Source of the DNA: Gemmatimonadaceae bacterium
Lineage (GTDB): Bacteria > Gemmatimonadota > Gemmatimonadetes > Gemmatimonadales > Gemmatimonadaceae
DNA: 64,000 bases
NCBI GenBank assembly: GCA_020846935.1
Contig: JADLCY010000013.1
Span: forward strand, 62,001 to 126,000
Direction: 5' to 3'
The notes beneath the pieces were generated by a model. The model was not told the DNA's origin and did not search any database. It saw only the letters and a list, made by a program, of their open reading frames with translations. Below, piece after piece: positions 1 to 64,000 of the stretch (its first letter is position 1; the number at the start of each line of letters is the position of its first letter). The translations under genes were made by a program, and so were the position numbers.

Positions 1-612
1 CACGGGCGTGATGGGGATGGGTTCGCCACCTGCCATGCGCCGCATGATCTCCTTCTCTTCATCGCGCGACGGATAGCCCACCCGCAGCTTGAGCATGAAG
101 CGGTCCACCTGCGCCTCGGGGAGTGGGTAGGTCCCCTCCTGCTCGATCGGGTTCTGTGTCGCGAGCACGAGGAACGGTTCTTCGAGGACGAACGTCTGGC
201 CGCCAAGCGTGACCTGCTTCTCCTGCATCGCCTCGAGCAGCGCGGCCTGCACCTTGGCCGGCGCGCGATTGATTTCGTCGGCGAGCACGATGTTGGCGAA
301 GATCGGGCCGTGCTTGACGCTGAACGACCCGGTGGACTGATCGAAGATCTGCGTGCCAAGCACGTCGGCCGGGAGCAGATCCGGCGTGAACTGGATGCGT
401 TGGAACGCCGTGTGGATCGTCTCGGCCAGCGTGCGCACCGTCAGGGTCTTGGCGAGCCCCGGCACACCTTCGAGGAGCACATGTCCGCCGGTGAGAAGCG
501 AGATGAGCAGCCGCTCGACCATGTACTCCTGACCCACCACGCGTTTTCCGACTTCGCGTGTCACCCCCTGCACGAGGGCCATGTCTGTACTGCTGGCTAC
601 CGCTGTCGTCAC
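1..612 (-). CDS. MoxR-family AAA+ ATPase, C-terminus beyond the window
   Basis: This is a MoxR-type AAA+ ATPase, a chaperone-like regulator usually encoded beside VWA and DUF58 proteins. The reading frame is open to the left edge, so only about the first 204 residues are present. The Walker A motif GVPGLAKT lies near residues 49-56 and the Walker B motif LADEINR near 110-116, followed by the family stretch [17 protein letters not shown] chose the GTG at 612 because GGAG sits six bases upstream. An in-frame ATG at 582 (MALVQGV) is the alternative but has no ribosome site. A DUF58 gene would be expected just outside the window. Confidence 0.88.
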
Positions 613-714
613 GAAGCGCTCCGTCGCACGTAGTCGTCGAGTCCCTGGCCCCGGGGCCGAGGGCCACGCATCACGCTACCGCCCTACCCCCTCGCGAAGG
701 TCGCGGTTCCCCGC

Positions 715-1440
715 TCACCCTTCGTCGAACGCGTCCCCGAGGGCCAGAATCTCGCGACGTGTCAGCGGACGTGACACCCCCGACGCCAGCTTCCCGAGCT
801 TGACCGGCCCGAACTGCGTGCGCACGAGCTGCTCCACCTCGAGGCCTAACGCGGCGCAGATGCGACGCACTTCGCGATTGCGGCCTTCGCGCAGCGCAAT
901 CTCGAACGCCCAGCGCCGCTGGCCGAGCGGCCGCACCTGGACCCACGCCGGCCTGACCGGGCCGTCGTCGAGATCGAGCCCGGCGCGTGCCTGCTCCATC
1001 GCGGCCTTCGCATTCCCGCGGACCGTGGCCACGTACACCCGCTCGACGCGCGCACTCGGGTGTGTCAGGCGGTGCGCTGCCTCGCCATCGGTGGTCAGCA
1101 GCACCACACCTTCCGTGAGGTAGTCGAGCCGACCGACGTAGGTGAGCCCCGGGACCTTCGGCACCAGATCGAACACCGTGCGGCGCCCCTCGGGATCGCG
1201 CCGTGTCGTGACCACGCCCGCCGGCTTGTGCAGCACGAACCAGCTCGCCTCCGATGGCGCCGGTTCGATCGGCGCGCCGTCGACGACGATGCGATCCCGC
1301 GAGGGATCGACGGACTGGCCGGTCCGCGCGACTGCTCCGTTGACCATCACGCGTCCGGCGGCGACGAGTTCCTCGGCGCCGCGTCGGGATGCGACTCCAG
1401 CGCGCGCGAGGGCGCGTTGGATCCGCATGGTCTCGCCCAT
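715..1440 (-). CDS. rluB: 23S rRNA pseudouridine synthase, RluB/RsuA family
   Basis: RsuA/RluB-type pseudouridine synthase of 241 residues that isomerises a uridine in rRNA. It has an N-terminal S4 RNA-binding domain (about residues 5-50) and then the catalytic domain with GRLDYLTEG at 103-111, whose Asp106 is the expected nucleophile. Placement after scpA-scpB favours RluB over RsuA, which is the conserved arrangement in many bacteria. The ATG overlaps the scpB stop by one base (TGATG). A second ATG at 1428 (MRIQRAL) is also possible. The codon pair TTA GGC in this gene carries one copy of the dispersed GCCTAACG motif. Confidence 0.92.
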   Translation of the reverse strand: MGETMRIQRALARAGVASRRGAEELVAAGRVMVNGAVARTGQSVDPSRDRIVVDGAPIEPAPSEASWFVLHKPAGVVTTRRDPEGRRTVFDLVPKVPGLTYVGRLDYLTEGVVLLTTDGEAAHRLTHPSARVERVYVATVRGNAKAAMEQARAGLDLDDGPVRPAWVQVRPLGQRRWAFEIALREGRNREVRRICAALGLEVEQLVRTQFGPVKLGKLASGVSRPLTRREILALGDAFDEG

Positions 1441-1982
1441 CAGAGCGCCCGGGGCTCGGCGCGCAGGGCCACGGCGAGCTCGTCGGCCCGTGGCAACTCC
1501 TCGAGGTGACGGAGGGCGAACTGTTCGAGGAACAGTGGCGTGGTGCCGTAAAGGAGCGGGCGACCGAGCCCTTCACCGCGACCGATCACGTCGATCAGGC
1601 CGCGCTCGTGCAGGGACTTGAGCACGCCTCCGACGTTCACGCCCCGGATCTCCTCGATCTCGGCGCGGCCGATCGGCTGACGGTAGGCGATGATCGCCAG
1701 GGTCTCGAGCGACGCGGCTGAGAGTCGGTGCGGGCGCGCCGCGAGCTGGGCGCGCTCGATGGCCTCGGTGTACTCCGGACGTGTGAGCACCTGATAGCCC
1801 TCGCCCAGCTCCACCAGCTCGATGCCGTGGCCGTTGACGTCGTACGCTTCACGCAATTCGTCGAGCGCGGCGCGCACGGCGGCAGGCGACGCCTCGGGGT
1901 CGAGGGAGGCCAGCTCTTCGACCGGAACGGGCCGCGCGCTGGAGAACAGCGCGGCCTCAAGCAGCTTCGCTAGGGGACTCAC
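1440..1982 (-). CDS. scpB: Segregation and condensation protein B
   Basis: ScpB, the winged-helix kite subunit of the Smc-ScpAB condensin complex that organises and segregates the chromosome. The product is about 180 residues with the family hallmarks ETLAIIAYRQPI and RGVNVGGVLKSLHERGLI. The frame stays open further upstream, but that extension overlaps scpA and is Arg/Ser-rich, so I place the start at the GTG reading VSPLAKLLEAALF. This overlaps the end of scpA by about 26 bases, typical for this gene pair. No clear ribosome site is present, so translational coupling to scpA is likely. Confidence 0.9.
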   Translation of the reverse strand: MSPLAKLLEAALFSSARPVPVEELASLDPEASPAAVRAALDELREAYDVNGHGIELVELGEGYQVLTRPEYTEAIERAQLAARPHRLSAASLETLAIIAYRQPIGRAEIEEIRGVNVGGVLKSLHERGLIDVIGRGEGLGRPLLYGTTPLFLEQFALRHLEELPRADELAVALRAEPRAL

Positions 1983-2691
1983 GACGGATGTGGACGTTGG
2001 CAAAGGGCGACGCCTGCGCGAGCCGAAGCTCCCCGCGGCGTGCCAGTTCGAGAAGGGCGAGCAGCGCCGAGAGAATCTCCCACCGCTCGGCGCCGGACCG
2101 GACGACGTCACGCCAGCGAAACTGTGCCTTGAGTTCGAGCACACCGCGTATCGTGGCGATCGCGCCGTCCACGTCCAGCGCGCGCGGAATGACGTCGTGC
2201 ATCGCCGGATCGCGCACCACCCGCAACACCCGATCGACGGCGGTCAGCAGCTCAACGAGGGAGAGCGCCAGCGGGGCCGGCGCCGGCTCCACCGAGGATG
2301 GCGGAAAGTAGGAGCGAGAAAAGCGCGAACGACGATCCTCGGCCAGGCGCTCGAGGACGTCGACCACTTCGCGCATCTGCTGGTACTCGAGCAGGCGCCG
2401 GACGAGGTCCGCACGGGGATCCTCCCACGCGTCGTCACCATCCTTGCGCGGCAACAGCAACTGCGCCTTGATGCGCACCAGGCGCGCGGCCATCTCGAGG
2501 TAGTCGGCGGCCTGGTCGAGCTCGAGCGACGCGATACGGGCCAGGAACTGATCGGCGATGCGGGAGACCGGGATGTCGTAGATGTCGACGCGCTCGTCGC
2601 GGATCAGCGAAAGCAGCAGGTCGAGCGGCCCCGAGAACTGCGTGAGCTCGACGACGAAAGGCGCGGCCTCGTCGGCCCAGGGCGGCGTCAT
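1957..2691 (-). CDS. scpA: Segregation and condensation protein A
   Basis: ScpA, the kleisin subunit bridging Smc heads and recruiting ScpB. The 244-residue product begins with the characteristic FSGPLDLLLSLIRDERVDIYDIPVSRIADQF-type block (seen near residues 18-50) and ends with a winged-helix segment. The frame runs open far upstream through the protease gene, but homology starts at MTPPWADEA. The ATG at 2691 overlaps the stop of the upstream M50 protease in an ATGA arrangement, so the four genes protease-scpA-scpB-rluB look co-transcribed. Confidence 0.92.
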   Translation of the reverse strand: MTPPWADEAAPFVVELTQFSGPLDLLLSLIRDERVDIYDIPVSRIADQFLARIASLELDQAADYLEMAARLVRIKAQLLLPRKDGDDAWEDPRADLVRRLLEYQQMREVVDVLERLAEDRRSRFSRSYFPPSSVEPAPAPLALSLVELLTAVDRVLRVVRDPAMHDVIPRALDVDGAIATIRGVLELKAQFRWRDVVRSGAERWEILSALLALLELARRGELRLAQASPFANVHIRRESPSEAA

Positions 2692-3422
2692 CGCAGGAGA
2701 GACTCGGTGAACGGGCTCGTGAGGAAGAAGCGGCTCACCAGGCGCATGGCGTTCACCTCCATCGCAAAGGCGGGCGCCATCCAGGCGCTGAGGAGCCCGC
2801 GACCGACGCCGGTCGCCATGAAGAACACGAGGATGAGGATCCCGTACATCCCCAACTGCTGGTAGCGGAGCGCCCAGGCCGGCGGCAGGATGTACTTCAT
2901 CACGTGCGATCCGTCGAGCGGCGGAATGGGCAGCAGGTTGAACATGGCCAGCATCAGGTTGAACCGGATGCCGAACACGGTCATGACCTGCAGGATGGCG
3001 AGCGTGTCGTTGGCCGCGGGCAGGGCCCGGCCGAGGAGTCCCAGGACGGCGAACAGGCCCACGAGGACGACGAACAGGATCAGGTTTGTGACGATCCCGG
3101 CCATCGATACGATGATGTCGCCCTTGCGGTAGTTGCGATAGTTGCGCGGGACGACCGGGACCGGCTTGGCGCCGCCAAAGAGGAACCCTCCCCCGAAGAA
3201 CGTGAGAATGGGGAGGAGGATGGTCATGAAGGGATCGATGTGCTTGACCGGATTCCAGGTCAGGCGTCCGAGCTGGTACGCCGTGGGATCGCCTTGCCTG
3301 AGGGCGGCGTATCCGTGGGCGTATTCGTGCGCTACCATGGAAAACAGCAGCGCCGGCGCGATGAGGAGGAACAGTTCGACTCGACCCAACCGGACCTTGC
3401 CTCTGGGGAGTGATGATCGCAC
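2688..3422 (-). CDS. Site-2 protease family (M50) membrane metalloprotease
   Basis: Intramembrane zinc metalloprotease of the S2P/M50 family, 244 residues. The zinc motif HEYAH is at residues 32-36 inside the first membrane helix and the third-ligand motif LLPIPPLDG near 163-171. Several further hydrophobic segments follow. There are no PDZ or CBS domains, so it belongs to the minimal S2P class commonly found just upstream of scpA. The substrate is unknown. The start is a GTG at 3422 with no obvious ribosome site. It heads the scpAB operon and is divergent from rpsT. Confidence 0.88.
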   Translation of the reverse strand: MRSSLPRGKVRLGRVELFLLIAPALLFSMVAHEYAHGYAALRQGDPTAYQLGRLTWNPVKHIDPFMTILLPILTFFGGGFLFGGAKPVPVVPRNYRNYRKGDIIVSMAGIVTNLILFVVLVGLFAVLGLLGRALPAANDTLAILQVMTVFGIRFNLMLAMFNLLPIPPLDGSHVMKYILPPAWALRYQQLGMYGILILVFFMATGVGRGLLSAWMAPAFAMEVNAMRLVSRFFLTSPFTESLLR

Positions 3423-3485
3423 CCGGCGTGCGAACCGGCGGCAAGCTAGCAGGCCCCGAAACCGGAGTCAAAACCGTGTCATTGC

Positions 3486-3514
3486 TTGACATGGACGATT
3501 TCGGCCGGTAGTAT
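3486..3514 (+). promoter_or_regulatory. Sigma-70-type promoter of rpsT
   Basis: A perfect -35 hexamer TTGACA (3486-3491), a 17-base spacer and -10 TAGTAT (3509-3514). Predicted transcription starts near 3521, about 40 bases ahead of the rpsT start codon. It lies in the 137-base gap between the divergent protease gene and rpsT, one of the few A+T-rich spots nearby. Confidence 0.8.
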
Positions 3515-3559
3515 TTTTCCTCTGATCCGCACTTCCCAAACGACCAGCCTTTCAGTTCC

Positions 3560-3796
3560 GTGCCAAATATCGCGTCGGGCAAAAAGAACATGCGCAAGTC
3601 GCGGGCGGCTAACGCCCGCAATCGGGCGCAGCGCTCTTCCCTCAGGACCGCGCTCAAGAAGGCCAGCACCACCGCCGCCACACCGGCCGACAAGCTCGCG
3701 GCCGTCAAGTTGCTTGATCGTGCGGCTCGCAAGGGACTGATCCATCGCAACAACGCGGCTCGACAGAAGAGCCGGCTTGCCACGGCTGGAAACTAA
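3560..3796 (+). CDS. rpsT: Ribosomal protein S20
   Basis: Small-subunit protein S20, 78 residues, binding 16S rRNA helices 9 and 44. The sequence is strongly basic and starts MPNIASGKKNMRKS, the family pattern of clustered Lys/Arg/Ala helices. The start is GTG, and no Shine-Dalgarno sequence precedes it (the upstream bases read pyrimidine-rich). S20 genes elsewhere are known for weak start signals tied to autogenous control, and the same may hold here. It stands alone on the + strand with its own promoter and downstream terminators. Confidence 0.95.
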   Translation: MPNIASGKKNMRKSRAANARNRAQRSSLRTALKKASTTAATPADKLAAVKLLDRAARKGLIHRNNAARQKSRLATAGN

Positions 3797-3823
3797 CTCC
3801 TCCCAGTTTTTCCAGCACACGTC

Positions 3824-3850
3824 GGGCGGACCGCTTCGGTGGCTCCGCCC
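3824..3850 (+). terminator. Possible hairpin terminator after rpsT
   Basis: Stem GGGCGGA (3824-3830) pairs with TCCGCCC (3844-3850), with a partly paired loop, starting 27 bases after the rpsT stop. The following bases are only moderately T-rich (TTCGCGTTTC), so this may be a pause or processing hairpin ahead of the stronger terminator at 3972. Confidence 0.45.
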
Positions 3851-3971
3851 TTCGCGTTTCACGGGAGTGCATGGCGTTCCACCCGGTGCCCCGATCGAAG
3901 GGTGAGAGGTACGGGTGCGCCTCCTGTTGCACATCCGCGCGGACGTCATCCACGCCGAGGACAAACGCAGA

Positions 3972-3994
3972 GGGCGAGCCACTTCGGCTCGCCC
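3972..3994 (+). terminator. Strong rho-independent terminator between convergent genes
   Basis: A perfect nine-base-pair stem, GGGCGAGCC (3972-3980) with GGCTCGCCC (3986-3994), closes a five-base loop and is followed on the + strand by TTGTGTTT. It sits between rpsT (+) and the end of the pyr operon (-). The opposite strand also has a T-bearing tail (TCTGCGTTTG), so it could end both transcripts. Nothing coding is evident in the rest of 3851-4021. Confidence 0.8.
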
Positions 3995-4021
3995 TTGTGT
4001 TTCCCCGATCCTGACGGCGCG

Positions 4022-4954
4022 TTACATCGCCGCCAACTCGCCACCGCAGCGCTCGCAGTACCACTCGGTCGGGAAGTTCATCGTGCCGCACTCCTGGCAC
4101 TTGAGCGTCTTGACCTGTTCGGTGGGCATGTCCTTGAGGAACGACGGCATGTTCGTCGGCGTGATCGATCCGTCACCCTGCACCGCGCGAAGCGGGTCAC
4201 GAAGGCCCGACAGGGTGCCGCTGCTCATGGGCGTCGCGCCGCGCCTCGGAGCGGTCAGGACCGGAGGCGGAACCAACTCGCTCCCTGCCTCGGCCGCGGC
4301 AACCCCCGCGTCCTGCGTCGACACCACGGACCGAAGGAACTCGAGCTCGGCCACCGCTGACGCGTTGGTCGGTTGCGCGACGGCAGGCACCTCCATCGGC
4401 GCCTCTGGTACCACATCGGGCGCGAGCGCCGTGATGGACTCGAGTACCGATGCGGTGTCGCGCGACGGCTCAACGTCGGGAGCCGGTGCAGCGACCGGCT
4501 CCGGCATGGGCGCGGGCGCCTGCACCACGAGGACGAGCACCTGTTGGAGCTTTGCGAGCTCGCCACCCAGGGCATCGCGCTGGGCCGCGAGGCTCGCGAT
4601 TGCCGCGTCACATTGCTCGATCGTGGTGCGCGCCTGGTCAGGTGGAAACTCGCCGACCGACGCACGTAGCTCGGTCTCGGCGCGCTCGTCGCGCCGCGCC
4701 TCTTCTTCACTGGCCAGCGCGGACAGCCGCGAGCGGAGCGAAGCGACGCTCGCCTCGAGGTCCACCGCGCGACCGCGCAGCTGCGTCGTCACGTGATCCA
4801 GGCGCGCGGTGTAGTCCGCGCGAACCCGTTCGAGCACGTGCAGCGGGGTCGTGGCCCGACGCTCTTCGAGCTGATGCAGCCAGCCCTCGTAGCGACCGCG
4901 CTCCGCGAGGAGCTCGTGCAGGCCCTCCATGGATCCTTCGGTGGGATTCGTCAT
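4022..4954 (-). CDS. Coiled-coil protein with C-terminal zinc ribbon
   Basis: A 310-residue protein I cannot assign to a named family. Residues about 5-145 are charged and heptad-like, consistent with a long coiled coil. About 150-225 are Pro/Ala/Val-rich and look unstructured. The last 27 residues form a four-cysteine zinc ribbon with CxxC pairs at 286/289 and 300/303 (motifs CQEC and CERC). Such coiled-coil plus ribbon proteins often bind nucleic acid or act as scaffolds, but no function can be claimed. Its ATG overlaps the aldolase stop (ATGA), so it is the last gene of the pyr run. Confidence 0.8.
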   Translation of the reverse strand: MTNPTEGSMEGLHELLAERGRYEGWLHQLEERRATTPLHVLERVRADYTARLDHVTTQLRGRAVDLEASVASLRSRLSALASEEEARRDERAETELRASVGEFPPDQARTTIEQCDAAIASLAAQRDALGGELAKLQQVLVLVVQAPAPMPEPVAAPAPDVEPSRDTASVLESITALAPDVVPEAPMEVPAVAQPTNASAVAELEFLRSVVSTQDAGVAAAEAGSELVPPPVLTAPRRGATPMSSGTLSGLRDPLRAVQGDGSITPTNMPSFLKDMPTEQVKTLKCQECGTMNFPTEWYCERCGGELAAM

Positions 4955-5646
4955 GCGTCACTCCGCCCGCGGGCGCGTGGGGGACAACCGGAAAAAGGAC
5001 TGTCAGGGAGGGCACGGCGCCGTGCGTCAATCAGCGCTTCGACCTGTGGCCCCGACAGGGTGTTGACGCGGCCAAGCATCCGCGCGGTGAGCAGGATCCT
5101 GGCGCTGTGCTCCAGGCTTTCCATGCGCTGGTGGGCCATCATCAAGGTCGGACCCACGGTCGTGGCCCCATGGTTGGCCATGAGAAACGCGTCATGGCTC
5201 GCCAGGTAAGGCTCGAATGCATCCGCAAGTTGGGGTGTGCCGGGAGTCTCATAGGGAACGAGGGGTACCCATCCCACCTGAAAGATCATTTCCGGCAGTA
5301 CGCAGGTGTCGAACGATTCGCCGGCGACTGCGAACCCCGTAGCCAGCGGGGGGTGGGCGTGGACAACGGCATGGACATCGGGGCGCCGCTGGTAAATCCG
5401 CAAATGCATCTGCACTTCCGACGAGGCCCTCCGCGATCCCCGAACATGTGTTCCGCTGAGCGAAAGTTCGACCAGGTCCTCACCGGTGATGTCCACCTTC
5501 GACATCCCGGCCGGCGTGACCAGGATGCGATCCGCCGCCACCCGTACCGACACATTGCCGTCGGGCCCGGCGATCAGCCCGCGATCGTACAGGCGCTTGC
5601 ACACCTGGACGATCTCGCGCCGAAGAGCGGGCCCGCCGCGCAACAT
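4951..5646 (-). CDS. Class II aldolase/adducin-family protein
   Basis: Zinc-dependent class II aldolase fold of 231 residues, the family of L-fuculose-phosphate aldolase and ribulose-phosphate epimerase. The zinc ligands appear in VHAHPP (His96, His98) and ANHGATT (His159), and Glu77 in SSEVQMH is the likely catalytic acid/base. The frame continues upstream inside pyrC, but homology starts at MLRGGPALRREIV, so I use the ATG at 5646, five bases after the pyrC stop. The substrate cannot be read from sequence. Its position behind pyrC suggests a sugar-phosphate or nucleotide-derived substrate, but that is only context. Confidence 0.85.
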   Translation of the reverse strand: MLRGGPALRREIVQVCKRLYDRGLIAGPDGNVSVRVAADRILVTPAGMSKVDITGEDLVELSLSGTHVRGSRRASSEVQMHLRIYQRRPDVHAVVHAHPPLATGFAVAGESFDTCVLPEMIFQVGWVPLVPYETPGTPQLADAFEPYLASHDAFLMANHGATTVGPTLMMAHQRMESLEHSARILLTARMLGRVNTLSGPQVEALIDARRRALPDSPFSGCPPRARGRSDA

Positions 5647-5651
5647 CCTGC

Positions 5652-6953
5652 CTACTCGCTCTGCCGGTAGACGATCCGGCCACCGACAATGGTACACGCC
5701 GCGCGACCGGTCAGCTGCATCCCGGCATAGGGGCTGTTGCGGCCCTTGGTGAGGAATGCCGAGGGCTCGACGGTCCAGCGCCTCAGCGGGTCGAACACTG
5801 TGACGTCCGCCACACTTCCCTTTCGGAGCGTCCCCCCCGGGAGGTTGAACGTGCGCGCGGGGGTGCACGACATGCGATCCACGAGCGTCCCGTAGCCGAT
5901 GATCCCGGGCTCGACGAGGTGTGTGACGAGCACGGCGAGCGCTGTTTCCAGACCAACGATCCCGTTCGGGGCATCGGCGAACTCGCGCTCCTTTTCGTCG
6001 TAGTGGTGCGGCGCGTGGTCGGTGGCCACCAGGTCGATCGTCCCGTCCTTCACGGCTTCCTGGAGCGCGGCGACGTCCTCCGCGGTCCGGAGTGGCGGGT
6101 TCATCTTCGCGTTGGTGTTGTACCCCTCGACCGCGTCTTCGGTCAGCGAAATGTGGTGCGGACAGACCTCGGCGGTGACCCGGATCCCACGATCCTTGCC
6201 CCACCGAATCAGCTCGACCGAGCCCTTGGTGGACATGTGACAGAGATGCACGTGACCACCGGTGCGACGGGCGAGCAGGATGTCGCGGATCGCCATGATC
6301 TCCTCGGCTTCGGCCGGAATCCCCTTGAGGCCGAGTCGCGCCGACACGAGACCTTCGTTCATCGCGCCACCGTGGGCGAGCGTCGGCTCTTCGCAGTGAT
6401 CGGCCACCGGAATGTTGAAGGCGCGCGCGTACTCCAGCGCCGAGCGCATGAGCTGTGCACTCGCGACCGGCTTGCCGTCATCCGACACCGCCACGGCACC
6501 GGCGCCGATCATCTCGCCGAACTCGGCGAGGGCCTCTCCCTTTTGTCCGAGTGAAATGGCGCCGATTGGGTAGACGCGCGCCGCGTCGGCGCGTTGCGCC
6601 TGGCGGATGATGAAGCCGACCGCTGCCTGGTTGTCGGTCACGGGGTCGGTGTTGGGCATCGCGCACACCGCCGTGAACCCTCCGGCCGCGGCGGCGCGCG
6701 CCCCCGTGGCAATGGTTTCGACGTCTTCGCGGCCGGGTTCCCGCAAGTGGCAGTGCACATCCACGAACCCCGGTGAGACTACACGGCCGGTGCAGTCGAT
6801 CTCGATCAGATCACCGTCCCGCCGCACCTCACCCAGCGAGGCCCCGGCGTGCTCGATACGCCCCTCGCGCAGGAGCACGTCGCCCACCTGATCGAGGTTG
6901 GTGGAGGGATCGAGCACGCGGCCGCCGCGCAGCAGGACAATGGGATCTGGCAA
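5652..6953 (-). CDS. pyrC: Dihydroorotase
   Basis: Class I dihydroorotase, 433 residues, cyclising carbamoyl-aspartate to dihydroorotate in pyrimidine synthesis. The metal-binding HCH pair is in VDVHCHLREPG (His67, His69). Further family motifs are MPNTDPVTDN, DHCEEPT, CHMSTKGS and the late TDHAPH. It appears catalytically complete, unlike the inactive PyrC' paralogues that partner some carbamoyltransferases. The start appears to be TTG at 6953. It lies 27 bases after pyrB in the same operon. Confidence 0.95.
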   Translation of the reverse strand: MPDPIVLLRGGRVLDPSTNLDQVGDVLLREGRIEHAGASLGEVRRDGDLIEIDCTGRVVSPGFVDVHCHLREPGREDVETIATGARAAAAGGFTAVCAMPNTDPVTDNQAAVGFIIRQAQRADAARVYPIGAISLGQKGEALAEFGEMIGAGAVAVSDDGKPVASAQLMRSALEYARAFNIPVADHCEEPTLAHGGAMNEGLVSARLGLKGIPAEAEEIMAIRDILLARRTGGHVHLCHMSTKGSVELIRWGKDRGIRVTAEVCPHHISLTEDAVEGYNTNAKMNPPLRTAEDVAALQEAVKDGTIDLVATDHAPHHYDEKEREFADAPNGIVGLETALAVLVTHLVEPGIIGYGTLVDRMSCTPARTFNLPGGTLRKGSVADVTVFDPLRRWTVEPSAFLTKGRNSPYAGMQLTGRAACTIVGGRIVYRQSE

Positions 6954-6980
6954 GGGTCGGAGAGAAATGAGAGTGAACGA

Positions 6981-7934
6981 TCAGCCTTTGGCTGCCTCGG
7001 CGACTTCAGGCCGGCCACCGGCCAGGAGATACAGGACGGCCATGCGAACCGCGACGCCGTTGGTCACCTGATCAAGGATGACACTGTGCGGTCCGTCGGC
7101 AACGTCGGAATCGATCTCGACGCCACGGTTCATCGGGCCGGGGTGCATGATCACCAGGTCCCGGGGCGAGCGCTCGAGGCGTTCGCGGGTCACACCGAAC
7201 ACGCGATTGTACTCGCGCAGAGACGGGATGTAACCAGCCTGCATCCGCTCCAGCTGCAAACGGAGAATGTTGAGCGCCTCGGCCCATTCAATTGCTTCCT
7301 CGATGCGACCGAACACCGTCACGCCGAGTTCGTCGATGGCGTTCGGCAGCAGGGATCGCGGCCCGCAGACCGCGACCTCGGCGCCAAGTTTGCGCAGCCC
7401 CCAGATGTTTGACCGCGCGACGCGCGAATGCAGCACATCCCCGCAGATGCACACCCGGCGACCTTCGAGCGAGCCCCATCGATCGCGGAGCGTGAGGATG
7501 TCGAGCAGGCCCTGCGTCGGGTGTTCGTGTGTCCCGTCGCCGGCGTTGATGACGTTCGACCGGATGCGATCGGCCAGGAACTTCGCCGCGCCGGACGCGC
7601 CATGGCGCATCACCACCATGTCGATCTTCATCGCTTCGAGGTTGCGCGCCGTGTCCACAAGGGTCTCGCCCTTGGACACGCTCGAGCCCGATGATGCCAC
7701 GTTCACCGTATCGGCCGACAGGCGCTTCTCGGCGAACTCGAAGGAGATGCGCGTGCGGGTGGAGGCCTCGAAGAACAGGTTGACGATCGTCATGCCGCGC
7801 AGCGTCGGCACCTTCTTGATCGCCCGGAGGCTGATCTCCTTGAAGGGTTCGGCCGTATCGAGAATGAGGCGAATCTGGTCGGCACTCAGGTGTTCGAGCC
7901 CGAGCAGATCCTTCCCGATCGGCGCGGCGCTCAC
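6981..7934 (-). CDS. pyrB: Aspartate carbamoyltransferase catalytic subunit
   Basis: ATCase catalytic chain, 317 residues, condensing carbamoyl phosphate with aspartate. The carbamoyl-phosphate motif STRTR is at 58-62, HPTQ at 138-141 and the aspartate-loop HPGPMNRG motif lies in the C-terminal half. No pyrI regulatory gene is adjacent, so this is probably the trimeric or DHOase-associated form. The GTG start overlaps the pyrR stop by four bases, indicating translational coupling. Confidence 0.95.
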
Positions 7935-8476
7935 CCCTTTCCGCCTCCGACGAGTTCCACCGCGTCGTGACCGTCCAGCTCCGTCACCATGACGTCGACG
8001 CGACTGCCCGGTGCCACGTCGAGACGCTTGCCCACGACATCGGCGTGAATCGGCAGCTCGCGCCCGCCGCGATCGACGAGTACCGCGAGCGCGATGCGTG
8101 CCGGGCGACCGAAATCGGCCAGTTCATCCAGGGCCGCCCGGATGGTGCGGCCGGTGTAGAGCACGTCGTCCACGATCACGAGTCGCTTGCCGTCGATCGC
8201 CCAGGGCAGGTGCGTCTTGCCCACGACCGGGCGCGGCCCCACCGTCTGCAGGTCGTCGCGATACAGCGTGATGTCGAGAGCGCCGCGCGGCACGCGCACC
8301 CCTTCGATGGATTCGATCACCGCGGCCAGACGGTCGGCGAGCTGTACGCCGCGGCGCTGGATGCCGACGAGGACCAGGTCGTCGGTGCCATCGAACAGTT
8401 CGACGACCTCTTCGGCCATGCGCCGAATGGTGCGCGCCACGGCCTGTGCGTTCAGGACGGTCGAGGAAGAGGTCAT
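7931..8476 (-). CDS. pyrR: PyrR bifunctional regulator / uracil phosphoribosyltransferase
   Basis: PyrR, which in other bacteria binds pyr mRNA in response to UMP or UTP and also has uracil phosphoribosyltransferase activity. The PRPP-binding signature [12 protein letters not shown] is at about 100-111. Starting at the ATG at 8476 gives 181 residues and aligns [10 protein letters not shown] with the usual family start. A GTG at 8500 would add eight residues. It heads the pyrRBC run, so attenuation or translational control of the operon by PyrR is likely. I could not identify a convincing anti-terminator in the short leader. Confidence 0.92.
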
Positions 8477-8528
8477 TCCGGGAGCAAAATATGGAGGCAC
8501 GACCGCCCGAATTGAAGCGGTGCGCCCC

Positions 8529-10040
8529 TCAGGCGATCAGCCCTGCCGGCAGCCCCTTGTGCTTCTTCTGCTCGTAGAGCATCGCGTCGGCCGTCGAGAG
8601 CAGGTCCTCGATTGAGGGCGGCCTCGCGGGATCGAACGACGCGAGACCGACGCTGAAGGACAGGCGATAGGGGAACCCATCCCGGTCGTTCCGCTCACGC
8701 AATTCCGAGCGCAGGCGCTGAACGATCACGTCTTCGGTCCCGTGCACGATGTCGGCCGCGAGCACCACGAACTCGTCGCCACCGAGCCGCGCGATGATGT
8801 CGGAGTCCCGAAAGGTCTTCCGCAGGATCGACGCCGTGCGGCGCAGCGCCTCGTCGCCCTCGGCGTGGCCAAACGTGTCGTTGATCTCCTTGAAGTCATC
8901 CATGTCGACGAACAAGAGGAGCAGTTCGCGATGGCCGCGCCGCGCGAGCTTGAGTTGCTGCTGCGCCAGCGTGAGGAACCCTCGGCGATTGTAGAGCCCC
9001 GTGAGTTCGTCAATGAGCGACAGCGCCCGGAGGGCCTCCTCCTGCTGCTTGCGATCCGTCACATCGCGCGAGGTGATCGCCACGCCGTCGCGCAGCGGAA
9101 CGACCTGGTGGTGAATCCAGGCCGCGCGCACGTCAGGGGTGGTGACCTCGAACTCCTCCTCCAGCACGGTGCCATGGGTCATGACACTCACGTACTTGTC
9201 GAGAAAGCCGTTCACCCGGTTGGAGGGGATCAACTCGCAGAGGCGTTGTCCCACCACCTCATCGCGCCGCTTGCCCAGCAGCGTCTCGGCGCGACGGTTG
9301 ACGTCGACAAACTCGAAGTCGAGCACCTCGCCGCGCGCGTCATGCAGCGCGCGAAGCACGTAGAAGGCATCCAGGCTGCCGTCGGTGGCGGCGCGAAACT
9401 GCGCCTCGCTCTGCACCAGTGCGTCCTCCGCGGCGCGGTGACTGCTGAGCTCACGGTGCATGGTCAGGTACGCCACCGGGGCGAGGACGAGCAATACGCC
9501 GAGCGCGATGCGCAGCAGCAGGTCTCCGCTCCGGGCCGCGCCAGCCGCGTGCGAAGCGCGTGCGGTCAGATCCCGATCGTGGTGAGCGAGGACCTCGTCG
9601 GCGAGGGACAGGGTCGCGCGCACGCGTGGCGATGCCACGATGAGCGCCTCGCTGGCCGTCGATGTCGGTGTCCCAGCGATCTGATGGAGAGCCGCCGCCG
9701 ACGAGTCGATGGACGCCACGAGCCTCCGCAGCTCGCCCCAGTCCTTCGCATAGTCCGAAAGCTGGCGCGCTGCCGTTTCCGCGATGGCAATGTTCTCGTA
9801 CGCCTGGCCACGAAGCGTCGTGTCGGCGCGGGCCACCCAGGCCGCCCCGCCACGTTCGGCGCTCGACAGCGCCTGCACCGCCCGAGCAATCTGTGCGGCG
9901 ACGCGGCGCCCATCGTTCAGGCTCGCTGTCGTCGCCGCCAACTCCCTGGTGTTCGCGTATGACAACAGCCCTGCCCCCACCAGCAGGGCCAGGGCAACGA
10001 CGAACAACAGGCTGAGTTTTCGGCCGATCGTGACGCCCAT
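8529..10040 (-). CDS. Membrane diguanylate cyclase with PAS domain
   Basis: A 503-residue GGDEF protein predicted to make cyclic di-GMP. There is a membrane helix at about 9-30, a periplasmic four-helix-like sensor region, a second helix near 175-193, a PAS domain at about 205-330 (with SRDVTDRKQQE at its end) and a C-terminal GGDEF domain. The active-site GGDEF at 420-424 is intact, and RDSD five residues before it forms a classical inhibitory I-site. It is therefore probably active and product-inhibited. It is the first of two such enzymes in 4.5 kb. Confidence 0.9.
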   Translation of the reverse strand: MGVTIGRKLSLLFVVALALLVGAGLLSYANTRELAATTASLNDGRRVAAQIARAVQALSSAERGGAAWVARADTTLRGQAYENIAIAETAARQLSDYAKDWGELRRLVASIDSSAAALHQIAGTPTSTASEALIVASPRVRATLSLADEVLAHHDRDLTARASHAAGAARSGDLLLRIALGVLLVLAPVAYLTMHRELSSHRAAEDALVQSEAQFRAATDGSLDAFYVLRALHDARGEVLDFEFVDVNRRAETLLGKRRDEVVGQRLCELIPSNRVNGFLDKYVSVMTHGTVLEEEFEVTTPDVRAAWIHHQVVPLRDGVAITSRDVTDRKQQEEALRALSLIDELTGLYNRRGFLTLAQQQLKLARRGHRELLLLFVDMDDFKEINDTFGHAEGDEALRRTASILRKTFRDSDIIARLGGDEFVVLAADIVHGTEDVIVQRLRSELRERNDRDGFPYRLSFSVGLASFDPARPPSIEDLLSTADAMLYEQKKHKGLPAGLIA

Positions 10041-10144
10041 GCGAGTCCCACGCGTCCGGAAGAAATTGCCGGTCCTTCCTTACGAGACGCTCGAGCCCGG
10101 CGGGTGTCACCTGGCCGGCCCGGTACAACCTGCCGACGCGCGAC

Positions 10145-10933
10145 CTAGTCGACCCGACGGGACTGCGCGCCCAGTGGACGCGGCGGCGTAATCTCCTCGA
10201 TCGGCAGGACGGTTCGGCGCCGGGTCCGCGCCGGCAGTTCGACCTCGGGTTCAAGCGGCGCCGCATCGGCGAGCATGACCTCGGCAGTGCCCACCCGATC
10301 CCACTCGGAGGCCACGAGCTCGGGAGTGTGTTCGATGCGAAGACGACGCAAGCGCCGCCGGGCCTCGGCGTTCGCCTGGAAGGCGCTTCCGATGGGGGCG
10401 TCGGCGGGTCGCTCCCTCGCCTGGGTAACGAGCACTGACGCGATCCGGAATCCCGTGCGCAGAATCATCGCGAGTCCTGCATACGCGGCGAGGTCGGCAA
10501 CGTTGAACACGAGCCCGTGCGTCGCGCTCCAGTGCACAGCAATGAAGTCACCGACGCCGGCCGGCGGCGCGAGGAGCGAAACCAGATTACCCAGTGCGCC
10601 GCCGACGATCAGGCCGAGCGCGATCGGCGAGGCGGCATCAACACGCTCGAGATCCCGCGTGACGGGGATGACGAAGACGATCGCCGCCAGCGTGAGCGCC
10701 AGATTCAGCTGCCACGTGTAGGCACCGGCGGAGAGACCGAACGCGCCACCGTAGTTCTGCATCACGGCAAGCGACAGCCAGCTCGTGACGTTCAGCGCCT
10801 GTGACGACCAGAGCGCCGACGCGAGCGCCTTGGTCAGGAGATCTCCTGCCGCGACGAAGAGCGCGATACGCGAGAGACGAACGAGTGCCGGGTTCAGCGA
10901 CGTGGGGCGAGGACGCGTCAAATCTGCTCTCAC
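10145..10933 (-). CDS. LspA-like membrane protein lacking one catalytic Asp
   Basis: About 262 residues resembling lipoprotein signal peptidase (A8 aspartyl peptidase). Several landmarks match: GDLLTKA (31-36), NYGGAFGL (60-67), GALGN (112-116) and FNVAD (143-147), with four hydrophobic segments. However, the first catalytic aspartate of the NLID motif is replaced by Ser119 (GNLVS), while the second (Asp147) remains. A polar tail of about 90 residues, rich in Arg and Glu, is not typical of LspA. It may be a non-catalytic paralogue. The start is uncertain: I use GTG at 10933, with an ATG at 11053 also in frame. Confidence 0.7.
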   Translation of the reverse strand: MRADLTRPRPTSLNPALVRLSRIALFVAAGDLLTKALASALWSSQALNVTSWLSLAVMQNYGGAFGLSAGAYTWQLNLALTLAAIVFVIPVTRDLERVDAASPIALGLIVGGALGNLVSLLAPPAGVGDFIAVHWSATHGLVFNVADLAAYAGLAMILRTGFRIASVLVTQARERPADAPIGSAFQANAEARRRLRRLRIEHTPELVASEWDRVGTAEVMLADAAPLEPEVELPARTRRRTVLPIEEITPPRPLGAQSRRVD

Positions 10934-11211
10934 GGCGTAGAGAGTGGCGAGTGGGTTCGTGCGCCAGTCCGGCGAACCGGGCCTGGGAATTTCGGCGCGA
11001 CGGGTGGCGCACGAGTCCCACTCGAGCACCTCAAGGAGCAGAGGTTGTGCCATGGATCACGTGCCCGAGATGCCCGTGGCGAGGTCGTTTGACGGCCTGA
11101 TCGTGGCACCGTGTCAACAACGGGTCGCGATTCGCGTGCGCGCGCACGCAACGCTCCGGCGGTTCGTAACGGTCAGAATGCCGGAGGCAGCCGCTCGTAC
11201 CCGGAATGCAA
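10934..11211. other. Gene-free stretch upstream of the LspA-like gene
   Basis: Apart from the possible N-terminal extension of the LspA-like gene (alternative ATG at 11053), I see no convincing gene, promoter or RNA structure between the GTG at 10933 and the tRNA terminator. Confidence 0.4.
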
Positions 11212-11235
11212 AGCGCCCCGGCATGCCGAGGCGCT
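11212..11235 (-). terminator. Terminator of the serine tRNA transcript
   Basis: AGCGCC (11212-11217) pairs with GGCGCT (11230-11235), with an inner CGG/CCG stem around a CATG loop. On the minus strand it is followed by TTTGCATT. It lies nine bases beyond the 3' end of tRNA-Ser(GGA), so it fits as the end of that transcript. Confidence 0.7.
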
Positions 11236-11243
11236 CGAAACGA

Positions 11244-11330
11244 CGGACAGGGCGGGATTCGAACCCGCGAGTGAGTTTCCCCACCACACGCTTTCCAGGC
11301 GTGCGCCTTAAGCCACTCGGCCACCTGTCC
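11244..11330 (-). tRNA. tRNA-Ser (anticodon GGA)
   Basis: An 87-base cloverleaf. The acceptor arms GGACAGG (11324-11330) and CCTGTCC pair. The anticodon loop CTGGAAA gives anticodon GGA, reading UCC/UCU. A long variable arm (GTGTGGTGGGGAAACTCAC) identifies the serine class, and the T-loop GTTCGAATC is intact. The 3' CCA is not encoded. It is 129 bases downstream of a second serine tRNA on the same strand and probably shares its transcript. Confidence 0.95.
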
Positions 11331-11459
11331 CTGGGTGTATTCACCGATGCTCCGACCACGGGAGGTTGACGCGACGTAAAGCGTCAGTGTCTACCGCCCC
11401 GGCGCCGCGACCTCGCCCACGTCCCCTATTGCCTGCTGGCGCTTTCCGTGCTGATCAAG

Positions 11460-11546
11460 CGGACAGGGTGGGATTCGAACCCACGATACCGTTACCGGTA
11501 TACCGGTTTTCGAGACCGGCTCCTTCAACCACTCGGACACCTGTCC
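11460..11546 (-). tRNA. tRNA-Ser (anticodon CGA)
   Basis: An 87-base serine tRNA with the same acceptor stem sequence (GGACAGG/CCTGTCC) as its neighbour. The anticodon loop CTCGAAA gives CGA, reading UCG. The variable arm is long (TATACCGGTAACGGTAT) and the T-loop GTTCGAATC is present. CCA is not encoded. A good promoter lies just upstream at 11561-11589. Confidence 0.95.
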
Positions 11547-11560
11547 TTGAGAGCCGAGTA

Positions 11561-11589
11561 AGCTAACCGGGCAAACAGAGGCTGGTCAA
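11561..11589 (-). promoter_or_regulatory. Promoter of the serine tRNA pair
   Basis: Reading the minus strand, -35 TTGACC (11589-11584), a 17-base spacer and -10 TTAGCT (11566-11561). Transcription would start near 11554, about eight bases before tRNA-Ser(CGA). Its -35 box overlaps the last bases of the upstream diguanylate cyclase gene. Confidence 0.65.
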
Positions 11590-12857
11590 CGCGTTCGCGC
11601 TGATGGGCCCCGACCTGGCGTGGGCGAGCTCTCGTCGTCCCCGATGTGCGTGACCACAGCGCGCCAGTCGCCACTGAGCACGCGATGGGACGACGACGTG
11701 TGCACGCGGTTGCGACCGGCGCGCTTGGCCTCGAGGAGGCGCTTGTCGGCGGCGTGGACGATCTCCTTGTACGACGTCCCGTCGAGACGCGAAGCCGCGA
11801 GCCCGCCGGACACCGTCAACCGGATTTCGCCCCCGGTCGACAGGACGATCGTGTGTGACTCGATGTCGTGACGAAGTTGTTCGAGCTTGCCAAAGGCCTC
11901 CGCCAGCCGCGTTTCGGGGAACGCGATGGCGAACTCGTCGCCGCCGACGCGGCACACGAGATCGGTGCGCCGAACCGAGCGACGGAACACGCTGGCGACC
12001 ACGCGCAGTGCGGCGTCGCCGCCCGCGTGTCCATGCGTGTCGTTGACGCTCTTGAACGCATCAACGTCGAGAACGGCCACGCAGACCGGAATCTCGTGCC
12101 GGCTCGCGCGTGAGAGTTCGTCGGTCAGGCGCTCCTCGAAGTATGCCCGGTTCATGAGTCGGGTGAGTGCGTCGTGCGTCGACGAAAATCGGAGTCGCCT
12201 CGATTGCTGGATGATCGCGAGGCACAGGATGGTGAACGCCGCCAGCAGGACGATCCGTCCCGCCTGCTGGCCGAGGACGAGTTGGCCGTGCGTCACCACG
12301 CTCTCCGCGGTGGGGTCCCAGGTGTAGAACGCGCCGCCGACGATGAGGCCGTACTGTGCCACGGCCAGCGCACCGGAGATCAGGCAGAGGCGCGGATCCC
12401 AGCGAAGGCAGGTGCTGCCGATCGCAACGAAGTACGCGGCGAACGTGGTGCGACTGTTGGCCGCAACCGAGGCGAGCCCCTGCGTGAGGTAGAGAAACTG
12501 CGTCAGCGAGACCAGCGACACGTCGAAGACGGTGGTCGCGACGGCGAGATGGCGGATGCGTTGCCCGAGCTGCAGCGCGCGAAGCGTGAGTCCTGCCACG
12601 ATGAGGCCTGCGCCTGTAGCGACGAGCGCAATGACGTTTTCGCTCCGGGTCGGGGCCTGCAGGATCGTGATGACCGGCGACAGCAGCACGGCGAGCAGCG
12701 TCCAGAAGCGAACCCCGGCAACGAGCAGTTCGCCCCGATGCCCTGCGTCGATGAGGGCCGGGTCATCGGGGGCGAACATCAGGTCGCCCCACCATCCTCG
12801 CAGGCCGTTGATCGTTGGGGCGCTGGAGGGCGTCACGGACGGTGGGCTCTGCATCAC
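11586..12857 (-). CDS. Membrane diguanylate cyclase (multi-helix sensor)
   Basis: A 423-residue GGDEF protein. The N-terminal half holds about six hydrophobic helices (roughly residues 45-215) forming an integral membrane sensor, followed directly by the GGDEF domain. GGDEF is intact at 305-309, and RRTD five residues upstream is a full I-site, so cyclic di-GMP synthesis with feedback inhibition is expected. A polar, Arg/Ser/Pro-rich tail of about 40 residues follows. It lies 38 bases after tadA and may be the third gene of a clpB-tadA transcript. Confidence 0.9.
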   Translation of the reverse strand: MMQSPPSVTPSSAPTINGLRGWWGDLMFAPDDPALIDAGHRGELLVAGVRFWTLLAVLLSPVITILQAPTRSENVIALVATGAGLIVAGLTLRALQLGQRIRHLAVATTVFDVSLVSLTQFLYLTQGLASVAANSRTTFAAYFVAIGSTCLRWDPRLCLISGALAVAQYGLIVGGAFYTWDPTAESVVTHGQLVLGQQAGRIVLLAAFTILCLAIIQQSRRLRFSSTHDALTRLMNRAYFEERLTDELSRASRHEIPVCVAVLDVDAFKSVNDTHGHAGGDAALRVVASVFRRSVRRTDLVCRVGGDEFAIAFPETRLAEAFGKLEQLRHDIESHTIVLSTGGEIRLTVSGGLAASRLDGTSYKEIVHAADKRLLEAKRAGRNRVHTSSSHRVLSGDWRAVVTHIGDDESSPTPGRGPSARTR

Positions 12858-12895
12858 GCCTGTAGGACGCCCGTTCGACCGCCCGCGTCACCCTA

Positions 12896-13360
12896 TCAGG
12901 CCGGCCGTCGACGTTCCTCGAAGAAGGCTCGCAACAGCTCGGCGCACTCCGCCTCGCGGACTCCTCCGCGCACGCCGGGCCGGTGATTGAGACGCGGGTG
13001 CCTCACGACGTCTTCGACCGAGCCGACCATGCCCGCCTTTGGATCCCACGCACCGAAGACGAGGTGGTCGACGCGAGCGAGGAGCGTGGCTCCGGCGCAC
13101 ATCGCGCAGGGCTCGAGCGTCACCACCAGAGCGCAGCCGGTCAGCCGCCAGCGGGCCAGCGTGCGCGACGCAGCGCGCAAAGCCATGACCTCCGCGTGTG
13201 CCGTGGGGTCCTGGTCTCGCACAGTCCGGTTGCTTCCCCGCCCCACGATCACGCCGTCATGGACGACCACGGCGCCGACGGGCACGTCGCCGTGCTGCGC
13301 TGCCTCCCGCGCGAGATCGAGCGCCGCGTCCATCCACGCGTCGCACTCGTCTCCCCTCAC
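12896..13360 (-). CDS. tadA: tRNA-specific adenosine deaminase
   Basis: TadA deaminates the wobble adenosine of tRNA-Arg(ACG) to inosine. The zinc ligands and catalytic Glu are clear: HAE at 55-57 and PCAMC with Cys85 and Cys88. The product is about 154 residues. I place the start at the GTG at 13360 because GGAG lies eight bases before it. Another GTG nine bases upstream (13369) would overlap that site. It begins 13 bases after the clpB stop. Confidence 0.93.
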   Translation of the reverse strand: MRGDECDAWMDAALDLAREAAQHGDVPVGAVVVHDGVIVGRGSNRTVRDQDPTAHAEVMALRAASRTLARWRLTGCALVVTLEPCAMCAGATLLARVDHLVFGAWDPKAGMVGSVEDVVRHPRLNHRPGVRGGVREAECAELLRAFFEERRRPA

Positions 13361-13373
13361 GCGACGCACTCCG

Positions 13374-15989
13374 TCACGCCACGTCGGCTGCCGCGCCGCG
13401 CTCGACCCGTTCGAACTGCAGCACGTCGTCGCTGGCCACGGTGGCGAGCACGTGATCGCCGTCGGCGAACTTGCCCTCGAGGATCGCGAGCGCCAACGGG
13501 TTCTGGATCATGCGCTGGATGGCCCGCTTGAGGGGCCGAGCGCCGAATGCCGGGTCGAACCCGGCGTCGGCGACGGCGGTCCTGGCCTCGTCCGAGAGGT
13601 CGAGCGTCATGTGACGCTCGGCGAGGAGGGCGCGGAGCCTGGCCAGCTGCAGGTCGACGATGTGATCGATGTCAGCGCGACCTAACGGTCTGAAGATCAC
13701 CACGTCGTCCACACGGTTGAGGAACTCCGGCTTGAAGTGCTGCCGCAAGGCCGACAGCACCTGCGTCTCGACGAGCCCCCAGTCGCCCTGGCCGTGTTCC
13801 AGGATGAAGCTCGATCCGAGGTTCGACGTCATGATGATCACGACGTTGCGGAAGTCGACGGTGCGGCCCTGCGAGTCGGTGAGCCGACCTTCGTCGAGGA
13901 TCTGCAACAGCAGGTTGAACACGTCGGGATGGGCCTTCTCGACTTCATCGAACAGGACGACCTGGTACGGTCGGCGGCGGACGGCCTCGGTCAGCTGCCC
14001 ACCCTCTTCGTAGCCTACATAGCCCGGCGGCGCGCCAATCAGGCGCGCGACGGCGTGCTTCTCCATGTACTCGGACATGTCGATGCGCACCATCGCGTGC
14101 TCGTCGTCAAACAGGAACTGCGCGAGGGCGCGGGCGGTTTCGGTCTTCCCCACTCCAGTGGGACCCAGGAAGATGAATGAGCCGATCGGACGGTTGGGAT
14201 CCTGCAGTCCCGCGCGCGACCGCCGCACCGCGTTGGACACCGCCTCCACCGCCTCGCGCTGTCCGACGACGCGGCGCGCGAGTTCGTCCTCGAGTCTGGC
14301 GAGGCGTTCGCGCTCGCTCTCCAGCATGCGCGTGACAGGAATGCCGGTCCACCGCGACACCACTTCGGCGATGTCGTCGGCGGTGACCTCCTCCTTGAGG
14401 AACCGCCGGCCGCCATCCTGGCGCGACGCGAGGTGGCTCTCGGTTTCCCTGAGTTTGGCCTCGAGCTGCGGAATGGTGCCGTACTGGATCTCCGCCGCGC
14501 GACCCAGGTCCCCGCTCCGCGTGGCCTGCTCGGCGGCCACCCGCGCGTCCTCGACCTGCTGCTTGATGGTGCCCACCGCGCCCAGCGTCTCCTTCTCGCG
14601 TTGCCACTGGGCCTTCATGCCCGCCGAGCGTTCCTTCTCTTCGGCCAGCTCCCGCTCGAGCGCACTGCGTCGCTCGACCGCGGCGGCGTCCTTCTCCTTG
14701 GTCAGGGCCTGGCGCTCGATCTCCAGCTGCACGATGTGGCGCTCGACCTCGTCGATCTCCTGCGGCATGGAATCGATCTCGATGCGGAGACGCGAGGCCG
14801 CTTCATCGACGAGGTCGATGGCCTTGTCGGGAAGAAAGCGGTCGCCGATGTAGCGGTTCGACAGCGTGGCGGCCGCCACGATGGCTCCATCGGTGATGCG
14901 AACGCCGTGGTGCGCTTCATAGCGTTCCTTGAGCCCGCGCAGGATCGCGATGCTGTTTTCGACGGTCGGCTCTCCCACGAAGACGGGCTGGAAGCGTCGC
15001 TCGAGCGCCGGATCCTTCTCCACGTGCTTGCGGTACTCGTCGAGCGTGGTCGCCCCAACGACGCGCAGTTCCCCGCGGGCGAGCATCGGCTTCAGCATGT
15101 TCCCGGCGTCCATCGATCCCTCGGCCTTCCCCGCGCCGACCAGCGTGTGCATCTCGTCGATGAAGGTGATGAACAGGCCCTGCGAGTCGGTGATCTCCTT
15201 GAGCACGGCCTTGAGCCGCTCCTCGAACTCGCCGCGGAACTTGGCCCCGGCAATGAGGGCGCCGAGGTCCAGCGCGATCAGGCGCTTGTTCTTGAGGCTC
15301 TCAGGCACATCACCGTTGACGATGCGCTGCGCGAGCCCTTCGGCGATGGCGGTCTTGCCGACGCCGGGCTCACCGATGAGCACCGGGTTGTTCTTGGTGC
15401 GCCGCGAAAGCACCTGCATGACGCGACGGATCTCCTCGTCGCGACCGATGACCGGGTCCAGCTTGCCCTTACGCGCAGCCTCGGTGAGGTCGCGCGTGAA
15501 ACGCTGCAGCGCCTGGTACTTGTCTTCCGGCGTGGTGTCGGTCACCCGGTGCGATCCGCGAACCGCCGTCAGCGCTTCGAGCAGTTCGGTCCGCGACGTG
15601 CCAAGAGACGCGAACAGCGCCTTGCTCTCCGTTCCTCGCGTGTCGGCCAGCGCGAGCAGAAGGTGTTCGGTCGAAATGAAGTCGTCACCGAGCTGCTTCG
15701 CCTCCTCCTCGGCGCGATCGACCACCTGATTCATCTCGCGCGACAGCGAAGGCGACGCTTCCGACTGTTTGGGATAGCGCGCCATCTCGCGCACCACGGC
15801 CTCGCGGAGTTGCGCGACGTTGACCCCGACCTTCTGCAGCACCGGCACCACGATGCCTTCGTCCTGGCCAAGCAGCGCGTGCAGCAGGTGCAGGTCGTAG
15901 ACGAGCGGGTTGCCCTGCTTGCGTGCCAGAGCCAGCGCTTCGTTGAGCGCCTCGGTGGATTTGACGGTCAGGCGATCCGGATTGATCAT
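13374..15989 (-). CDS. clpB: Disaggregase chaperone ClpB
   Basis: ClpB, a hexameric Hsp100 ATPase that with DnaK extracts polypeptides from aggregates, 871 residues (the normal size). The order is an N-terminal Clp repeat domain (starting [14 protein letters not shown]), AAA-1 with Walker A GEPGVGKT and Walker [11 protein letters not shown], the long middle coiled-coil domain with many Glu/Arg residues (about 410-530), and AAA-2 with [10 protein letters not shown] see no CIRCE inverted repeat or obvious heat-shock promoter upstream. One TTA GGT codon pair carries a variant of the dispersed CCTAACG motif. Confidence 0.96.
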
Positions 15990-16260
15990 CGCAAGTTGAG
16001 CGAAAGACGGCGGCTGGGTGGAGCGTGCGTGGTCGAGGGCCGACGGAAGCTGGTGGTGTCAGGAGTCAGGTCACCCCGGGGGCAGCGGTCCGCGTCCGAG
16101 CGCCGTGTGTCGAGTTACGCGGATCGTCCCCGTGCTCTCGCAGGTCCGATGCTTGACGTTCCTGCCGATCCGGCGCCGTCCGATCGCTCTCCACGCAGTC
16201 CGGTGATGTCGCGCTGACAGTCACGCCGTCCAAGGTGGCGGGATCATCGCGCAAACGAAA
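15990..16260. other. Intergenic region upstream of clpB
   Basis: About 270 bases with no convincing gene. It should contain the clpB promoter, but I could not find consensus hexamers, a CIRCE element or a ribosome site ahead of the clpB ATG. Confidence 0.4.
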
Positions 16261-16287
16261 GCGCCCGGACACCAGGTGCCCGGGCGC
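16261..16287 (-). terminator. Terminator of the tail-domain protein gene
   Basis: GCGCCCGG (16261-16268) pairs with CCGGGCGC (16280-16287), with extra CAC/GTG pairing inside. On the minus strand the hairpin is followed by TTTCGTTTG. It lies 16 bases beyond the stop of the gene at 16304. Confidence 0.75.
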
Positions 16288-16303
16288 GCCCGCCGATGAT
16301 CGC

Positions 16304-16762
16304 TCAGCGGATCACCGTCATCTTGCCGATCATGACTCGACCGTCGACCTCGAGCCGGTACAGGTAGATCCCGGACGACGCATCGCGCCCCGAGTTTGCA
16401 TGCTTGCCATCCCACACCGCGGTGTACTGACCACAACTGAGCGTCAGCTCCCGCACGGGCTCACCTCCTCCTGCACCCGACGACCCCGTCGCGAGGACTG
16501 CTGTCGCGATCTGCTGCGTGAGCATGTTGTACACCCGCAGCGTCACCCGGTATCGCCGGGAGGGGTCGGCACATTCAGGCGCCCCTCCAATCGCGAAGGG
16601 GATCGTGGTCTCCGTGCTGACCGGATTCGGATAGTTCTGTCCTAGCGACGACCCGGTAACCGCATCAGTTCGTGACCGCTGCCCAGCCTGTGCCTCGATG
16701 ACTCGTGGAAGGAACCCGATGCAAGCAAGCACGACGATCCGTGCTGCCCACCGTGACTTCAT
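16304..16762 (-). CDS. Secreted stand-alone Por/FlgD-type C-terminal tail domain protein
   Basis: A 152-residue exported protein. Residues 1-25 form a signal peptide (basic start, hydrophobic core, cleavage near EAQA). The remainder resembles the C-terminal sorting/FlgD-Ig-like domain attached to type IX secreted proteins: LGQNYPNPVSTETTIPF, then VYNMLTQ, YTAVWDGKH and the closing SSGIYLYRLEVDGR. Normally this is the last 80-100 residues of a large secreted protein, but here it is almost the whole gene. Two cysteines may form a disulfide. The ATG is preceded by GGAG at six bases. It has its own promoter and terminator, so it is a single-gene unit. Confidence 0.72.
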   Translation of the reverse strand: MKSRWAARIVVLACIGFLPRVIEAQAGQRSRTDAVTGSSLGQNYPNPVSTETTIPFAIGGAPECADPSRRYRVTLRVYNMLTQQIATAVLATGSSGAGGGEPVRELTLSCGQYTAVWDGKHANSGRDASSGIYLYRLEVDGRVMIGKMTVIR

Positions 16763-16838
16763 GTGCTTCTCCAGTCTGACAAAGGATGCTGTTGCGTGCT
16801 AACTCCTGTTGCCGGTTGATGTTTGGGCCCGTGGCGCG

Positions 16839-16867
16839 AACATAGGATTTGGCCCAAAACGTGTCAA
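16839..16867 (-). promoter_or_regulatory. Strong sigma-70-type promoter with overlapping inverted repeat
   Basis: On the minus strand, -35 TTGACA (16867-16862), a 17-base spacer and -10 TATGTT (16844-16839). It drives the small secreted protein starting at 16762 with a leader of about 70 bases. An inverted repeat overlaps it: GGCCCAAA at 16851-16858 (inside the spacer) and TTTGGGCC at 16822-16829 (just after the expected start). This is placed where a repressor could act. Confidence 0.75.
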
Positions 16868-16880
16868 GCAATTGCACCGC

Positions 16881-18740
<1,860 letters not shown>

Positions 18741-18756
18741 GTGACGGGTTGCGCGC

Positions 18757-19509
18757 TCACGCGAACCGCGCCTCCCACGCGCGGAACGCCCGTAGCTCCG
18801 CCCCTTCTGCTACGTGGTGCATGACGAATTCGCGCAGCAACCGGACGTGGGCCCGGCGCGAGGCGTCGCTGCCAAGGGCAACCTCCCCTCCCACCAGCCA
18901 TTGGCGCAGGGCACGTCGAGCGTCGCCGGGGAGTTGTCGGCCGAGACGAACCTGCGTCGCGCACGTCGCACAGGCGGCCCCGCCGACCGCGTGACTGAAA
19001 AGTGCCGCAGCCTCCGGATCGATTGCCTGATGACACCGGGCACATTGGTCGACCGCTGGTGCGAACCCGAGTGCAGCGGTCACACGCCACGCCGCGCCGA
19101 GGCCGGCCTCGCGTGCCCCGGAGCCCTCCGAGCGGGCCACAACATCCAGCGCATCCGAGAGGGCTTCGAAGAGGCCTCCCTGGTCATCGCCCGCGGAACA
19201 TCGCAAGGCGAGTTCGCAGAGCATCGAGGCGCTGGTGAACCGATCGAGATCCAGCGACAAGGCGCTGCGCGCATTGGTGACATCGAACGCGGTGAGCTGC
19301 TGCAGGTCACGACCCTGACGAACCTGCAGCTCCGCGGTTCCACTGACGAACAGGTCGAGTGCGGCCCCAAAGCGGCGCACCGAGCGGCGCGCGCCACGGG
19401 CAAGCACTGATTGCACGCCGGACTCCCTCGTGACGAGGCGCAGGATGCGCGACGTCTCGAGGTAGTCGAATGCGTGAAGGACGATGGCGTCGGTGACCTG
19501 CGCGGGCAT
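18757..19509 (-). CDS. recO: DNA repair protein RecO
   Basis: RecO, the recombination mediator that with RecR loads RecA on SSB-coated gaps. 250 residues: an N-terminal OB fold (VTDAIVLHAFDYLETSRILRL), a helical middle and a zinc site with CARC near residue 156 and CATC about 28 residues later. It lies 19 bases after the TonB receptor gene and 16 bases before selB, so the riboswitch-controlled B12 operon may read through into both genes. Confidence 0.9.
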   Translation of the reverse strand: MPAQVTDAIVLHAFDYLETSRILRLVTRESGVQSVLARGARRSVRRFGAALDLFVSGTAELQVRQGRDLQQLTAFDVTNARSALSLDLDRFTSASMLCELALRCSAGDDQGGLFEALSDALDVVARSEGSGAREAGLGAAWRVTAALGFAPAVDQCARCHQAIDPEAAALFSHAVGGAACATCATQVRLGRQLPGDARRALRQWLVGGEVALGSDASRRAHVRLLREFVMHHVAEGAELRAFRAWEARFA

Positions 19510-19528
19510 GCCTCAAGATAGTGCGCGC

Positions 19529-21463
19529 TCAGCGCCACTCGGCGCGGAGTCCAGCAAAGAGCACGCGGCGCGGTGCGTCAAAGTTCGCGACCTCCCGGTA
19601 CGCCGTGCCGAACAGGTTGTCGGCCCTCACGATGAGCCGCAGGGTTGCCGGCGCCGTGAGTGGCGTGATTCGGACCTGCGCACCCAGGTCAACCCGCGTG
19701 TAGGCCGAAAGCTCCACCGGAACCGCGGGGAACCCGCTGAAGTCCCGGTCGTCGCGCGTACCCACGCGCACGACCTGCACGTCGAGGTCGGTCCGCGATC
19801 CGGCGCGCCCGGACGCCCCAAGGGTCACGGTCTGCGACGGGCGCCGCAGCAATCGAGCGCCATGCACGAACAAGGCACCGGCACCTTCGTCAAAGCCGGC
19901 GTCGTCGACGCGCGTCCTGAGGAACGTCGCTCCCGCGCGGACTCGCGCGGTGGCCGACACCTGGTACGAACCTTCGAGCTCCAGTCCGCTCGCGCTCGCC
20001 GCAGCCACGTTGAAGTACGAGGGGTCGGTTGATGACGTGAACGTGTACTGGATCAGGTCACGAAATCGCTGGGCGAAATACGTGGCGCCGACGCTGAGCC
20101 GCTCACCGCGGCGTTCGAGGCCGGCGTCCCAGCTGGTACTGCGTTCGGGCACCAACGCGGCGTTGCCGACGGAGAAGGCGGTGTTGAACTGCTCGAAGAA
20201 GGTTGGCGCCTTGAAGGCCGTTCCCGCGGCCACGCGCAACCGAGCGTGCGCAGGCAGCGCCAGCGCCGCGCTGGCGCGCAGCGTCCGAAAGGTTCCGTAC
20301 ACATCGTTCCGGTCGATGCGCCCGCCGAGCGTATACGAGCCACGCTCACCGTGACCCATGACCTGCGCGAATGCGGCGCGCGTGATCCGGTTGGCATCGA
20401 ACCGTGACGCCTCGACCGCGTAGTTCGAGGAGTCGGACAGTCGCTGGTGCTCGGACGCCCATTCCGTGCCGAGAATAACGGCGTGCTGCGTGCGTGGTTC
20501 CCATTGCACGGTGGCGGCCACATGGCGACGGCGCATCGAGCCGTGGCTCTGGTAGGCGTGCAAACCAAGCGTATCGGCCGGTCCGTCCGCTGCGTCGTTG
20601 GTGCGACCGGCGTCGTCGAGCCAGCCGGCGGTCAGCCGCGCCGTCGTGCCCTGCCCCAGTGCACGCTCGGCGTCCACAGCGACGGACGTTCGACGATCGG
20701 CGCGCGACGCATTGCGATCCACCACGCGGCCCGCGCCGTCCGTGGGATACGCATAGCTGTTGTCCACATGACGCACGGCGATCGACGCGGGGATGGGCCC
20801 ATCCAGCGTGACACGTCCACCGGCGACGGTGTTCCGGTAGGCGTTGTTGAGCGGCAGGATGCCATCGCTCGTGTGACGGGCGAGCGACGCGGCGCCCCCC
20901 ACGAGACCAGCGGTTCCCGAGAGCGACGCATCCATCGTGCGGCCGCCGTAGCTCCCGCCGCCGGCCGCCACGTGCGCCGCGCGCCGCGCGCCGGCCCGCC
21001 GCGTGACAATCTGCACGACGCCGCTCACGGCATCACTTCCATGCACCACGCTTGCCGGTCCGCGCACGACTTCGATCCGTTCCACATCGTCGAGTGTGAG
21101 GGCACCAAGGTCCACGGCACCACCCGGGTCGTTCATGGGCACGCCGTCGACCAGAATCTTCGTGTAGTCGCTTTCGCCCCCCCTGGTAAAGAGGCTGGTC
21201 TGTGCCCCAAACGACCCACTGCGGGCGACAGCGACCCCCGGCACGCGACGCAATGCGTCGATCACGTGGGTGACGCCGGCGGCGCGGAGGGCGGCGCCAT
21301 CCAGGACACTGACGGTGGCGGTGACCCGTGAGAGCGGGACAGGCACGCGGTCGGCGGTGATCACGAGGCGAGGCAGTGCGGTGGTGTCGCCGGTGGCCTG
21401 GGCCCCGACCGTGGTGGCGATGATGGCCAGCGGGGCAAGACGGAATGCGAGCGTTCGGAGCAT
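19529..21463 (-). CDS. btuB: TonB-dependent outer-membrane receptor, probably for vitamin B12
   Basis: A 644-residue TonB-dependent receptor. It has a signal peptide (1-21, ending VGA-QA), a TonB-box-like LPRLVITA near 30, the plug domain (VIDALRRVPGVAV to GVVQIVTRRAG, about 40-160) and a 22-stranded barrel region to the end. The plug and overall size resemble BtuB. Co-transcription with a B12-type ABC importer behind a cobalamin riboswitch makes cobalamin the likely ligand. The last residue is Arg (AEWR), not the usual aromatic. It starts 21 bases after the ATPase gene. Confidence 0.88.
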   Translation of the reverse strand: MLRTLAFRLAPLAIIATTVGAQATGDTTALPRLVITADRVPVPLSRVTATVSVLDGAALRAAGVTHVIDALRRVPGVAVARSGSFGAQTSLFTRGGESDYTKILVDGVPMNDPGGAVDLGALTLDDVERIEVVRGPASVVHGSDAVSGVVQIVTRRAGARRAAHVAAGGGSYGGRTMDASLSGTAGLVGGAASLARHTSDGILPLNNAYRNTVAGGRVTLDGPIPASIAVRHVDNSYAYPTDGAGRVVDRNASRADRRTSVAVDAERALGQGTTARLTAGWLDDAGRTNDAADGPADTLGLHAYQSHGSMRRRHVAATVQWEPRTQHAVILGTEWASEHQRLSDSSNYAVEASRFDANRITRAAFAQVMGHGERGSYTLGGRIDRNDVYGTFRTLRASAALALPAHARLRVAAGTAFKAPTFFEQFNTAFSVGNAALVPERSTSWDAGLERRGERLSVGATYFAQRFRDLIQYTFTSSTDPSYFNVAAASASGLELEGSYQVSATARVRAGATFLRTRVDDAGFDEGAGALFVHGARLLRRPSQTVTLGASGRAGSRTDLDVQVVRVGTRDDRDFSGFPAVPVELSAYTRVDLGAQVRITPLTAPATLRLIVRADNLFGTAYREVANFDAPRRVLFAGLRAEWR

Positions 21464-21484
21464 GTCGGGAAAGAGTGGGAGACG

Positions 21485-22267
21485 TCAGCGATGCCGCCGA
21501 AGCGGCACGAGCATGGGAGAGCCAACCGCCGGGTCGCGACTCACGACCAGGGGCCACTGATAAACGCGTTCGAGCACTTCGCCCCGCATGACGTCGGAGG
21601 GATCACCGAATGCCGCGAGGGTGCCTGACGAGAGCAGGCCGACGCGGCGGGCAAAGCGCGCCACGAGATTGAGCTGGTGACTCACCACGAGCACGGTGCG
21701 GCCGCGCGCCGCGAGCGCGTCGAGCAACTCGAAGCAGGCCATCTCGTGGGCCACGTCGAGGAACGTCGTGGGCTCATCGAACACCACGACCGGCGTGTCC
21801 TGCGCCAGGGCGCGCGCCACGCGGACACGCTGCCACTCGCCGCCGGAGAGGGTGTCGGTCCGGCGGTCCCTCAGCGCGATGACATCGGCCTGCTCCATGG
21901 CCGCCAGCACCCAGGCGCCGTCCGCGGCATCGGCGCCCTGCCACGCATCGCGCCAGGGATGGCGGCCGAGGGCGACGTAGTCGTTCACGAGGAGCGGAAA
22001 CGCCGGCTCCTCGCGCTGCACGACCACGGCCAGAAGCCGCGCGAGATCCCGGGCGGCACCACCGGCCACCCGCGTGCCGGCAACCCGCAGGTCTCCGGCC
22101 GCGAGCGGAACGCGCCCGAGCAGCGCACGCACCAACGTGCTCTTGCCGGACCCGTTAGGCCCCACGATCGCCGTGAGCACACCGGGTTCCGCGATCAGCG
22201 AGACGCCGTGCAACGCATCGGTGTCGCTGCCCGGGTATCGCACGCGGAGCTCGCGCGCCTCGATCAT
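21485..22267 (-). CDS. btuD: B12/iron-siderophore-type ABC transporter ATPase
   Basis: A 260-residue ABC ATPase of the FecE/BtuD group that powers periplasmic uptake. Walker A GPNGSGKS is near 37-44, the signature LSGGEWQR at about 140 and Walker B VVVFDEPTTFLD follows. It overlaps the permease stop by four bases (ATGA). Operon context assigns it to cobalamin. The Walker A codons for Pro-Asn contain a GCCTAACG copy. Confidence 0.92.
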   Translation of the reverse strand: MIEARELRVRYPGSDTDALHGVSLIAEPGVLTAIVGPNGSGKSTLVRALLGRVPLAAGDLRVAGTRVAGGAARDLARLLAVVVQREEPAFPLLVNDYVALGRHPWRDAWQGADAADGAWVLAAMEQADVIALRDRRTDTLSGGEWQRVRVARALAQDTPVVVFDEPTTFLDVAHEMACFELLDALAARGRTVLVVSHQLNLVARFARRVGLLSSGTLAAFGDPSDVMRGEVLERVYQWPLVVSRDPAVGSPMLVPLRRHR

Positions 22268-23241
22268 CGCGCGCTCCGCAGCTGACGCAGGAAGAACGGC
22301 ACGCCGAGCAGCGCCGTGATCGCGCCCAGGGGCAACTCGGTGGGCGCACGTGCCGTGCGTGCGGCCAGGTCGGCCACGAGCACCAGCGCGCCGCCAGCGG
22401 CCGCGGCCACCACGATGGTCCGTCGGCTGCTTCCGACGCCCACAAGCCCGCGCGCCACGTGCGGAACGATCAGGCCGACAAAGCCGACCAGACCCGAGGC
22501 GGCGACCGTCGCCGCGGCCAGCAGTGAGGCAAGCACGAAGAACCGCACGGCCGCCCGCTCGGGCGTCACCCCAAGGGAGGCCGCCGTCTCCGGGCCCAGC
22601 GCGAGCACATCGAGCTCACGCGCGTAGTGCACGAGGCAGCCACCGAGCCCCACGACGGCTGCACCCAGCCACGCCACGTCGGCCCAACGCGCCGCAGCGA
22701 TCGATCCCATCATCCACCACAGGGCGTTGCGCTGCGCGGTCGGTGTGCTCTGGGCGAGCACCACCATGATCACCGCGTTGGCGAACGCACCAGTGACCAC
22801 GCCGGCCATGAGCAGCGTCGCCGGATGCCGCGCGCCGTACCGGTCGCGCCCGAGGCCGAGCACCACCACGATCGCTGCCAGCGCGCCGAGGAACGCGAAG
22901 GCGGCCAGTCCGCCCGTGCCTTGCACCCCAAGGCCCACGGCAAGCACCGCACCGACGGCGGCCCCCCCGGACACGCCGAGCAGATAGGGCTCGGCAAGTC
23001 CATTCCGGAGCGACGACTGCATGGCCGTGCCGCTGGCCCCGAGCGCGGCGCCGACCAGGATGCCTAACGCGGTTCGTGGCAGACGGAGGTCGCGGACAAT
23101 GGTGAGCGTGGCCGCGGCGCCCTCGCCGCGCAGCGCCGCCCACACGTCGGCCGGAGCGATCGCCACGGCACCGAACGACACGCTCGCGAGCGCGGCGACG
23201 ACCAGCACCACGATCAGGCCAACCAGCGATCCCGCGCGCAT
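22264..23241 (-). CDS. btuC: B12-type ABC transporter permease (FecCD family)
   Basis: A 325-residue permease with about ten membrane helices, FecCD/BtuC family. Recognisable are the segments LRLPRTALGILVGAALG, GVSGGAAVGAVL and the C-terminal GFVGLIVPHVARGLVG that contacts the ATPase. It lies one base after btuF and overlaps btuD. Together with both it forms an inner-membrane importer for cobalamin or a similar chelate. The riboswitch favours cobalamin. Confidence 0.92.
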   Translation of the reverse strand: MRAGSLVGLIVVLVVAALASVSFGAVAIAPADVWAALRGEGAAATLTIVRDLRLPRTALGILVGAALGASGTAMQSSLRNGLAEPYLLGVSGGAAVGAVLAVGLGVQGTGGLAAFAFLGALAAIVVVLGLGRDRYGARHPATLLMAGVVTGAFANAVIMVVLAQSTPTAQRNALWWMMGSIAAARWADVAWLGAAVVGLGGCLVHYARELDVLALGPETAASLGVTPERAAVRFFVLASLLAAATVAASGLVGFVGLIVPHVARGLVGVGSSRRTIVVAAAAGGALVLVADLAARTARAPTELPLGAITALLGVPFFLRQLRSAR

Positions 23242-23242
23242 C

Positions 23243-24109
23243 TCAGCGCCTCACCTTCGCCAACAGGTCGGCCAGCGATGCGGCGGCGGCACCAAGCCTC
23301 GACGAGGGCTGCGAGACGAGCGTCGTATCAAAGCCGAGCACCCGTCCCTCGCGCACGGCGCGCAGGCCTTTCCACCCTGGCTCCGCGCGCCATCGCAACG
23401 CGCTCACCGGGCTGGCCAGCACGACGTCGGGGTCGCGCCGCACCACATCCTCGAACGACACGGTGAGCGACGGCGCCGGTGACTCGCCATAGACGTTTTC
23501 GCCGCCGGCGATGCGGACCAGCTCAGAGAGGTAGCTGCCGCCTCCAATGGTCATGAGCGGTTGGTCCCAGACGGGGATGAACACGCGCAGGGCCGGCGTG
23601 TGACGCGCGCGCTGGCGCACGGCATCGAGTTCGCGACGGATGGTGGCGGTCAGCGAATCGGCGCGGGAACGCGCACCCACCAGCACACCCAGCGAGTCGA
23701 CCGCTCGCAGGTAGTCGTCGATGGTGTCGATGCGCAGCGCCACCACGTTGATGCCGGTGCGCTGCAGGCCGTCGATCGACGCGGCGTTGTCGCTCGCGGC
23801 ATACAGCACCACGAGGTCCGGGCGAAGCGCGATGATGCGCTCCAGACTCGGTCGGATCGCGTCGCCGACGTCGGGCACCTGACGCACGGTCTCCGGCCAC
23901 GTGTCCCACCTGGATCGGCCGACCAACCGATCGAGCGCACCGAGCGACGCGAGGATCTCCGTGCCGCTTGGCCCAAGCGAGACTATGCGCTGCGGGCTGC
24001 CGCTCGTCCGGCGATCCGTCTGAAGCGACTCCGCGCGCCCGCACGCGGCCGCGAGCAGCAGCAGCGCCGCGTACGTGACGGACAGGATCCGGAAAAACAG
24101 AACGGACAT
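23243..24109 (-). CDS. btuF: B12-binding periplasmic lipoprotein
   Basis: A substrate-binding protein of the BtuF/FepB fold, 288 residues. Residues 1-22 form a lipoprotein signal peptide with lipobox LAAAC. The family motif RIVSLGPSGTEILASLGALDRLVGRS and the long backbone helix (RADSLTATIRRELDAVRQRA) are clear. The ATG at 24109 has GGGAG five bases upstream. That ribosome site can pair with CTCC at 24124-24127, forming a small hairpin likely to be the expression platform of the upstream riboswitch. It is the first gene of the btuFCDB operon. Confidence 0.92.
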   Translation of the reverse strand: MSVLFFRILSVTYAALLLLAAACGRAESLQTDRRTSGSPQRIVSLGPSGTEILASLGALDRLVGRSRWDTWPETVRQVPDVGDAIRPSLERIIALRPDLVVLYAASDNAASIDGLQRTGINVVALRIDTIDDYLRAVDSLGVLVGARSRADSLTATIRRELDAVRQRARHTPALRVFIPVWDQPLMTIGGGSYLSELVRIAGGENVYGESPAPSLTVSFEDVVRRDPDVVLASPVSALRWRAEPGWKGLRAVREGRVLGFDTTLVSQPSSRLGAAAASLADLLAKVRR

Positions 24110-24214
24110 TGCAGCTCCCGAGTGGAGAGAATGTCCGCGGACGCGTCGTCGACGACCGGAAGGTCGCCACGCCCAGCGATCCTCCCCCGAAGATCGATCA
24201 TGTGGCTCGGACGG

Positions 24215-24345
24215 AGGTCGTCTCCTGGCTTCGGGCACCGTGTTCGCCTTCCCGACCGCAGAGGCCAGTGGCGCGTGAACACGGCGAGATGCCCGTTACA
24301 GTGGCGGGGCCGCACCGGCATTGCACCGGTTTCCGTTTCCGCCGT
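24215..24345 (-). ncRNA. Cobalamin riboswitch
   Basis: Reading the minus strand, the conserved B12-box core is present almost completely: AAACCGGTGCAATGCCGG, then GCGGCCCCGCCACTGTAACG, GCCACTGG, GGGAAGGCG and finally CCGAAGCCAGGAGACGACC. This order matches AdoCbl-type riboswitches. About 90 bases further, a hairpin covering the btuF ribosome site suggests translational control, off when cobalamin is bound. A weak promoter candidate (TTGCCG, 17 bases, TAGGTT at 24397-24369) lies inside the end of the upstream gene. Confidence 0.93.
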
Positions 24346-24371
24346 CCGACGTTTCAGTTGTTGAGGGGAAC

Positions 24372-25502
24372 CTATGGACGATCCTGATCGCCGGCAAGCG
24401 CCGCATCGAGTTCGGCCTGGAGCCCCGCTCGATAGTCACGGAGTGCGGCGTGCGACGCGACGGCGGTGGCGCTGTCGGCCAGCGTGGCATCGACGCCGGC
24501 GATCGCCCCCCGCAGTTCGTCGGTGCGCGACCGTGGAGGCGGCGCCGCAGCCACCACCACTGGCGCCGGACGCCGACGCAACGACCACCCGATCGCGCCT
24601 AACGCGGCGACTGAGAGGGCGGCCAGCCAGCCCCAGCGCGCAACGCCGCCCCCCGCGGCCGAGGGGACGAGCACCTCGAGACGGCGCCCCCGCGGCAGAT
24701 CCCGCCCCAGAAAGCGCACGAACGAGCGGCCCTCACTGGAGACCGCACCGAGCGCGGCCAGGCTGTCCCCCTCGGCACGCGCGGCCGGCTCCTCCAGCAG
24801 TACCTCGACCACGGCGACCGTATCGTTGAGGGTGACGCCAAGCGGGAAGGCGCGAGGTGGAAGCAGGTAGCTCACGGCCAACTGCCGAATGCCGGGCGAC
24901 ATCGGCGCCACGACCCCCAGGCCGCCAGGCACCGCCACCACCGCGTCCCCCGTGAAGTCGCCCTGCGCGGCCCGCGCATCGCGTGCCAGCTCCGGCAGCT
25001 CGGCCACGAACGATGGCTGCGCCGGGGACCCGAGTCGCGTCAGCACGGTGTCGTTTGACAGTTCGTATACGTCGAGGATCGTCCGGTTGCCGTCCGCATC
25101 GGGCGCGGATACGACCAGATGCCGGCCGGTGACGCGAATGCGGACGGGCGCCGACGTGGTATCGAAGACCTCGATCTCCCCGTCGGCCGACGGATCACCC
25201 GCGCGAACGGGCGACGCGAAATAAGCGAGCCCGCCGTGGCGTGTGGTTGGCAGGTACATCGCCTGCGTGTCGGGCGACGCCACGCGGAAGCGATACCGGC
25301 CGAAGCGATCGGCGCGCGCGGAATCCACCGGCCCCGCGGACGATGCCCCGATGCGGTGCAGGGTGACCATGGTACCGGGGAGTGCGATCGGTCCCCGCGT
25401 CGTGACGCGCACCACGCGTCCCTGAACCACCGTGGGTGATTGTGCCCCCGCCGCGCTTCCGATCGCGAGGAGCATGGCGCACGCGCCACGGACCATGCTC
25501 AC
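24372..25502 (-). CDS. Exported protein with carboxypeptidase-like regulatory domain and C-terminal membrane anchor
   Basis: A 376-residue protein of unknown role. There is a signal peptide at 1-20 (ending AAGA-QSP), a beta-sandwich segment similar to carboxypeptidase regulatory domains at about 25-110 (VVQGRVVRVTTRGPIALPGTMVTLHR), further beta-rich sequence, one membrane helix at about 288-308 and a helical cytoplasmic tail of about 65 residues. The topology is therefore periplasmic sensor or adaptor with an inner-membrane anchor. It overlaps the preceding gene by four bases and ends just before the cobalamin riboswitch. Confidence 0.7.
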   Translation of the reverse strand: MSMVRGACAMLLAIGSAAGAQSPTVVQGRVVRVTTRGPIALPGTMVTLHRIGASSAGPVDSARADRFGRYRFRVASPDTQAMYLPTTRHGGLAYFASPVRAGDPSADGEIEVFDTTSAPVRIRVTGRHLVVSAPDADGNRTILDVYELSNDTVLTRLGSPAQPSFVAELPELARDARAAQGDFTGDAVVAVPGGLGVVAPMSPGIRQLAVSYLLPPRAFPLGVTLNDTVAVVEVLLEEPAARAEGDSLAALGAVSSEGRSFVRFLGRDLPRGRRLEVLVPSAAGGGVARWGWLAALSVAALGAIGWSLRRRPAPVVVAAAPPPRSRTDELRGAIAGVDATLADSATAVASHAALRDYRAGLQAELDAALAGDQDRP

Positions 25503-26032
25503 GGGTTGAACTTGCCGAAGTCCTCCGGTCTCAGACCGGCGAGGTACTGCTTGAGCTGCTCGGCGCTCATCTCCTCCGTGGACTGCGGCAACTCGGTCGG
25601 CGGGACCACGGTGTCGTCGTCATCGTCCGCTTCGTCAGGCGGGTCGAGGAGCAGCGACTCGGAGGCGTAGATGGGCGACGCGGTGCGCAGGGCGATGGCG
25701 ATGCTGTCGGACGGGCGGGCATCGACCTGGTAGAGTTCGCCGTCGCGCGCGAGGTGCAACTCGGCGTAATACGTCCGGTGCTCGACGCGTGTGATATTCA
25801 CGCGCTGCAGCGTCGCGCCGAGCCCGACGATGAGGCTCTTGCAGAGGTCATGCGTCAGCGGACGTTCCTTTCGCACGCTGTTGATCTCGAGCAGGATCGA
25901 CTCCGCCTCGGGCTGGCCGATCCAGATGGGCAGGATGCGGTCGCCGTCCTTCTCGCGAAGGATGACCACGTAGGTGTTTGACGATCCGTCGAGCCCCAGT
26001 CGGGCGACGGCAACTTCAACCAGCGGATCCAT
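25499..26032 (-). CDS. Bifunctional nuclease (BFN/DUF151) family protein
   Basis: A 177-residue member of the BFN (DUF151) family, found fused to UVR domains or alone. Some plant homologues cut DNA and RNA. The family block VVILREKDGDRILPIWIGQPEAESI is at about 22-46 and DARPSDSIAIALR near 104-116. The C-terminal 45 residues are acidic (including DDDDD) and extend beyond the usual domain. It begins 27 bases after metK. The biochemical activity in bacteria is not settled. Confidence 0.85.
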   Translation of the reverse strand: MDPLVEVAVARLGLDGSSNTYVVILREKDGDRILPIWIGQPEAESILLEINSVRKERPLTHDLCKSLIVGLGATLQRVNITRVEHRTYYAELHLARDGELYQVDARPSDSIAIALRTASPIYASESLLLDPPDEADDDDDTVVPPTELPQSTEEMSAEQLKQYLAGLRPEDFGKFNP

Positions 26033-26059
26033 GCCCCGGGCGTTGCTGCGGTCTCTGAA

Positions 26060-27262
26060 CTATCGCACGGACCGCTTGAGTTCAGCAACCTTGTCCAGGC
26101 GCTCCCACGTGAAGGCGGTCGCGGTCACTTTGCGTGCCTTCTTGCCGTTCCCGTCCGCGGTGGTGTAGACGAGCTTCTCGGACGCACGCCCGAAGTGTCC
26201 GTACGCCGCCGTGGGAGAGTAGATCGGCTTGCGCAGGTCGAGCGCCTTCATGATGCCCTTGGGCGTGAGATCGAAGCAATCGCGGATGGCCCTGGCAATC
26301 ACCGGATCGGGCAGCTCGCTCGTCCCGAAGGTATTCACCATCACGCTGACCGGTTCGGCCACACCGATCGCGTAGGCGACCTGCACCTCGCAGCGCCGCG
26401 CGAGTCCGGCGCCCACCACGTTCTTTGCCACCCATCGCGCCGCGTAGCACGCCGAGCGATCCACCTTTGATGGATCCTTGCCGCTGAACGCGCCACCGCC
26501 GTGGCGACCCATCCCGCCGTACGTGTCCACGATGATCTTGCGGCCCGTGAGGCCCGCGTCTCCCTGCGGTCCGCCCACGACGAAGCGGCCGGTCGGGTTG
26601 ATGTGGTACGTTGGCTTCTGCTTGCGCCACTCCTTCGGGATGGCGGGTTCGATGATCTCGGCAATCACCGCGCGACGGATCTTTTCAGACGAGGCTCCCT
26701 CGTCGTGCTGCGTCGACACCACCACCGTGTCCACCGCGACCGGACGATCACCGTCGTAGGCCACGGTGACCTGCGCCTTGCCGTCCGGACGGAGCCACTT
26801 GAGGTGGCCCGCCTTCCGGTGATCTGCCAGCGCTCTGGTGAGGCGATGCGAAAGCAGGATCGCGGCGGGCATCATCTCTTCGGTCTCGTCGGTCGCGTAG
26901 CCGAACATCATGCCCTGATCGCCGGCACCTCCCGTGTCCACGCCCATGGCAATGTCGGGCGACTGCTTGTCGATCGTGCTCATGACCGCACACGTCTGCG
27001 AGTCGAAGCCGAACGAGGCGCTGGTGTACCCGATGCGTTCGATCGTGCCGCGCACGATCCGCGGGATGTCGACCCACGTGTCCGTCGTGATCTCTCCGGC
27101 CACGACCGCCAGTCCCGTCGTCACGAGGGTCTCGCACGCGACACGGGCCATGGGATCGTCGGCCAGGATGGCGTCGAGGACAGCGTCGGAAATGGCGTCA
27201 GCCACCTTGTCCGGATGACCCTCGGTCACCGATTCGGACGTGAAGAGCACGCGTTCAGTCAC
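26060..27262 (-). CDS. metK: S-adenosylmethionine synthetase
   Basis: MetK makes SAM from methionine and ATP. The product is 400 residues from the GTG at 27262 ([19 protein letters not shown]). The methionine-binding GHPDK, the hexapeptide region [12 protein letters not shown] and the phosphate loop GGGAFSGKD are all present. The open frame extends 43 codons upstream, but that part is Pro/Gly-rich and lacks homology, so it is excluded. I looked for a SAM riboswitch in the 112-base leader and did not recognise one. Confidence 0.95.
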
Positions 27263-27299
27263 GGGGAGTGGGGGATGAGTCGGCTCGATCTGGGCGGGA

Positions 27300-27372
27300 T
27301 TCGTGCCACGGAACGATACACCGACCCCAGCGGGTACGGCACTGCCGACGTCGGCGCGGGTTCTCCCCGACG
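27300..27372 (-). other. Hairpin region between ptsI and metK
   Basis: Just after the ptsI stop, the minus strand contains CGTCGG and CCGACG separated by about 14 bases, a six-pair stem, followed by further complementary GC-rich segments but no T-run. It could be a weak terminator, an mRNA processing site or a metK leader structure. I cannot decide which. Confidence 0.3.
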
Positions 27373-27374
27373 CC

Positions 27375-29138
27375 TCAGAGCCCGCCCTCACGAATGAACG
27401 CGACGTTACCGAAGGCCGCCTTGAGTCGGAACTCCAGCTGAGCGCGCGCCTCGTTGGCCGTGCGCGCGCTCACCGCGGCCGCCGCGGCCTCGCGGGCAAA
27501 TGACGCGCTGACGCCACGAATGATGCGTTTGACCAGCGGCACCGAGCGGGGATTCACGCTGAGCTGACGGATGCCGAGCCCGAGGAGCGCAAAGGCCATG
27601 AGCGGTTCCGACGCCATTTCTCCGCAGACACTGACTTCGAGACCGTGTGCCCCCGCGACCTCCGCGGTGCGCTGAATGAGGCGCAGGACCGCGGGATGCA
27701 GTGGGGTATAGCGCGAGGCCAGGTTGGCGTTGCCCCGATCGACGGCCAGCGTGTATTGCACCAGATCGTTGGTCCCGATCGAAAAGAACTGTGCGTCCTC
27801 GAGGAAGGCGTCGATGGCGACGGCAGCGGCCGGCGTTTCGATCATGACGCCGAGCGGAACGTCCCGTTTGAACGGCACACCCCGGGCTTCGAGCTCCTGC
27901 ATGCACTCGCGCAGGAGCTGGCGCGTCGCCCGCACCTCGTCGAGGGTCACGACGAGCGGCAGCAGGATACGCACGTCGCCATGCACGGCGGCCCGCAGGA
28001 GCGCGCGCAGCTGCACCTTGAAGAGTTCGGTCTCGTCGAGGCACATGCGGATCGCCCGCCAGCCCAGGAACGGGTTGGGCTCGTGGGGAAATCCACCGAC
28101 CGGCAGCTTGTCGCCGCCGATGTCGTAGGTGCGAATGACCACGGGGTGCCCGCCAAAGGGACGCAGCACCTTCACGTACTCCTCGTATTGCTCCTCTTCG
28201 TCGGGCAACGTGGTGCGGCCGAGCACGAGGAACTCGGTGCGCATGAGCCCCACGCCCTCGGCGCCGCTGCGCGCCGCCTGCTCGGCTTCATCGGGGAGAT
28301 CGACGTTGGCGCGCACCGTGAGCAGCACGCCATCGGTCGTGACGGCTTCGGCGTCGACCAGCTTCTGCAGCTCCGCCTCATCCTGGGCTTCGAGCTGCGC
28401 ACGATGCCGGAACGTGTCGACCTCGGCGTCGCTGGGATTGACGATCAGCATGCCGCTCGAGCCGTCGAGCACGAGCGTTTCGTCGCCGCGAAGCCGCGTG
28501 GTCGCGTCACGAAGGCCGACGACCGCCGGAATGCCGAGTGAGCGCGCGAGGATGGCCACGTGCGACGTGCGCGTGCCCGAATCGGTGGCGATGCCGGCGA
28601 TCGACTCGCGATCGATCTGCATCGTCAGGCTCGGCGTGAGGTCGTGCGTGACGAGGATCGCGTTCGCTCCCGGGGCCAGTTCCACCGGATCGTGATCGCC
28701 GAGGCCGAGGAGGATGGAAAGCACGCGGATGTGCAGGTCGGTCAGATCACCGACGCGCTCGCGCATCATCGGGACGCTGCTGCGGGCGAAATGCTGCCGC
28801 CAGTCGAGCATCACCACGTCGAACGCCTTCTCGGCGCCGATGTTCTGGCGGATGTACGCCTCCACCCGCGAGGTGATGTCTCCATCGTCGAGCATGTGGA
28901 GCTGGACTTCGAAGATCGCGGCTTCTTCGGGACCGGCGCGTCGTTCGGCCCGCGCTTTCACCTGGACAAGGCGAGCCTTGGCCTTCGTCACCGCCTCGCG
29001 GTAGCGCGCCAGCTCCGAGGGAACGTCGTCGTCGGCGATGATGCGATGCGGCACGTCGGGCACTTCCCAGTGCAGGAGGTGCACGCGCCCGACCACGATA
29101 CCGGGTGACGCCGGGATGCCGGTGAGGGCGCGCTCCAT
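27375..29138 (-). CDS. ptsI: Phosphotransferase system Enzyme I
   Basis: EI transfers phosphate from PEP to HPr, 587 residues. The phosphorylated His193 lies in [16 protein letters not shown]-domain motifs include [10 protein letters not shown], the Arg-bearing [10 protein letters not shown] and [18 protein letters not shown], and CGEMAS contains the active-site Cys. The ATG at 29138 overlaps the HPr stop by one base, with GGAG five bases upstream. It is the last gene of the long overlapping string that starts near 43.1 kb. Confidence 0.95.
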
Positions 29139-29404
29139 CAGGACTCCCCGAACCGCCCGGAGATGAGGGTCGTGAGCGCGGCCAGCGCATCGTCGGCGTC
29201 CGGGCCGTCGGCCCGGAGCGTCAGCGTGGCGCCACACTCGGCGGCCAGCATCATGACCCCCATGATGCTCTTGCCGTTCACCTCGAGGTCGTCGCGCAGC
29301 ATGGTGATCTGGCTCCGGTAGCGGGCCGCCAGCTTGACGATCTCCGCCGCGGGCCGGGCGTGGATGCCGTTCTTGTTCGTGACCTGGACCGAGCGTTCGA
29401 TCAT
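29138..29404 (-). CDS. ptsH: Phosphocarrier protein HPr
   Basis: HPr of 88 residues. Both regulatory positions are conserved in the standard numbering: His15 in GIHARPAAE (phosphorylated by EI) and Ser46 in NGKSIMGVMML (target of HPr kinase). With hprK 2.3 kb upstream in the same string, HPr can serve both sugar transport and HprK-dependent signalling. The ATG overlaps the EIID stop by four bases. Confidence 0.95.
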   Translation of the reverse strand: MIERSVQVTNKNGIHARPAAEIVKLAARYRSQITMLRDDLEVNGKSIMGVMMLAAECGATLTLRADGPDADDALAALTTLISGRFGES

Positions 29405-30168
29405 GCGCGCACCATCGCGACGAGGGCGATCAGGGTCAGGATGCCTAACGACCACTTCCACAACTCGTACCGCCCCTTCAACCGGGACAGGCCCAACCCG
29501 ATTGCCCCAACCGCGGCGAGCAGCCCGGCGAGCTGTGCCTGGGTCGGCGCTTCGCCGATCCCTCGCGAGATCGCCAGGGGAATGGCCACGCCGGCGAGGG
29601 CCGCTCCGGCCCGACTCACCCACTGCGCCCCCGAGCGCAGCACCGGCACCGCGAGGGCCCGGGCCACCTGCATCCCCAGGGCATACCCCTGCCGCAGCCC
29701 CCATATCCGTAACGCCAGGTGCCCCACGTTGTATGCGACGAGGAACGTCAGGACCACGGCCCCCGCTCCACCACCGAGTCCAAATGCGAGCAACCCCAGC
29801 AACACGCTGAAGGGAAGCCAGGCCGCCCACACCAACCGGTCGCCCGCCGCACCGAGCGGACCGCACAGCGCCGTGCGGAACCGCACGATCCTGGTCGGAT
29901 CTTCCTGGTCGAGTTCCACTCGCGCCAGCGCGCCGACCGCGACGGATGCGAGGTACGGATGGGTGTTGAAGTACTGGCTCTGTCGCGCGAGCGCGGACTT
30001 GTAAGCTTCGCCCCCAACGCCCCCGGGCAACAGGCGGAGCGCGGGTTCCACCGAAAACCCGATGCCGTTTCCCACCAGCGTTTCGTAGTTCCAGGCCGAC
30101 TGGATTGCCAGCAATCGAAGAAAGATTGCCAGTCGCGTTCCGACAGGAAGGACCGGGGCGGCGGACAT
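29401..30168 (-). CDS. Mannose-family PTS component EIID
   Basis: The membrane IID subunit of the mannose/sorbose PTS family, 255 residues. RLLAIQSAWNYETLVGNGIGF near the start is the family hallmark (QSAWNYE), followed by FNTHPYLA and GPLGAAGDRLVW, with three to four hydrophobic segments in the C-terminal half. It overlaps EIIC by one base (TGATG). The sugar cannot be inferred, and the set may be mainly regulatory. Confidence 0.9.
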   Translation of the reverse strand: MSAAPVLPVGTRLAIFLRLLAIQSAWNYETLVGNGIGFSVEPALRLLPGGVGGEAYKSALARQSQYFNTHPYLASVAVGALARVELDQEDPTRIVRFRTALCGPLGAAGDRLVWAAWLPFSVLLGLLAFGLGGGAGAVVLTFLVAYNVGHLALRIWGLRQGYALGMQVARALAVPVLRSGAQWVSRAGAALAGVAIPLAISRGIGEAPTQAQLAGLLAAVGAIGLGLSRLKGRYELWKWSLGILTLIALVAMVRA

Positions 30169-30851
30169 CAGCGCAACACCAGGACGAGGAGCCCGAGCCC
30201 GAGTCCGAGCAGGAAGTACCATCCGGTGCGTGGCGTCGCGTGAAAGACCTTGTAGACGGCACCCACCGCCGCGACGCCAGCCAGCGAGATCAGGAGCAAC
30301 CGCGTCGCGCCCAGGCCGATGCCCCACGTCTCCAGCGAGCGCGCATACAACGGCGCGAACACCAGGAGCCCGACCACGGTCATCACCGCGCCACGCAGCA
30401 GGTCGGCCGAAATGCCGTAGAGCTGCAAGCCAATCACATCACGACGCGATCCGGCGTTCACGAACGCCTGCCGCTGGTGGGCCCATCGCGCGTTGAGTCG
30501 ACGGAGTTGCACCATCGACCAGCCGCCTAACCAGGCCATCAGGACGGTGGCCACGACCGCGGTGAGCATGGACCCGGCCGTGAACTGCGGCGACGTCGCC
30601 ACGAGGGCGCCGCCCACGGCGGAAGACGAGCCCCATTCAGGGTAGCGCGCCGCACCGACGGGCAATGTCTCCAGCGCAAAGGCCTCGACGAGCGCGCCGA
30701 GGAGCAGGCCCGCGGGTGCCGCCCCGAGCAAGCCCGCGGTCACGGTGCACGCAACTATCGGCCTCGAGTACATGGCCTGCGGAAAGCTCACCGTGTCCAG
30801 CCCGAGTACGGCACCAAGCAGGGCGATGATGGCCATGTCGGCGAAGGTCAT
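30168..30851 (-). CDS. Mannose-family PTS component EIIC
   Basis: The membrane IIC subunit, 227 residues with about six to seven helices, slightly shorter than ManY-type proteins (about 265). The N-terminal ALLGAVLGLDTVSFPQAMYSRPIV and PVGAARYPEWG blocks fit the family. It overlaps both neighbours. A shortened IIC, together with HprK, is compatible with a signalling role, but that is inference. Confidence 0.85.
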   Translation of the reverse strand: MTFADMAIIALLGAVLGLDTVSFPQAMYSRPIVACTVTAGLLGAAPAGLLLGALVEAFALETLPVGAARYPEWGSSSAVGGALVATSPQFTAGSMLTAVVATVLMAWLGGWSMVQLRRLNARWAHQRQAFVNAGSRRDVIGLQLYGISADLLRGAVMTVVGLLVFAPLYARSLETWGIGLGATRLLLISLAGVAAVGAVYKVFHATPRTGWYFLLGLGLGLLVLVLR

Positions 30852-31339
30852 CGGTTGCCCTCGCCCGCGAGCACCTCAGCCAACGGCAACGGTCGCGCGG
30901 CGGGCACATCCTGTGCGGACACGCGCGTCCCGCGAGCCACCAGCGACAGGAGCACCTGCTCCTCGTCTTTCGAGAGGAACAAGTAGCGGAGGCGCTGTGT
31001 GCGCCCGGGCTTATGATGCACGCCGCCCAGGTTGATCGCACTGATGCCGCCCGATTCGAGCACGAGCCGACGCATGGTGTCGATGTCGCCCGTGAGCAGG
31101 ATGCCGACTCGCGGATCGGCCTGGAACGCGGCCAGCCGGATGACCGCGCTCGCGACCGACTCGAAGTAGACCTCCATTTCGGGAGGAACACCCATGCGAT
31201 ACAGCTCCTGCTCCCACTCGCTGCCGGCGACCTCGTCATCCACGAGCACGAGGAACTGCACGTCGAGCGGCTGGCCCCACCCCACGACGACCTGTCCGTG
31301 GATGAGTCGGTCATCGATGCGGTAGAGCTCAAGACCCAC
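30848..31339 (-). CDS. Mannose-family PTS component EIIB
   Basis: The cytoplasmic IIB subunit, 163 residues, with the phosphorylated His14 in the signature YRIDDRLIHGQVVVGW. The GTG start at 31339 lies inside the end of the EIIA gene, an 11-base overlap. The frame continues further upstream, but that sequence is Arg-rich and lies over EIIA. Confidence 0.92.
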   Translation of the reverse strand: MGLELYRIDDRLIHGQVVVGWGQPLDVQFLVLVDDEVAGSEWEQELYRMGVPPEMEVYFESVASAVIRLAAFQADPRVGILLTGDIDTMRRLVLESGGISAINLGGVHHKPGRTQRLRYLFLSKDEEQVLLSLVARGTRVSAQDVPAARPLPLAEVLAGEGNR

Positions 31340-31724
31340 GGGACACCCCCGCACCAAGGATCGCGATGGCGGCTCGCCCCTTCTCCGCCGCCTGGCGCGC
31401 CGCGACGGCGTCATCGGCATCGTCGAAGATGAAGTCGAGGAGCGTCGCGAGGTTCACCCCAACGACAACGAGCAGGTCGGCGCGCTCTCGCTGCAGACGG
31501 CGCGCGGCCATGGTGCAACTGCCTGCGGGAAGATCGGTGAAGACGACCCGAGCCCCTGTCTCGTCGAGGATGCGGGCCATCGCCGCCGCCACGTCCGCCG
31601 CGCTGAGGCCGCGGTTGCTCAGCGACACAAATACGTCGTCGCGACCGGTGATCTGGACCGCGGCCGACACGAGGCCGGTCGCAAAATCGCCATGCCCCGC
31701 AATGAGGGCGCGCACGCTACTCAT
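31329..31724 (-). CDS. Mannose-family PTS component EIIA
   Basis: The IIA subunit of about 131 residues, with the phosphorylatable His11 in IAGHGDFATG and the conserved DLPAGSC segment in the middle. It is encoded separately from IIB rather than fused as in ManX. Two adjacent ATG codons (31727 and 31724) follow GGAGG very closely, and I list the second. It overlaps the hprK stop by about eight bases. Confidence 0.9.
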   Translation of the reverse strand: MSSVRALIAGHGDFATGLVSAAVQITGRDDVFVSLSNRGLSAADVAAAMARILDETGARVVFTDLPAGSCTMAARRLQRERADLLVVVGVNLATLLDFIFDDADDAVAARQAAEKGRAAIAILGAGVSRGS

Positions 31725-32688
31725 CATCCTCCACAAGGTACCGACGGACGTCGGCTGCCTGTCGCATGTGGCCGAGCAGCCGCTGGTTGAACGCCTCGGC
31801 GGGATCGATGCCACTGTAGCGCAGCAGGTGATTCATCGCGATGACCTCGCTGATCACCGTGATGTTCTTGCCGGGATTCAGGAAGACGGTGATCAGCGGC
31901 AGTTCGACGCCAAGGATCGTGGTGACCTCGCCGTCGAGTCCGGTGCGATCGGCGGCGATGTTCTCCGACCATTCCTTGAGCTGCACCACGACCTCGATGC
32001 GCTTCTGCTGGCGCACGGCGCGAATGCCGAAGACAGCCGGGATGTCGATCAAGCCGACGCCGCGGATCTCCATGAAGTGGCGCTGCAGCTCGTGGCCGCG
32101 CCCGATGAGCACGTCGTTGCCGCGCCGCGAGACAATCACCACGTCGTCCGCCACGAGTCGATGCCCACGCTCCACCAGGTCGAGCACACACTCGGACTTG
32201 CCGATCCCGCTCGCGCCGGTGAACAGCAGCCCGACGCCGAAGACGTCGGCGAGTGAACCGTGCAGGGTGGTGGAAGGCGCGAACATGAGTTCGAGCACGG
32301 GCTTGACGTGCCGGTAGAACTCATTCGTCTTGAGTGACGTGCGGAACACGGGCACGCCGGCGCCAACGGCCAGGTCGAGCAGCGGAGGCGCCGGATCCAT
32401 GCCCTTCGTGATGAACACGCATGGAAGCGGGAACGAGAAGAACAGGCCCAGGTTCCTGCGCCGCTCCTCATCGGTGAGCGACGCGAGGTACGTCATCTCG
32501 GTCTCCCCGATCACCTGGGAACGCTCGGACATGAAGCGCCCGACGAATCCGGCGAGCGCGAGCCCGGGGCTGGAGATGTCCGAGTTGCCGATTTCGCGGT
32601 CGTGCCCATAGTCCCCGGCCAGCTGTTCGAGCTGCAGGGTGCCGTGGAGACGTTCCAGCAACTTGCCGACGGTGTGTGTCTGGGTCAC
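31717..32688 (-). CDS. hprK: HPr kinase/phosphorylase
   Basis: HprK phosphorylates or dephosphorylates HPr at Ser46, linking metabolite state to PTS and gene control. 323 residues: an N-terminal MurF-like domain, then Walker A GASGIGKS at 158-165 and the HprK signature EIRGVGLIDIPAVFG near 210. The C-terminal helices are complete. The start is GTG, overlapping the raiA stop (GTGA). It directly precedes EIIA, as in other regulatory PTS clusters. Confidence 0.95.
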   Translation of the reverse strand: MTQTHTVGKLLERLHGTLQLEQLAGDYGHDREIGNSDISSPGLALAGFVGRFMSERSQVIGETEMTYLASLTDEERRRNLGLFFSFPLPCVFITKGMDPAPPLLDLAVGAGVPVFRTSLKTNEFYRHVKPVLELMFAPSTTLHGSLADVFGVGLLFTGASGIGKSECVLDLVERGHRLVADDVVIVSRRGNDVLIGRGHELQRHFMEIRGVGLIDIPAVFGIRAVRQQKRIEVVVQLKEWSENIAADRTGLDGEVTTILGVELPLITVFLNPGKNITVISEVIAMNHLLRYSGIDPAEAFNQRLLGHMRQAADVRRYLVEDDE

Positions 32689-32996
32689 GCGCGCCCTGCC
32701 CGTGCCGTGCGTTCCCTGGCGGTGCGTCGCGCGCTCGTGACCTGTCGCGAGAGATGGGCCCCCGCGATGGCCAGCGCCGGTCCGTAATACCGGCCGTAGC
32801 CCTCCGCGACCATGACCTTGTGACGCGGAGCGCGGAGCACCAGTTCGACGCGGCAGCGCGTGCCCTCGCGTTCGAAGCGGATGTTCGCCGCGGCGGGACG
32901 GCCGAGACGCGCGGCGACCTTGGTCACCAACGCCTCGGCGCGGCCGCGCAGTCGATCTGAAATGACAGCGTTATGCGCCTGCCAGACGATTTCCAT
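32685..32996 (-). CDS. raiA: Short ribosome hibernation factor, HPF/RaiA family
   Basis: A 103-residue protein of the HPF/YfiA family, which binds the 30S decoding centre in stationary phase. The pattern MEIVWQAHNAVISDRLRGRAEALVTKV and the later RVELVLRAPRHKVMVAEG fit the beta-alpha-beta-beta-beta-alpha fold. The Arg-rich tail (SARRTARERTARAG) is typical of the short form. Its place between a glycosyltransferase and hprK with overlaps on both sides ties it to the PTS string. Confidence 0.82.
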   Translation of the reverse strand: MEIVWQAHNAVISDRLRGRAEALVTKVAARLGRPAAANIRFEREGTRCRVELVLRAPRHKVMVAEGYGRYYGPALAIAGAHLSRQVTSARRTARERTARAGRA

Positions 32997-34104
32997 GGAA
33001 TGCCCCCTCGGCAAGGATGGCGCGCAGATGGGCTTCGGTCTCGTCCGCGCTGCGTTCCCACGTGAAGGTTGCCGCAAACTCGCGACCCGCGCGACCCATC
33101 CGCGCGACCAGATCCGCGTCGCCGGCGATCCGGCGCATCGCGGCGGCGAGGGCATCGACGTCGCCGTGCGGCACGAGAAACCCCGTCTCCCCATCCCGCA
33201 CGGATTCACGGATTCCGGGCGAGTCGGAGGCAACGACCGGCGTTCCGCTGGCGGCAGCTTCGAGATTGGTGATCCCCCACCCTTCCTTGGGCGAGGTAAA
33301 GGCCAACGCCCACGAGCGACGCAGCAACGAAACTTTCTCCGGCTCGCTGATTCGCCCAAGAAACCGCACCCGATCGCCAAGGTCAAGCGAACGCGCCAGG
33401 GCCTCGAGCGCCCCGCGATGATCGCCCGCCCCGGCGATCTCCAGCCGAGCCTCGGGGTGGTCGAGCCGGGCAAAGGCCCGAAGGATAAGGTCCACGCCCT
33501 TGTAGCGCTTGAGGCGCCCCAGATACGCAAAGACCGGCTGCGCGGCACGCGCCGCGGGCGCAGGCGTATACGCCGCACTGTCGATCCCGCAATAGATCAC
33601 CGTGATCAGATCGCGCCGAATGCCGCGCGCGGCGAGATCGTCGGCGGTGCTGCGACTGATCACCTGGAAGGGCACGCCACGATACACCGCGGGGATTGGT
33701 CGCTCCATGGCCCACACCATGGCGGCAACGGGCGCCGGCACCTCCTGGAACGCGGTACCTCCGAAGAGGTGCGGCACGACACCGACGACGGGCGTGTCGG
33801 ACCAGCGTGGCGTGAACAGCGGCACCTTGTTGATGTCTTCGACCACGAGATCCCACGCGTGCGACCGTTCGAGTGCATGAAAGGCACGCGCCGCGAGAAA
33901 CGGAAACGTGTAGCGCGTGCCCACGCGATGGACGCGCATGCCGTCGAGCGTCGCCGTTGGCGGGCATCCCTTCCAGCCGCTGCACAGGAGCGTGACCTCG
34001 TGCCCGCGCGCGGCGAGACGACCAAAGATCTCGTGCAGGTGGATCTCGGCGCCGCCGGCCTGCGGGTTCTCGCGGTCCTGCCAGTTCACGACCAGCAGCC
34101 GCAC
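32971..34104 (-). CDS. Glycosyltransferase family 4
   Basis: A GT-B glycosyltransferase of 377 residues, probably GT4, cytoplasmic or membrane-associated. The N-terminal GGAEIHLHEIFGRLAARGHEVTL acceptor domain and the C-terminal sugar-nucleotide motif EGWGITNLEAAASGTPVVASDSPGI (with the E-x7-E arrangement) are clear. Donor and acceptor are unknown. There are no other cell-envelope sugar genes beside it. It starts with GTG three bases after nusB and runs 26 bases into raiA. Confidence 0.88.
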   Translation of the reverse strand: MRLLVVNWQDRENPQAGGAEIHLHEIFGRLAARGHEVTLLCSGWKGCPPTATLDGMRVHRVGTRYTFPFLAARAFHALERSHAWDLVVEDINKVPLFTPRWSDTPVVGVVPHLFGGTAFQEVPAPVAAMVWAMERPIPAVYRGVPFQVISRSTADDLAARGIRRDLITVIYCGIDSAAYTPAPAARAAQPVFAYLGRLKRYKGVDLILRAFARLDHPEARLEIAGAGDHRGALEALARSLDLGDRVRFLGRISEPEKVSLLRRSWALAFTSPKEGWGITNLEAAASGTPVVASDSPGIRESVRDGETGFLVPHGDVDALAAAMRRIAGDADLVARMGRAGREFAATFTWERSADETEAHLRAILAEGAFHGNRLAGA

Positions 34105-34107
34105 GGC

Positions 34108-34578
34108 CTAGAGTCTCCCGAGGTGCCGTCCGAGCGCGTCGAGCACGCCATTCACGAACCGCGCGCTCGCGTCCGAGCCGAAACGCTCGGCCAGCACGAC
34201 CATCTCCTGGATGATCACGCGCGGTGGCGTGGCTTCGCGCGCAGCGTCGGCGGGCGCGAGCAGTTCCGCAGCCCCGAGGCGCAGCACGGCACGCTCGATG
34301 GCCCCGATGCGTTCCGGGCGCCAGTTGTGGGCGTGCTCGGCGATGAGCCGGTCGGCGTCGCTCAGGTGCTGCGTCACCAGGCGCTGTAGCGGGGCGACGA
34401 CGTCGCGTTCGTCGATGCCTAACGCGAGATCGTCCCACAGCCGCGTGGCGACGTCGTCGAATGCCGCCCGGTCGCGCACGGCATCCCAGGCGTAGAGCGC
34501 CTGCACCACCCGGGCCCGGGCGCGACGGCGCGCGCGTCGCCAGTTGCGCTGCTCGCGACTACCCTTCGTCTGTCGCAT
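34108..34578 (-). CDS. nusB: Transcription antitermination protein NusB
   Basis: NusB, partner of NusE in rRNA antitermination, 156 residues. The all-helical sequence contains RARARVVQALYAWD near the start, IGAIERAVLRLGAAELL in the middle and VIIQEMVVLAERFGSDASARFVNGVLD at the end, as in the family. It overlaps ribH by 20 bases, the common ribH-nusB order. A TTA GGC codon pair carries a GCCTAACG copy. Confidence 0.94.
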   Translation of the reverse strand: MRQTKGSREQRNWRRARRRARARVVQALYAWDAVRDRAAFDDVATRLWDDLALGIDERDVVAPLQRLVTQHLSDADRLIAEHAHNWRPERIGAIERAVLRLGAAELLAPADAAREATPPRVIIQEMVVLAERFGSDASARFVNGVLDALGRHLGRL

Positions 34579-35038
34579 CCAACCGCGCGAAGAGGTCGGC
34601 CATCTCGAGCGCGGCGAGCGCCGCGTCCCACCCCTTGTTCCCGTGGCTGCCGCCGGCGCGCGCCTCCGCCTGCTCCATCGTGTCGCAGGTCAGCACGCCA
34701 AATCCGACCGGCAAGTCGTACTCCGCCGACGCCTGTCCAAGCCCCCGCGCCGCTTCACCGGCGACATAGTCGAAGTGCGGCGTGTCGCCCCGAATGACGG
34801 CACCGAGTGCCACCACCGCGTCGTACCGATCCGCGCCGAGCAGACGCCGCGCGGCGGCGGGCAACTCCCACGCGCCCGGAACCCACACGACGTCCACGTC
34901 GCCAAACGCCACACCGTGACGCGTGCAGGCGTCCACGGCCCCCTCCATCAGGCGGCGGGTGATCGTCTCGTTGAACCGTGAGACCACGATCCCGATGCGT
35001 CGGCCACTGCCGTCGGGCGTCCCGGAGAATTCGGCCAT
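34559..35038 (-). CDS. ribH: 6,7-dimethyl-8-ribityllumazine synthase
   Basis: Lumazine synthase, the penultimate riboflavin enzyme. From the ATG at 35038 the product is 159 residues, the family size, starting just ahead of RIGIVVSRFNETI. The VPGAWELP and GAVIRGDTPHFDYV motifs and the C-terminal GGSHGNKGWDAALAALEM block are intact. A GTG at 35101, three bases after the ribBA stop, would add 21 residues and is possible from operon spacing. Confidence 0.93.
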   Translation of the reverse strand: MAEFSGTPDGSGRRIGIVVSRFNETITRRLMEGAVDACTRHGVAFGDVDVVWVPGAWELPAAARRLLGADRYDAVVALGAVIRGDTPHFDYVAGEAARGLGQASAEYDLPVGFGVLTCDTMEQAEARAGGSHGNKGWDAALAALEMADLFARLDATDEG

Positions 35039-35103
35039 GCCGTCGGAGGTCGCTGGAGGAATGACAGGGAGGGTGCGCGAGTTGGCGCGAAGGTCCGCCA
35101 CGT

Positions 35104-36315
35104 TCAGTGGCTCAGCAGGTGTCCAAGCTTGGTCCGCTTGGCCTCGAGGTAGCCCGCATTCTCCTCGGTCGTCGGCGCTGCGATCCGCACACGATCAACG
35201 ATCTCGAGGCCATAGCCTCGGAGGCCGACCAGTTTCATCGGGTTGTTTGTCAGCACGCGCATCGATCGCACACCCAGGTCGAGCAGGATCTGCGCCCCGA
35301 TCCCGTAGGTACGGAGATCGGCCTTGAAGCCGAGCTTCTCGTTGGCCTCGACGGTGTCGTGCCCGGCGTCCTGCAGTTCGTACGCCTTGAGCTTGTTGAT
35401 CAATCCGATCCCGCGTCCTTCCTGGTCCAGGTACACGACGACGCCGCGGCCCTCGCGCGCAATCATCTCCATCGCGGTGTGCAGCTGCCACCCGCAGTCG
35501 CAGCGCTGTGAATGAAACACGTCACCGGTCAGGCAGCGGGAGTGCATGCGCACGAGAACATCGGCGCCGTCACCGAGGTCGCCGTACACGATCGCGACGT
35601 GCTCGCGATCGTCGACGTCGTTGCGATAGCCGACGATGCGCCATCCCTCGCCCCCAAGGTCGGACGGCAGCCGTGCTTCGGCCTCCCGATGTACCAGTCG
35701 CTCGTGCTGCAGCCGGTAGGCCACCAGATCGGCCACCGTGATGAACGTGTGCCCGTTGGCGATCGCGTACTGCTCGAGTTCGTCGCGCCGCATGGTCTGC
35801 CCGTCGTCGCCGAGGATCTCGCACAGCACGCCGGCCGGTGCGAGCCCGGCCAGCCGGCACAGATCGAGCGCCGCCTCCGTGTGGCCCACGCGCTGGAGCA
35901 CGCCTCCCTCACGCGCCTTGAGTGGGTGGACGTGGCCCGGCCGACGCAGGTCACCGGGCCCGCGGGACGGATCGGCGAGCAGCTGAATGGTGCGGGCGCG
36001 GTCGGACGCGCTGATGCCGGTGGTGACCCCGAATTCGGCAGCCCCGTCGACGCTGACGGTGAACGCCGTTTTCATCGCTTCGGTGTTGAGGTCGCCCCCC
36101 TGCATGGGAAGCTCGAGGCGCGCGATGCGCTCCGCCGGCAGCGAGACGCAGATCATGCCCTTGGCCCGCAACATCACGTTGACCATGGCGGGCGTGATGA
36201 GCTGGGCGGCGCAGATCAGGTCGCCCTCGTTTTCGCGGTCCTCGTCGTCGGCCACGACCACGAACCGGCCGTTACGAATGTCCTCGATGGCCTGGGCGAC
36301 GGTTCCGAATGGCAT
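35104..36315 (-). CDS. ribBA: Bifunctional DHBP synthase / GTP cyclohydrolase II
   Basis: A 403-residue fusion supplying both riboflavin precursors. The N-terminal 200 residues are RibB (VVADDEDRENEGDL, then RPGHVHPL). The C-terminal half is RibA with the zinc cysteines in HSRCLTGDVFHSQRCDCGW and the GTP motif DQEGRGIGL. Both halves look catalytically complete. The ATG is preceded by AGGA at six bases. The open frame runs further upstream through ribE but is not homologous there. Confidence 0.95.
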   Translation of the reverse strand: MPFGTVAQAIEDIRNGRFVVVADDEDRENEGDLICAAQLITPAMVNVMLRAKGMICVSLPAERIARLELPMQGGDLNTEAMKTAFTVSVDGAAEFGVTTGISASDRARTIQLLADPSRGPGDLRRPGHVHPLKAREGGVLQRVGHTEAALDLCRLAGLAPAGVLCEILGDDGQTMRRDELEQYAIANGHTFITVADLVAYRLQHERLVHREAEARLPSDLGGEGWRIVGYRNDVDDREHVAIVYGDLGDGADVLVRMHSRCLTGDVFHSQRCDCGWQLHTAMEMIAREGRGVVVYLDQEGRGIGLINKLKAYELQDAGHDTVEANEKLGFKADLRTYGIGAQILLDLGVRSMRVLTNNPMKLVGLRGYGLEIVDRVRIAAPTTEENAGYLEAKRTKLGHLLSH

Positions 36316-36323
36316 GCCGAATC

Positions 36324-36920
36324 CTAATCGCCCGGCGGGCGCTGCAGGAGGCGACGGACATACTTCCCGAGGACGTCGGCCTCGAGGTGCACGCGGTCCC
36401 CTGGCCGGCGCTCGCCGAGCGTCGTGTGGCGGCGGGTATGCTCGATGATCGAGACCTGCAGGACGCGGGGTGCCGGAAGGGCGTTGACCGTTAGGCTCAC
36501 CCCATCCACCGTCACCGAGCCGTGCGGCACCAGCAGTTCGTCGACGTCGGTCGGTACGCGAATGTCGATCAGCAGCGCGTCTCCCTGCACCACCACCGCG
36601 GTGACCTCGCCAACCCCGTCGACGTGGCCCAGGACGAGGTGGCCGCCCAGGCGGTCGCCCACCGAGAGCGCGCGCTCGAGGTTGACCCGTGTGCCGACCC
36701 GCCACCCGTCGATCGCCGTGCGACCCCGGGTCGTGTCCACGGCCGCCACGCGGAACCACCCGGCGCCATGGTCCAGCACCGTGAGGCACGCGCCGCTGCA
36801 GGCAATGCTCTCGCCCATCGCCAGGTCGGCGTAGCGCGTCCGGATCACCAACTCGCGGCCCACCGCCGACGTGCGAACCTCGGTCACCTCGCCGACGTCG
36901 TCCACCAGACCAGTGAACAC
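36324..36920 (-). CDS. ribE: Riboflavin synthase alpha chain
   Basis: Trimeric riboflavin synthase of 198 residues with the two lumazine-binding barrel repeats. The first begins MFTGLVDDVGEV and contains the SIACSGACLTV motif. The second begins after GGHLVLGHVDGVGEV and contains VDGVSLTVNAL. It starts with GTG immediately after the ribD stop and ends eight bases before ribBA. A CTA ACG codon pair carries a GCCTAACG copy in the opposite orientation to most others. Confidence 0.94.
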   Translation of the reverse strand: MFTGLVDDVGEVTEVRTSAVGRELVIRTRYADLAMGESIACSGACLTVLDHGAGWFRVAAVDTTRGRTAIDGWRVGTRVNLERALSVGDRLGGHLVLGHVDGVGEVTAVVVQGDALLIDIRVPTDVDELLVPHGSVTVDGVSLTVNALPAPRVLQVSIIEHTRRHTTLGERRPGDRVHLEADVLGKYVRRLLQRPPGD

Positions 36921-38012
36921 CTACGACTCCCGCACGGCGTAGGTGGTGGCGATGTCGTCACCGAGCGGCTCACGCGACACAACGCGCAGGCGATGCGCCG
37001 CTTCAGCACGTACGGCCGGCATCGCGGCAAAGGCGTTGAGCGCACCGCGACCAAACACGATCGGCGCCTGCACCAGGACGAGCCGGTCGACGAGCCCCGC
37101 CTCCCAGAGTGACGCCGCGATCCCTGTTCCGCCCTCGACCAGCACCGAACGCATACCCATCGCGCGCAACTGTCGCATGCCGGACGCCAGGTCCGGCGCG
37201 AGTACCACCTCCACGCCATGGCTGCGCAACGCCGATTCGTATTCGGCATCCACCTGCTCGGCCAGCACGATGACCGGCCCCTGTTTGAGCGAGTTGGCGA
37301 GCGTGGATGTGAGCGAGAGGCGGCCTGTGCGCGAAAAGATCACGCGCGCCGGCGCCACCCGCGGCGCCGGGGCCTCGCGCACCGTGAGCAGCGGATCGTC
37401 GATGCGCACCGTGTTCATGCCGACGGCGACGGCGTCGTGGCCCGCACGGAGGTGGTGCGCGTAACGACGGGCCTGCGGGCCCGTCACGCGGCTCGTCGTG
37501 CGGGTGCCGTCGGCGATGGCCCCATCGAGCGTGATCGCCAGCTTGAGCGTGACCCAGGGCCGCTCCGAGTGCCAGCCATGCAGGAACGCGGCATTCAGTT
37601 CACGCGCGTCGGCCTCCAGCGTGCCGATGCTGGTCTCGATGCCCGCGGCGGCCAGCGCGGCGAGACCGCCCGCAGCCTCCGGGTTGGGATCGCGCATCGC
37701 CACCACCACGCGGGCGACGCCAGCGGCACGGATCGCGTCGACACACGGCGGCGTCTTGCCGTGATGCGCACAGGGCTCGAGCGTCACGTAGAGCGTCGCA
37801 CCACGCGCCGCCGGGCCGGCGGCGGCCAGCGCATTCACCTCGGCGTGCAGCCCCCCGAACCGCTCGTGCGCCCCTTCGCCGACGATCCTGCCGTCCTGCA
37901 CGAGCACAGCACCGACCATCGGATTGGGCGCGACCTGGCCCCAGCCCTGTCGCGCCAGATCCAGCGCGCGGCGCATGAATGGCGCATCCGTGTCGTGACT
38001 GGCGGCGTTCAC
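36921..38012 (-). CDS. ribD: Riboflavin deaminase/reductase
   Basis: Bifunctional RibD, 363 residues. The deaminase domain (1-145) has HAEVNALAAAG and the zinc site PCAHHGKTPPC. The reductase domain follows, with LKLAITLDGAIADG, GMNTVRIDDPLLTVRE and VEGGTGIAASLW. The GTG at 38012 gives the standard N-terminus (DAPFMRRALDLARQG). It lies four bases after the outer-membrane protein gene and abuts ribE. Confidence 0.94.
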   Translation of the reverse strand: MNAASHDTDAPFMRRALDLARQGWGQVAPNPMVGAVLVQDGRIVGEGAHERFGGLHAEVNALAAAGPAARGATLYVTLEPCAHHGKTPPCVDAIRAAGVARVVVAMRDPNPEAAGGLAALAAAGIETSIGTLEADARELNAAFLHGWHSERPWVTLKLAITLDGAIADGTRTTSRVTGPQARRYAHHLRAGHDAVAVGMNTVRIDDPLLTVREAPAPRVAPARVIFSRTGRLSLTSTLANSLKQGPVIVLAEQVDAEYESALRSHGVEVVLAPDLASGMRQLRAMGMRSVLVEGGTGIAASLWEAGLVDRLVLVQAPIVFGRGALNAFAAMPAVRAEAAHRLRVVSREPLGDDIATTYAVRES

Positions 38013-38016
38013 GACC

Positions 38017-39015
38017 CTAGAATCGAAAGCGGAACCCGGCGGAGCCGTACGTGAGCGGATCATCGGCGCGCTTGCCGGCAAACGTGTTGTAGGTGGCAAC
38101 GCGCCCACCACTCGCGCGCCCGCCCTCGGCAACAAGAGCAAACGCGCCGAGGTCGAGCGCGACGGAACCGAAGGCGTTGTCGCGGCGCATCGTCTGCGTG
38201 GCCACGATCCGACTCGCCGATGTCGTGACTCCACCGCGCGTCACCCTGACCTGCGCGATGGTACTCGTCCGATACCGATCCTGGCCAAAGCCGCCGGTGA
38301 GCACCACGACGCCGAGGCTCTTGCCGATCACCCCGCGCCACGCCGAGGTCCTGACCTGGAAGTCATCGATCTCGATTTCGTCCGCCCCCGGTGAACCCTT
38401 CACCGCGAGGTGTGGCAGGTCGCGACGCAGGAAGCTGAACGAGATCCCCGGGGTCAGCACGCTCTCGCTGACGAGCGACACGCGTGCACCGATGCCCAGG
38501 CGCACGGGTCCGTCGGGGAGCGACACCTCGAAGTCCCCCGCGCTGAGCGACGGCACGACGGCAACGTTCAGCAGCCCGTCGAGGCCGAACGCGTACGAGC
38601 CGCCGATCGGAACGCCGCGGAAAATGCCGACCGCTGCATCGATGGTCGGGACTGGAATGACCTGCTCCTTGATTGCGTAGTCCGACGCGACCGCGCCCGT
38701 GATCGCCGGCGAAACATCGTCGACGAGCGGCAGCCGCGCGTTGACCACGTTGAAGCGGATGCCGACGGAGCTGTGCCCTCCTCGGCCAATGACCGAGTGC
38801 TCCCCGCTGATCGCGTTGCCTCCCGTGAGCGCGCCGCCGAGTTGCGGGGCCATGAAGAGGAACAGGTCGATCGCCTTCTGGCAGGCGTCCTGGGTGGTAC
38901 GCTCCGCGACGGTCGTTGCGCGGCACTGCGAATCGATCGTGCCACCCTGCGCCGTCGCGTTACCGCGCGGCAGCAGCGCGGTGCCAATCAGAGCGGCTGC
39001 AATGTGTCGTCTCAT
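38017..39015 (-). CDS. Outer-membrane beta-barrel protein of unknown function
   Basis: A 332-residue exported protein. The signal peptide is about 1-22 (MRRHIAAALIGTALLPRG then ATAQ). The rest alternates polar and hydrophobic residues in short strands and ends in Phe (GFRFRF), as barrels recognised by BamA do. I cannot name a family. The ATG at 39015 has a strong GGAGGAG site and overlaps the purM stop by four bases, so it sits inside the purM-rib run. Two cysteines flank the N-terminal helix. Confidence 0.75.
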   Translation of the reverse strand: MRRHIAAALIGTALLPRGNATAQGGTIDSQCRATTVAERTTQDACQKAIDLFLFMAPQLGGALTGGNAISGEHSVIGRGGHSSVGIRFNVVNARLPLVDDVSPAITGAVASDYAIKEQVIPVPTIDAAVGIFRGVPIGGSYAFGLDGLLNVAVVPSLSAGDFEVSLPDGPVRLGIGARVSLVSESVLTPGISFSFLRRDLPHLAVKGSPGADEIEIDDFQVRTSAWRGVIGKSLGVVVLTGGFGQDRYRTSTIAQVRVTRGGVTTSASRIVATQTMRRDNAFGSVALDLGAFALVAEGGRASGGRVATYNTFAGKRADDPLTYGSAGFRFRF

Positions 39016-40058
39016 ATACTCCTCCCGGTGAACTGGACGACACCCGTGCCCGGTCGGACCCCGCCAAGGACCCACGCACCGACACCGGCGTCGCCCGCCG
39101 CAGCGATCATCGCGTCCGCATCGCCGCGGGCCACGATGGCCACCGCGCCGACGCCCATGTTGAACGCTCGGAACATCTCGTCGCGCGCCACCTGCCCGCC
39201 ATCTTCCAGCACACGAAACACGTTAGGCAGCGCCCAGCTCGCTTCGTCCACGACGGCATCGAGATCGGGGGGCAGCGCGCGGTTCAGGTTGCCGGGAAGC
39301 CCGCCACCCGTGATGTGCGCCAGGGCATGCACGCGGTCCAGCATCGGCCGAACCGTGGCCAGGTACGAGCGGTGCACGCGGAGCAGAACCTGCGCGACCG
39401 TGGCGCCAGCCTCCCCCGGAAACGCGTCGCCAACAGAGAGACGCATGCGTTCGAACACGATCCGGCGGGCGAGCGAGTAGCCGTTGGTGTGCAGGCCGGA
39501 ACTCTCGAACGCCACGAGAGCATCGCCATCGCGCACCCTCGCCGCGCCGATCGTCCGGTCCTCCTGCACGACGCCCACGATGAATCCGGCGAGGTCGTAG
39601 TCGGGCGGCGTGTACACACCGGGCATCTCGGCGGTTTCGCCACCGATCAGGGCGCAGCCGTTTTCGCGGCACCCTGCGGCCACGCCGGCGACGACGCCTT
39701 CGACCACGCTCGGCACGAGCGCGCCGAACGCCACGTAGTCGAGAAAGAAGAGCGGCGTGGCGCCGAGGGCGAGGATGTCGTTGGTGCAGTGATTCACCAG
39801 GCAGTGCCCGACCGTATCGTGCACGTTCGCGTCGATGGCCACCTTGATCTTGGTGCCCACCCCGTCGGCACTCGAGACCAGCACCGCACCCGCCTGCTGC
39901 GGAGCGCGGAAGAGTCCCCCGAACGTGCCGAAGTCCCCCACGCATCCCGCCGTCCGCGTCGATTCGACGAGGCGCCGGATGCGGCCTTTGGCGTCGTCCG
40001 CCGCTTCGATGTCGACGCCGGCTGCGCGGTAGTCGAGCCCCCGGGGCGTTCCGGTCAC
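39012..40058 (-). CDS. purM: Phosphoribosylformylglycinamidine cyclo-ligase
   Basis: AIR synthetase, step five of purine synthesis, 348 residues. Motifs include YRAAGVDIEAADDAK near the start, SADGVGTKIKVA, NDILALGATPLFFLDY, GGETAEMPGVY and THITGGGLPGN-type ITGGGLPGNLNRALP. It overlaps the PfkB-family gene by four bases. A CCT AAC (Pro-Asn) codon pair contains a GCCTAACG copy. Confidence 0.95.
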   Translation of the reverse strand: MTGTPRGLDYRAAGVDIEAADDAKGRIRRLVESTRTAGCVGDFGTFGGLFRAPQQAGAVLVSSADGVGTKIKVAIDANVHDTVGHCLVNHCTNDILALGATPLFFLDYVAFGALVPSVVEGVVAGVAAGCRENGCALIGGETAEMPGVYTPPDYDLAGFIVGVVQEDRTIGAARVRDGDALVAFESSGLHTNGYSLARRIVFERMRLSVGDAFPGEAGATVAQVLLRVHRSYLATVRPMLDRVHALAHITGGGLPGNLNRALPPDLDAVVDEASWALPNVFRVLEDGGQVARDEMFRAFNMGVGAVAIVARGDADAMIAAAGDAGVGAWVLGGVRPGTGVVQFTGRSI

Positions 40059-40972
40059 GTGGCCAGTACCTCCTCGAAAGCCACCAGGCGCCGGAAGTCG
40101 GCGAGACGTGCGTGGATCTCGCGATCTCCGATCTCCATGAGCCGCTGGATCGAGAACCGTTCGACCGCAAACGACCCCATGGCCGAGCCATGCACCACGG
40201 CGCGGCGCAGGTGCGCGTCGTCAACCTTGCCGGCTCGTGCGAGGTAGCCTATGAAGCCACCCGCGAAGGAATCGCCGGCGCCGGTCGGGTCGAAGACGTC
40301 TTCGAGCGGGAATGCCGGGGCGAAGAACACCGTCGACGACGTGAACATGAAGGCGCCGTGTTCCCCCTTCTTGATGATGACGTGCCGGGGCCCGCGTTCC
40401 AGGATCCAGCGTGCCGCCTTCACGAGGTTGTTGTGTTCGGTCAGCTGCCGGGCCTCGGCGTCGTTGAGGAGCAACACGTCGACGTGGCCAAGGAGTGTGA
40501 TCAGGTCGCTGCGTCGGCTCTCGATCCAGAAGTTCATCGTGTCGCACGCCACGAACCGCGGCGTCTCGACCTGGCGGAGCACTTCGAGCTGCAGGCGGGG
40601 GTCGATATTGGCGAGAAAGACAAACGGCGAAGTGCGAAACGCGTCGGGAATCTTGGGCCGGAACTGCGAAAACACCCCGAGGCGCGTCTCCAGCGTCTCC
40701 GCGGCATTGAGGTCGTGCCGATAGCGGCCGCGCCACCGGAACGATTCGCCCTCGGCGTGCTCCAGGCCCGACAGGTCCACGTTGCGCGCCCGCAGCGGGT
40801 CGAGCTTGTGGACCGGATAGTCGTTGCCCACGACGCCGACAAGGCGCACCCGGGTGAAATGCGATGCCGACGCGGCGAAGAACGTGCCCGACCCCCCAAC
40901 GACCTCATCGGCCTTGCCGAACGGGGTCTCCACGGAATCGAGCGCCACGGAACCAACCACGAGAACAGTCAT
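40055..40972 (-). CDS. PfkB-family carbohydrate/nucleoside kinase
   Basis: A 305-residue ribokinase-fold kinase. The C-terminal signature DPTGAGDSFAGGF, with the catalytic Asp in GAGD, is intact at about 225-237. The N-terminal GG pair appears as VVGGSGTFFA near 25-34. The family covers ribokinase, adenosine kinase and fructokinase. Position directly before purM suggests a purine nucleoside or ribose substrate, but this is only context. Confidence 0.88.
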   Translation of the reverse strand: MTVLVVGSVALDSVETPFGKADEVVGGSGTFFAASASHFTRVRLVGVVGNDYPVHKLDPLRARNVDLSGLEHAEGESFRWRGRYRHDLNAAETLETRLGVFSQFRPKIPDAFRTSPFVFLANIDPRLQLEVLRQVETPRFVACDTMNFWIESRRSDLITLLGHVDVLLLNDAEARQLTEHNNLVKAARWILERGPRHVIIKKGEHGAFMFTSSTVFFAPAFPLEDVFDPTGAGDSFAGGFIGYLARAGKVDDAHLRRAVVHGSAMGSFAVERFSIQRLMEIGDREIHARLADFRRLVAFEEVLAT

Positions 40973-41009
40973 GCCTGACGAGTGCGGGAGGGAGGCCGAG
41001 CGACGAGGC

Positions 41010-41084
41010 TTACAGGCGTTCCATGGCGGCGTCGAGCACCACGGAACCCATCGTGCGGGATGAACGCATCTGCTGAGCGCCCAT
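41010..41084 (-). CDS. Possible 24-residue small ORF between argS and pfkB-type gene
   Basis: An ATG three bases after the argS stop opens a 24-codon frame (MGAQQMRSSRTMGSVVLDAA then MERL) ending in TAA, 37 bases before the kinase gene. A GGAG lies 11 bases before the ATG inside the argS end. The composition is neither typical random read-through nor recognisably conserved. It may be a leader peptide or chance. Confidence 0.25.
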   Translation of the reverse strand: MGAQQMRSSRTMGSVVLDAAMERL

Positions 41085-41086
41085 GT

Positions 41087-42730
41087 CTACATGCGCTCCG
41101 GAGCGGAGATGCCCAGCGCACCGAGTCCGTTGCGGAGCACGATCTGCGCGGCGCGAGCCAGCGCCAGCCGTGCCGATCGGACGGGCTCGGGTTCTCCCAG
41201 CACGTGATGCTTGTGGTACCACGGGTGCACGAGGCCAGCGAGGTCAAGCAGGTAGCCGGCCACCAGGTGCGGCGCGCGCGTGCGCGTCGCGGCCGCGAGC
41301 AGCGCGGGATACCCCAGCAGGGCCTTGACCAGCTCGCGTTCGCGCTCGGACGCGAGGGCCGTCCAGTCGACCCCGTGGCCCGTCACCGACGCCGGGTCAA
41401 TCTCGCCCACCCGGAAGATGCCGTGCAGCCGCGCATGCGCCATCTGGATGTAGTAGATCGGATTCTCGTCGCTCTGTGATCGCGCCACGTCCACGTCAAA
41501 GACGAGCGGTGAGTCCGCCTTGCGCATGAGCAGGAAATAGCGCACCGCATCGCGACCGACCTCGTCGATCAGGTCGCGCACCGTGACGTAGGAGCCGGCG
41601 CGCTTGGAGATCTTCACCTCCTCGCCCGCACGCATCACGGTCACCATCTGGTGCAGCTCGTACTCGGGGTACCCTTCCGGGATTCCCATCTCGAGCGCCT
41701 GCAGACCCGCGCGCACACGCGTCACCGTGCTGTGATGGTCAGCGCCCTGCACGTTGATGGCGCTCGCAAAGCCCCGTTGCCATTTCGTCACGTGATAGGC
41801 GACGTCCGGGAGGAAATACGTGTACGTCCCGTCGCGCTTGCGCATCACGCGATCCTTGTCGTCCCCGTAGTCCGTGGTACGCAGCCAGAGAGCGCCATCC
41901 TGTTCAAAGGTGTGGCCGCCGCGCTCCAGCATGCCGACGGTCTGCTCGACCTTGCCGTCGCTGTAGAGCGACGACTCCAGGTAGTACACGTCGAAGCGGA
42001 CGCCGAACGCCTGCAGGTCGAGGTCCTGCTCTCGGCGGAGCGCAGCCACCGCGAACTCCCGGATCCGGTCGAGCGCCTCGCCCGCGGCATCGTCGGCGTT
42101 GGCCGCCACGTACTGGCGCGCGATGTCCCGGATGTATTCCCCGTGATACCCACCCTCGGGCAGCGGTGCGCTGACCCCCGCCATTTCGCGCACCCGCGCC
42201 TGCACACTCAGCGCCAGGTTCGCGATCTGCACGCCGGCGTCGTTGTAGTAGAACTCGCGCGTGACCTTCCAGCCACTGTACGTGAGCAGGGACGCAATGG
42301 CGTCGCCTAACGCCGCCTGGCGGCCGTGCCCGACATGCAGCGGGCCGGTGGGATTGGCCGAGACGAACTCGATGTTCACCGCCCGGCCGGCTCCGTCGCT
42401 GGTGCGACCGTAGTCGTCACCCGCCGCGATGATCGACGCCAACCGCGCCGCCTCGGCGCCAACCGCCATGCGGAAGTTGATGAAGCCCGGTGCGGCCGCG
42501 TAGGCCTCGCTCACGCCGGCCTTCGAGACGTCGAGGCGCGCCACCAGGTCGCTGGCGATATCCATCGGCTTGCGACGGAGCACCCGGGCAAGGTTCATCG
42601 CGGCGTTGGTCGACCAGTCGCCGAACGCGGCGTCCCGTGGCCGCTCCAGTTGCGGCTCGAACTCCGCCGGTGCCCCGAGATCACGCGCCGCGTCAGCGAG
42701 CGCGGCCTTGAGTACCACTTCGGCGCTCAT
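41087..42730 (-). CDS. argS: Arginyl-tRNA synthetase
   Basis: Class I ArgRS, 547 residues. The HIGH motif appears as ANPTGPLHVGHGR near 120-132, KMSKS as VKISKRAGSYVTVRDL, and the C-terminal DALR anticodon-binding domain ends the protein. The ATG overlaps the upstream FmdB-like gene by four bases. TTA GGC (AALGDA) carries a GCCTAACG copy. Confidence 0.95.
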   Translation of the reverse strand: MSAEVVLKAALADAARDLGAPAEFEPQLERPRDAAFGDWSTNAAMNLARVLRRKPMDIASDLVARLDVSKAGVSEAYAAAPGFINFRMAVGAEAARLASIIAAGDDYGRTSDGAGRAVNIEFVSANPTGPLHVGHGRQAALGDAIASLLTYSGWKVTREFYYNDAGVQIANLALSVQARVREMAGVSAPLPEGGYHGEYIRDIARQYVAANADDAAGEALDRIREFAVAALRREQDLDLQAFGVRFDVYYLESSLYSDGKVEQTVGMLERGGHTFEQDGALWLRTTDYGDDKDRVMRKRDGTYTYFLPDVAYHVTKWQRGFASAINVQGADHHSTVTRVRAGLQALEMGIPEGYPEYELHQMVTVMRAGEEVKISKRAGSYVTVRDLIDEVGRDAVRYFLLMRKADSPLVFDVDVARSQSDENPIYYIQMAHARLHGIFRVGEIDPASVTGHGVDWTALASERERELVKALLGYPALLAAATRTRAPHLVAGYLLDLAGLVHPWYHKHHVLGEPEPVRSARLALARAAQIVLRNGLGALGISAPERM

Positions 42731-43131
42731 GTGGCGCCCGACGCGCCGGATCCACCAGATGCACCAGATCCACCCGATCCACCCGATCCACCTGAGGGAG
42801 TACCGCCTGCCGACGATCCGCCGCCGCTGCTTTCGGCCTTTGGTGGCGAGGCGTTCGTCCCCTTCGACTCACCGGCCGCTTTGGGCTCTCCCTTCGACTC
42901 CGACTTGCCCTCCGCCCTGGTCGTGGCATCGCGCTGGTCCTTCTTGCCATCCTTCCCGTAGTCGGTGATGTAGAACCCGGACCCTTTGAAGATCAGTCCG
43001 GCTCCGCCCGAAATGATGCGGACCGCCTCCCCGCTGCCGTCCGGAGCCGGAACAGCTTCAGGAACCTCGCTGATCTTGAAGATGCGCTCGATGATCGTCC
43101 CGTCGGGACAACGAAACTGGTAGGTGGGCAT
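42727..43131 (-). CDS. FmdB-like regulatory protein with degenerate zinc ribbon and Gly-Ser tail
   Basis: The first 60 residues resemble the FmdB/CxxC_CxxC small zinc-ribbon family (MPTYQFRCPDGTIIERIF, later AVRIISGGAGLIFKGSGFYITDYG). However, only one cysteine remains (Cys8, in CPDG), so zinc binding as in relatives is unlikely. Residues 65-134 are low complexity: a Lys/Glu/Ser-rich stretch, then a Gly-Ser-Ala repeat tail coded by 9-base tandem repeats. It overlaps argS at its end and heads the long gene string. Confidence 0.8.
   Translation of the reverse strand: MPTYQFRCPDGTIIERIFKISEVPEAVPAPDGSGEAVRIISGGAGLIFKGSGFYITDYGKDGKKDQRDATTRAEGKSESKGEPKAAGESKGTNASPPKAESSGGGSSAGGTPSGGSGGSGGSGASGGSGASGAT
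42749..42793 (+). repeat. Nine-base tandem repeats (GATCCACCC type)
   Basis: Five imperfect head-to-tail copies of a 9-mer close to GATCCACCC, encoding the Gly-Ser-Gly tail of the FmdB-like protein on the other strand. The copies vary mainly at the last base or by one substitution (GATGCACCA). Copy number may vary between strains by slippage, without breaking the frame. Confidence 0.8.
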
Positions 43132-43213
43132 CAGAACGTCGAAAACACGGTGCACCAGCAAAGCGCCGGGCTCCCACACTCCGGATGGGAACCCGCGGTG
43201 TCAGACCCGCAAG

Positions 43214-43245
43214 TGGTATTCAAGCAATAACTTAGCTGACCCAAG
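43214..43245 (-). promoter_or_regulatory. Candidate promoter region ahead of the fmdB-argS string
   Basis: The gap before the FmdB-like gene contains an unusually A+T-rich island. On the minus strand, TTGGGT (43245-43240), a 17-base spacer and GAATAC resemble a weak sigma-70 promoter. Match quality is modest, but no other candidate is seen in the 162-base gap. Confidence 0.35.
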
Positions 43246-43293
43246 CCACGCGGACCAGTGCAGCCGTCACGGCAGCGCGGACCAGCGTCACGA

Positions 43294-44904
<1,611 letters not shown>

Positions 44905-44966
44905 GGCGGTGAAATCTGATCGCGGGCGCCGCGCGCTGGCACCGTCGGCGTCACCGAAAGACCAAC

Positions 44967-44990
44967 GGGCACCGTCCAGGGACGGTGCCC
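44967..44990 (-). terminator. Terminator after fbp
   Basis: A perfect ten-pair stem: GGGCACCGTC (44967-44976) with GACGGTGCCC (44981-44990) around CAGG. On the minus strand it is followed by GTTGGTCTTTCG. It lies about 66 bases past the fbp stop and ahead of the mutase gene, separating the two units. Confidence 0.65.
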
Positions 44991-45056
44991 ACTCATCGCG
45001 CCCGGCACCTCGTCGCCAGGCGATACCTCACGGACCCTGGCGCGCGGGGACGGCGC

Positions 45057-46073
45057 TCAGGCGACCTTGCGCGACAGGAACTCGCGGGCGGTCTCGATGT
45101 CGTCGCGGCTGCCGATGTACAGCGGGCAGCGCTGGTGCAGTTCCGTCGGCGAGAGGTCGAGGATGTCCTGCACGCCGTTGGTGGCCGATCCTCCGGCCTG
45201 CTGCACCACGAAGGCGAGCGGATTGCACTCGTACAGCAGCCGCAGCTTGCCGTTGGGCGACTGCGTGTTGGCAGGATAAGCGAACACGCCGCCGCCAAGG
45301 AGATTGCGATGGAAGTCGGCCACCAGTGACCCGACGTAGCGCACCGACATGGCCTTCTGATGCCCATCGAGTCCGCGATACCGCCGCATGAGCGCCTTTA
45401 CGTTCTCATCCCAGTGCTGCTCGTACGAGTCGTTGACGCTGAGGTAGCGACCACGCGGCGGGATGCGGATGTCGGGGTGCGAAAGGAGGAACTCGCCGAT
45501 CGACGGATCGAGTGTGAAGCCATGGACGCCGTGGCCGGTCGTGTAGACCAGCATCGTGCTCGAACCGTAGATGATGTAGCCCGCGGCCACCTGGCGCCGC
45601 CCGGGCTGCAACACGTCTTCGAGCTCCCCGCGGACGCCGCGGGTGATCTTGCGCATGACGGAGAAGATCGTGCCGACGGGCACGTTCACGTCGATGTTCG
45701 AGGAGCCGTCGAGCGGGTCGAAGGCGAGCACGTAGTTGCCGCAGCGGAACTGGTCGGGAATCGGGATGATGTCCGGCTCTTCCTCGGACGCCATGGCCGC
45801 CAGGTGGCCGCCGTGGTCGAACGCCTTGACGATCGTCTCGTTCGCGAAGACGTCCAGCTTCTGCTGGATCTCGCCCTGGACGTTTTCGGAATCGAGCGCC
45901 CCGAGGATGTCCACGAGTCCGGCGCGGCGCACCTTGTTGGCGATCAGCTTGGCCGCGAGCGCGACGTCGTAGAGGATGCCGGACAGCTGCCCGGTGGCCC
46001 CCTGATGCAGACGTTCCTGCTCGATGATGTAGCGGTCGATCGTGACCACCGAAGTGGCGGTGTTCTTGACCAC
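45057..46073 (-). CDS. fbp: Fructose-1,6-bisphosphatase class I
   Basis: Class I FBPase, 338 residues, hydrolysing fructose-1,6-bisphosphate in gluconeogenesis. Metal and substrate motifs: [28 protein letters not shown] and the later [22 protein letters not shown]. The GTG start at 46073 has GGAGG eight bases upstream within the end of the preceding gene, three bases away. It appears to be the last gene of the comFB-comEC run. Confidence 0.95.
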
Positions 46074-46076
46074 GAA

Positions 46077-46475
46077 TCATTCCTCCGGCTGGAGGGGCGT
46101 CATCGCCCTGGTAAGTCGCTCGGCCGCGAAGCGCCGGGCGTCGACCTCGAAACGGTTGTTGAGGTATCCCCGACGCAACGTTTCCCACCAGTACCGCAAC
46201 GGAAACGCCGCAAGTGCCTGAAACTGGTGAACATGGCGAAGCTCGTGCAAGAGTAGTTCCGCCGACATCGGCGTCGGGGGGGCGAGCCAGACGTGACGAC
46301 CGATCGTTATGCCGTCCACCCATCGGCGGCCGAGGCACCAGCCGCCAAGCCGCGGCGGCAAGCCTCCTCGACGAAGCCTGACCAGGCCAAGCTCGGGGTA
46401 CGCGCCCAGCAACGTCGGCGGAATCACCGAGGGGACCCCGACGAGGGCGCGTGCGAGCGCGGCAAGGATGTCCAT
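46077..46475 (-). CDS. Small HExxH-motif protein (putative zinc metallopeptidase)
   Basis: A 132-residue protein with HELRH (His77, Glu78, His81) in LLLHELRHVHQF and a Glu at about 110 in NNRFEVDARRF, the spacing expected of a gluzincin-type third ligand. The pattern resembles the minimal DUF4157-like domain, but the family is uncertain. The hydrophobic N-terminus (AALARALVGVPSVIPPTLLG) might act as an anchor. It overlaps the 3' end of comEC by about 52 bases and precedes fbp by three. Confidence 0.7.
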   Translation of the reverse strand: MDILAALARALVGVPSVIPPTLLGAYPELGLVRLRRGGLPPRLGGWCLGRRWVDGITIGRHVWLAPPTPMSAELLLHELRHVHQFQALAAFPLRYWWETLRRGYLNNRFEVDARRFAAERLTRAMTPLQPEE

Positions 46476-48655
46476 CTGCTGTCCTGAGTCCGGTAGTCGA
46501 TGCTCACGCCGTCGGTCGCGAGCATGATGGTCCCGTCGTCGTCTGTGCGCAACACATGCACCCCGCGCGCGTCGAGGGACTGCAACACGGCCGCCGACGG
46601 GTGGCCGTAGTCGTTGTCGGCGCCTACCGAGATCAGCGCAAGGCGCGGCTGCACGGCATCGAGAAATGACGCGGTGCTGCTGGTGCCGCTTCCGTGATGA
46701 CCGACCTTGAGCACGTCGGCGCGCAGACCTCGGCCGTATCGCTGCACCAGCCAGCCTTCAGCGCCAGCCTCGGCGTCGCCGGTGAGCAGCATCGTGATCG
46801 TGCCATACCGGATGCGAAGGACGGCGCTTGCCTCGTTAGGGTTCGTCTGCATGGGCACCCAGGATGTGGCCGGCGCCAGCACATCGACCCGGACCCCGTC
46901 GAGATTCATGGAATCGCCGGCGACGGCGCGCTTCCACACCACTCGCCGCGCCAGGGCGGAGTCCAGCGCTTCGCGATAGGCAGGGCTCGCGCCGTGGTAC
47001 CCAGGATCCCAGAGCGTGTCGACACCCGCGAGGCCCACCAGCGACCGTACGCCGCCGACATGATCGGCGTGCGGGTGAGTCATGACGACGTGCACGACGT
47101 CTCCACCCCGCCGTCGCAGGTAAGGCGCCACGATTGCCGCGCCCGCATCCCCTCCTCGCCAGGCGTTGCCCGCGTCCACCACGATCCATCGCCCGCGTGG
47201 GGAGCGCAGGGCCACGGCGTCGCCCTGCCCCACGTCGATGACGTGCAGTTCGAGCCGCCCCGCCGGGCCGGGCAGATGTGGCCACCACGTCGCCAGGACC
47301 AGCGCGCCAAGCGCGACGCCCATGGGACGCTGCCAACGCTGCACCACGCAGGCCACCACCGTGGACACCGCGACCACCGTGATCGCGATCCCCGTCACCG
47401 CCGATGGCGCAACGGCGATGACGCCGAATGGAATCGCCGCACCGATACGGGCGACCCCACCGATGAGGGCGAGCGCCGCGCGCGTCGCGTCGCCAAGGTA
47501 CGCGGCCACCGGGGCGATCCACTCCAGAAGCACGGTGGCAAACAGCAGCGGCTGCGCCACGTTGAAGAGCGGTCCTGCCGCCAGGTTGGTGACCACCGCG
47601 GCCACACTCAACCGACCAAAGGTCCATGCGACGATTGGCGCGCTCACGATCGTCGCCACGCCGGTCGCCACGACGCCCTCCACCATGGGGCGACGCCACC
47701 CGACCAGCGGACCGAACCACCGCGACGCGAGGCCGCCACTGGCGATGAGGCCGGCCATCCCGCCAACACTGAGTAGCCAGCCCAGGTCGATCGCAATACG
47801 CGGCTCGATCAGCGACACGCCGCTGCCCACGGCCCAGATGGCCCACGGGCAGGTCGGGCGCTGGAGCCATTTCGCAACGTGCGTCAGGGCGAGCATGGCA
47901 GCCGACCGGACGGCGGGTGGCGGCGCGCCGATGAAAGCGACGTATGCGACGAGGACCAGGATCGCCGCGAACGGGGCGACGCGTCCCGGTAACCCGACGG
48001 CAGCAAACGCGGCGAGCAGCCCGCCGGCGATGATCGACACGTGCAGGCCTGAGACGGACACCATGTGGATGATGCCGGCGTCTGCATAACGAGTCCTGAG
48101 ATCGCTCGGCAGGTCGTACTGTTCGGCGAGGACGAGGGCGCGGGCCAACGGGGCGTCGTCTTCGAATCGACGATCCATCATGGCGCTCACGCGTGCGCGC
48201 CACCGCTCGAGCAGAGCCGGGGCCTCATGCACCACGACGCGCGCACGGCGCACCGCGAGTCCGCCACCGGATCGCCGGAACGATCCGGACACGTCGACCA
48301 CGGTGCCCGAAGCGACGGTCGCACCCGCGGCGGCAGAGATCCGCACGCGGAGCCCGCACGATACGGCGCGGGCGGATGCGGTACCTCCGGCTCGCAGGGG
48401 CTCGAGGAGTCTCGCGCGCACCGCGCCGGTGCGCAGCGCACGACGCGTGCACGCGACGTCCTCCGCATGAGCGTCCTGCGCGACAAGAACGCCAAGCACC
48501 AGCGCGCCGGCGCCGAGCATAGCACCGGCGTCGCGCCGGGAGGCACCGCGGACGGCCACCAGCAGCGCGGCACCACCCGCGGGGATGACAAAACCGCCGA
48601 ACCCGAGCCACAGGCCGGCGGCGTATCCGAGAAAGAGCCAGGTGATGAGTGCCAC
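46424..48655 (-). CDS. comEC: ComEC/Rec2 DNA-uptake channel protein
   Basis: ComEC carries transforming DNA across the inner membrane, 743 residues. N-terminal helices and an OB-like periplasmic part (to about 170), the Competence domain with many helices (HMVSVSGLHVSIIAGG near 195) and a C-terminal metallo-beta-lactamase domain with THPHADHVGG and GHHGSGTSS. All three are complete, so the protein is probably functional. The start is GTG, with GAGG four bases upstream. It follows comFB by 32 bases. Confidence 0.93.
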   Translation of the reverse strand: MALITWLFLGYAAGLWLGFGGFVIPAGGAALLVAVRGASRRDAGAMLGAGALVLGVLVAQDAHAEDVACTRRALRTGAVRARLLEPLRAGGTASARAVSCGLRVRISAAAGATVASGTVVDVSGSFRRSGGGLAVRRARVVVHEAPALLERWRARVSAMMDRRFEDDAPLARALVLAEQYDLPSDLRTRYADAGIIHMVSVSGLHVSIIAGGLLAAFAAVGLPGRVAPFAAILVLVAYVAFIGAPPPAVRSAAMLALTHVAKWLQRPTCPWAIWAVGSGVSLIEPRIAIDLGWLLSVGGMAGLIASGGLASRWFGPLVGWRRPMVEGVVATGVATIVSAPIVAWTFGRLSVAAVVTNLAAGPLFNVAQPLLFATVLLEWIAPVAAYLGDATRAALALIGGVARIGAAIPFGVIAVAPSAVTGIAITVVAVSTVVACVVQRWQRPMGVALGALVLATWWPHLPGPAGRLELHVIDVGQGDAVALRSPRGRWIVVDAGNAWRGGDAGAAIVAPYLRRRGGDVVHVVMTHPHADHVGGVRSLVGLAGVDTLWDPGYHGASPAYREALDSALARRVVWKRAVAGDSMNLDGVRVDVLAPATSWVPMQTNPNEASAVLRIRYGTITMLLTGDAEAGAEGWLVQRYGRGLRADVLKVGHHGSGTSSTASFLDAVQPRLALISVGADNDYGHPSAAVLQSLDARGVHVLRTDDDGTIMLATDGVSIDYRTQDSRWTSLPRSHAPSSGSPR

Positions 48656-48687
48656 GGAGCCTCGATCGGCCCGCCTGGCGAAAACGC

Positions 48688-48975
48688 CTACGCCGAGCGC
48701 CCAACTCCTTCCGCGATGTGGCGCGGGTTGGTGCGCACGACCTGCATGGCCTCGAGCATCACCACCGACATCTCGGCGCGAGCCTGACGCTGCGACAGGG
48801 CGACCCGGGTCACGGCGGAGCCGATCGGTGACCCGCTGATGTACCGGGGCCGAAGTTGGTTCAGCGCGCGCGTGATCACGTCATCACGGCATTGCGGACA
48901 TGAGCAAAAATCCGCATGGCGTTCGCGCAGCTGCTGGAATACTTCGTCGGCGATCTCTTCGATGGCGTTCTTCAT
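48688..48975 (-). CDS. comFB: ComFB-family protein
   Basis: A 95-residue member of the late-competence ComFB family. Conserved features are KNAIEEIADEVF, the cysteine cluster CSCPQC (Cys24, 26, 29), DDVITRALNQLRPRYISGSPIG and a helical end. Cyanobacterial ComFB-type proteins have been reported as cyclic-di-nucleotide receptors. Here the gene lies directly before comEC, in a window with two diguanylate cyclases. The ATG at 48975 lacks a Shine-Dalgarno sequence, and a hairpin (GGGCGGT/ACCGCCC, 48991-49008) sits just upstream. A longer start at 49050 is possible but less family-like. Confidence 0.85.
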   Translation of the reverse strand: MKNAIEEIADEVFQQLRERHADFCSCPQCRDDVITRALNQLRPRYISGSPIGSAVTRVALSQRQARAEMSVVMLEAMQVVRTNPRHIAEGVGRSA

Positions 48976-49092
48976 CACCGATCGGGCAATGGGCGGTACC
49001 CACCGCCCTCCTGGCGGCGCCGTACACACGTGAAGGACGACGCGGGGCACACGCAGGGAACGTTCATGAGCAGGTCACGGCGGACGGTGACG

Positions 49093-49130
49093 CACCGCAC
49101 ATCGCCACCGCACGCGGCCACCCACCGCAC
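49093..49130 (+). repeat. Three direct CACCGCAC repeats upstream of comFB
   Basis: CACCGCAC occurs at 49093-49100, 49106-49113 and 49123-49130, spaced 13 and 17 bases. The region is the gap between the miaB stop and comFB, about 120-155 bases before the comFB start on the minus strand. It could be a regulator binding array, or simply low-complexity GC sequence. Confidence 0.4.
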
Positions 49131-49154
49131 GGTGCGGGACCGGCCCGAAACGCC

Positions 49155-50516
49155 CTACGCGACGTGTGGCTGCGATGCCTCGCCGGCCATGGGGAGGGCC
49201 GCGCGCTCCCGGATCACGGTCCCCGTGAAGGTCGAGCCGGTGGTGCCCGTGAGCTCCACCGTGACATACCGGCCGATGAGCGACTCGTCGCCCTGGATCA
49301 GCACGGTCTTGTAGTCACGGGAGCGGGCCTGCAGCAGTTCGCCGCGGCGCGCCGGTTTCTCCACCAGCACCTCGCGTCGCGCACCCAGGAGTCGGAGGTT
49401 GCGCTCGCGCGCGCCCGAGCGCACCACCTCGATGAGCCGGTCGAGACGCGCCTGGGCCACGCCGTCGCCGATCTGCCACTCGTCAGGCATGCGCGTCGCA
49501 GGGGTTCCCTCCCGAGGCGAGAAGCGGAAGGTGAACGCATCGTCGAAGCCGACCTGCCTGACGAGCGAGACGGTCTCGTCGAAGTCCTCGTCGGTCTCGC
49601 CAGGAAACCCGACGATGATGTCGGTCGTGACGGAGAGCCCGGGGATGCGTGCACGCAGGCGATCAACGCACTCGAGGTAGCCTTCACGCGTGTAGCGTCG
49701 CAGCATGCGCTTGAGCACCGACGTCGACCCGGACTGCAGCGGCAGGTGTACGTGCTCGCACACCGCGGGGACGTCGGCCATGGCCGCAATGACGTCGTCG
49801 GAGAAGTCGTTGGGGTGCGGACTCGTGAAACGGAGGCGGCGCAGACCCGGGACGGCACCAACCGCGCGCAGCAGGTCACCGAATCCGCGGTTGCCCTCGC
49901 TCCAGGAGTTCACCGTCTGCCCAAGCAGCGTCACCTCGGAGAGACCGTCGCCCACCGCGTGCGTGACCTCACGGACGACCTCATCGAGGCCGCGGCTGCG
50001 CTCCGCGCCGCGCGTGAACGGCACGATGCAGTACGTGCACTTGTAGTCGCACCCCCGCTGCACCGGGATCCACGCCCTCACGCGATCGGAGCGGCGCGGC
50101 ACCACGTCGGCGTAGTGCTCCTCGAGGTCGAACGCCGTCTTCACGGAGCGCTCGCCCTCACGCGCGCGGGCCACGAGCTGCGGCAGCGCGCGGTAGCCGT
50201 CCGGCCCGACCACGAGGCTCACATGGCGCGCGTGGGCCAGGAGCTGCGGCCCCAGGCGCTGCGCCATGCACCCGGCGACGCCGACGACCGCTCCGGGCCG
50301 CATGTTGCGCTTGAGTTCTCCGAGGCGGCCAATGACCCGCTGCTCGGCGTGATCGCGGATTGCGCAGGTATTCACCAGGATGACGTCGGCCTCGTCAGGC
50401 GTCTCGACGGGGGCGTAACCGTCGGCAGCGAGCGTTCCGAGGATCAGCTCGGAGTCACTCACGTTCATCTGGCACCCGTACGTCTCGACGTACACCGTCT
50501 GGCGGGGGCTGCTCAC
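49155..50516 (-). CDS. miaB: tRNA-2-methylthio-N6-isopentenyladenosine37 methylthiotransferase
   Basis: MiaB, a radical-SAM enzyme adding 2-methylthio to i6A37 of tRNAs, 453 residues. UPF0004 domain YVETYGCQMNVSDSE with its three cluster cysteines, radical-SAM motif CDYKCTYC near 160, and a C-terminal TRAM domain. The GTG start overlaps the mtaB stop by four bases. The upstream extension of the frame lies in mtaB and is discarded. Confidence 0.94.
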   Translation of the reverse strand: MSSPRQTVYVETYGCQMNVSDSELILGTLAADGYAPVETPDEADVILVNTCAIRDHAEQRVIGRLGELKRNMRPGAVVGVAGCMAQRLGPQLLAHARHVSLVVGPDGYRALPQLVARAREGERSVKTAFDLEEHYADVVPRRSDRVRAWIPVQRGCDYKCTYCIVPFTRGAERSRGLDEVVREVTHAVGDGLSEVTLLGQTVNSWSEGNRGFGDLLRAVGAVPGLRRLRFTSPHPNDFSDDVIAAMADVPAVCEHVHLPLQSGSTSVLKRMLRRYTREGYLECVDRLRARIPGLSVTTDIIVGFPGETDEDFDETVSLVRQVGFDDAFTFRFSPREGTPATRMPDEWQIGDGVAQARLDRLIEVVRSGARERNLRLLGARREVLVEKPARRGELLQARSRDYKTVLIQGDESLIGRYVTVELTGTTGSTFTGTVIRERAALPMAGEASQPHVA

Positions 50517-51748
50517 GCGACCGAGGGAACGAGGGAAGAGGCCACCAGGCCGGACGCGGTCGCCTGCAACCGCATCCGGGCCCGCGATCCTCGCGGGAGC
50601 CGGGCTCCCTCGAGGCGAACCGCAAGATAGTCCCCCGTGAGTCCTTCGGGCCGGTCGCCGCGCACCGCCACCACGTCGGCGTCCGTCCCATCGCGCGAGA
50701 TGCTGTAAGCCGCCCGGCGTTCGGCGCCAAGCTCCCGGAGTTCCAGCGCCCTTTCCTGCGCACACGCCACGTCAACCCGCCCTGACAGCCGTTCGGCGGC
50801 CGTTCCCGGCCGCGGAGACCACGGGAACACGTGGAGGTAGGTGAACGGCAGGTCACGCACCAGCGCCACCGTGGCCGCGTGATCGGCCTCGGTCTCGCCC
50901 GGGAACCCGGCGATCAGGTCGGCGCCCAGACCAAACGTCCCGCGGCCGGCCACGATGCGCGTGATGGCCCGGGCATAGGTGTCCGCCGAGTACCAGTGGC
51001 GTCCCATGCGGCGCAGGATGGCGTCGGACCCGGACTGCAGCGGGGCGTGCAGGTGAGGCGCCACGCGATCGGGGTTCTGCAGGAGTTCGGCGAGGGTCGC
51101 GTCGACTTCCGTCGCCTCGATCGACGACAGGCGGAACCGGACCCGAGGCACCTCGGCGACGAGTTGCGCGACCAGGTCGCCTAACGACGCGCCGAGGTCA
51201 TGGCCCCAGGTGCCGATGTGCACGCCGGTGAGCACGATCTCCGGATGGTGAAGCGCGAGCTCCGTCGCCTCGGTGACCAGATCCGCGGCGGGTCGGGACC
51301 GGTTGGCCCCTCGCGCAAGCGTGGTCGCACAGAACGTGCAATGGGCGTCACAGCCGTCCTGGATACGGAGGAGCGCGCGCGCGCCCTGTTGTGTGCTCGC
51401 CGTCCCCAGCGATGACGCCGGCAGCGCAAGCGCCTCGGCGATCCGGGGGAAGTCTGCGCCGGGCATGAGGTGGTCGACGCCGAGGCGCGCCAGTCCGGCG
51501 TCGGCGCCTGACGACATGCATCCCATCACGAGCGTTTGCAGCGGCCGTCCCGTCCGTTGCGCGCGACGAATGCCCTTCCGCAGGTCCCGCTCCGCCTCCG
51601 CGGTCACCGTGCAGCTGTTGAACACGGCGACATCGGCGTCGTCACTCGACGCCACGACGGTCCCTCCGCCCCGAACCACCATCGCCCTGACGGTCTCGGA
51701 GTCGTAGTGATTGGCCCGGCACCCGTAGGTCTCGATGTAGACCTTCAC
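50513..51748 (-). CDS. mtaB: Threonylcarbamoyladenosine tRNA methylthiotransferase
   Basis: MtaB-type methylthiotransferase, 411 residues, acting on t6A37. The N-terminal KVYIETYGCRANHYDSET, NSCTVTAEAE and the radical-SAM motif CDAHCTFC distinguish it from MiaB next door. A TRAM-like C-terminus is present. It overlaps the kinase gene upstream and miaB downstream by four bases each. Side-by-side mtaB and miaB suggests coordinated anticodon-loop modification. Confidence 0.92.
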   Translation of the reverse strand: MKVYIETYGCRANHYDSETVRAMVVRGGGTVVASSDDADVAVFNSCTVTAEAERDLRKGIRRAQRTGRPLQTLVMGCMSSGADAGLARLGVDHLMPGADFPRIAEALALPASSLGTASTQQGARALLRIQDGCDAHCTFCATTLARGANRSRPAADLVTEATELALHHPEIVLTGVHIGTWGHDLGASLGDLVAQLVAEVPRVRFRLSSIEATEVDATLAELLQNPDRVAPHLHAPLQSGSDAILRRMGRHWYSADTYARAITRIVAGRGTFGLGADLIAGFPGETEADHAATVALVRDLPFTYLHVFPWSPRPGTAAERLSGRVDVACAQERALELRELGAERRAAYSISRDGTDADVVAVRGDRPEGLTGDYLAVRLEGARLPRGSRARMRLQATASGLVASSLVPSVA

Positions 51749-52926
51749 GGCGAAGCGCCCAGTCGCATCGTCTGCGACGGCGGATCGACCGGCAGCAGCA
51801 CGTGGAAGGTGCTCCCTTCGCCCACCGCGCTCTCGACCCAGATGCGGCCACCATGTGCCTCGACCACCAGCCGACAGAACGTGAGCCCAAGCCCGGATGT
51901 GCGCGGCCGTGATTCGCGGCGCGCGGCACCCTTCTGAAACTTGCGGAAGATCGACTCATGAAACTCAGGCGCGATCCCCGGGCCATTGTCGCGCACCGAA
52001 ATCCGGACGCCTGCTTCGTCGAGTTGGATCGCGAGCCACAGGTCGATCGGGCGCGCCGAGTGTATGAGCGCGTTCTGGATGAGGTTGCCCAGTACGCGTC
52101 GCAGGAGCGCGCGATCGCCGCGAATGGGCGGCACCGCCTCATCGAGCCGCCGATGCACGGTGGTCCGCTCCTGCTCGAACCGCGACGCGGACTCGCGAAT
52201 CAGCTCGTCGACGAGCCGCACGGTGTCGATCTCCTCGAGCGTGAGCGCGATCGACGTCTCCTCGATCCGACGCACCTCGAGGAGGTCGTCGATGAGGTTG
52301 AGCAACTCGTCGGACTTGCCCATCGCGTCCTGCACCGCGGAGCGCTGCATGGTCTCGAGCGGCCCCAGATCGCCGTCGCCCAGCAATTCGAGTGTGGCGA
52401 GAATGCTGGTCAGCGGCGTCTTGAGGTCGTGCACGATCATCTTCATGAGATCGTCGCGCACGCGCTCGAGCTCTCGCAATCGCTTGAACGACTCCTCCAG
52501 CGCGTCGGTCGCGGTCTTGAGTCGGAGCAGCGACCGGACCCGGGCGCCGAGCACGAGGCGATTGTGCGGCTTCACGAGGAAGTCGTCGCCACCCGCCTCG
52601 ATGGCGAGGAGTCGGTCGGTGCTCTCGGTCAGCGCCGTGACGAACACGATCGGAATCCGCGCCGAGGCAGGATCCGCCTTGATGCGACGACACACCTCGT
52701 AGCCCGCGCTGCGATCGGCCACCTCGAGGTCGCCGGCAGGCATCTGCACGTCGAGGATCACCAGGTCCGGACGGTGCTCCCAGACCGCCGCGAGGGCGGC
52801 GCGCGCGTCGTGGGCCATGATCGTCCGGAACCCGAGCGAGTGCAACTGCTCGGCGAGTAGCTCGCAGTTGGCCTGAGAGTCGTCGGCGATCAGGATGACC
52901 GGCGCCTCTCCGAGGCGCGCGGTCAT
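51745..52926 (-). CDS. Response regulator-histidine kinase hybrid (REC first)
   Basis: A 393-residue soluble signalling protein with an N-terminal receiver domain (acidic DD at 15-16, phospho-Asp59 in VILDVQMP, Lys119), followed by a HisKA domain (His166 in MIVHDLKTPLTS) and an HATPase domain with N-box GNLIQNALIHS, DNGPGIAPEF and SGLGLTF. No membrane segment. The receiver-kinase order suggests it is driven by another kinase's phosphoryl group. It starts seven bases after the outer-membrane protein gene and overlaps mtaB. Confidence 0.9.
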   Translation of the reverse strand: MTARLGEAPVILIADDSQANCELLAEQLHSLGFRTIMAHDARAALAAVWEHRPDLVILDVQMPAGDLEVADRSAGYEVCRRIKADPASARIPIVFVTALTESTDRLLAIEAGGDDFLVKPHNRLVLGARVRSLLRLKTATDALEESFKRLRELERVRDDLMKMIVHDLKTPLTSILATLELLGDGDLGPLETMQRSAVQDAMGKSDELLNLIDDLLEVRRIEETSIALTLEEIDTVRLVDELIRESASRFEQERTTVHRRLDEAVPPIRGDRALLRRVLGNLIQNALIHSARPIDLWLAIQLDEAGVRISVRDNGPGIAPEFHESIFRKFQKGAARRESRPRTSGLGLTFCRLVVEAHGGRIWVESAVGEGSTFHVLLPVDPPSQTMRLGASP

Positions 52927-52933
52927 TGGAACG

Positions 52934-54082
52934 TCATGGACGGATGGTGAGACCAACACTGAGCATCCAGGCGCGCTCGGAGAGTGACCCGGCGGCCTCG
53001 CGCGTGGCGCGCTGGAGCGCGAGGTCCATCGTGGCTCTCCCACCGGCGATCGGCGTGGAGGTGCCGCCGGAAACGATCCGCTCGCGCACGATCGCGCCGG
53101 ACACCGCGAACGGCAAGTCGCGCACACGATATCCCACGCTGTAGGTCCAACCGAGCGCGCGCCGCGAGCGCTGCGACGCGAAGTCTGCGCCGACCGCGTA
53201 CTCCCACACGTCGTTCCCGTCCGCCTGCTCGCTCCCGAGGCCGTTGATCCCCGACCATTCCGTGCGGTCCGCGGAGCCCATCAGGGAAACCCCGGGAATC
53301 GCATCAAAGCGAACGGCCACACCCAACCTGTTCGGAACGCTGGCCGAGGACCGCAGCGTGTCGGCCACGCGCAATCGCAGGTCGCCTCCCTGACGCACCG
53401 ACGCGGCCGCGGAGAACCACGTGACCGGCGCGACCACCACGCCGGCCGAGGCTGCAACGCCGCTGTAGGCCAGCGTGAGGTTGCGCAGCAGCGTCCCGTA
53501 GCGGAGGCTGTCATCAAACTGGCGCCGCAGCGTGAGGCGGTTCTCCCCGGTGATCAGGTGGAGCCCGGCTCCCATCGCGACGCGTCCGTTGAACGGCGCA
53601 AAGGCCAGCGACAGGCGCGTCTCGTTGAGCCCGCCCGATGATCGATTGCTCTCGGTGAACAGGACGCTGTCCGGGCCAAGCCGCTGCCCCGAACGGATCA
53701 CGGTCGCCCACGTGCGATCGAGCAACGAGTGTGAAGTGATTCCCAGCGCGAACCGGCTTTTCACCGGAAACAGAATGCCGATGGCGGCGAACCGTGGGGT
53801 CACGGTCCGGTCCCGCTGTGCCCCCTGCTCCAATTCGCGGAACTCCGGATCGTACTGGAAGAACACCCCGCGGCGCGAGCCGAGGATGATCGCCGCGGGA
53901 TTCCGAGCGGCGTGGTCGTCGAACTCCCCGGAAGCTCCGCCGGTCGCGAGCGATCGGGTGCTCAGTCCGCCTAACGGATATCCGAACCCCTGCCCGCCCA
54001 GGGTTCCCTGGGCCGCGACCGGATCGGTCATGGCGGCGCCGGCGACGGCGGCCACCGCGAGGGACGCGAGCAGACGAATCAT
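52934..54082 (-). CDS. Outer-membrane protein, FadL/PorV-like
   Basis: A 382-residue exported beta-rich protein. Signal peptide about 1-24 (ending VAAQG). The first mature residues (GFGYPLGGLSTRSLATGGASGEFDDHAARNPAAI) with an early Asn-Pro-Ala motif recall FadL/PorV-type barrels. Later sequence is alternating barrel-like strands. It overlaps the upstream lipoprotein gene by four bases. Ligand unknown. A TTA GGC pair holds a GCCTAACG copy. Confidence 0.75.
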   Translation of the reverse strand: MIRLLASLAVAAVAGAAMTDPVAAQGTLGGQGFGYPLGGLSTRSLATGGASGEFDDHAARNPAAIILGSRRGVFFQYDPEFRELEQGAQRDRTVTPRFAAIGILFPVKSRFALGITSHSLLDRTWATVIRSGQRLGPDSVLFTESNRSSGGLNETRLSLAFAPFNGRVAMGAGLHLITGENRLTLRRQFDDSLRYGTLLRNLTLAYSGVAASAGVVVAPVTWFSAAASVRQGGDLRLRVADTLRSSASVPNRLGVAVRFDAIPGVSLMGSADRTEWSGINGLGSEQADGNDVWEYAVGADFASQRSRRALGWTYSVGYRVRDLPFAVSGAIVRERIVSGGTSTPIAGGRATMDLALQRATREAAGSLSERAWMLSVGLTIRP

Positions 54083-55353
54083 GGAATGCCGAAGGTAGTG
54101 CGCAGTGAATAGCTCACGCGCAGGCGCGGACGCAGGGCCGCGTCGGCTCGCACCGAGTGGAACCGCACCTCATGCGCCGCCATGCCCTCGTCGCTCGATC
54201 GAATCACGATCGCCCGCTGCTGGCGAAACGGATTGTTCCCCGAGGTCCACTGGCGCAACGCGGCCGCCATCTCGATCTGACGCAGCCCGCTGTCGCGCGA
54301 CGCCAGCCGGAGCGTGTCCACCGGGAAGGTCGAGAGCAGCACCGACGCCCGCCCAACGTCCGCGACCTCTTCTCCAGCGAGGACGAGCTGCGGGAGCAGC
54401 AACGTACTGTCGGTGCTCGCGAACACGGGAATCGCTACCTGGGTCAGGAGCAGCGTGGCCCGGAGCACGGTAGCCGAGTCGAGAATTCTCGCCGGAACGT
54501 TGAATCGCAGAAAGGCACGCCGCGATGGCAGCCCGCCAATCGAGAGCACGTTGGCCGGAGGCAACGCGGGCGCCGCTGCAACGACTGTGTAGTCCAGCAG
54601 GTCGGTCTGCAGCTCGACGTTGTTGAGCGGAGAGTTCGAGCGCAACACGACCGCAATCTCGTCGATGCTGGTGTCCGCAGGCACCGGGTCGTACTTGAGG
54701 ATCGTCGGCGCGCCACCATCGAACGAGCCCAGGCTCAGCTGCGCGGACCTGGTGCTGGTGATGCGCAAGCCCACGCGCAGCCGGCCCGGACCTTTGATGC
54801 GCTGTAACAGCCTGGCGTTGTCGAAGTACACCCGGGCGGAATCCCGCACCTGGTTGGTGTCGAGCGTCGTTCCGCCAAGCAGCAGGTCCGGCCGGAAGCG
54901 CGCCAACACCGCGGCGGTGGCCGTGTCTGCGGCCGTCGTATCGACATCATACAGGTCGATGCGCACCGGCGCGCTCACCCGCGTCCGCGTCGGGTTCACC
55001 CGCAGCAGCAGGTAGGCGCTATCGATGGCGGTGATGGCCGAGTCGCCCCCGTTGCGCGTGATCCGCGTGGTGAGGGAGTCGAAGCGCAGCACGACGCGCG
55101 TATCGATCGTGTCCCCGCGTGCAGCGAGCAGCAGCGCCCCCTCGGCGCCGAGCGACGGGATTCCCGTCACGACCGTGTCGAAGACCACGGCGTCGATCAC
55201 CGTGTCGGTGACGACGACGTTCTGCCCCGGGCAGAGCACCGGACAGGCCGCGCCGCCGTCGAGATCCTCGCGGCACGCGGTCATGCCGAGCAGCGCGAGC
55301 CCCAGCAAGGCGAGGCGGGGGCTACGCAAGGCGTGTAACACGTCCTTCCACAT
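54079..55353 (-). CDS. Lipoprotein with DNRLRE-like beta-sandwich repeats
   Basis: A 424-residue lipoprotein. The signal peptide runs to lipobox LLGMTAC at about residue 27. The mature part seems to hold two similar beta-sandwich units. The first begins at about VVLRFDSL and the second at about [24 protein letters not shown], reminiscent of DNRLRE surface domains that bear carbohydrate binding or adhesion. The start overlaps the eutN end by about 31 bases. Its gene overlaps the outer-membrane barrel, so the two may form a surface pair. Confidence 0.72.
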
Positions 55354-55609
55354 CGAAACTATCGACAATGGCCATGATGACCGCATCTACCGGCCGATCC
55401 CTGGTAACGTTCGTGAGTCGTGCTGAACTTCCGCTGGCATACAGGACAACTTCACCGACCCCGGCCCCCACGCTGTCCACGGCGACCACATACCCACCCT
55501 CCTTCTCGAGCCCGGTCGTCACGTTCTCGACGATGAGCAGCTTGAGCGACTCGAGAGAAGGATCCTTGCGCGTGGACACGACGGTCCCGGACACACGACC
55601 GAGCTTCAT
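55322..55609 (-). CDS. EutN/CcmL-family microcompartment vertex protein
   Basis: A 95-residue BMC vertex (pentamer) protein. The family pattern is nearly complete: [47 protein letters not shown], then [11 protein letters not shown]. Such proteins cap the corners of polyhedral shells. No hexameric BMC shell gene (Pfam BMC domain), aldehyde dehydrogenase or encapsulation-tagged enzyme is in the window. Its neighbours are cytidine deaminase and phosphopentomutase upstream and a lipoprotein downstream. Some microcompartments handle sugar phosphates from nucleosides, so this could be one remote part of such a system or a repurposed solo pentamer. Confidence 0.93.
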
Positions 55610-56022
55610 CGGTGAGCGAGCGACACCGGAGTGAACGGGTGCGGCAGCAACTCGGTCAGGCGCCACGAGGCCCGGCGGCCATCGACGGTGACGCTCACCA
55701 CTTCGAGGTGCGGGGCAAATTCGACGAGTGCCTGGCGACACAGCCCGCACGGTGGCGTGGGCTCGGTAGCTTCGGTGGCCACCACCAACTGCGTGAACCG
55801 TCGCTGGCCCGCCGCGATCGCGGCACTCAGCGCCGACCGCTCCGCGCAGATTCCCGCCGGGTACGACGCATTTTCGACGTTGCATCCGTGATACTCGGTT
55901 CCGTCGTCCGCCACGAGCGTCGCGCCCACGCGAAACTGCGAGTACGGGGCGTACGCATGCTGCAGCACGTCGAACGCCGTCTGCGCACCCACCCGACCCG
56001 TCGGCGGCACGGAGGGCTTCAC
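55606..56022 (-). CDS. cdd: Cytidine deaminase
   Basis: Tetrameric-type cytidine deaminase of 138 residues, salvaging cytidine and deoxycytidine. Substrate and zinc motifs [35 protein letters not shown] and PCGLCRQAL are complete. The GTG start overlaps the deoB stop by four bases. The 3' end overlaps eutN by four. A longer upstream ORF (to 56079) is not family-like. Confidence 0.93.
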
Positions 56023-57185
56023 GTCAGCACGTCGGCGAGAAACGAGGTCCCACGCCCGCGAAAGCCAAGTCCGAACCACTCGGCGATCGTGGCTCCGACG
56101 TCGGAGAACGTCCTCCGCACCGGGAGGTGCACCGGGCGGACCCGCGGCCCCACCATCAACATCGGCACGCGCTCGCGAGCGTGGTCCGTGGACGGCGTGG
56201 TCGGATCGTTCCCGTGATCGGCGGTCAGAATGAGCAGGTCGTCCTCGCGGAGAAAAGCCAGCAGGTCCGGGAGCCCCGCGTCCAGTTCGCGGAGCGCCCG
56301 GTAGAACCCCGGAACGTCGTTTCGGTGCCCGTAGAGCTGGTCGAAATCTACAAGGTTGGCGAAGAGGAACCCACTCGCCCCGTCCGCCATCCAGGCCTGG
56401 ATGTGGTGGATACCCTCGGCGTTGCTGCGCGTATGGGTCGATGTGATGGACCGTCCGGCAAACAGGTCGTCGACCTTGCCGACGCCGATGCGGGCAATCC
56501 CGGCTGCGGCGAGGGCATCGAGCAGTGTTTCGCCCGCGGGCGCGATGGAGAAATCACGCCGGTTGGCCGTCCGCACCCACGCGCCCTGCGTCCCCCGAAA
56601 TGGCCGCGCGATGACGCGCGACGCGTCGTGCGGGGGGACCAGCATCCGCCGCGCGGCGGTGCATGCCGCATAGAGTTCATCGAGCGGCACGACGTCCTCG
56701 TGCGCGGCGAGCTGAAACACCGAGTCGGCCGAGGTATAGAGGATCCACGCACCCGTCGCCACGTGCTCGTCGGCGTGGCGCTCCAGAATCTCGGTGCCAC
56801 TTGCCGCCACGTTGCCGAGCACGCGACGCCCCGTTAGGCGTTCGAACTCCCGCACGACCTCGGCCGGAAATCCCGCGGGCCAGGTGGGAAACGGCCGGTC
56901 GAGGTGGACGCCGCACAATTCCCAGTGGCCCGTGGTGGAGTCCTTGCCCGCCGAAGCCGGCTCCAGGGCACAACGCGCTGCCGTGCCTGCGATCGGGTCC
57001 ACCCCGGGCAACGAGAGCAACGATCCTATCCCAAGCGCCTCCAGCGTCGGGAGCGAGAAGTCCGGCGTGTGTTCCGCGACGTGACCAAGCGTATTGCTGT
57101 CGGCGTCGCCGTAGCGGTCGGCATCATGCGCCGCGCCGATACCGACCCCGTCGAGCACCACGAGCGCAGCCCGTCTCACCGTCAA
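56019..57185 (-). CDS. deoB: Phosphopentomutase
   Basis: DeoB interconverts (deoxy)ribose-1- and -5-phosphate in nucleoside catabolism, 388 residues of the alkaline-phosphatase superfamily. Metal-site motifs: [19 protein letters not shown] near the start, the phosphorylated-Thr region KDSTTGHWE and [17 protein letters not shown] at the end. The start is TTG (or a GTG six bases on), overlapping the alr stop. Together with cdd it points to use of nucleosides as carbon source. Confidence 0.94.
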
Positions 57186-58270
57186 ACCGCAGTTCCCGGT
57201 GACGGCAGGTACACGCGTCGCGCCCGTAGCTTGAGTCCCACGAGCATCTCGTACGGCAGCAAGTCCACGGCGTCGCAGATCCGGTTGATATCCAGATGAT
57301 CGTCACCGTCGCGCCCAAGCAGGGTTGCCACATCCCCAACCGCGCACGGCACGTCCGTCACGTCGATCATCGTCATGTCCATCGTGACGCGGCCCACGAC
57401 GGGCGCCCGCGCGCCGGCAACGATTGCCTCTCCCCGTGAAGAGAAGAGTCGCCGGTACCCATCGGCATACCCGATCGCCAGCGTCGCAACGCGCCGGTCA
57501 CTCGGGGCTGTCCAGGTCGCGCCGTACGACACCGTTTCCCCCCGGCGCACGGTGTGGAGCGCCACCACGCGCGCCCGCAGATGCGCGACGGGTTCCGGTA
57601 CCATCTTCGACCCGGGCCCTCCGCCCACGCCGTAGAGGAACACCCCCGGGCGAACCATGTCCCATGGCGACGGGGCGTGCCGCTCGACGGCCGGCCCGTT
57701 CTCGCAGTGCACCACGCTCGGGCGACTTGGCATCGCCCGGATGGCGTCACGAAACCGCGCCAGCTGCTCCTGCAGCAAACGCTCCACATCCGGCGAGTGG
57801 AAATGCGTGAATGCACCTTCGGGCGGACTCGATGCGAGCAGCGCGGAGAGCTCGCCGATCCGCCACCACTCGATGCCGGAGCGGTGCATTCCGGTGTCAA
57901 TCGCCAGGTGCCACGGGCCGCCACCGGCCGCGATCCACGCCGTGAGGGATTCCGCGGAGCCGAGGGTTGGCGTGACGCCCAGCTCTCGCGCCTCTCGATA
58001 CTCCGCAGGCAGGAGTGGCGTGAAGACCAGCACGCGCCGACGAATGCCAGCGCATCGAAGCTCGCGGGCCTCGTCGAGCGTGCCGACACCATGGCCCCAG
58101 GGGTCCAGGCCTTCGAGCGCCCGACACACCTCGACCGCTCCCAATCCGTAGGCGTCGCCCTTGACCATCGGCAGCAGGGGCTTGCCGGAGCGTTGGCGCA
58201 TCGCACTGGCGTTTCGGACGAGGGCGGCGAGATCGACCTCGACCCAGCACCGCTGTGCATGCGAATCCAT
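57182..58270 (-). CDS. alr: Alanine racemase
   Basis: PLP-dependent alanine racemase, 362 residues, making D-alanine for peptidoglycan. Lys37 in VKGDAYGLG is the PLP lysine, and the catalytic Tyr lies in SYGATWTAP. GRVTMDMTMIDVTD is the C-terminal family block. It heads the second overlapping gene string (alr to miaB). Its promoter appears to face that of mazG. Confidence 0.94.
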   Translation of the reverse strand: MDSHAQRCWVEVDLAALVRNASAMRQRSGKPLLPMVKGDAYGLGAVEVCRALEGLDPWGHGVGTLDEARELRCAGIRRRVLVFTPLLPAEYREARELGVTPTLGSAESLTAWIAAGGGPWHLAIDTGMHRSGIEWWRIGELSALLASSPPEGAFTHFHSPDVERLLQEQLARFRDAIRAMPSRPSVVHCENGPAVERHAPSPWDMVRPGVFLYGVGGGPGSKMVPEPVAHLRARVVALHTVRRGETVSYGATWTAPSDRRVATLAIGYADGYRRLFSSRGEAIVAGARAPVVGRVTMDMTMIDVTDVPCAVGDVATLLGRDGDDHLDINRICDAVDLLPYEMLVGLKLRARRVYLPSPGTAV

Positions 58271-58299
58271 TGACCGTCCGAAGAAGGGGGCGGTAGTAT
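58270..58299 (+). promoter_or_regulatory. Promoter of mazG
   Basis: -35 TTGACC (58270-58275), an 18-base spacer and -10 TAGTAT (58294-58299). Transcription would begin near 58306, leaving a leader of about 13 bases that contains the near-perfect ribosome site GGAGGTGATC before the mazG ATG. Confidence 0.65.
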
Positions 58300-58324
58300 A
58301 TCCGACCGGAGGTGATCAATGCAA
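58295..58324 (-). promoter_or_regulatory. Promoter of the alr operon, overlapping mazG promoter
   Basis: On the minus strand, -35 TTGCAT (58324-58319), an 18-base spacer and -10 TATACT (58300-58295). The -10 box shares five bases with the mazG -10 on the other strand, and the -35 covers the mazG start codon. Only one of the two promoters could be occupied at a time. Confidence 0.5.
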
Positions 58325-59107
58325 CCCAAGGCCACGCTTGAAGATACGCTCTCCTTGATGAGGGATCTCCGAGCCCGCTGCGAGTGGGATGCGGCCCAGA
58401 CCCACGCAAGCCTGCGCCCATATCTCGTCGAGGAGGCGCATGAGCTCGACGACGCCATCCGGGATGAGAGCGATGCGCACATCCGCGAGGAGTTGGGCGA
58501 TGTGCTCCTTCAGGTGCTCTTCCATTCCGTGGTCGCCGAGGAGCGTGGCGCCTTTGACATCGGCGACGTGGCCGGCGGTCTGATCGACAAGATGCACCGC
58601 CGACATCCTCACCTGTACGGCGATGGGGTTCGCGTGGGCTGGGAGCAGCTCAAAGCCCACAGCCGGCCGTCGATCGAACACGGACTGGCATCGGGACTGC
58701 CGTCGTTGCACCGCGCCCATCGTCTGCAGGATCGCGCCGCGGGCGTCGGGTTCGACTGGGACGATATCGAGGGCCCTACTGAGAAGGTCGCCGAAGAGCT
58801 GGCCGAAGTACGCGAGCATCTCGGCGACGCGCGGCCTCGTGGCGACGGCCATGCCGCTCCCGCAGCGGACGAGCGGCACGCGGCCCTGGAGGGGGAACTC
58901 GGCGACCTGCTGTTTGCCGTGGTGAACCTGTGTCGAAAGGCGGGAGTCCACGCGAGCATTGCCCTGGATCGAGCCAACGCCAAGTTCGCCCGCCGGTTCA
59001 CCGCGATCGAGCGACTTGCCGAGGCCCGTGGGATTGACGTGAAGACCGCTGGCCTTGCCGTGCTCGATGGACTCTGGGACGAGGTGAAGCTGATCGAGCG
59101 CGGCTGA
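58319..59107 (+). CDS. mazG: Nucleoside triphosphate pyrophosphohydrolase MazG
   Basis: Full-length two-domain MazG, 262 residues (the E. coli protein has 263), hydrolysing NTPs to NMP and pyrophosphate. The N-terminal domain has EEAHELDDAI and REELGDVLLQVLFHSVVAEE, and the C-terminal domain has ELGDLLFAVVNLCRKAG. It also contains GVGFDWDD between the domains, as in E. coli. An excellent Shine-Dalgarno GGAGGTGATC lies three bases before the ATG. It converges with the DinB-like gene, separated by six bases. Confidence 0.94.
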   Translation: MQPKATLEDTLSLMRDLRARCEWDAAQTHASLRPYLVEEAHELDDAIRDESDAHIREELGDVLLQVLFHSVVAEERGAFDIGDVAGGLIDKMHRRHPHLYGDGVRVGWEQLKAHSRPSIEHGLASGLPSLHRAHRLQDRAAGVGFDWDDIEGPTEKVAEELAEVREHLGDARPRGDGHAAPAADERHAALEGELGDLLFAVVNLCRKAGVHASIALDRANAKFARRFTAIERLAEARGIDVKTAGLAVLDGLWDEVKLIERG

Positions 59108-59113
59108 GGACGC

Positions 59114-59650
59114 TCAGTCCACGTCGCCGCGCCCGTCTCCGAGGAACAGCGGCGCCGCGTTGTTGGCGTCGTCGTAGAAACGGATGGCCCCGGGGGCACT
59201 GCACATCTTTCCGATCCACACGATCTGGCCGACGTGCGTGGAGAAGTGTTCCACCACGTGAAAGATCGCCGCGAAGACCGTGGTCTCGCGTCCCTGAATG
59301 GAGCGCCGCTCCATCAGCTGTTCGGGCGTGACCTTCGCCAGAGTCGCATCGACCTCGCTCAGCGTACGCTCCAGCAGGTCGATGAGCGCGTCGGCCGTGA
59401 TCCCTCCACGCGTCGCGAACTCCAGCTCTCGACGTCTGGCATCGGGGGCGCCGCCAATGCCCGAGACGATCCACTGGCGCACGTTGCCCGTGAGATGCAT
59501 GACCAGGTTGCCGACGCTGTTGGCCTCGTCATGGGGACGCCACCAGATGGCTTCTTCGGGCATGGCCTTGATGGCCGCGCGCACCTTGGCGGGATACTCG
59601 ACCCCCAGGTAGTAGCGGGCGCGCTCGATGAATCGGACCTCGATCGACAT
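59114..59650 (-). CDS. DinB-like / DUF664 family protein
   Basis: A 178-residue four-helix DinB-fold protein. Putative metal-binding histidines are in LVMHLTGNVRQW and FHVVEHFSTHVGQIVW, the three-His arrangement of the family, whose members include thiol transferases and damage-inducible proteins. Function unknown. It starts five bases after the asnS stop and is probably co-transcribed. The longer upstream ORF lies over asnS and is discarded. Confidence 0.85.
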   Translation of the reverse strand: MSIEVRFIERARYYLGVEYPAKVRAAIKAMPEEAIWWRPHDEANSVGNLVMHLTGNVRQWIVSGIGGAPDARRRELEFATRGGITADALIDLLERTLSEVDATLAKVTPEQLMERRSIQGRETTVFAAIFHVVEHFSTHVGQIVWIGKMCSAPGAIRFYDDANNAAPLFLGDGRGDVD

Positions 59651-59655
59651 CGGTA

Positions 59656-60957
59656 TCAGGGTCGGAGGCGGTGCATCATGCGCGGGAACGCAATGCACTC
59701 GCGGATGTGGGGCGTCCCGGTGATCCACGCCACCGTGCGCTCGAGCCCAAGCCCAAACCCGGAATGCACGAACGTGCCGTACTTCCGGAGATCGAGGTAC
59801 CAGCCGTACGCGTCGACCGGAAGGCCTTCCTCGTGGATGCGGGCGAGCAGTTTGTCGTGGTCATCCTCGCGCTGGGATCCGCCGATGATCTCGCCGTACC
59901 CTTCCGGGGCAAGGCAGTCGTCACAGAGCACGGTCCGCGGGTCATCGGGGTTCTCCTTCATGTAGAACGCCTTCGCCTGCTTTGGATAGTTGCACACAAA
60001 GACCGGTGTCTCGTAGTCGGCGACGAGCAGCGACTCGTCCTCGGCACCGAGGTCGTCGCCCCACGTGATGGTGCTGCCCTTGCCCTGCAGGATGGCCACG
60101 GCGTCCGTGTATTGGATGCGCGGGAACGGCCCCCGCACCTTCTGCAGCGGTGCCAGGTCGCGCTCGAGTTCCCGAAGCTCGGCCTGCCGCCGCTCGAGGA
60201 CGCGACCCACGAGGTAGACGAGCATGTCCTCCTGCAGCTGCATGTTGGCGTGCGTGTCGTACCACGCCATCTCCGGCTCGATCATCCAGAACTCGGTCAG
60301 GTGCCGCCGGGTCTTGGACTTCTCGGCCCGAAAGGTCGGGCCAAACGTATAGATGCAGCCCAGCGCCGCCGCGGCAGCTTCGCCATAGAGCTGGCCGGTC
60401 TGTGCCAGGTAGGCATTACCCTCCTCGAAGTACTCCGTGGAAAACAGTCCTGAGCGTTCGCCGATCGCTGCGGTCAGGATCGGCGTGTCGACGTGGATGA
60501 ATCCGCGTTCGTAGTAAAAGTCGTGTATCGCCTGCTCGATCTCGTGCCGGACGCGCATCAGGGCAACCTGACGGGGCGACCTCAGCCACAGGTGCCGATG
60601 GTCGAGCAGAAAGTCGACGCCGTGTTCCTTGGGCTGAATGGGATAGTCGAGCGGGCTGCTTCCGATGACTTCGAGTCGCGTGACGCCCATTTCGTAGCCG
60701 CCGGGCGCCCGCGGCTCGGCACGAACCTCACCCGTGACCGCAACGCTCGTCTCCTGCGTCAGAGTGCCGAACAGCGCCCAGTCCTCCGGCGAGAGCTGGC
60801 TCTTCACGAGCACGCACTGCAGCTGTCCCGTGCCATCACGGAGCACGAGAAAGGCCACCTTGCCCGATGACCGCAGGTGCGCGACCCAGCCGCGGACGGT
60901 GACGGACTGCGAGACCACCTTTGGCAGGGTCGCTACCGTAGCGTAGGTTTTTGACAC
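59656..60957 (-). CDS. asnS: Asparaginyl-tRNA synthetase
   Basis: Class IIb AsnRS, 433 residues from the GTG at 60957. It has an OB-fold anticodon domain (VTVRGWVAHLRSSGKVAFLVLRDG), class II motif 2 (FGPTFRAEKSKTRRHLTEFWMIEPEM) and motif 3 (GLGLERTVAWITG), and the C-terminal IRECIAFPRMMHRLRP that marks AsnRS rather than AspRS. AAGG precedes the start by six bases. The long upstream frame is Ser/Arg-rich and overlaps the divergent kinase gene, so it is excluded. Confidence 0.94.
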   Translation of the reverse strand: MSKTYATVATLPKVVSQSVTVRGWVAHLRSSGKVAFLVLRDGTGQLQCVLVKSQLSPEDWALFGTLTQETSVAVTGEVRAEPRAPGGYEMGVTRLEVIGSSPLDYPIQPKEHGVDFLLDHRHLWLRSPRQVALMRVRHEIEQAIHDFYYERGFIHVDTPILTAAIGERSGLFSTEYFEEGNAYLAQTGQLYGEAAAAALGCIYTFGPTFRAEKSKTRRHLTEFWMIEPEMAWYDTHANMQLQEDMLVYLVGRVLERRQAELRELERDLAPLQKVRGPFPRIQYTDAVAILQGKGSTITWGDDLGAEDESLLVADYETPVFVCNYPKQAKAFYMKENPDDPRTVLCDDCLAPEGYGEIIGGSQREDDHDKLLARIHEEGLPVDAYGWYLDLRKYGTFVHSGFGLGLERTVAWITGTPHIRECIAFPRMMHRLRP

Positions 60958-60975
60958 GTAAGGCCTTGGGTGGAA

Positions 60976-61004
60976 TTGGGTGCGGGGGACGCGAAAGGTA
61001 TGAA
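60976..61004 (+). promoter_or_regulatory. Candidate promoter of the sensor kinase-lipoprotein pair
   Basis: TTGGGT (60976-60981), a 17-base spacer and TATGAA (60999-61004) form a weak sigma-70-like promoter, about 50 bases ahead of the kinase ATG. A separate TTGACA at 60952 has no matching -10. Confidence 0.35.
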
Positions 61005-61057
61005 TGGCGCGGAACCGCGGCAACCGAGCCCGCGGCCCCGCGATTCCCGGGAGATCG

Positions 61058-62548
61058 ATGACGCTTCGTACACGCCTGGCCCTCGGCATTCTCGCGATGG
61101 TCGTGGTCATGCTCGCACCGCTCATCCTGTCGCTCCGCGCGATGGATGAGTTTCGTCGCGACGCCGAGCGCCTTCGCGATGTCGAGTTCCGCGCCGCGGT
61201 GATCGTCGGCCGGGCAAGGACCGCGCTGCAGGACATCGACCAGACGCGGATGTACCTCTCGCTGTTCCCATCCCCACAGACGGCCGCGCAGTTCCAGGCC
61301 AAGCTCGACACCCTGCGGCTCTACGTGGATTCGCTCGGCGGCATGACGAACATGGTCACCGTGCCACGCATGCGAAACTCCATGCGCGCCGTGCAGGACG
61401 AGGCAGAAACGGCGCTGCGCCTGGCTTCGGCCGGGCGGGCAGCGATGGCGGACTCGATCATTGATCGACCACTGCTGAGTGCGATCGGCGACGTCGAGCG
61501 CATCCTCACCGTGACCGAACAATCGATTCAGGAGGAAACGCGCGATCGGGTGTCGGCGGTCGCGGTGGAATCCGAGACGGCGCGACGATCGGCACTCTTC
61601 CTGCTCGCTGGAGCGGCGGTGCTCGCCGTACTCATCGGCCTGTGGCTCACGCAGTCGGTGTCTGGTCCGATCGACGAGCTCGACGCGGGCATGCGCGCCG
61701 TCTCTGAGGGCGACTTTGGCCACCCGCTCGGTATCGACGCCGGTCGGCGCGACGAGTTCGGTCGACTGGCGGCGTCGTACAACTCCATGGCGATGCAGCT
61801 GCGGGAACTCGATCGGCTGAAGGCCGAGTTCGTGTCCGTGGCGTCGCACGAACTCAAGACTCCCATCAACGTCATCACGGGCTACCTGCAGCTGCTGAAG
61901 GAGCACGTGTATGGCCCACTCACCGACCGACAGAACGAAGTCGTCGACACGTTGGCCGCGCAGGGAAAGGCGCTGTCGCGACTCGTGCGCGGATTGCTGG
62001 ACGTGTCGCGATTCGAGGCCGGGGGGGGCCGCATCGACCCACGCACGATCGCGCTCCCGGCATTCCTCGGCGACCTCGAGCGCACCTTCCGCGTGCTCGC
62101 CATCCAGCGCGATGTCTCTTTCGAGGTCGCGCGAGAGAACGAGCTTCCGGCGGAGGTGGTGTGGGATCCGGAACAGATGAACGAGGTGCTGGGTAACCTG
62201 TTGTCAAACGCGTTCAAGTTCACGACGAAGGGCGGATTGGTGCGGCTCCGCGTGCGACGCGAGGGCGACCAGGTCCAGATGACGGTATCGGACACCGGCG
62301 CGGGCATTCCGGCGGCCCAACTGCCCTACGTGTTCGAGAAGTTCTATACGGCCGACAACCAGACGACGGGACTCAAGGGAACGGGCCTCGGCCTCGCCAT
62401 CGCCAAGGGCATCGTCGGCGCCCACGGCGGCTCGATCTCGGTCCAGAGTTCCGTAGGTTCCGGCACCGCCTTCACGATCCTGCTGCCGCTGCGCGCGCTC
62501 GCGGCGCGGGTCGTCAACCCCCGCACGGCCGAAGCCTCTTCTGCATGA
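61058..62548 (+). CDS. Membrane sensor histidine kinase
   Basis: A 496-residue two-component sensor. Membrane helices at about 8-26 and 178-198 flank a helical periplasmic domain, followed by HAMP (199-252), HisKA with His264 in SVASHELKTPINVITG and HATPase with GNLLSNAFKF, DTGAGI and GTGLGLAI. All catalytic boxes are intact. I use the ATG at 61058, preceded by GGGAG at four to five bases. An ATG at 61004 would put 18 Arg-rich residues ahead of the first helix. No response regulator follows inside the window. Confidence 0.92.
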   Translation: MTLRTRLALGILAMVVVMLAPLILSLRAMDEFRRDAERLRDVEFRAAVIVGRARTALQDIDQTRMYLSLFPSPQTAAQFQAKLDTLRLYVDSLGGMTNMVTVPRMRNSMRAVQDEAETALRLASAGRAAMADSIIDRPLLSAIGDVERILTVTEQSIQEETRDRVSAVAVESETARRSALFLLAGAAVLAVLIGLWLTQSVSGPIDELDAGMRAVSEGDFGHPLGIDAGRRDEFGRLAASYNSMAMQLRELDRLKAEFVSVASHELKTPINVITGYLQLLKEHVYGPLTDRQNEVVDTLAAQGKALSRLVRGLLDVSRFEAGGGRIDPRTIALPAFLGDLERTFRVLAIQRDVSFEVARENELPAEVVWDPEQMNEVLGNLLSNAFKFTTKGGLVRLRVRREGDQVQMTVSDTGAGIPAAQLPYVFEKFYTADNQTTGLKGTGLGLAIAKGIVGAHGGSISVQSSVGSGTAFTILLPLRALAARVVNPRTAEASSA

Positions 62549-63102
62549 CCCGCACCGCCAACATTGCCCTGCTGCTCCCGCTCGTTGTCGCGTGCCACCG
62601 ACCGCCCGCGGTCCCGCGCACCGTGCCGCCACCGGTGACGATCGTGCTGGCGGACAGCGCCCTTTCCGAGTGGCCCACCACCCTTGCCGACGCGTTGCGC
62701 GCCGCAGAGGCCGGCAAGTTCGATGTCGCGGACCAGGCGCTGCTGCAGTACGGACTCAAACACTCGGGAACGCGCGAAGGCACGGAGAGTGACTTCTGGC
62801 GCGCGGTGCTCAAGGCCGACCCCCTCAACGTGGGGCCGCAGGCCCGTGAACGCATGGCGTTGTTTGACGCCTACCTCGCGAGTGGGCCGACCGCGCCACA
62901 CTACACCGAAGCCATGGTGTTTCGCCGTCTTCTCGAAACCGTCGACTCGGCTCGCGCAGCGGTCGCGTCCCTCCGCCAGGTGACCGACGCGCGTCAGCGT
63001 ACGCGCGAAGAGGAGATCCGCAAGCTCTCCGACGACCTCGATCGCACGATGGCGGAACTCGACCGCATCAAGAAGCGGCTGGCGCCGGTCAAGCAGCCGT
63101 GA
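62545..63102 (+). CDS. Lipoprotein paired with the sensor kinase
   Basis: A 185-residue lipoprotein. Signal peptide with lipobox VVAC at Cys17, a helical TPR-like region (DALRAAEAGKFDVADQALLQYG) and a C-terminal coiled coil (residues about 135-180, many Glu/Arg/Leu). It overlaps the kinase stop by four bases. The kinase-lipoprotein arrangement recalls the QseE-QseG pair of enterobacteria, but sequence identity cannot be judged here. Confidence 0.78.
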   Translation: MTRTANIALLLPLVVACHRPPAVPRTVPPPVTIVLADSALSEWPTTLADALRAAEAGKFDVADQALLQYGLKHSGTREGTESDFWRAVLKADPLNVGPQARERMALFDAYLASGPTAPHYTEAMVFRRLLETVDSARAAVASLRQVTDARQRTREEEIRKLSDDLDRTMAELDRIKKRLAPVKQP

Positions 63103-63123
63103 TCGCCACCTGATCGCGCGCCG

Positions 63124-64000
63124 TCATCCCACGCGAAAAAGCTCCAGGGCACGCGAGTAGCGATGGCCGATCGTTCGGCGGAGCGTCGCGTGCTCGGGCC
63201 GTGCGAGGGTGGGGTCGTCGGACAGGAGGCTCGTCGCGACGCGCTGTGCCGCCTCGAGCAGTGCCTCGTCCCGCACGGGGTCCGCGATCCGGAATGACGC
63301 GTCACCACTCTGCTGCTTGCCAAAGAGGTCGCCCATGCCGCGGAGCCGGAGGTCGGCGCGCGCGATCTCGAAGCCATCGTCCGTCGTCGTGAAGACGCGC
63401 AGACGCTCCGCGGCCTCCTCGCCGACGTCACCTAACAGGATGCAGTAGGACTCCTGGGCACCACGCCCGACACGCCCGCGGAGCTGATGGAGCTGCGACA
63501 GGCCGAACCGCTCGGGATGTTCGATGAGCATCACGGTGGCGTTGGCAACGTCGATGCCGACCTCGATGACCGTGGTGGCCACGAGCGCATCAATGGCGCC
63601 GTCGCGGAAGGATCGCATGATCGCGTCGCGCTCGTCGGCCGGCAGCCGCCCATGCAGCAGGGCGAGGCGAAAGCCGGCGAGCGCCCCGCCGGCCAGGTCG
63701 GCGTGCATGGTCGTTGCCGCCCTGAGGTCCACCTTTTCGGACTCCTCGATGACCGGGTAGACGATGTACGCCTGGCGCCCGGCGCGCAGCTGCGAGGTCA
63801 CGAACGCGAGCACCCGCGCGCGCGCCGACTCCGGCCGGTGCGCGGTCGTCACAGGCTGACGCCCCGGTGGCCGCTCGTCGATCGTGCTCACGTCGAGGTC
63901 GCCGTAGGTGGTCAGCGCGAGCGATCGGGGGATGGGCGTCGCCGACATCAGCAACATGTCCGGCGATTCGCCCTTGCCGCCTAACGCGGCGCGCTGCTCC
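63124..64000 (-). CDS. recG: ATP-dependent DNA helicase RecG, N-terminal part outside window
   Basis: The C-terminal 291 residues of RecG, which regresses stalled forks and branches Holliday junctions. Helicase motif III MSATPIPRSLALT, motif IV region FRLALLHGRLPADERDAIM, motif V ATTVIEVGIDVANATVM and motif VI QLHQLRGRVGRG are present, followed by the RecG-specific end (RADLRLRGMGDLFGKQQSG). The wedge domain and Walker motifs lie beyond the right edge. Two TTA GGC/GGT codon pairs carry the CCTAAC motif. Confidence 0.94.
   Translation of the reverse strand, partial: EQRAALGGKGESPDMLLMSATPIPRSLALTTYGDLDVSTIDERPPGRQPVTTAHRPESARARVLAFVTSQLRAGRQAYIVYPVIEESEKVDLRAATTMHADLAGGALAGFRLALLHGRLPADERDAIMRSFRDGAIDALVATTVIEVGIDVANATVMLIEHPERFGLSQLHQLRGRVGRGAQESYCILLGDVGEEAAERLRVFTTTDDGFEIARADLRLRGMGDLFGKQQSGDASFRIADPVRDEALLEAAQRVATSLLSDDPTLARPEHATLRRTIGHRYSRALELFRVG

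What the first reader, a model, noticed from the sequence alone, without database searches (positions are those of the whole stretch)
55322..57185. Single microcompartment vertex gene inside a nucleoside-salvage operon
A well-conserved EutN/CcmL gene is wedged, with four-base overlaps, behind deoB and cdd and ahead of a lipoprotein. No hexameric shell protein or signature enzyme is nearby. Known BMCs place shell genes together, and some process sugar phosphates from nucleosides. This may be a satellite locus supplying corners to shells coded elsewhere, or a solo pentamer with a new job tied to deoxyribose-phosphate metabolism.
Basis: partly seen in the sequence, partly recalled or inferred. 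Interest (0 to 1): 0.62.

Follow-up and report, generated by a model that had tools for sequence, protein, structure and literature searches.

The report
Vertex gene of a scattered microcompartment
A gene for the corner piece of a bacterial protein organelle sits inside a nucleoside-recycling operon; the rest of the organelle is encoded at distant sites, and together they look like a compartment that burns the deoxyribose of DNA, which gives a testable job to a class of scattered microcompartments whose function was unknown.

Summary
The window (Gemmatimonadota, Gemmatimonadaceae) carries a genuine BMC-P/EutN gene (55322-55609, -) overlapping cdd by ATGA, behind deoB and alr; no other shell gene is in the window. 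The genome (G000) holds the rest: two BMC-H genes with an acetaldehyde-type AldDH and a PduL 109 kb away on the same contig, and two more BMC-P genes followed by the genome's only deoC on another contig. DeoC, PduL and AldDH carry terminal extensions of encapsulation-peptide type. All three loci are conserved across the order, give the same tree as the host operon, and occur together; EutN and BMC-H co-occur in 21 of the 27 genomes (of 298) that have either. The same operon without eutN is widespread, and one genome keeps a deleted eutN remnant at the site. In other phyla the closest relatives of this protein sit with BMC-H and AldDH, often with deoC and rpiB. Best reading: a satellite gene supplying the main vertex of a split metabolosome for deoxyribose 5-phosphate, encoded with enzymes that make that substrate. 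It resembles published SPU, HO and FRAG types; FRAG BMCs had no assigned function. The solo-pentamer idea is rejected.

The parts
55322..55609 (-). eutN-type BMC-P vertex gene (P1), 95 aa; start ATG overlaps the cdd stop (ATGA)
   Evidence: PF03319 104 bits; 55/91 identical to H. ochraceum BMC-P 5v74; AlphaFold2 model matches BMC pentamer subunits at Z about 12; dN 0.06 against 0.24-0.31 for the operon's other genes in G000-G155
55606..56022 (-). cdd, cytidine/deoxycytidine deaminase, GTG start overlapping the deoB stop
   Evidence: PF00383; TIGR01354 135.5 bits over cut-off
56019..57185 (-). deoB, phosphopentomutase (deoxyribose 1-P to 5-P), TTG start overlapping the alr stop
   Evidence: TIGR01696 409 bits over cut-off
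57182..58270 (-). alr, alanine racemase, first gene of the operon
   Evidence: TIGR00492 232.8 bits over cut-off; order-wide conserved position
54079..55353 (-). lipoprotein-like gene after eutN (start uncertain: ATG 55353, or TTG 55329)
   Evidence: no Pfam match; conserved in place with or without eutN
52934..54082 (-). last gene of the conserved block, outer-membrane-like protein
   Evidence: no Pfam match; conserved in place
58319..59107 (+). mazG-like gene, divergent; marks the 5' border of the operon
   Evidence: conserved divergent neighbour in BMC-positive and BMC-negative genomes; name from sequence only, not family-tested

Best explanation
The gene encodes the principal pentameric vertex of a real bacterial microcompartment whose genes are split over at least three unlinked loci: (A) alr-deoB-cdd-P1 in the window; (B) P2-P3-deoC on contig C10; (C) H1-H2-AldDH-PduL on C13, 109 kb from A. 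Proposed mechanism: nucleoside phosphorylases and Cdd break down deoxynucleosides, and DeoB in the cytosol makes deoxyribose 5-phosphate. [quoted passage not shown] Encapsulated AldDH and PduL turn the volatile, toxic acetaldehyde into acetyl-CoA and acetyl-phosphate while recycling CoA inside the shell. Making the vertex from the same mRNA as DeoB and Cdd would tie shell building to supply of the substrate. Shown by sequence: the genes, their enzyme families, and their coordinated conservation, co-inheritance and loss. Inferred: encapsulation, assembly of the three loci's products into one shell, the flux, and any regulatory meaning of the operon.
For: Whole-genome inventory: exactly 3 EutN, 2 BMC domains, 1 DeoC-family hit. 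In 298 phylum genomes EutN is in 25, BMC-H in 23, both in 21 (Fisher p about 4e-26; relatedness not corrected). EutN-positive genomes nearly always hold three copies. Three conserved loci: A, B in 14 genomes, C in 12 genomes. For 10 genomes an 8-protein BMC alignment from the three loci and a 6-protein alignment of the operon neighbourhood give the same topology. In compact loci of the same phylum and of others, the P1 homologue sits with BMC-H, AldDH and often deoC and rpiB. The operon exists without eutN in 19 genomes examined; G047 keeps a deleted P1 remnant exactly between cdd and the lipoprotein gene. DeoC extension MSSDLKALARQIAHELAE... present in BMC-positive genomes and absent from BMC-negative G199, G104, G107; PduL N-terminal and AldDH C-terminal extensions. 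AldDH is best matched by acetylating acetaldehyde dehydrogenase TIGR02518, 557 bits (below its cut-off of 620). Pyrimidine- and purine-nucleoside phosphorylase families are present. Purifying selection on P1, H1, H2. deoB also precedes two BMC-P genes in an Ignavibacteriales contig.
Against: No experiment. Shell proteins of the three loci have not been shown to assemble together. BMC-negative relatives keep alr-deoB-cdd, so the nucleoside operon does not need the shell, and P1's place may be a historical accident. No BMC-T is found in G000. Acetate kinase is missing in 8 of 10 BMC-positive genomes tested, so the fate of acetyl-phosphate is open; PTA-domain proteins exist. EP-like amphipathicity exceeds shuffles for some termini only (AldDH of G185 and G015 and DeoC of G185 do not stand out). 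No shared upstream motif links the three loci. Four EutN-positive genomes lack BMC-H hits, all draft assemblies.
Confidence: 0.78

Rival explanations
1. P1 is the vertex of the split microcompartment, but its place in the nucleoside operon has no functional meaning: it landed behind cdd, is expressed constitutively, and the link to deoB and cdd is incidental.
For: The operon carries unrelated genes (alr, lipoprotein, membrane protein) and is order-wide without eutN. No shared regulatory motif with loci B and C was found.
Against: deoB also lies just upstream of a BMC-P pair in an Ignavibacteriales contig; pynp, pnp and cdd lie near SPU-type loci in two Chloroflexi contigs (L194, L208); the position is kept across several families despite repeated loss. 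The substrate link also rests on deoC at locus B, independent of A.
Confidence: 0.3
2. The shell is real but processes acetaldehyde (or another aldehyde) from another source; DeoC is soluble and merely co-located with P2-P3.
For: The AldDH differs from the AldDH of compact SPU-type loci (about 30% identical) and is EutE/AdhE-like.
Against: DeoC's extra N-terminal stretch is found in BMC-positive genomes and absent in three BMC-negative relatives; deoC is tied to P2-P3 in 14 genomes; no other aldehyde-generating signature enzyme lies at loci A, B or C.
Confidence: 0.12
3. Solo pentamer with a new job: P1 forms free pentamers acting in deoxyribose-phosphate metabolism, independent of any shell.
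For: No other shell gene within the window; G037, G260, G271 and G009 have EutN without a BMC-H hit.
Against: All four are drafts of 210-600 contigs, and G037 and G271 hold the full P1 plus P2-P3-deoC set; strict co-occurrence of shell genes and their joint absence in BMC-negative relatives.
Confidence: 0.04
4. The shell genes are decaying leftovers with no function in this genome.
For: Repeated losses in the order; remnants in G047 and G006.
Against: P1 and BMC-H are among the most constrained genes compared (dN 0.06 and 0.012 at dS about 1); all frames are open.
Confidence: 0.03

Closest known systems
FRAG BMCs (Sutter et al. 2021, PMC8217296)
   Same: Shell genes spread over several genomic places, a BMC-P triplet, reported from Gemmatimonadetes and Ignavibacteriae
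   Different: FRAG types are described as mostly remote from known enzymes and of unknown function; here all three loci carry enzymes, including deoC, AldDH and PduL, and one sits in a nucleoside operon. Their supplementary locus tables could not be checked
SPU metabolosomes (Axen 2014 PMC4207490; Sutter 2021 PMC8217296)
   Same: DeoC aldolase, AldDH, PduL, BMC-P; proposed use of DNA-derived sugar phosphates
   Different: Not one locus; rpiB is elsewhere; AldDH of another kind; no BMC-T found in G000
HO BMC of Haliangium ochraceum, type I
   Same: Satellite of two BMC-P genes plus an aldolase (PMC8217296); P1 is 60% identical to the HO vertex, and BMC-H matches HO-5815 among others
   Different: In HO-like loci P1 sits with BMC-H, AldDH and BMC-T; here P1 lies in a nucleoside operon
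Beta-carboxysome satellite loci (ccmK3/K4)
   Same: Shell genes kept away from the main locus, proposed to allow separate regulation (PMC5853843 abstract; PMC8217296)
   Different: There the satellites are hexamers proposed to tune permeability; here it is a vertex, linked to the substrate pathway
DeoC A-domain encapsulin operons (PMC8346489)
   Same: A compartment-type protein paired with DeoC, proposed for nucleoside use
   Different: Unrelated HK97-type protein in archaea; analogy only

Membership tests
BMC-P / EutN-CcmL (PF03319) | PF03319 domain over the curated cut-off | tested here: met
   104 bits against 25
BMC-P / EutN-CcmL (PF03319) | Fold of BMC pentamer subunits | tested here: met
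   AF2 model pLDDT 84.5; top 16 rows are BMC vertex proteins, Z 6.9-12.0 (5v74: Z 11.9, rmsd 2.7, 92 aligned), unrelated rows at 6.9 and below
BMC-P / EutN-CcmL (PF03319) | Assembles as a pentamer and caps a shell | not testable with these tools
   no complex prediction or experiment
SPU BMC | DeoC-type aldolase encoded with shell genes | tested here: met
   P2-P3-deoC, only deoC of the genome, TIGR00126 248 bits
SPU BMC | RpiB encoded in the shell locus | tested here: not met
   RpiB genes at C10:161457 and C11:61459, away from shell genes; the former has an N-terminal module like that at the PduL C-terminus
SPU BMC | Main locus with BMC-H and BMC-P together | tested here: not met
SPU BMC | AldDH of the SPU branch | tested here: inconclusive
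   about 30% identity to AldDH of compact SPU-type loci, which are 50-66% identical among phyla; no AldDH tree built
FRAG BMC | Shell genes at several genomic places | tested here: met
   three loci
FRAG BMC | BMC-P triplet | tested here: met
   three EutN of distinct types, conserved in most EutN-positive genomes
FRAG BMC | Shell-protein composition (HMM colours) of FRAG1-7 | not testable with these tools
   the colour HMMs are not on hand
HO BMC | Satellite of two BMC-P plus aldolase (type I) | tested here: met
   definition from PMC8217296
HO BMC | Main locus with BMC-H, BMC-P, AldDH and BMC-T | tested here: not met
   only two single-domain BMC-H in G000, P1 apart

The most novel reading that the evidence does not exclude
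Shell closure is wired to nucleoside catabolism: the most conserved vertex protein is made only together with DeoB and Cdd, translationally coupled through the ATGA overlap, so that shells are sealed when deoxyribose 5-phosphate is being produced. This would be an organelle assembled on demand from three unlinked operons, with the corner piece as the switch.
Probability: 0.2. Interest if true: 0.75.

Novelty: new variant of a known kind. Interest (0 to 1): 0.57.

Why it matters
The 2021 BMC catalogue lists FRAG compartments, among them those of Gemmatimonadetes, as scattered and functionally cryptic, and hopes that some correlate will reveal their job. Here genome context at all three loci points to one pathway, deoxynucleoside to deoxyribose 5-phosphate to acetyl-CoA, in a form that can be tested by growth, proteomics and heterologous expression. 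It also offers a natural case of a shell split into unlinked loci that are inherited and lost together, useful for studying how organelle parts stay matched without sharing an operon.

Tried and rejected
Shared regulatory motif upstream of alr, P2 and H1 in six genomes: nothing above shuffled sequence; only locus-specific conserved elements (TATACTACC before alr, CTTTACAAA...GGGAGCAC before H1). Consensus promoter and terminator scan of the operon: no more than chance. RpiB as a locus member: not near shell genes. Acetate kinase as the outlet for acetyl-phosphate: absent in most genomes. A sign test for correlated loss on independent pairs: all in the expected direction but too few pairs (3-5) for significance, and BMC-negative rows had been picked for lacking EutN. 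Searching BMC-negative operons for further eutN remnants: only G047 is convincing. Literature searches found no paper in the held library that assigns a function to FRAG BMCs or links deoB to a BMC.

Full report
WHAT IS THERE. The window carries, on the minus strand, alr (57182-58270), deoB (56019-57185), cdd (55606-56022), a 95-residue EutN/CcmL-type gene (55322-55609), a lipoprotein-like gene and a membrane-protein-like gene, with a mazG-like gene divergent at 58319. The first three junctions are start-stop overlaps (TTGA, GTGA, ATGA). The ORF caller's longer frame for eutN (from 55885) runs back through cdd in another reading frame; the start at 55609 gives the family's standard N-terminus. 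Relatives found by a named scan are Gemmatimonadetes/Gemmatimonadaceae MAGs, which places the organism.

THE REST OF THE ORGANELLE. The genome (15 contigs, 4.52 Mb, rated 100% complete) has exactly three EutN genes and two BMC domains. Two EutN genes (P2, P3; C10:58667-59253) are followed directly by the only deoC of the genome. The two BMC domains are separate single-domain genes in different frames (H1, H2; C13:7677-8205), followed by a CoA-acylating aldehyde dehydrogenase and a PduL-type phosphotransacylase. H1-H2 and the window's P1 lie 109 kb apart on one contig.

CONSERVATION. In 298 genomes of the phylum EutN occurs in 25 and BMC-H in 23, together in 21. The four EutN-only genomes are drafts. 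Locus A (with P1) is conserved in 12 genomes with deoB and in three more without deoB beside it; locus B (P2-P3-deoC) in 14; locus C (H1-H2-AldDH-PduL, between lpxH-like and ybgC-like genes) in 12. The same operon A without eutN is found in 19 genomes examined, 17 without any BMC hit and two with a compact BMC elsewhere, so eutN is the variable element. In G047 a shortened remnant of P1 (MKLGR..., ASVGADVGEVILYTNG, VDSFDIEGRSTRLA) lies exactly in the cdd-lipoprotein gap; its HMM scores are low (E 0.0035 and 0.013 in a small search) but position and order fit. G006 keeps part of P3 beside deoC.

INHERITANCE. For ten genomes a concatenate of the eight BMC proteins and one of six operon-neighbourhood proteins gave identical topologies with support 91-100. 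The three loci have therefore most likely travelled together vertically, with several losses (at least six changes on the neighbourhood tree; direction inferred from the remnants and the nested BMC-negative genomes). P1 sequences of operon A can form one clade (AU p 0.74); 95 columns do not prove it. P1 is under strong purifying selection (dN 0.06, dS about 1.4 in G000-G155), while its operon neighbours have dN 0.24-0.31.

CARGO. DeoC starts with an amphipathic stretch and a linker before the catalytic core in BMC-positive genomes; DeoC of BMC-negative G199, G104 and G107 begins at or near the core. G225, with no shell gene found, keeps an extension. PduL has a like N-terminal stretch and AldDH a like C-terminal one. 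Hydrophobic moments exceed shuffles clearly for some and not for others, so encapsulation is inferred, not shown. Cdd, DeoB and Alr have no such extension. A second possible cargo protein, RpiB at C10:161457, has an N-terminal module resembling the C-terminus of PduL (local score 93, best of 2000 shuffles 55); a related module lies in RpiB of some SPU-type loci.

COMPARISON. In other phyla the closest relatives of P1 sit mostly in rpiB-deoC-H-P1-AldDH-BMC-T-P2-P3 loci (SPU type) or the same without rpiB-deoC (HO-like); in this scan only Gemmatimonadota show the alr/deoB/cdd context. An Ignavibacteriales contig has deoB, a PIN-like gene and two BMC-P genes. P1 is 55/91 identical to the HO vertex 5v74, and its model aligns with BMC vertex proteins. 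The literature names FRAG (scattered shell genes, P triplet, Gemmatimonadetes, unknown function), SPU (DeoC plus RpiB) and HO with a two-BMC-P-plus-aldolase satellite. The present system fails tested features of SPU and HO, fits the tested features of FRAG, and works like SPU.

VERDICT. The finding is real and its first interpretation is right: a satellite vertex gene for a shell coded elsewhere, with a coherent link to deoxyribose phosphate. What is new is the functional reading of a scattered BMC and the fixed place of its main vertex gene in a nucleoside operon. Whether that place matters for regulation is open.

Noticed in passing
L228:944-3233 (Ignavibacteriales MAG contig JALWSN010000535): deoB, a PIN-like gene and two BMC-P genes in a row, with no other shell gene detected on the 11.8 kb contig: a second deoB-BMC-P link, in another phylum
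   Followed up: partly
L139:4601-4850 - (G047): Internally deleted remnant of the vertex gene between cdd and the lipoprotein gene
   Followed up: yes
L124:6165-6272 - (G006): Fragment of a P3-type BMC-P beside deoC in a genome without intact EutN
   Followed up: no
L163:3455-4069 - (G000 C10) and L006:4924-5964 -: RpiB N-terminus and PduL C-terminus share a short module (ITE..V..A..G....GA.(V/L)TP.ARD.AR.LGI); a stand-alone ORF with a like module lies in the BMC-H locus of G096 (L116:10624-10947)
   Followed up: partly
L006:9840-9932 - and 10019-10987 -: Selenocysteine tRNA beside a selD-like gene about 1.6 kb from the BMC-H locus
   Followed up: no
L123 (G225): DeoC keeps an EP-like N-terminal stretch although no shell gene was found in this draft genome
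   Followed up: no
ten BMC-positive genomes: Acetate kinase is missing in 8 of 10 although PduL should make acetyl-phosphate
   Followed up: partly
L118:8899-9411 - (G103): An extra tandem BMC-T-like gene, apart from the other shell loci
   Followed up: no
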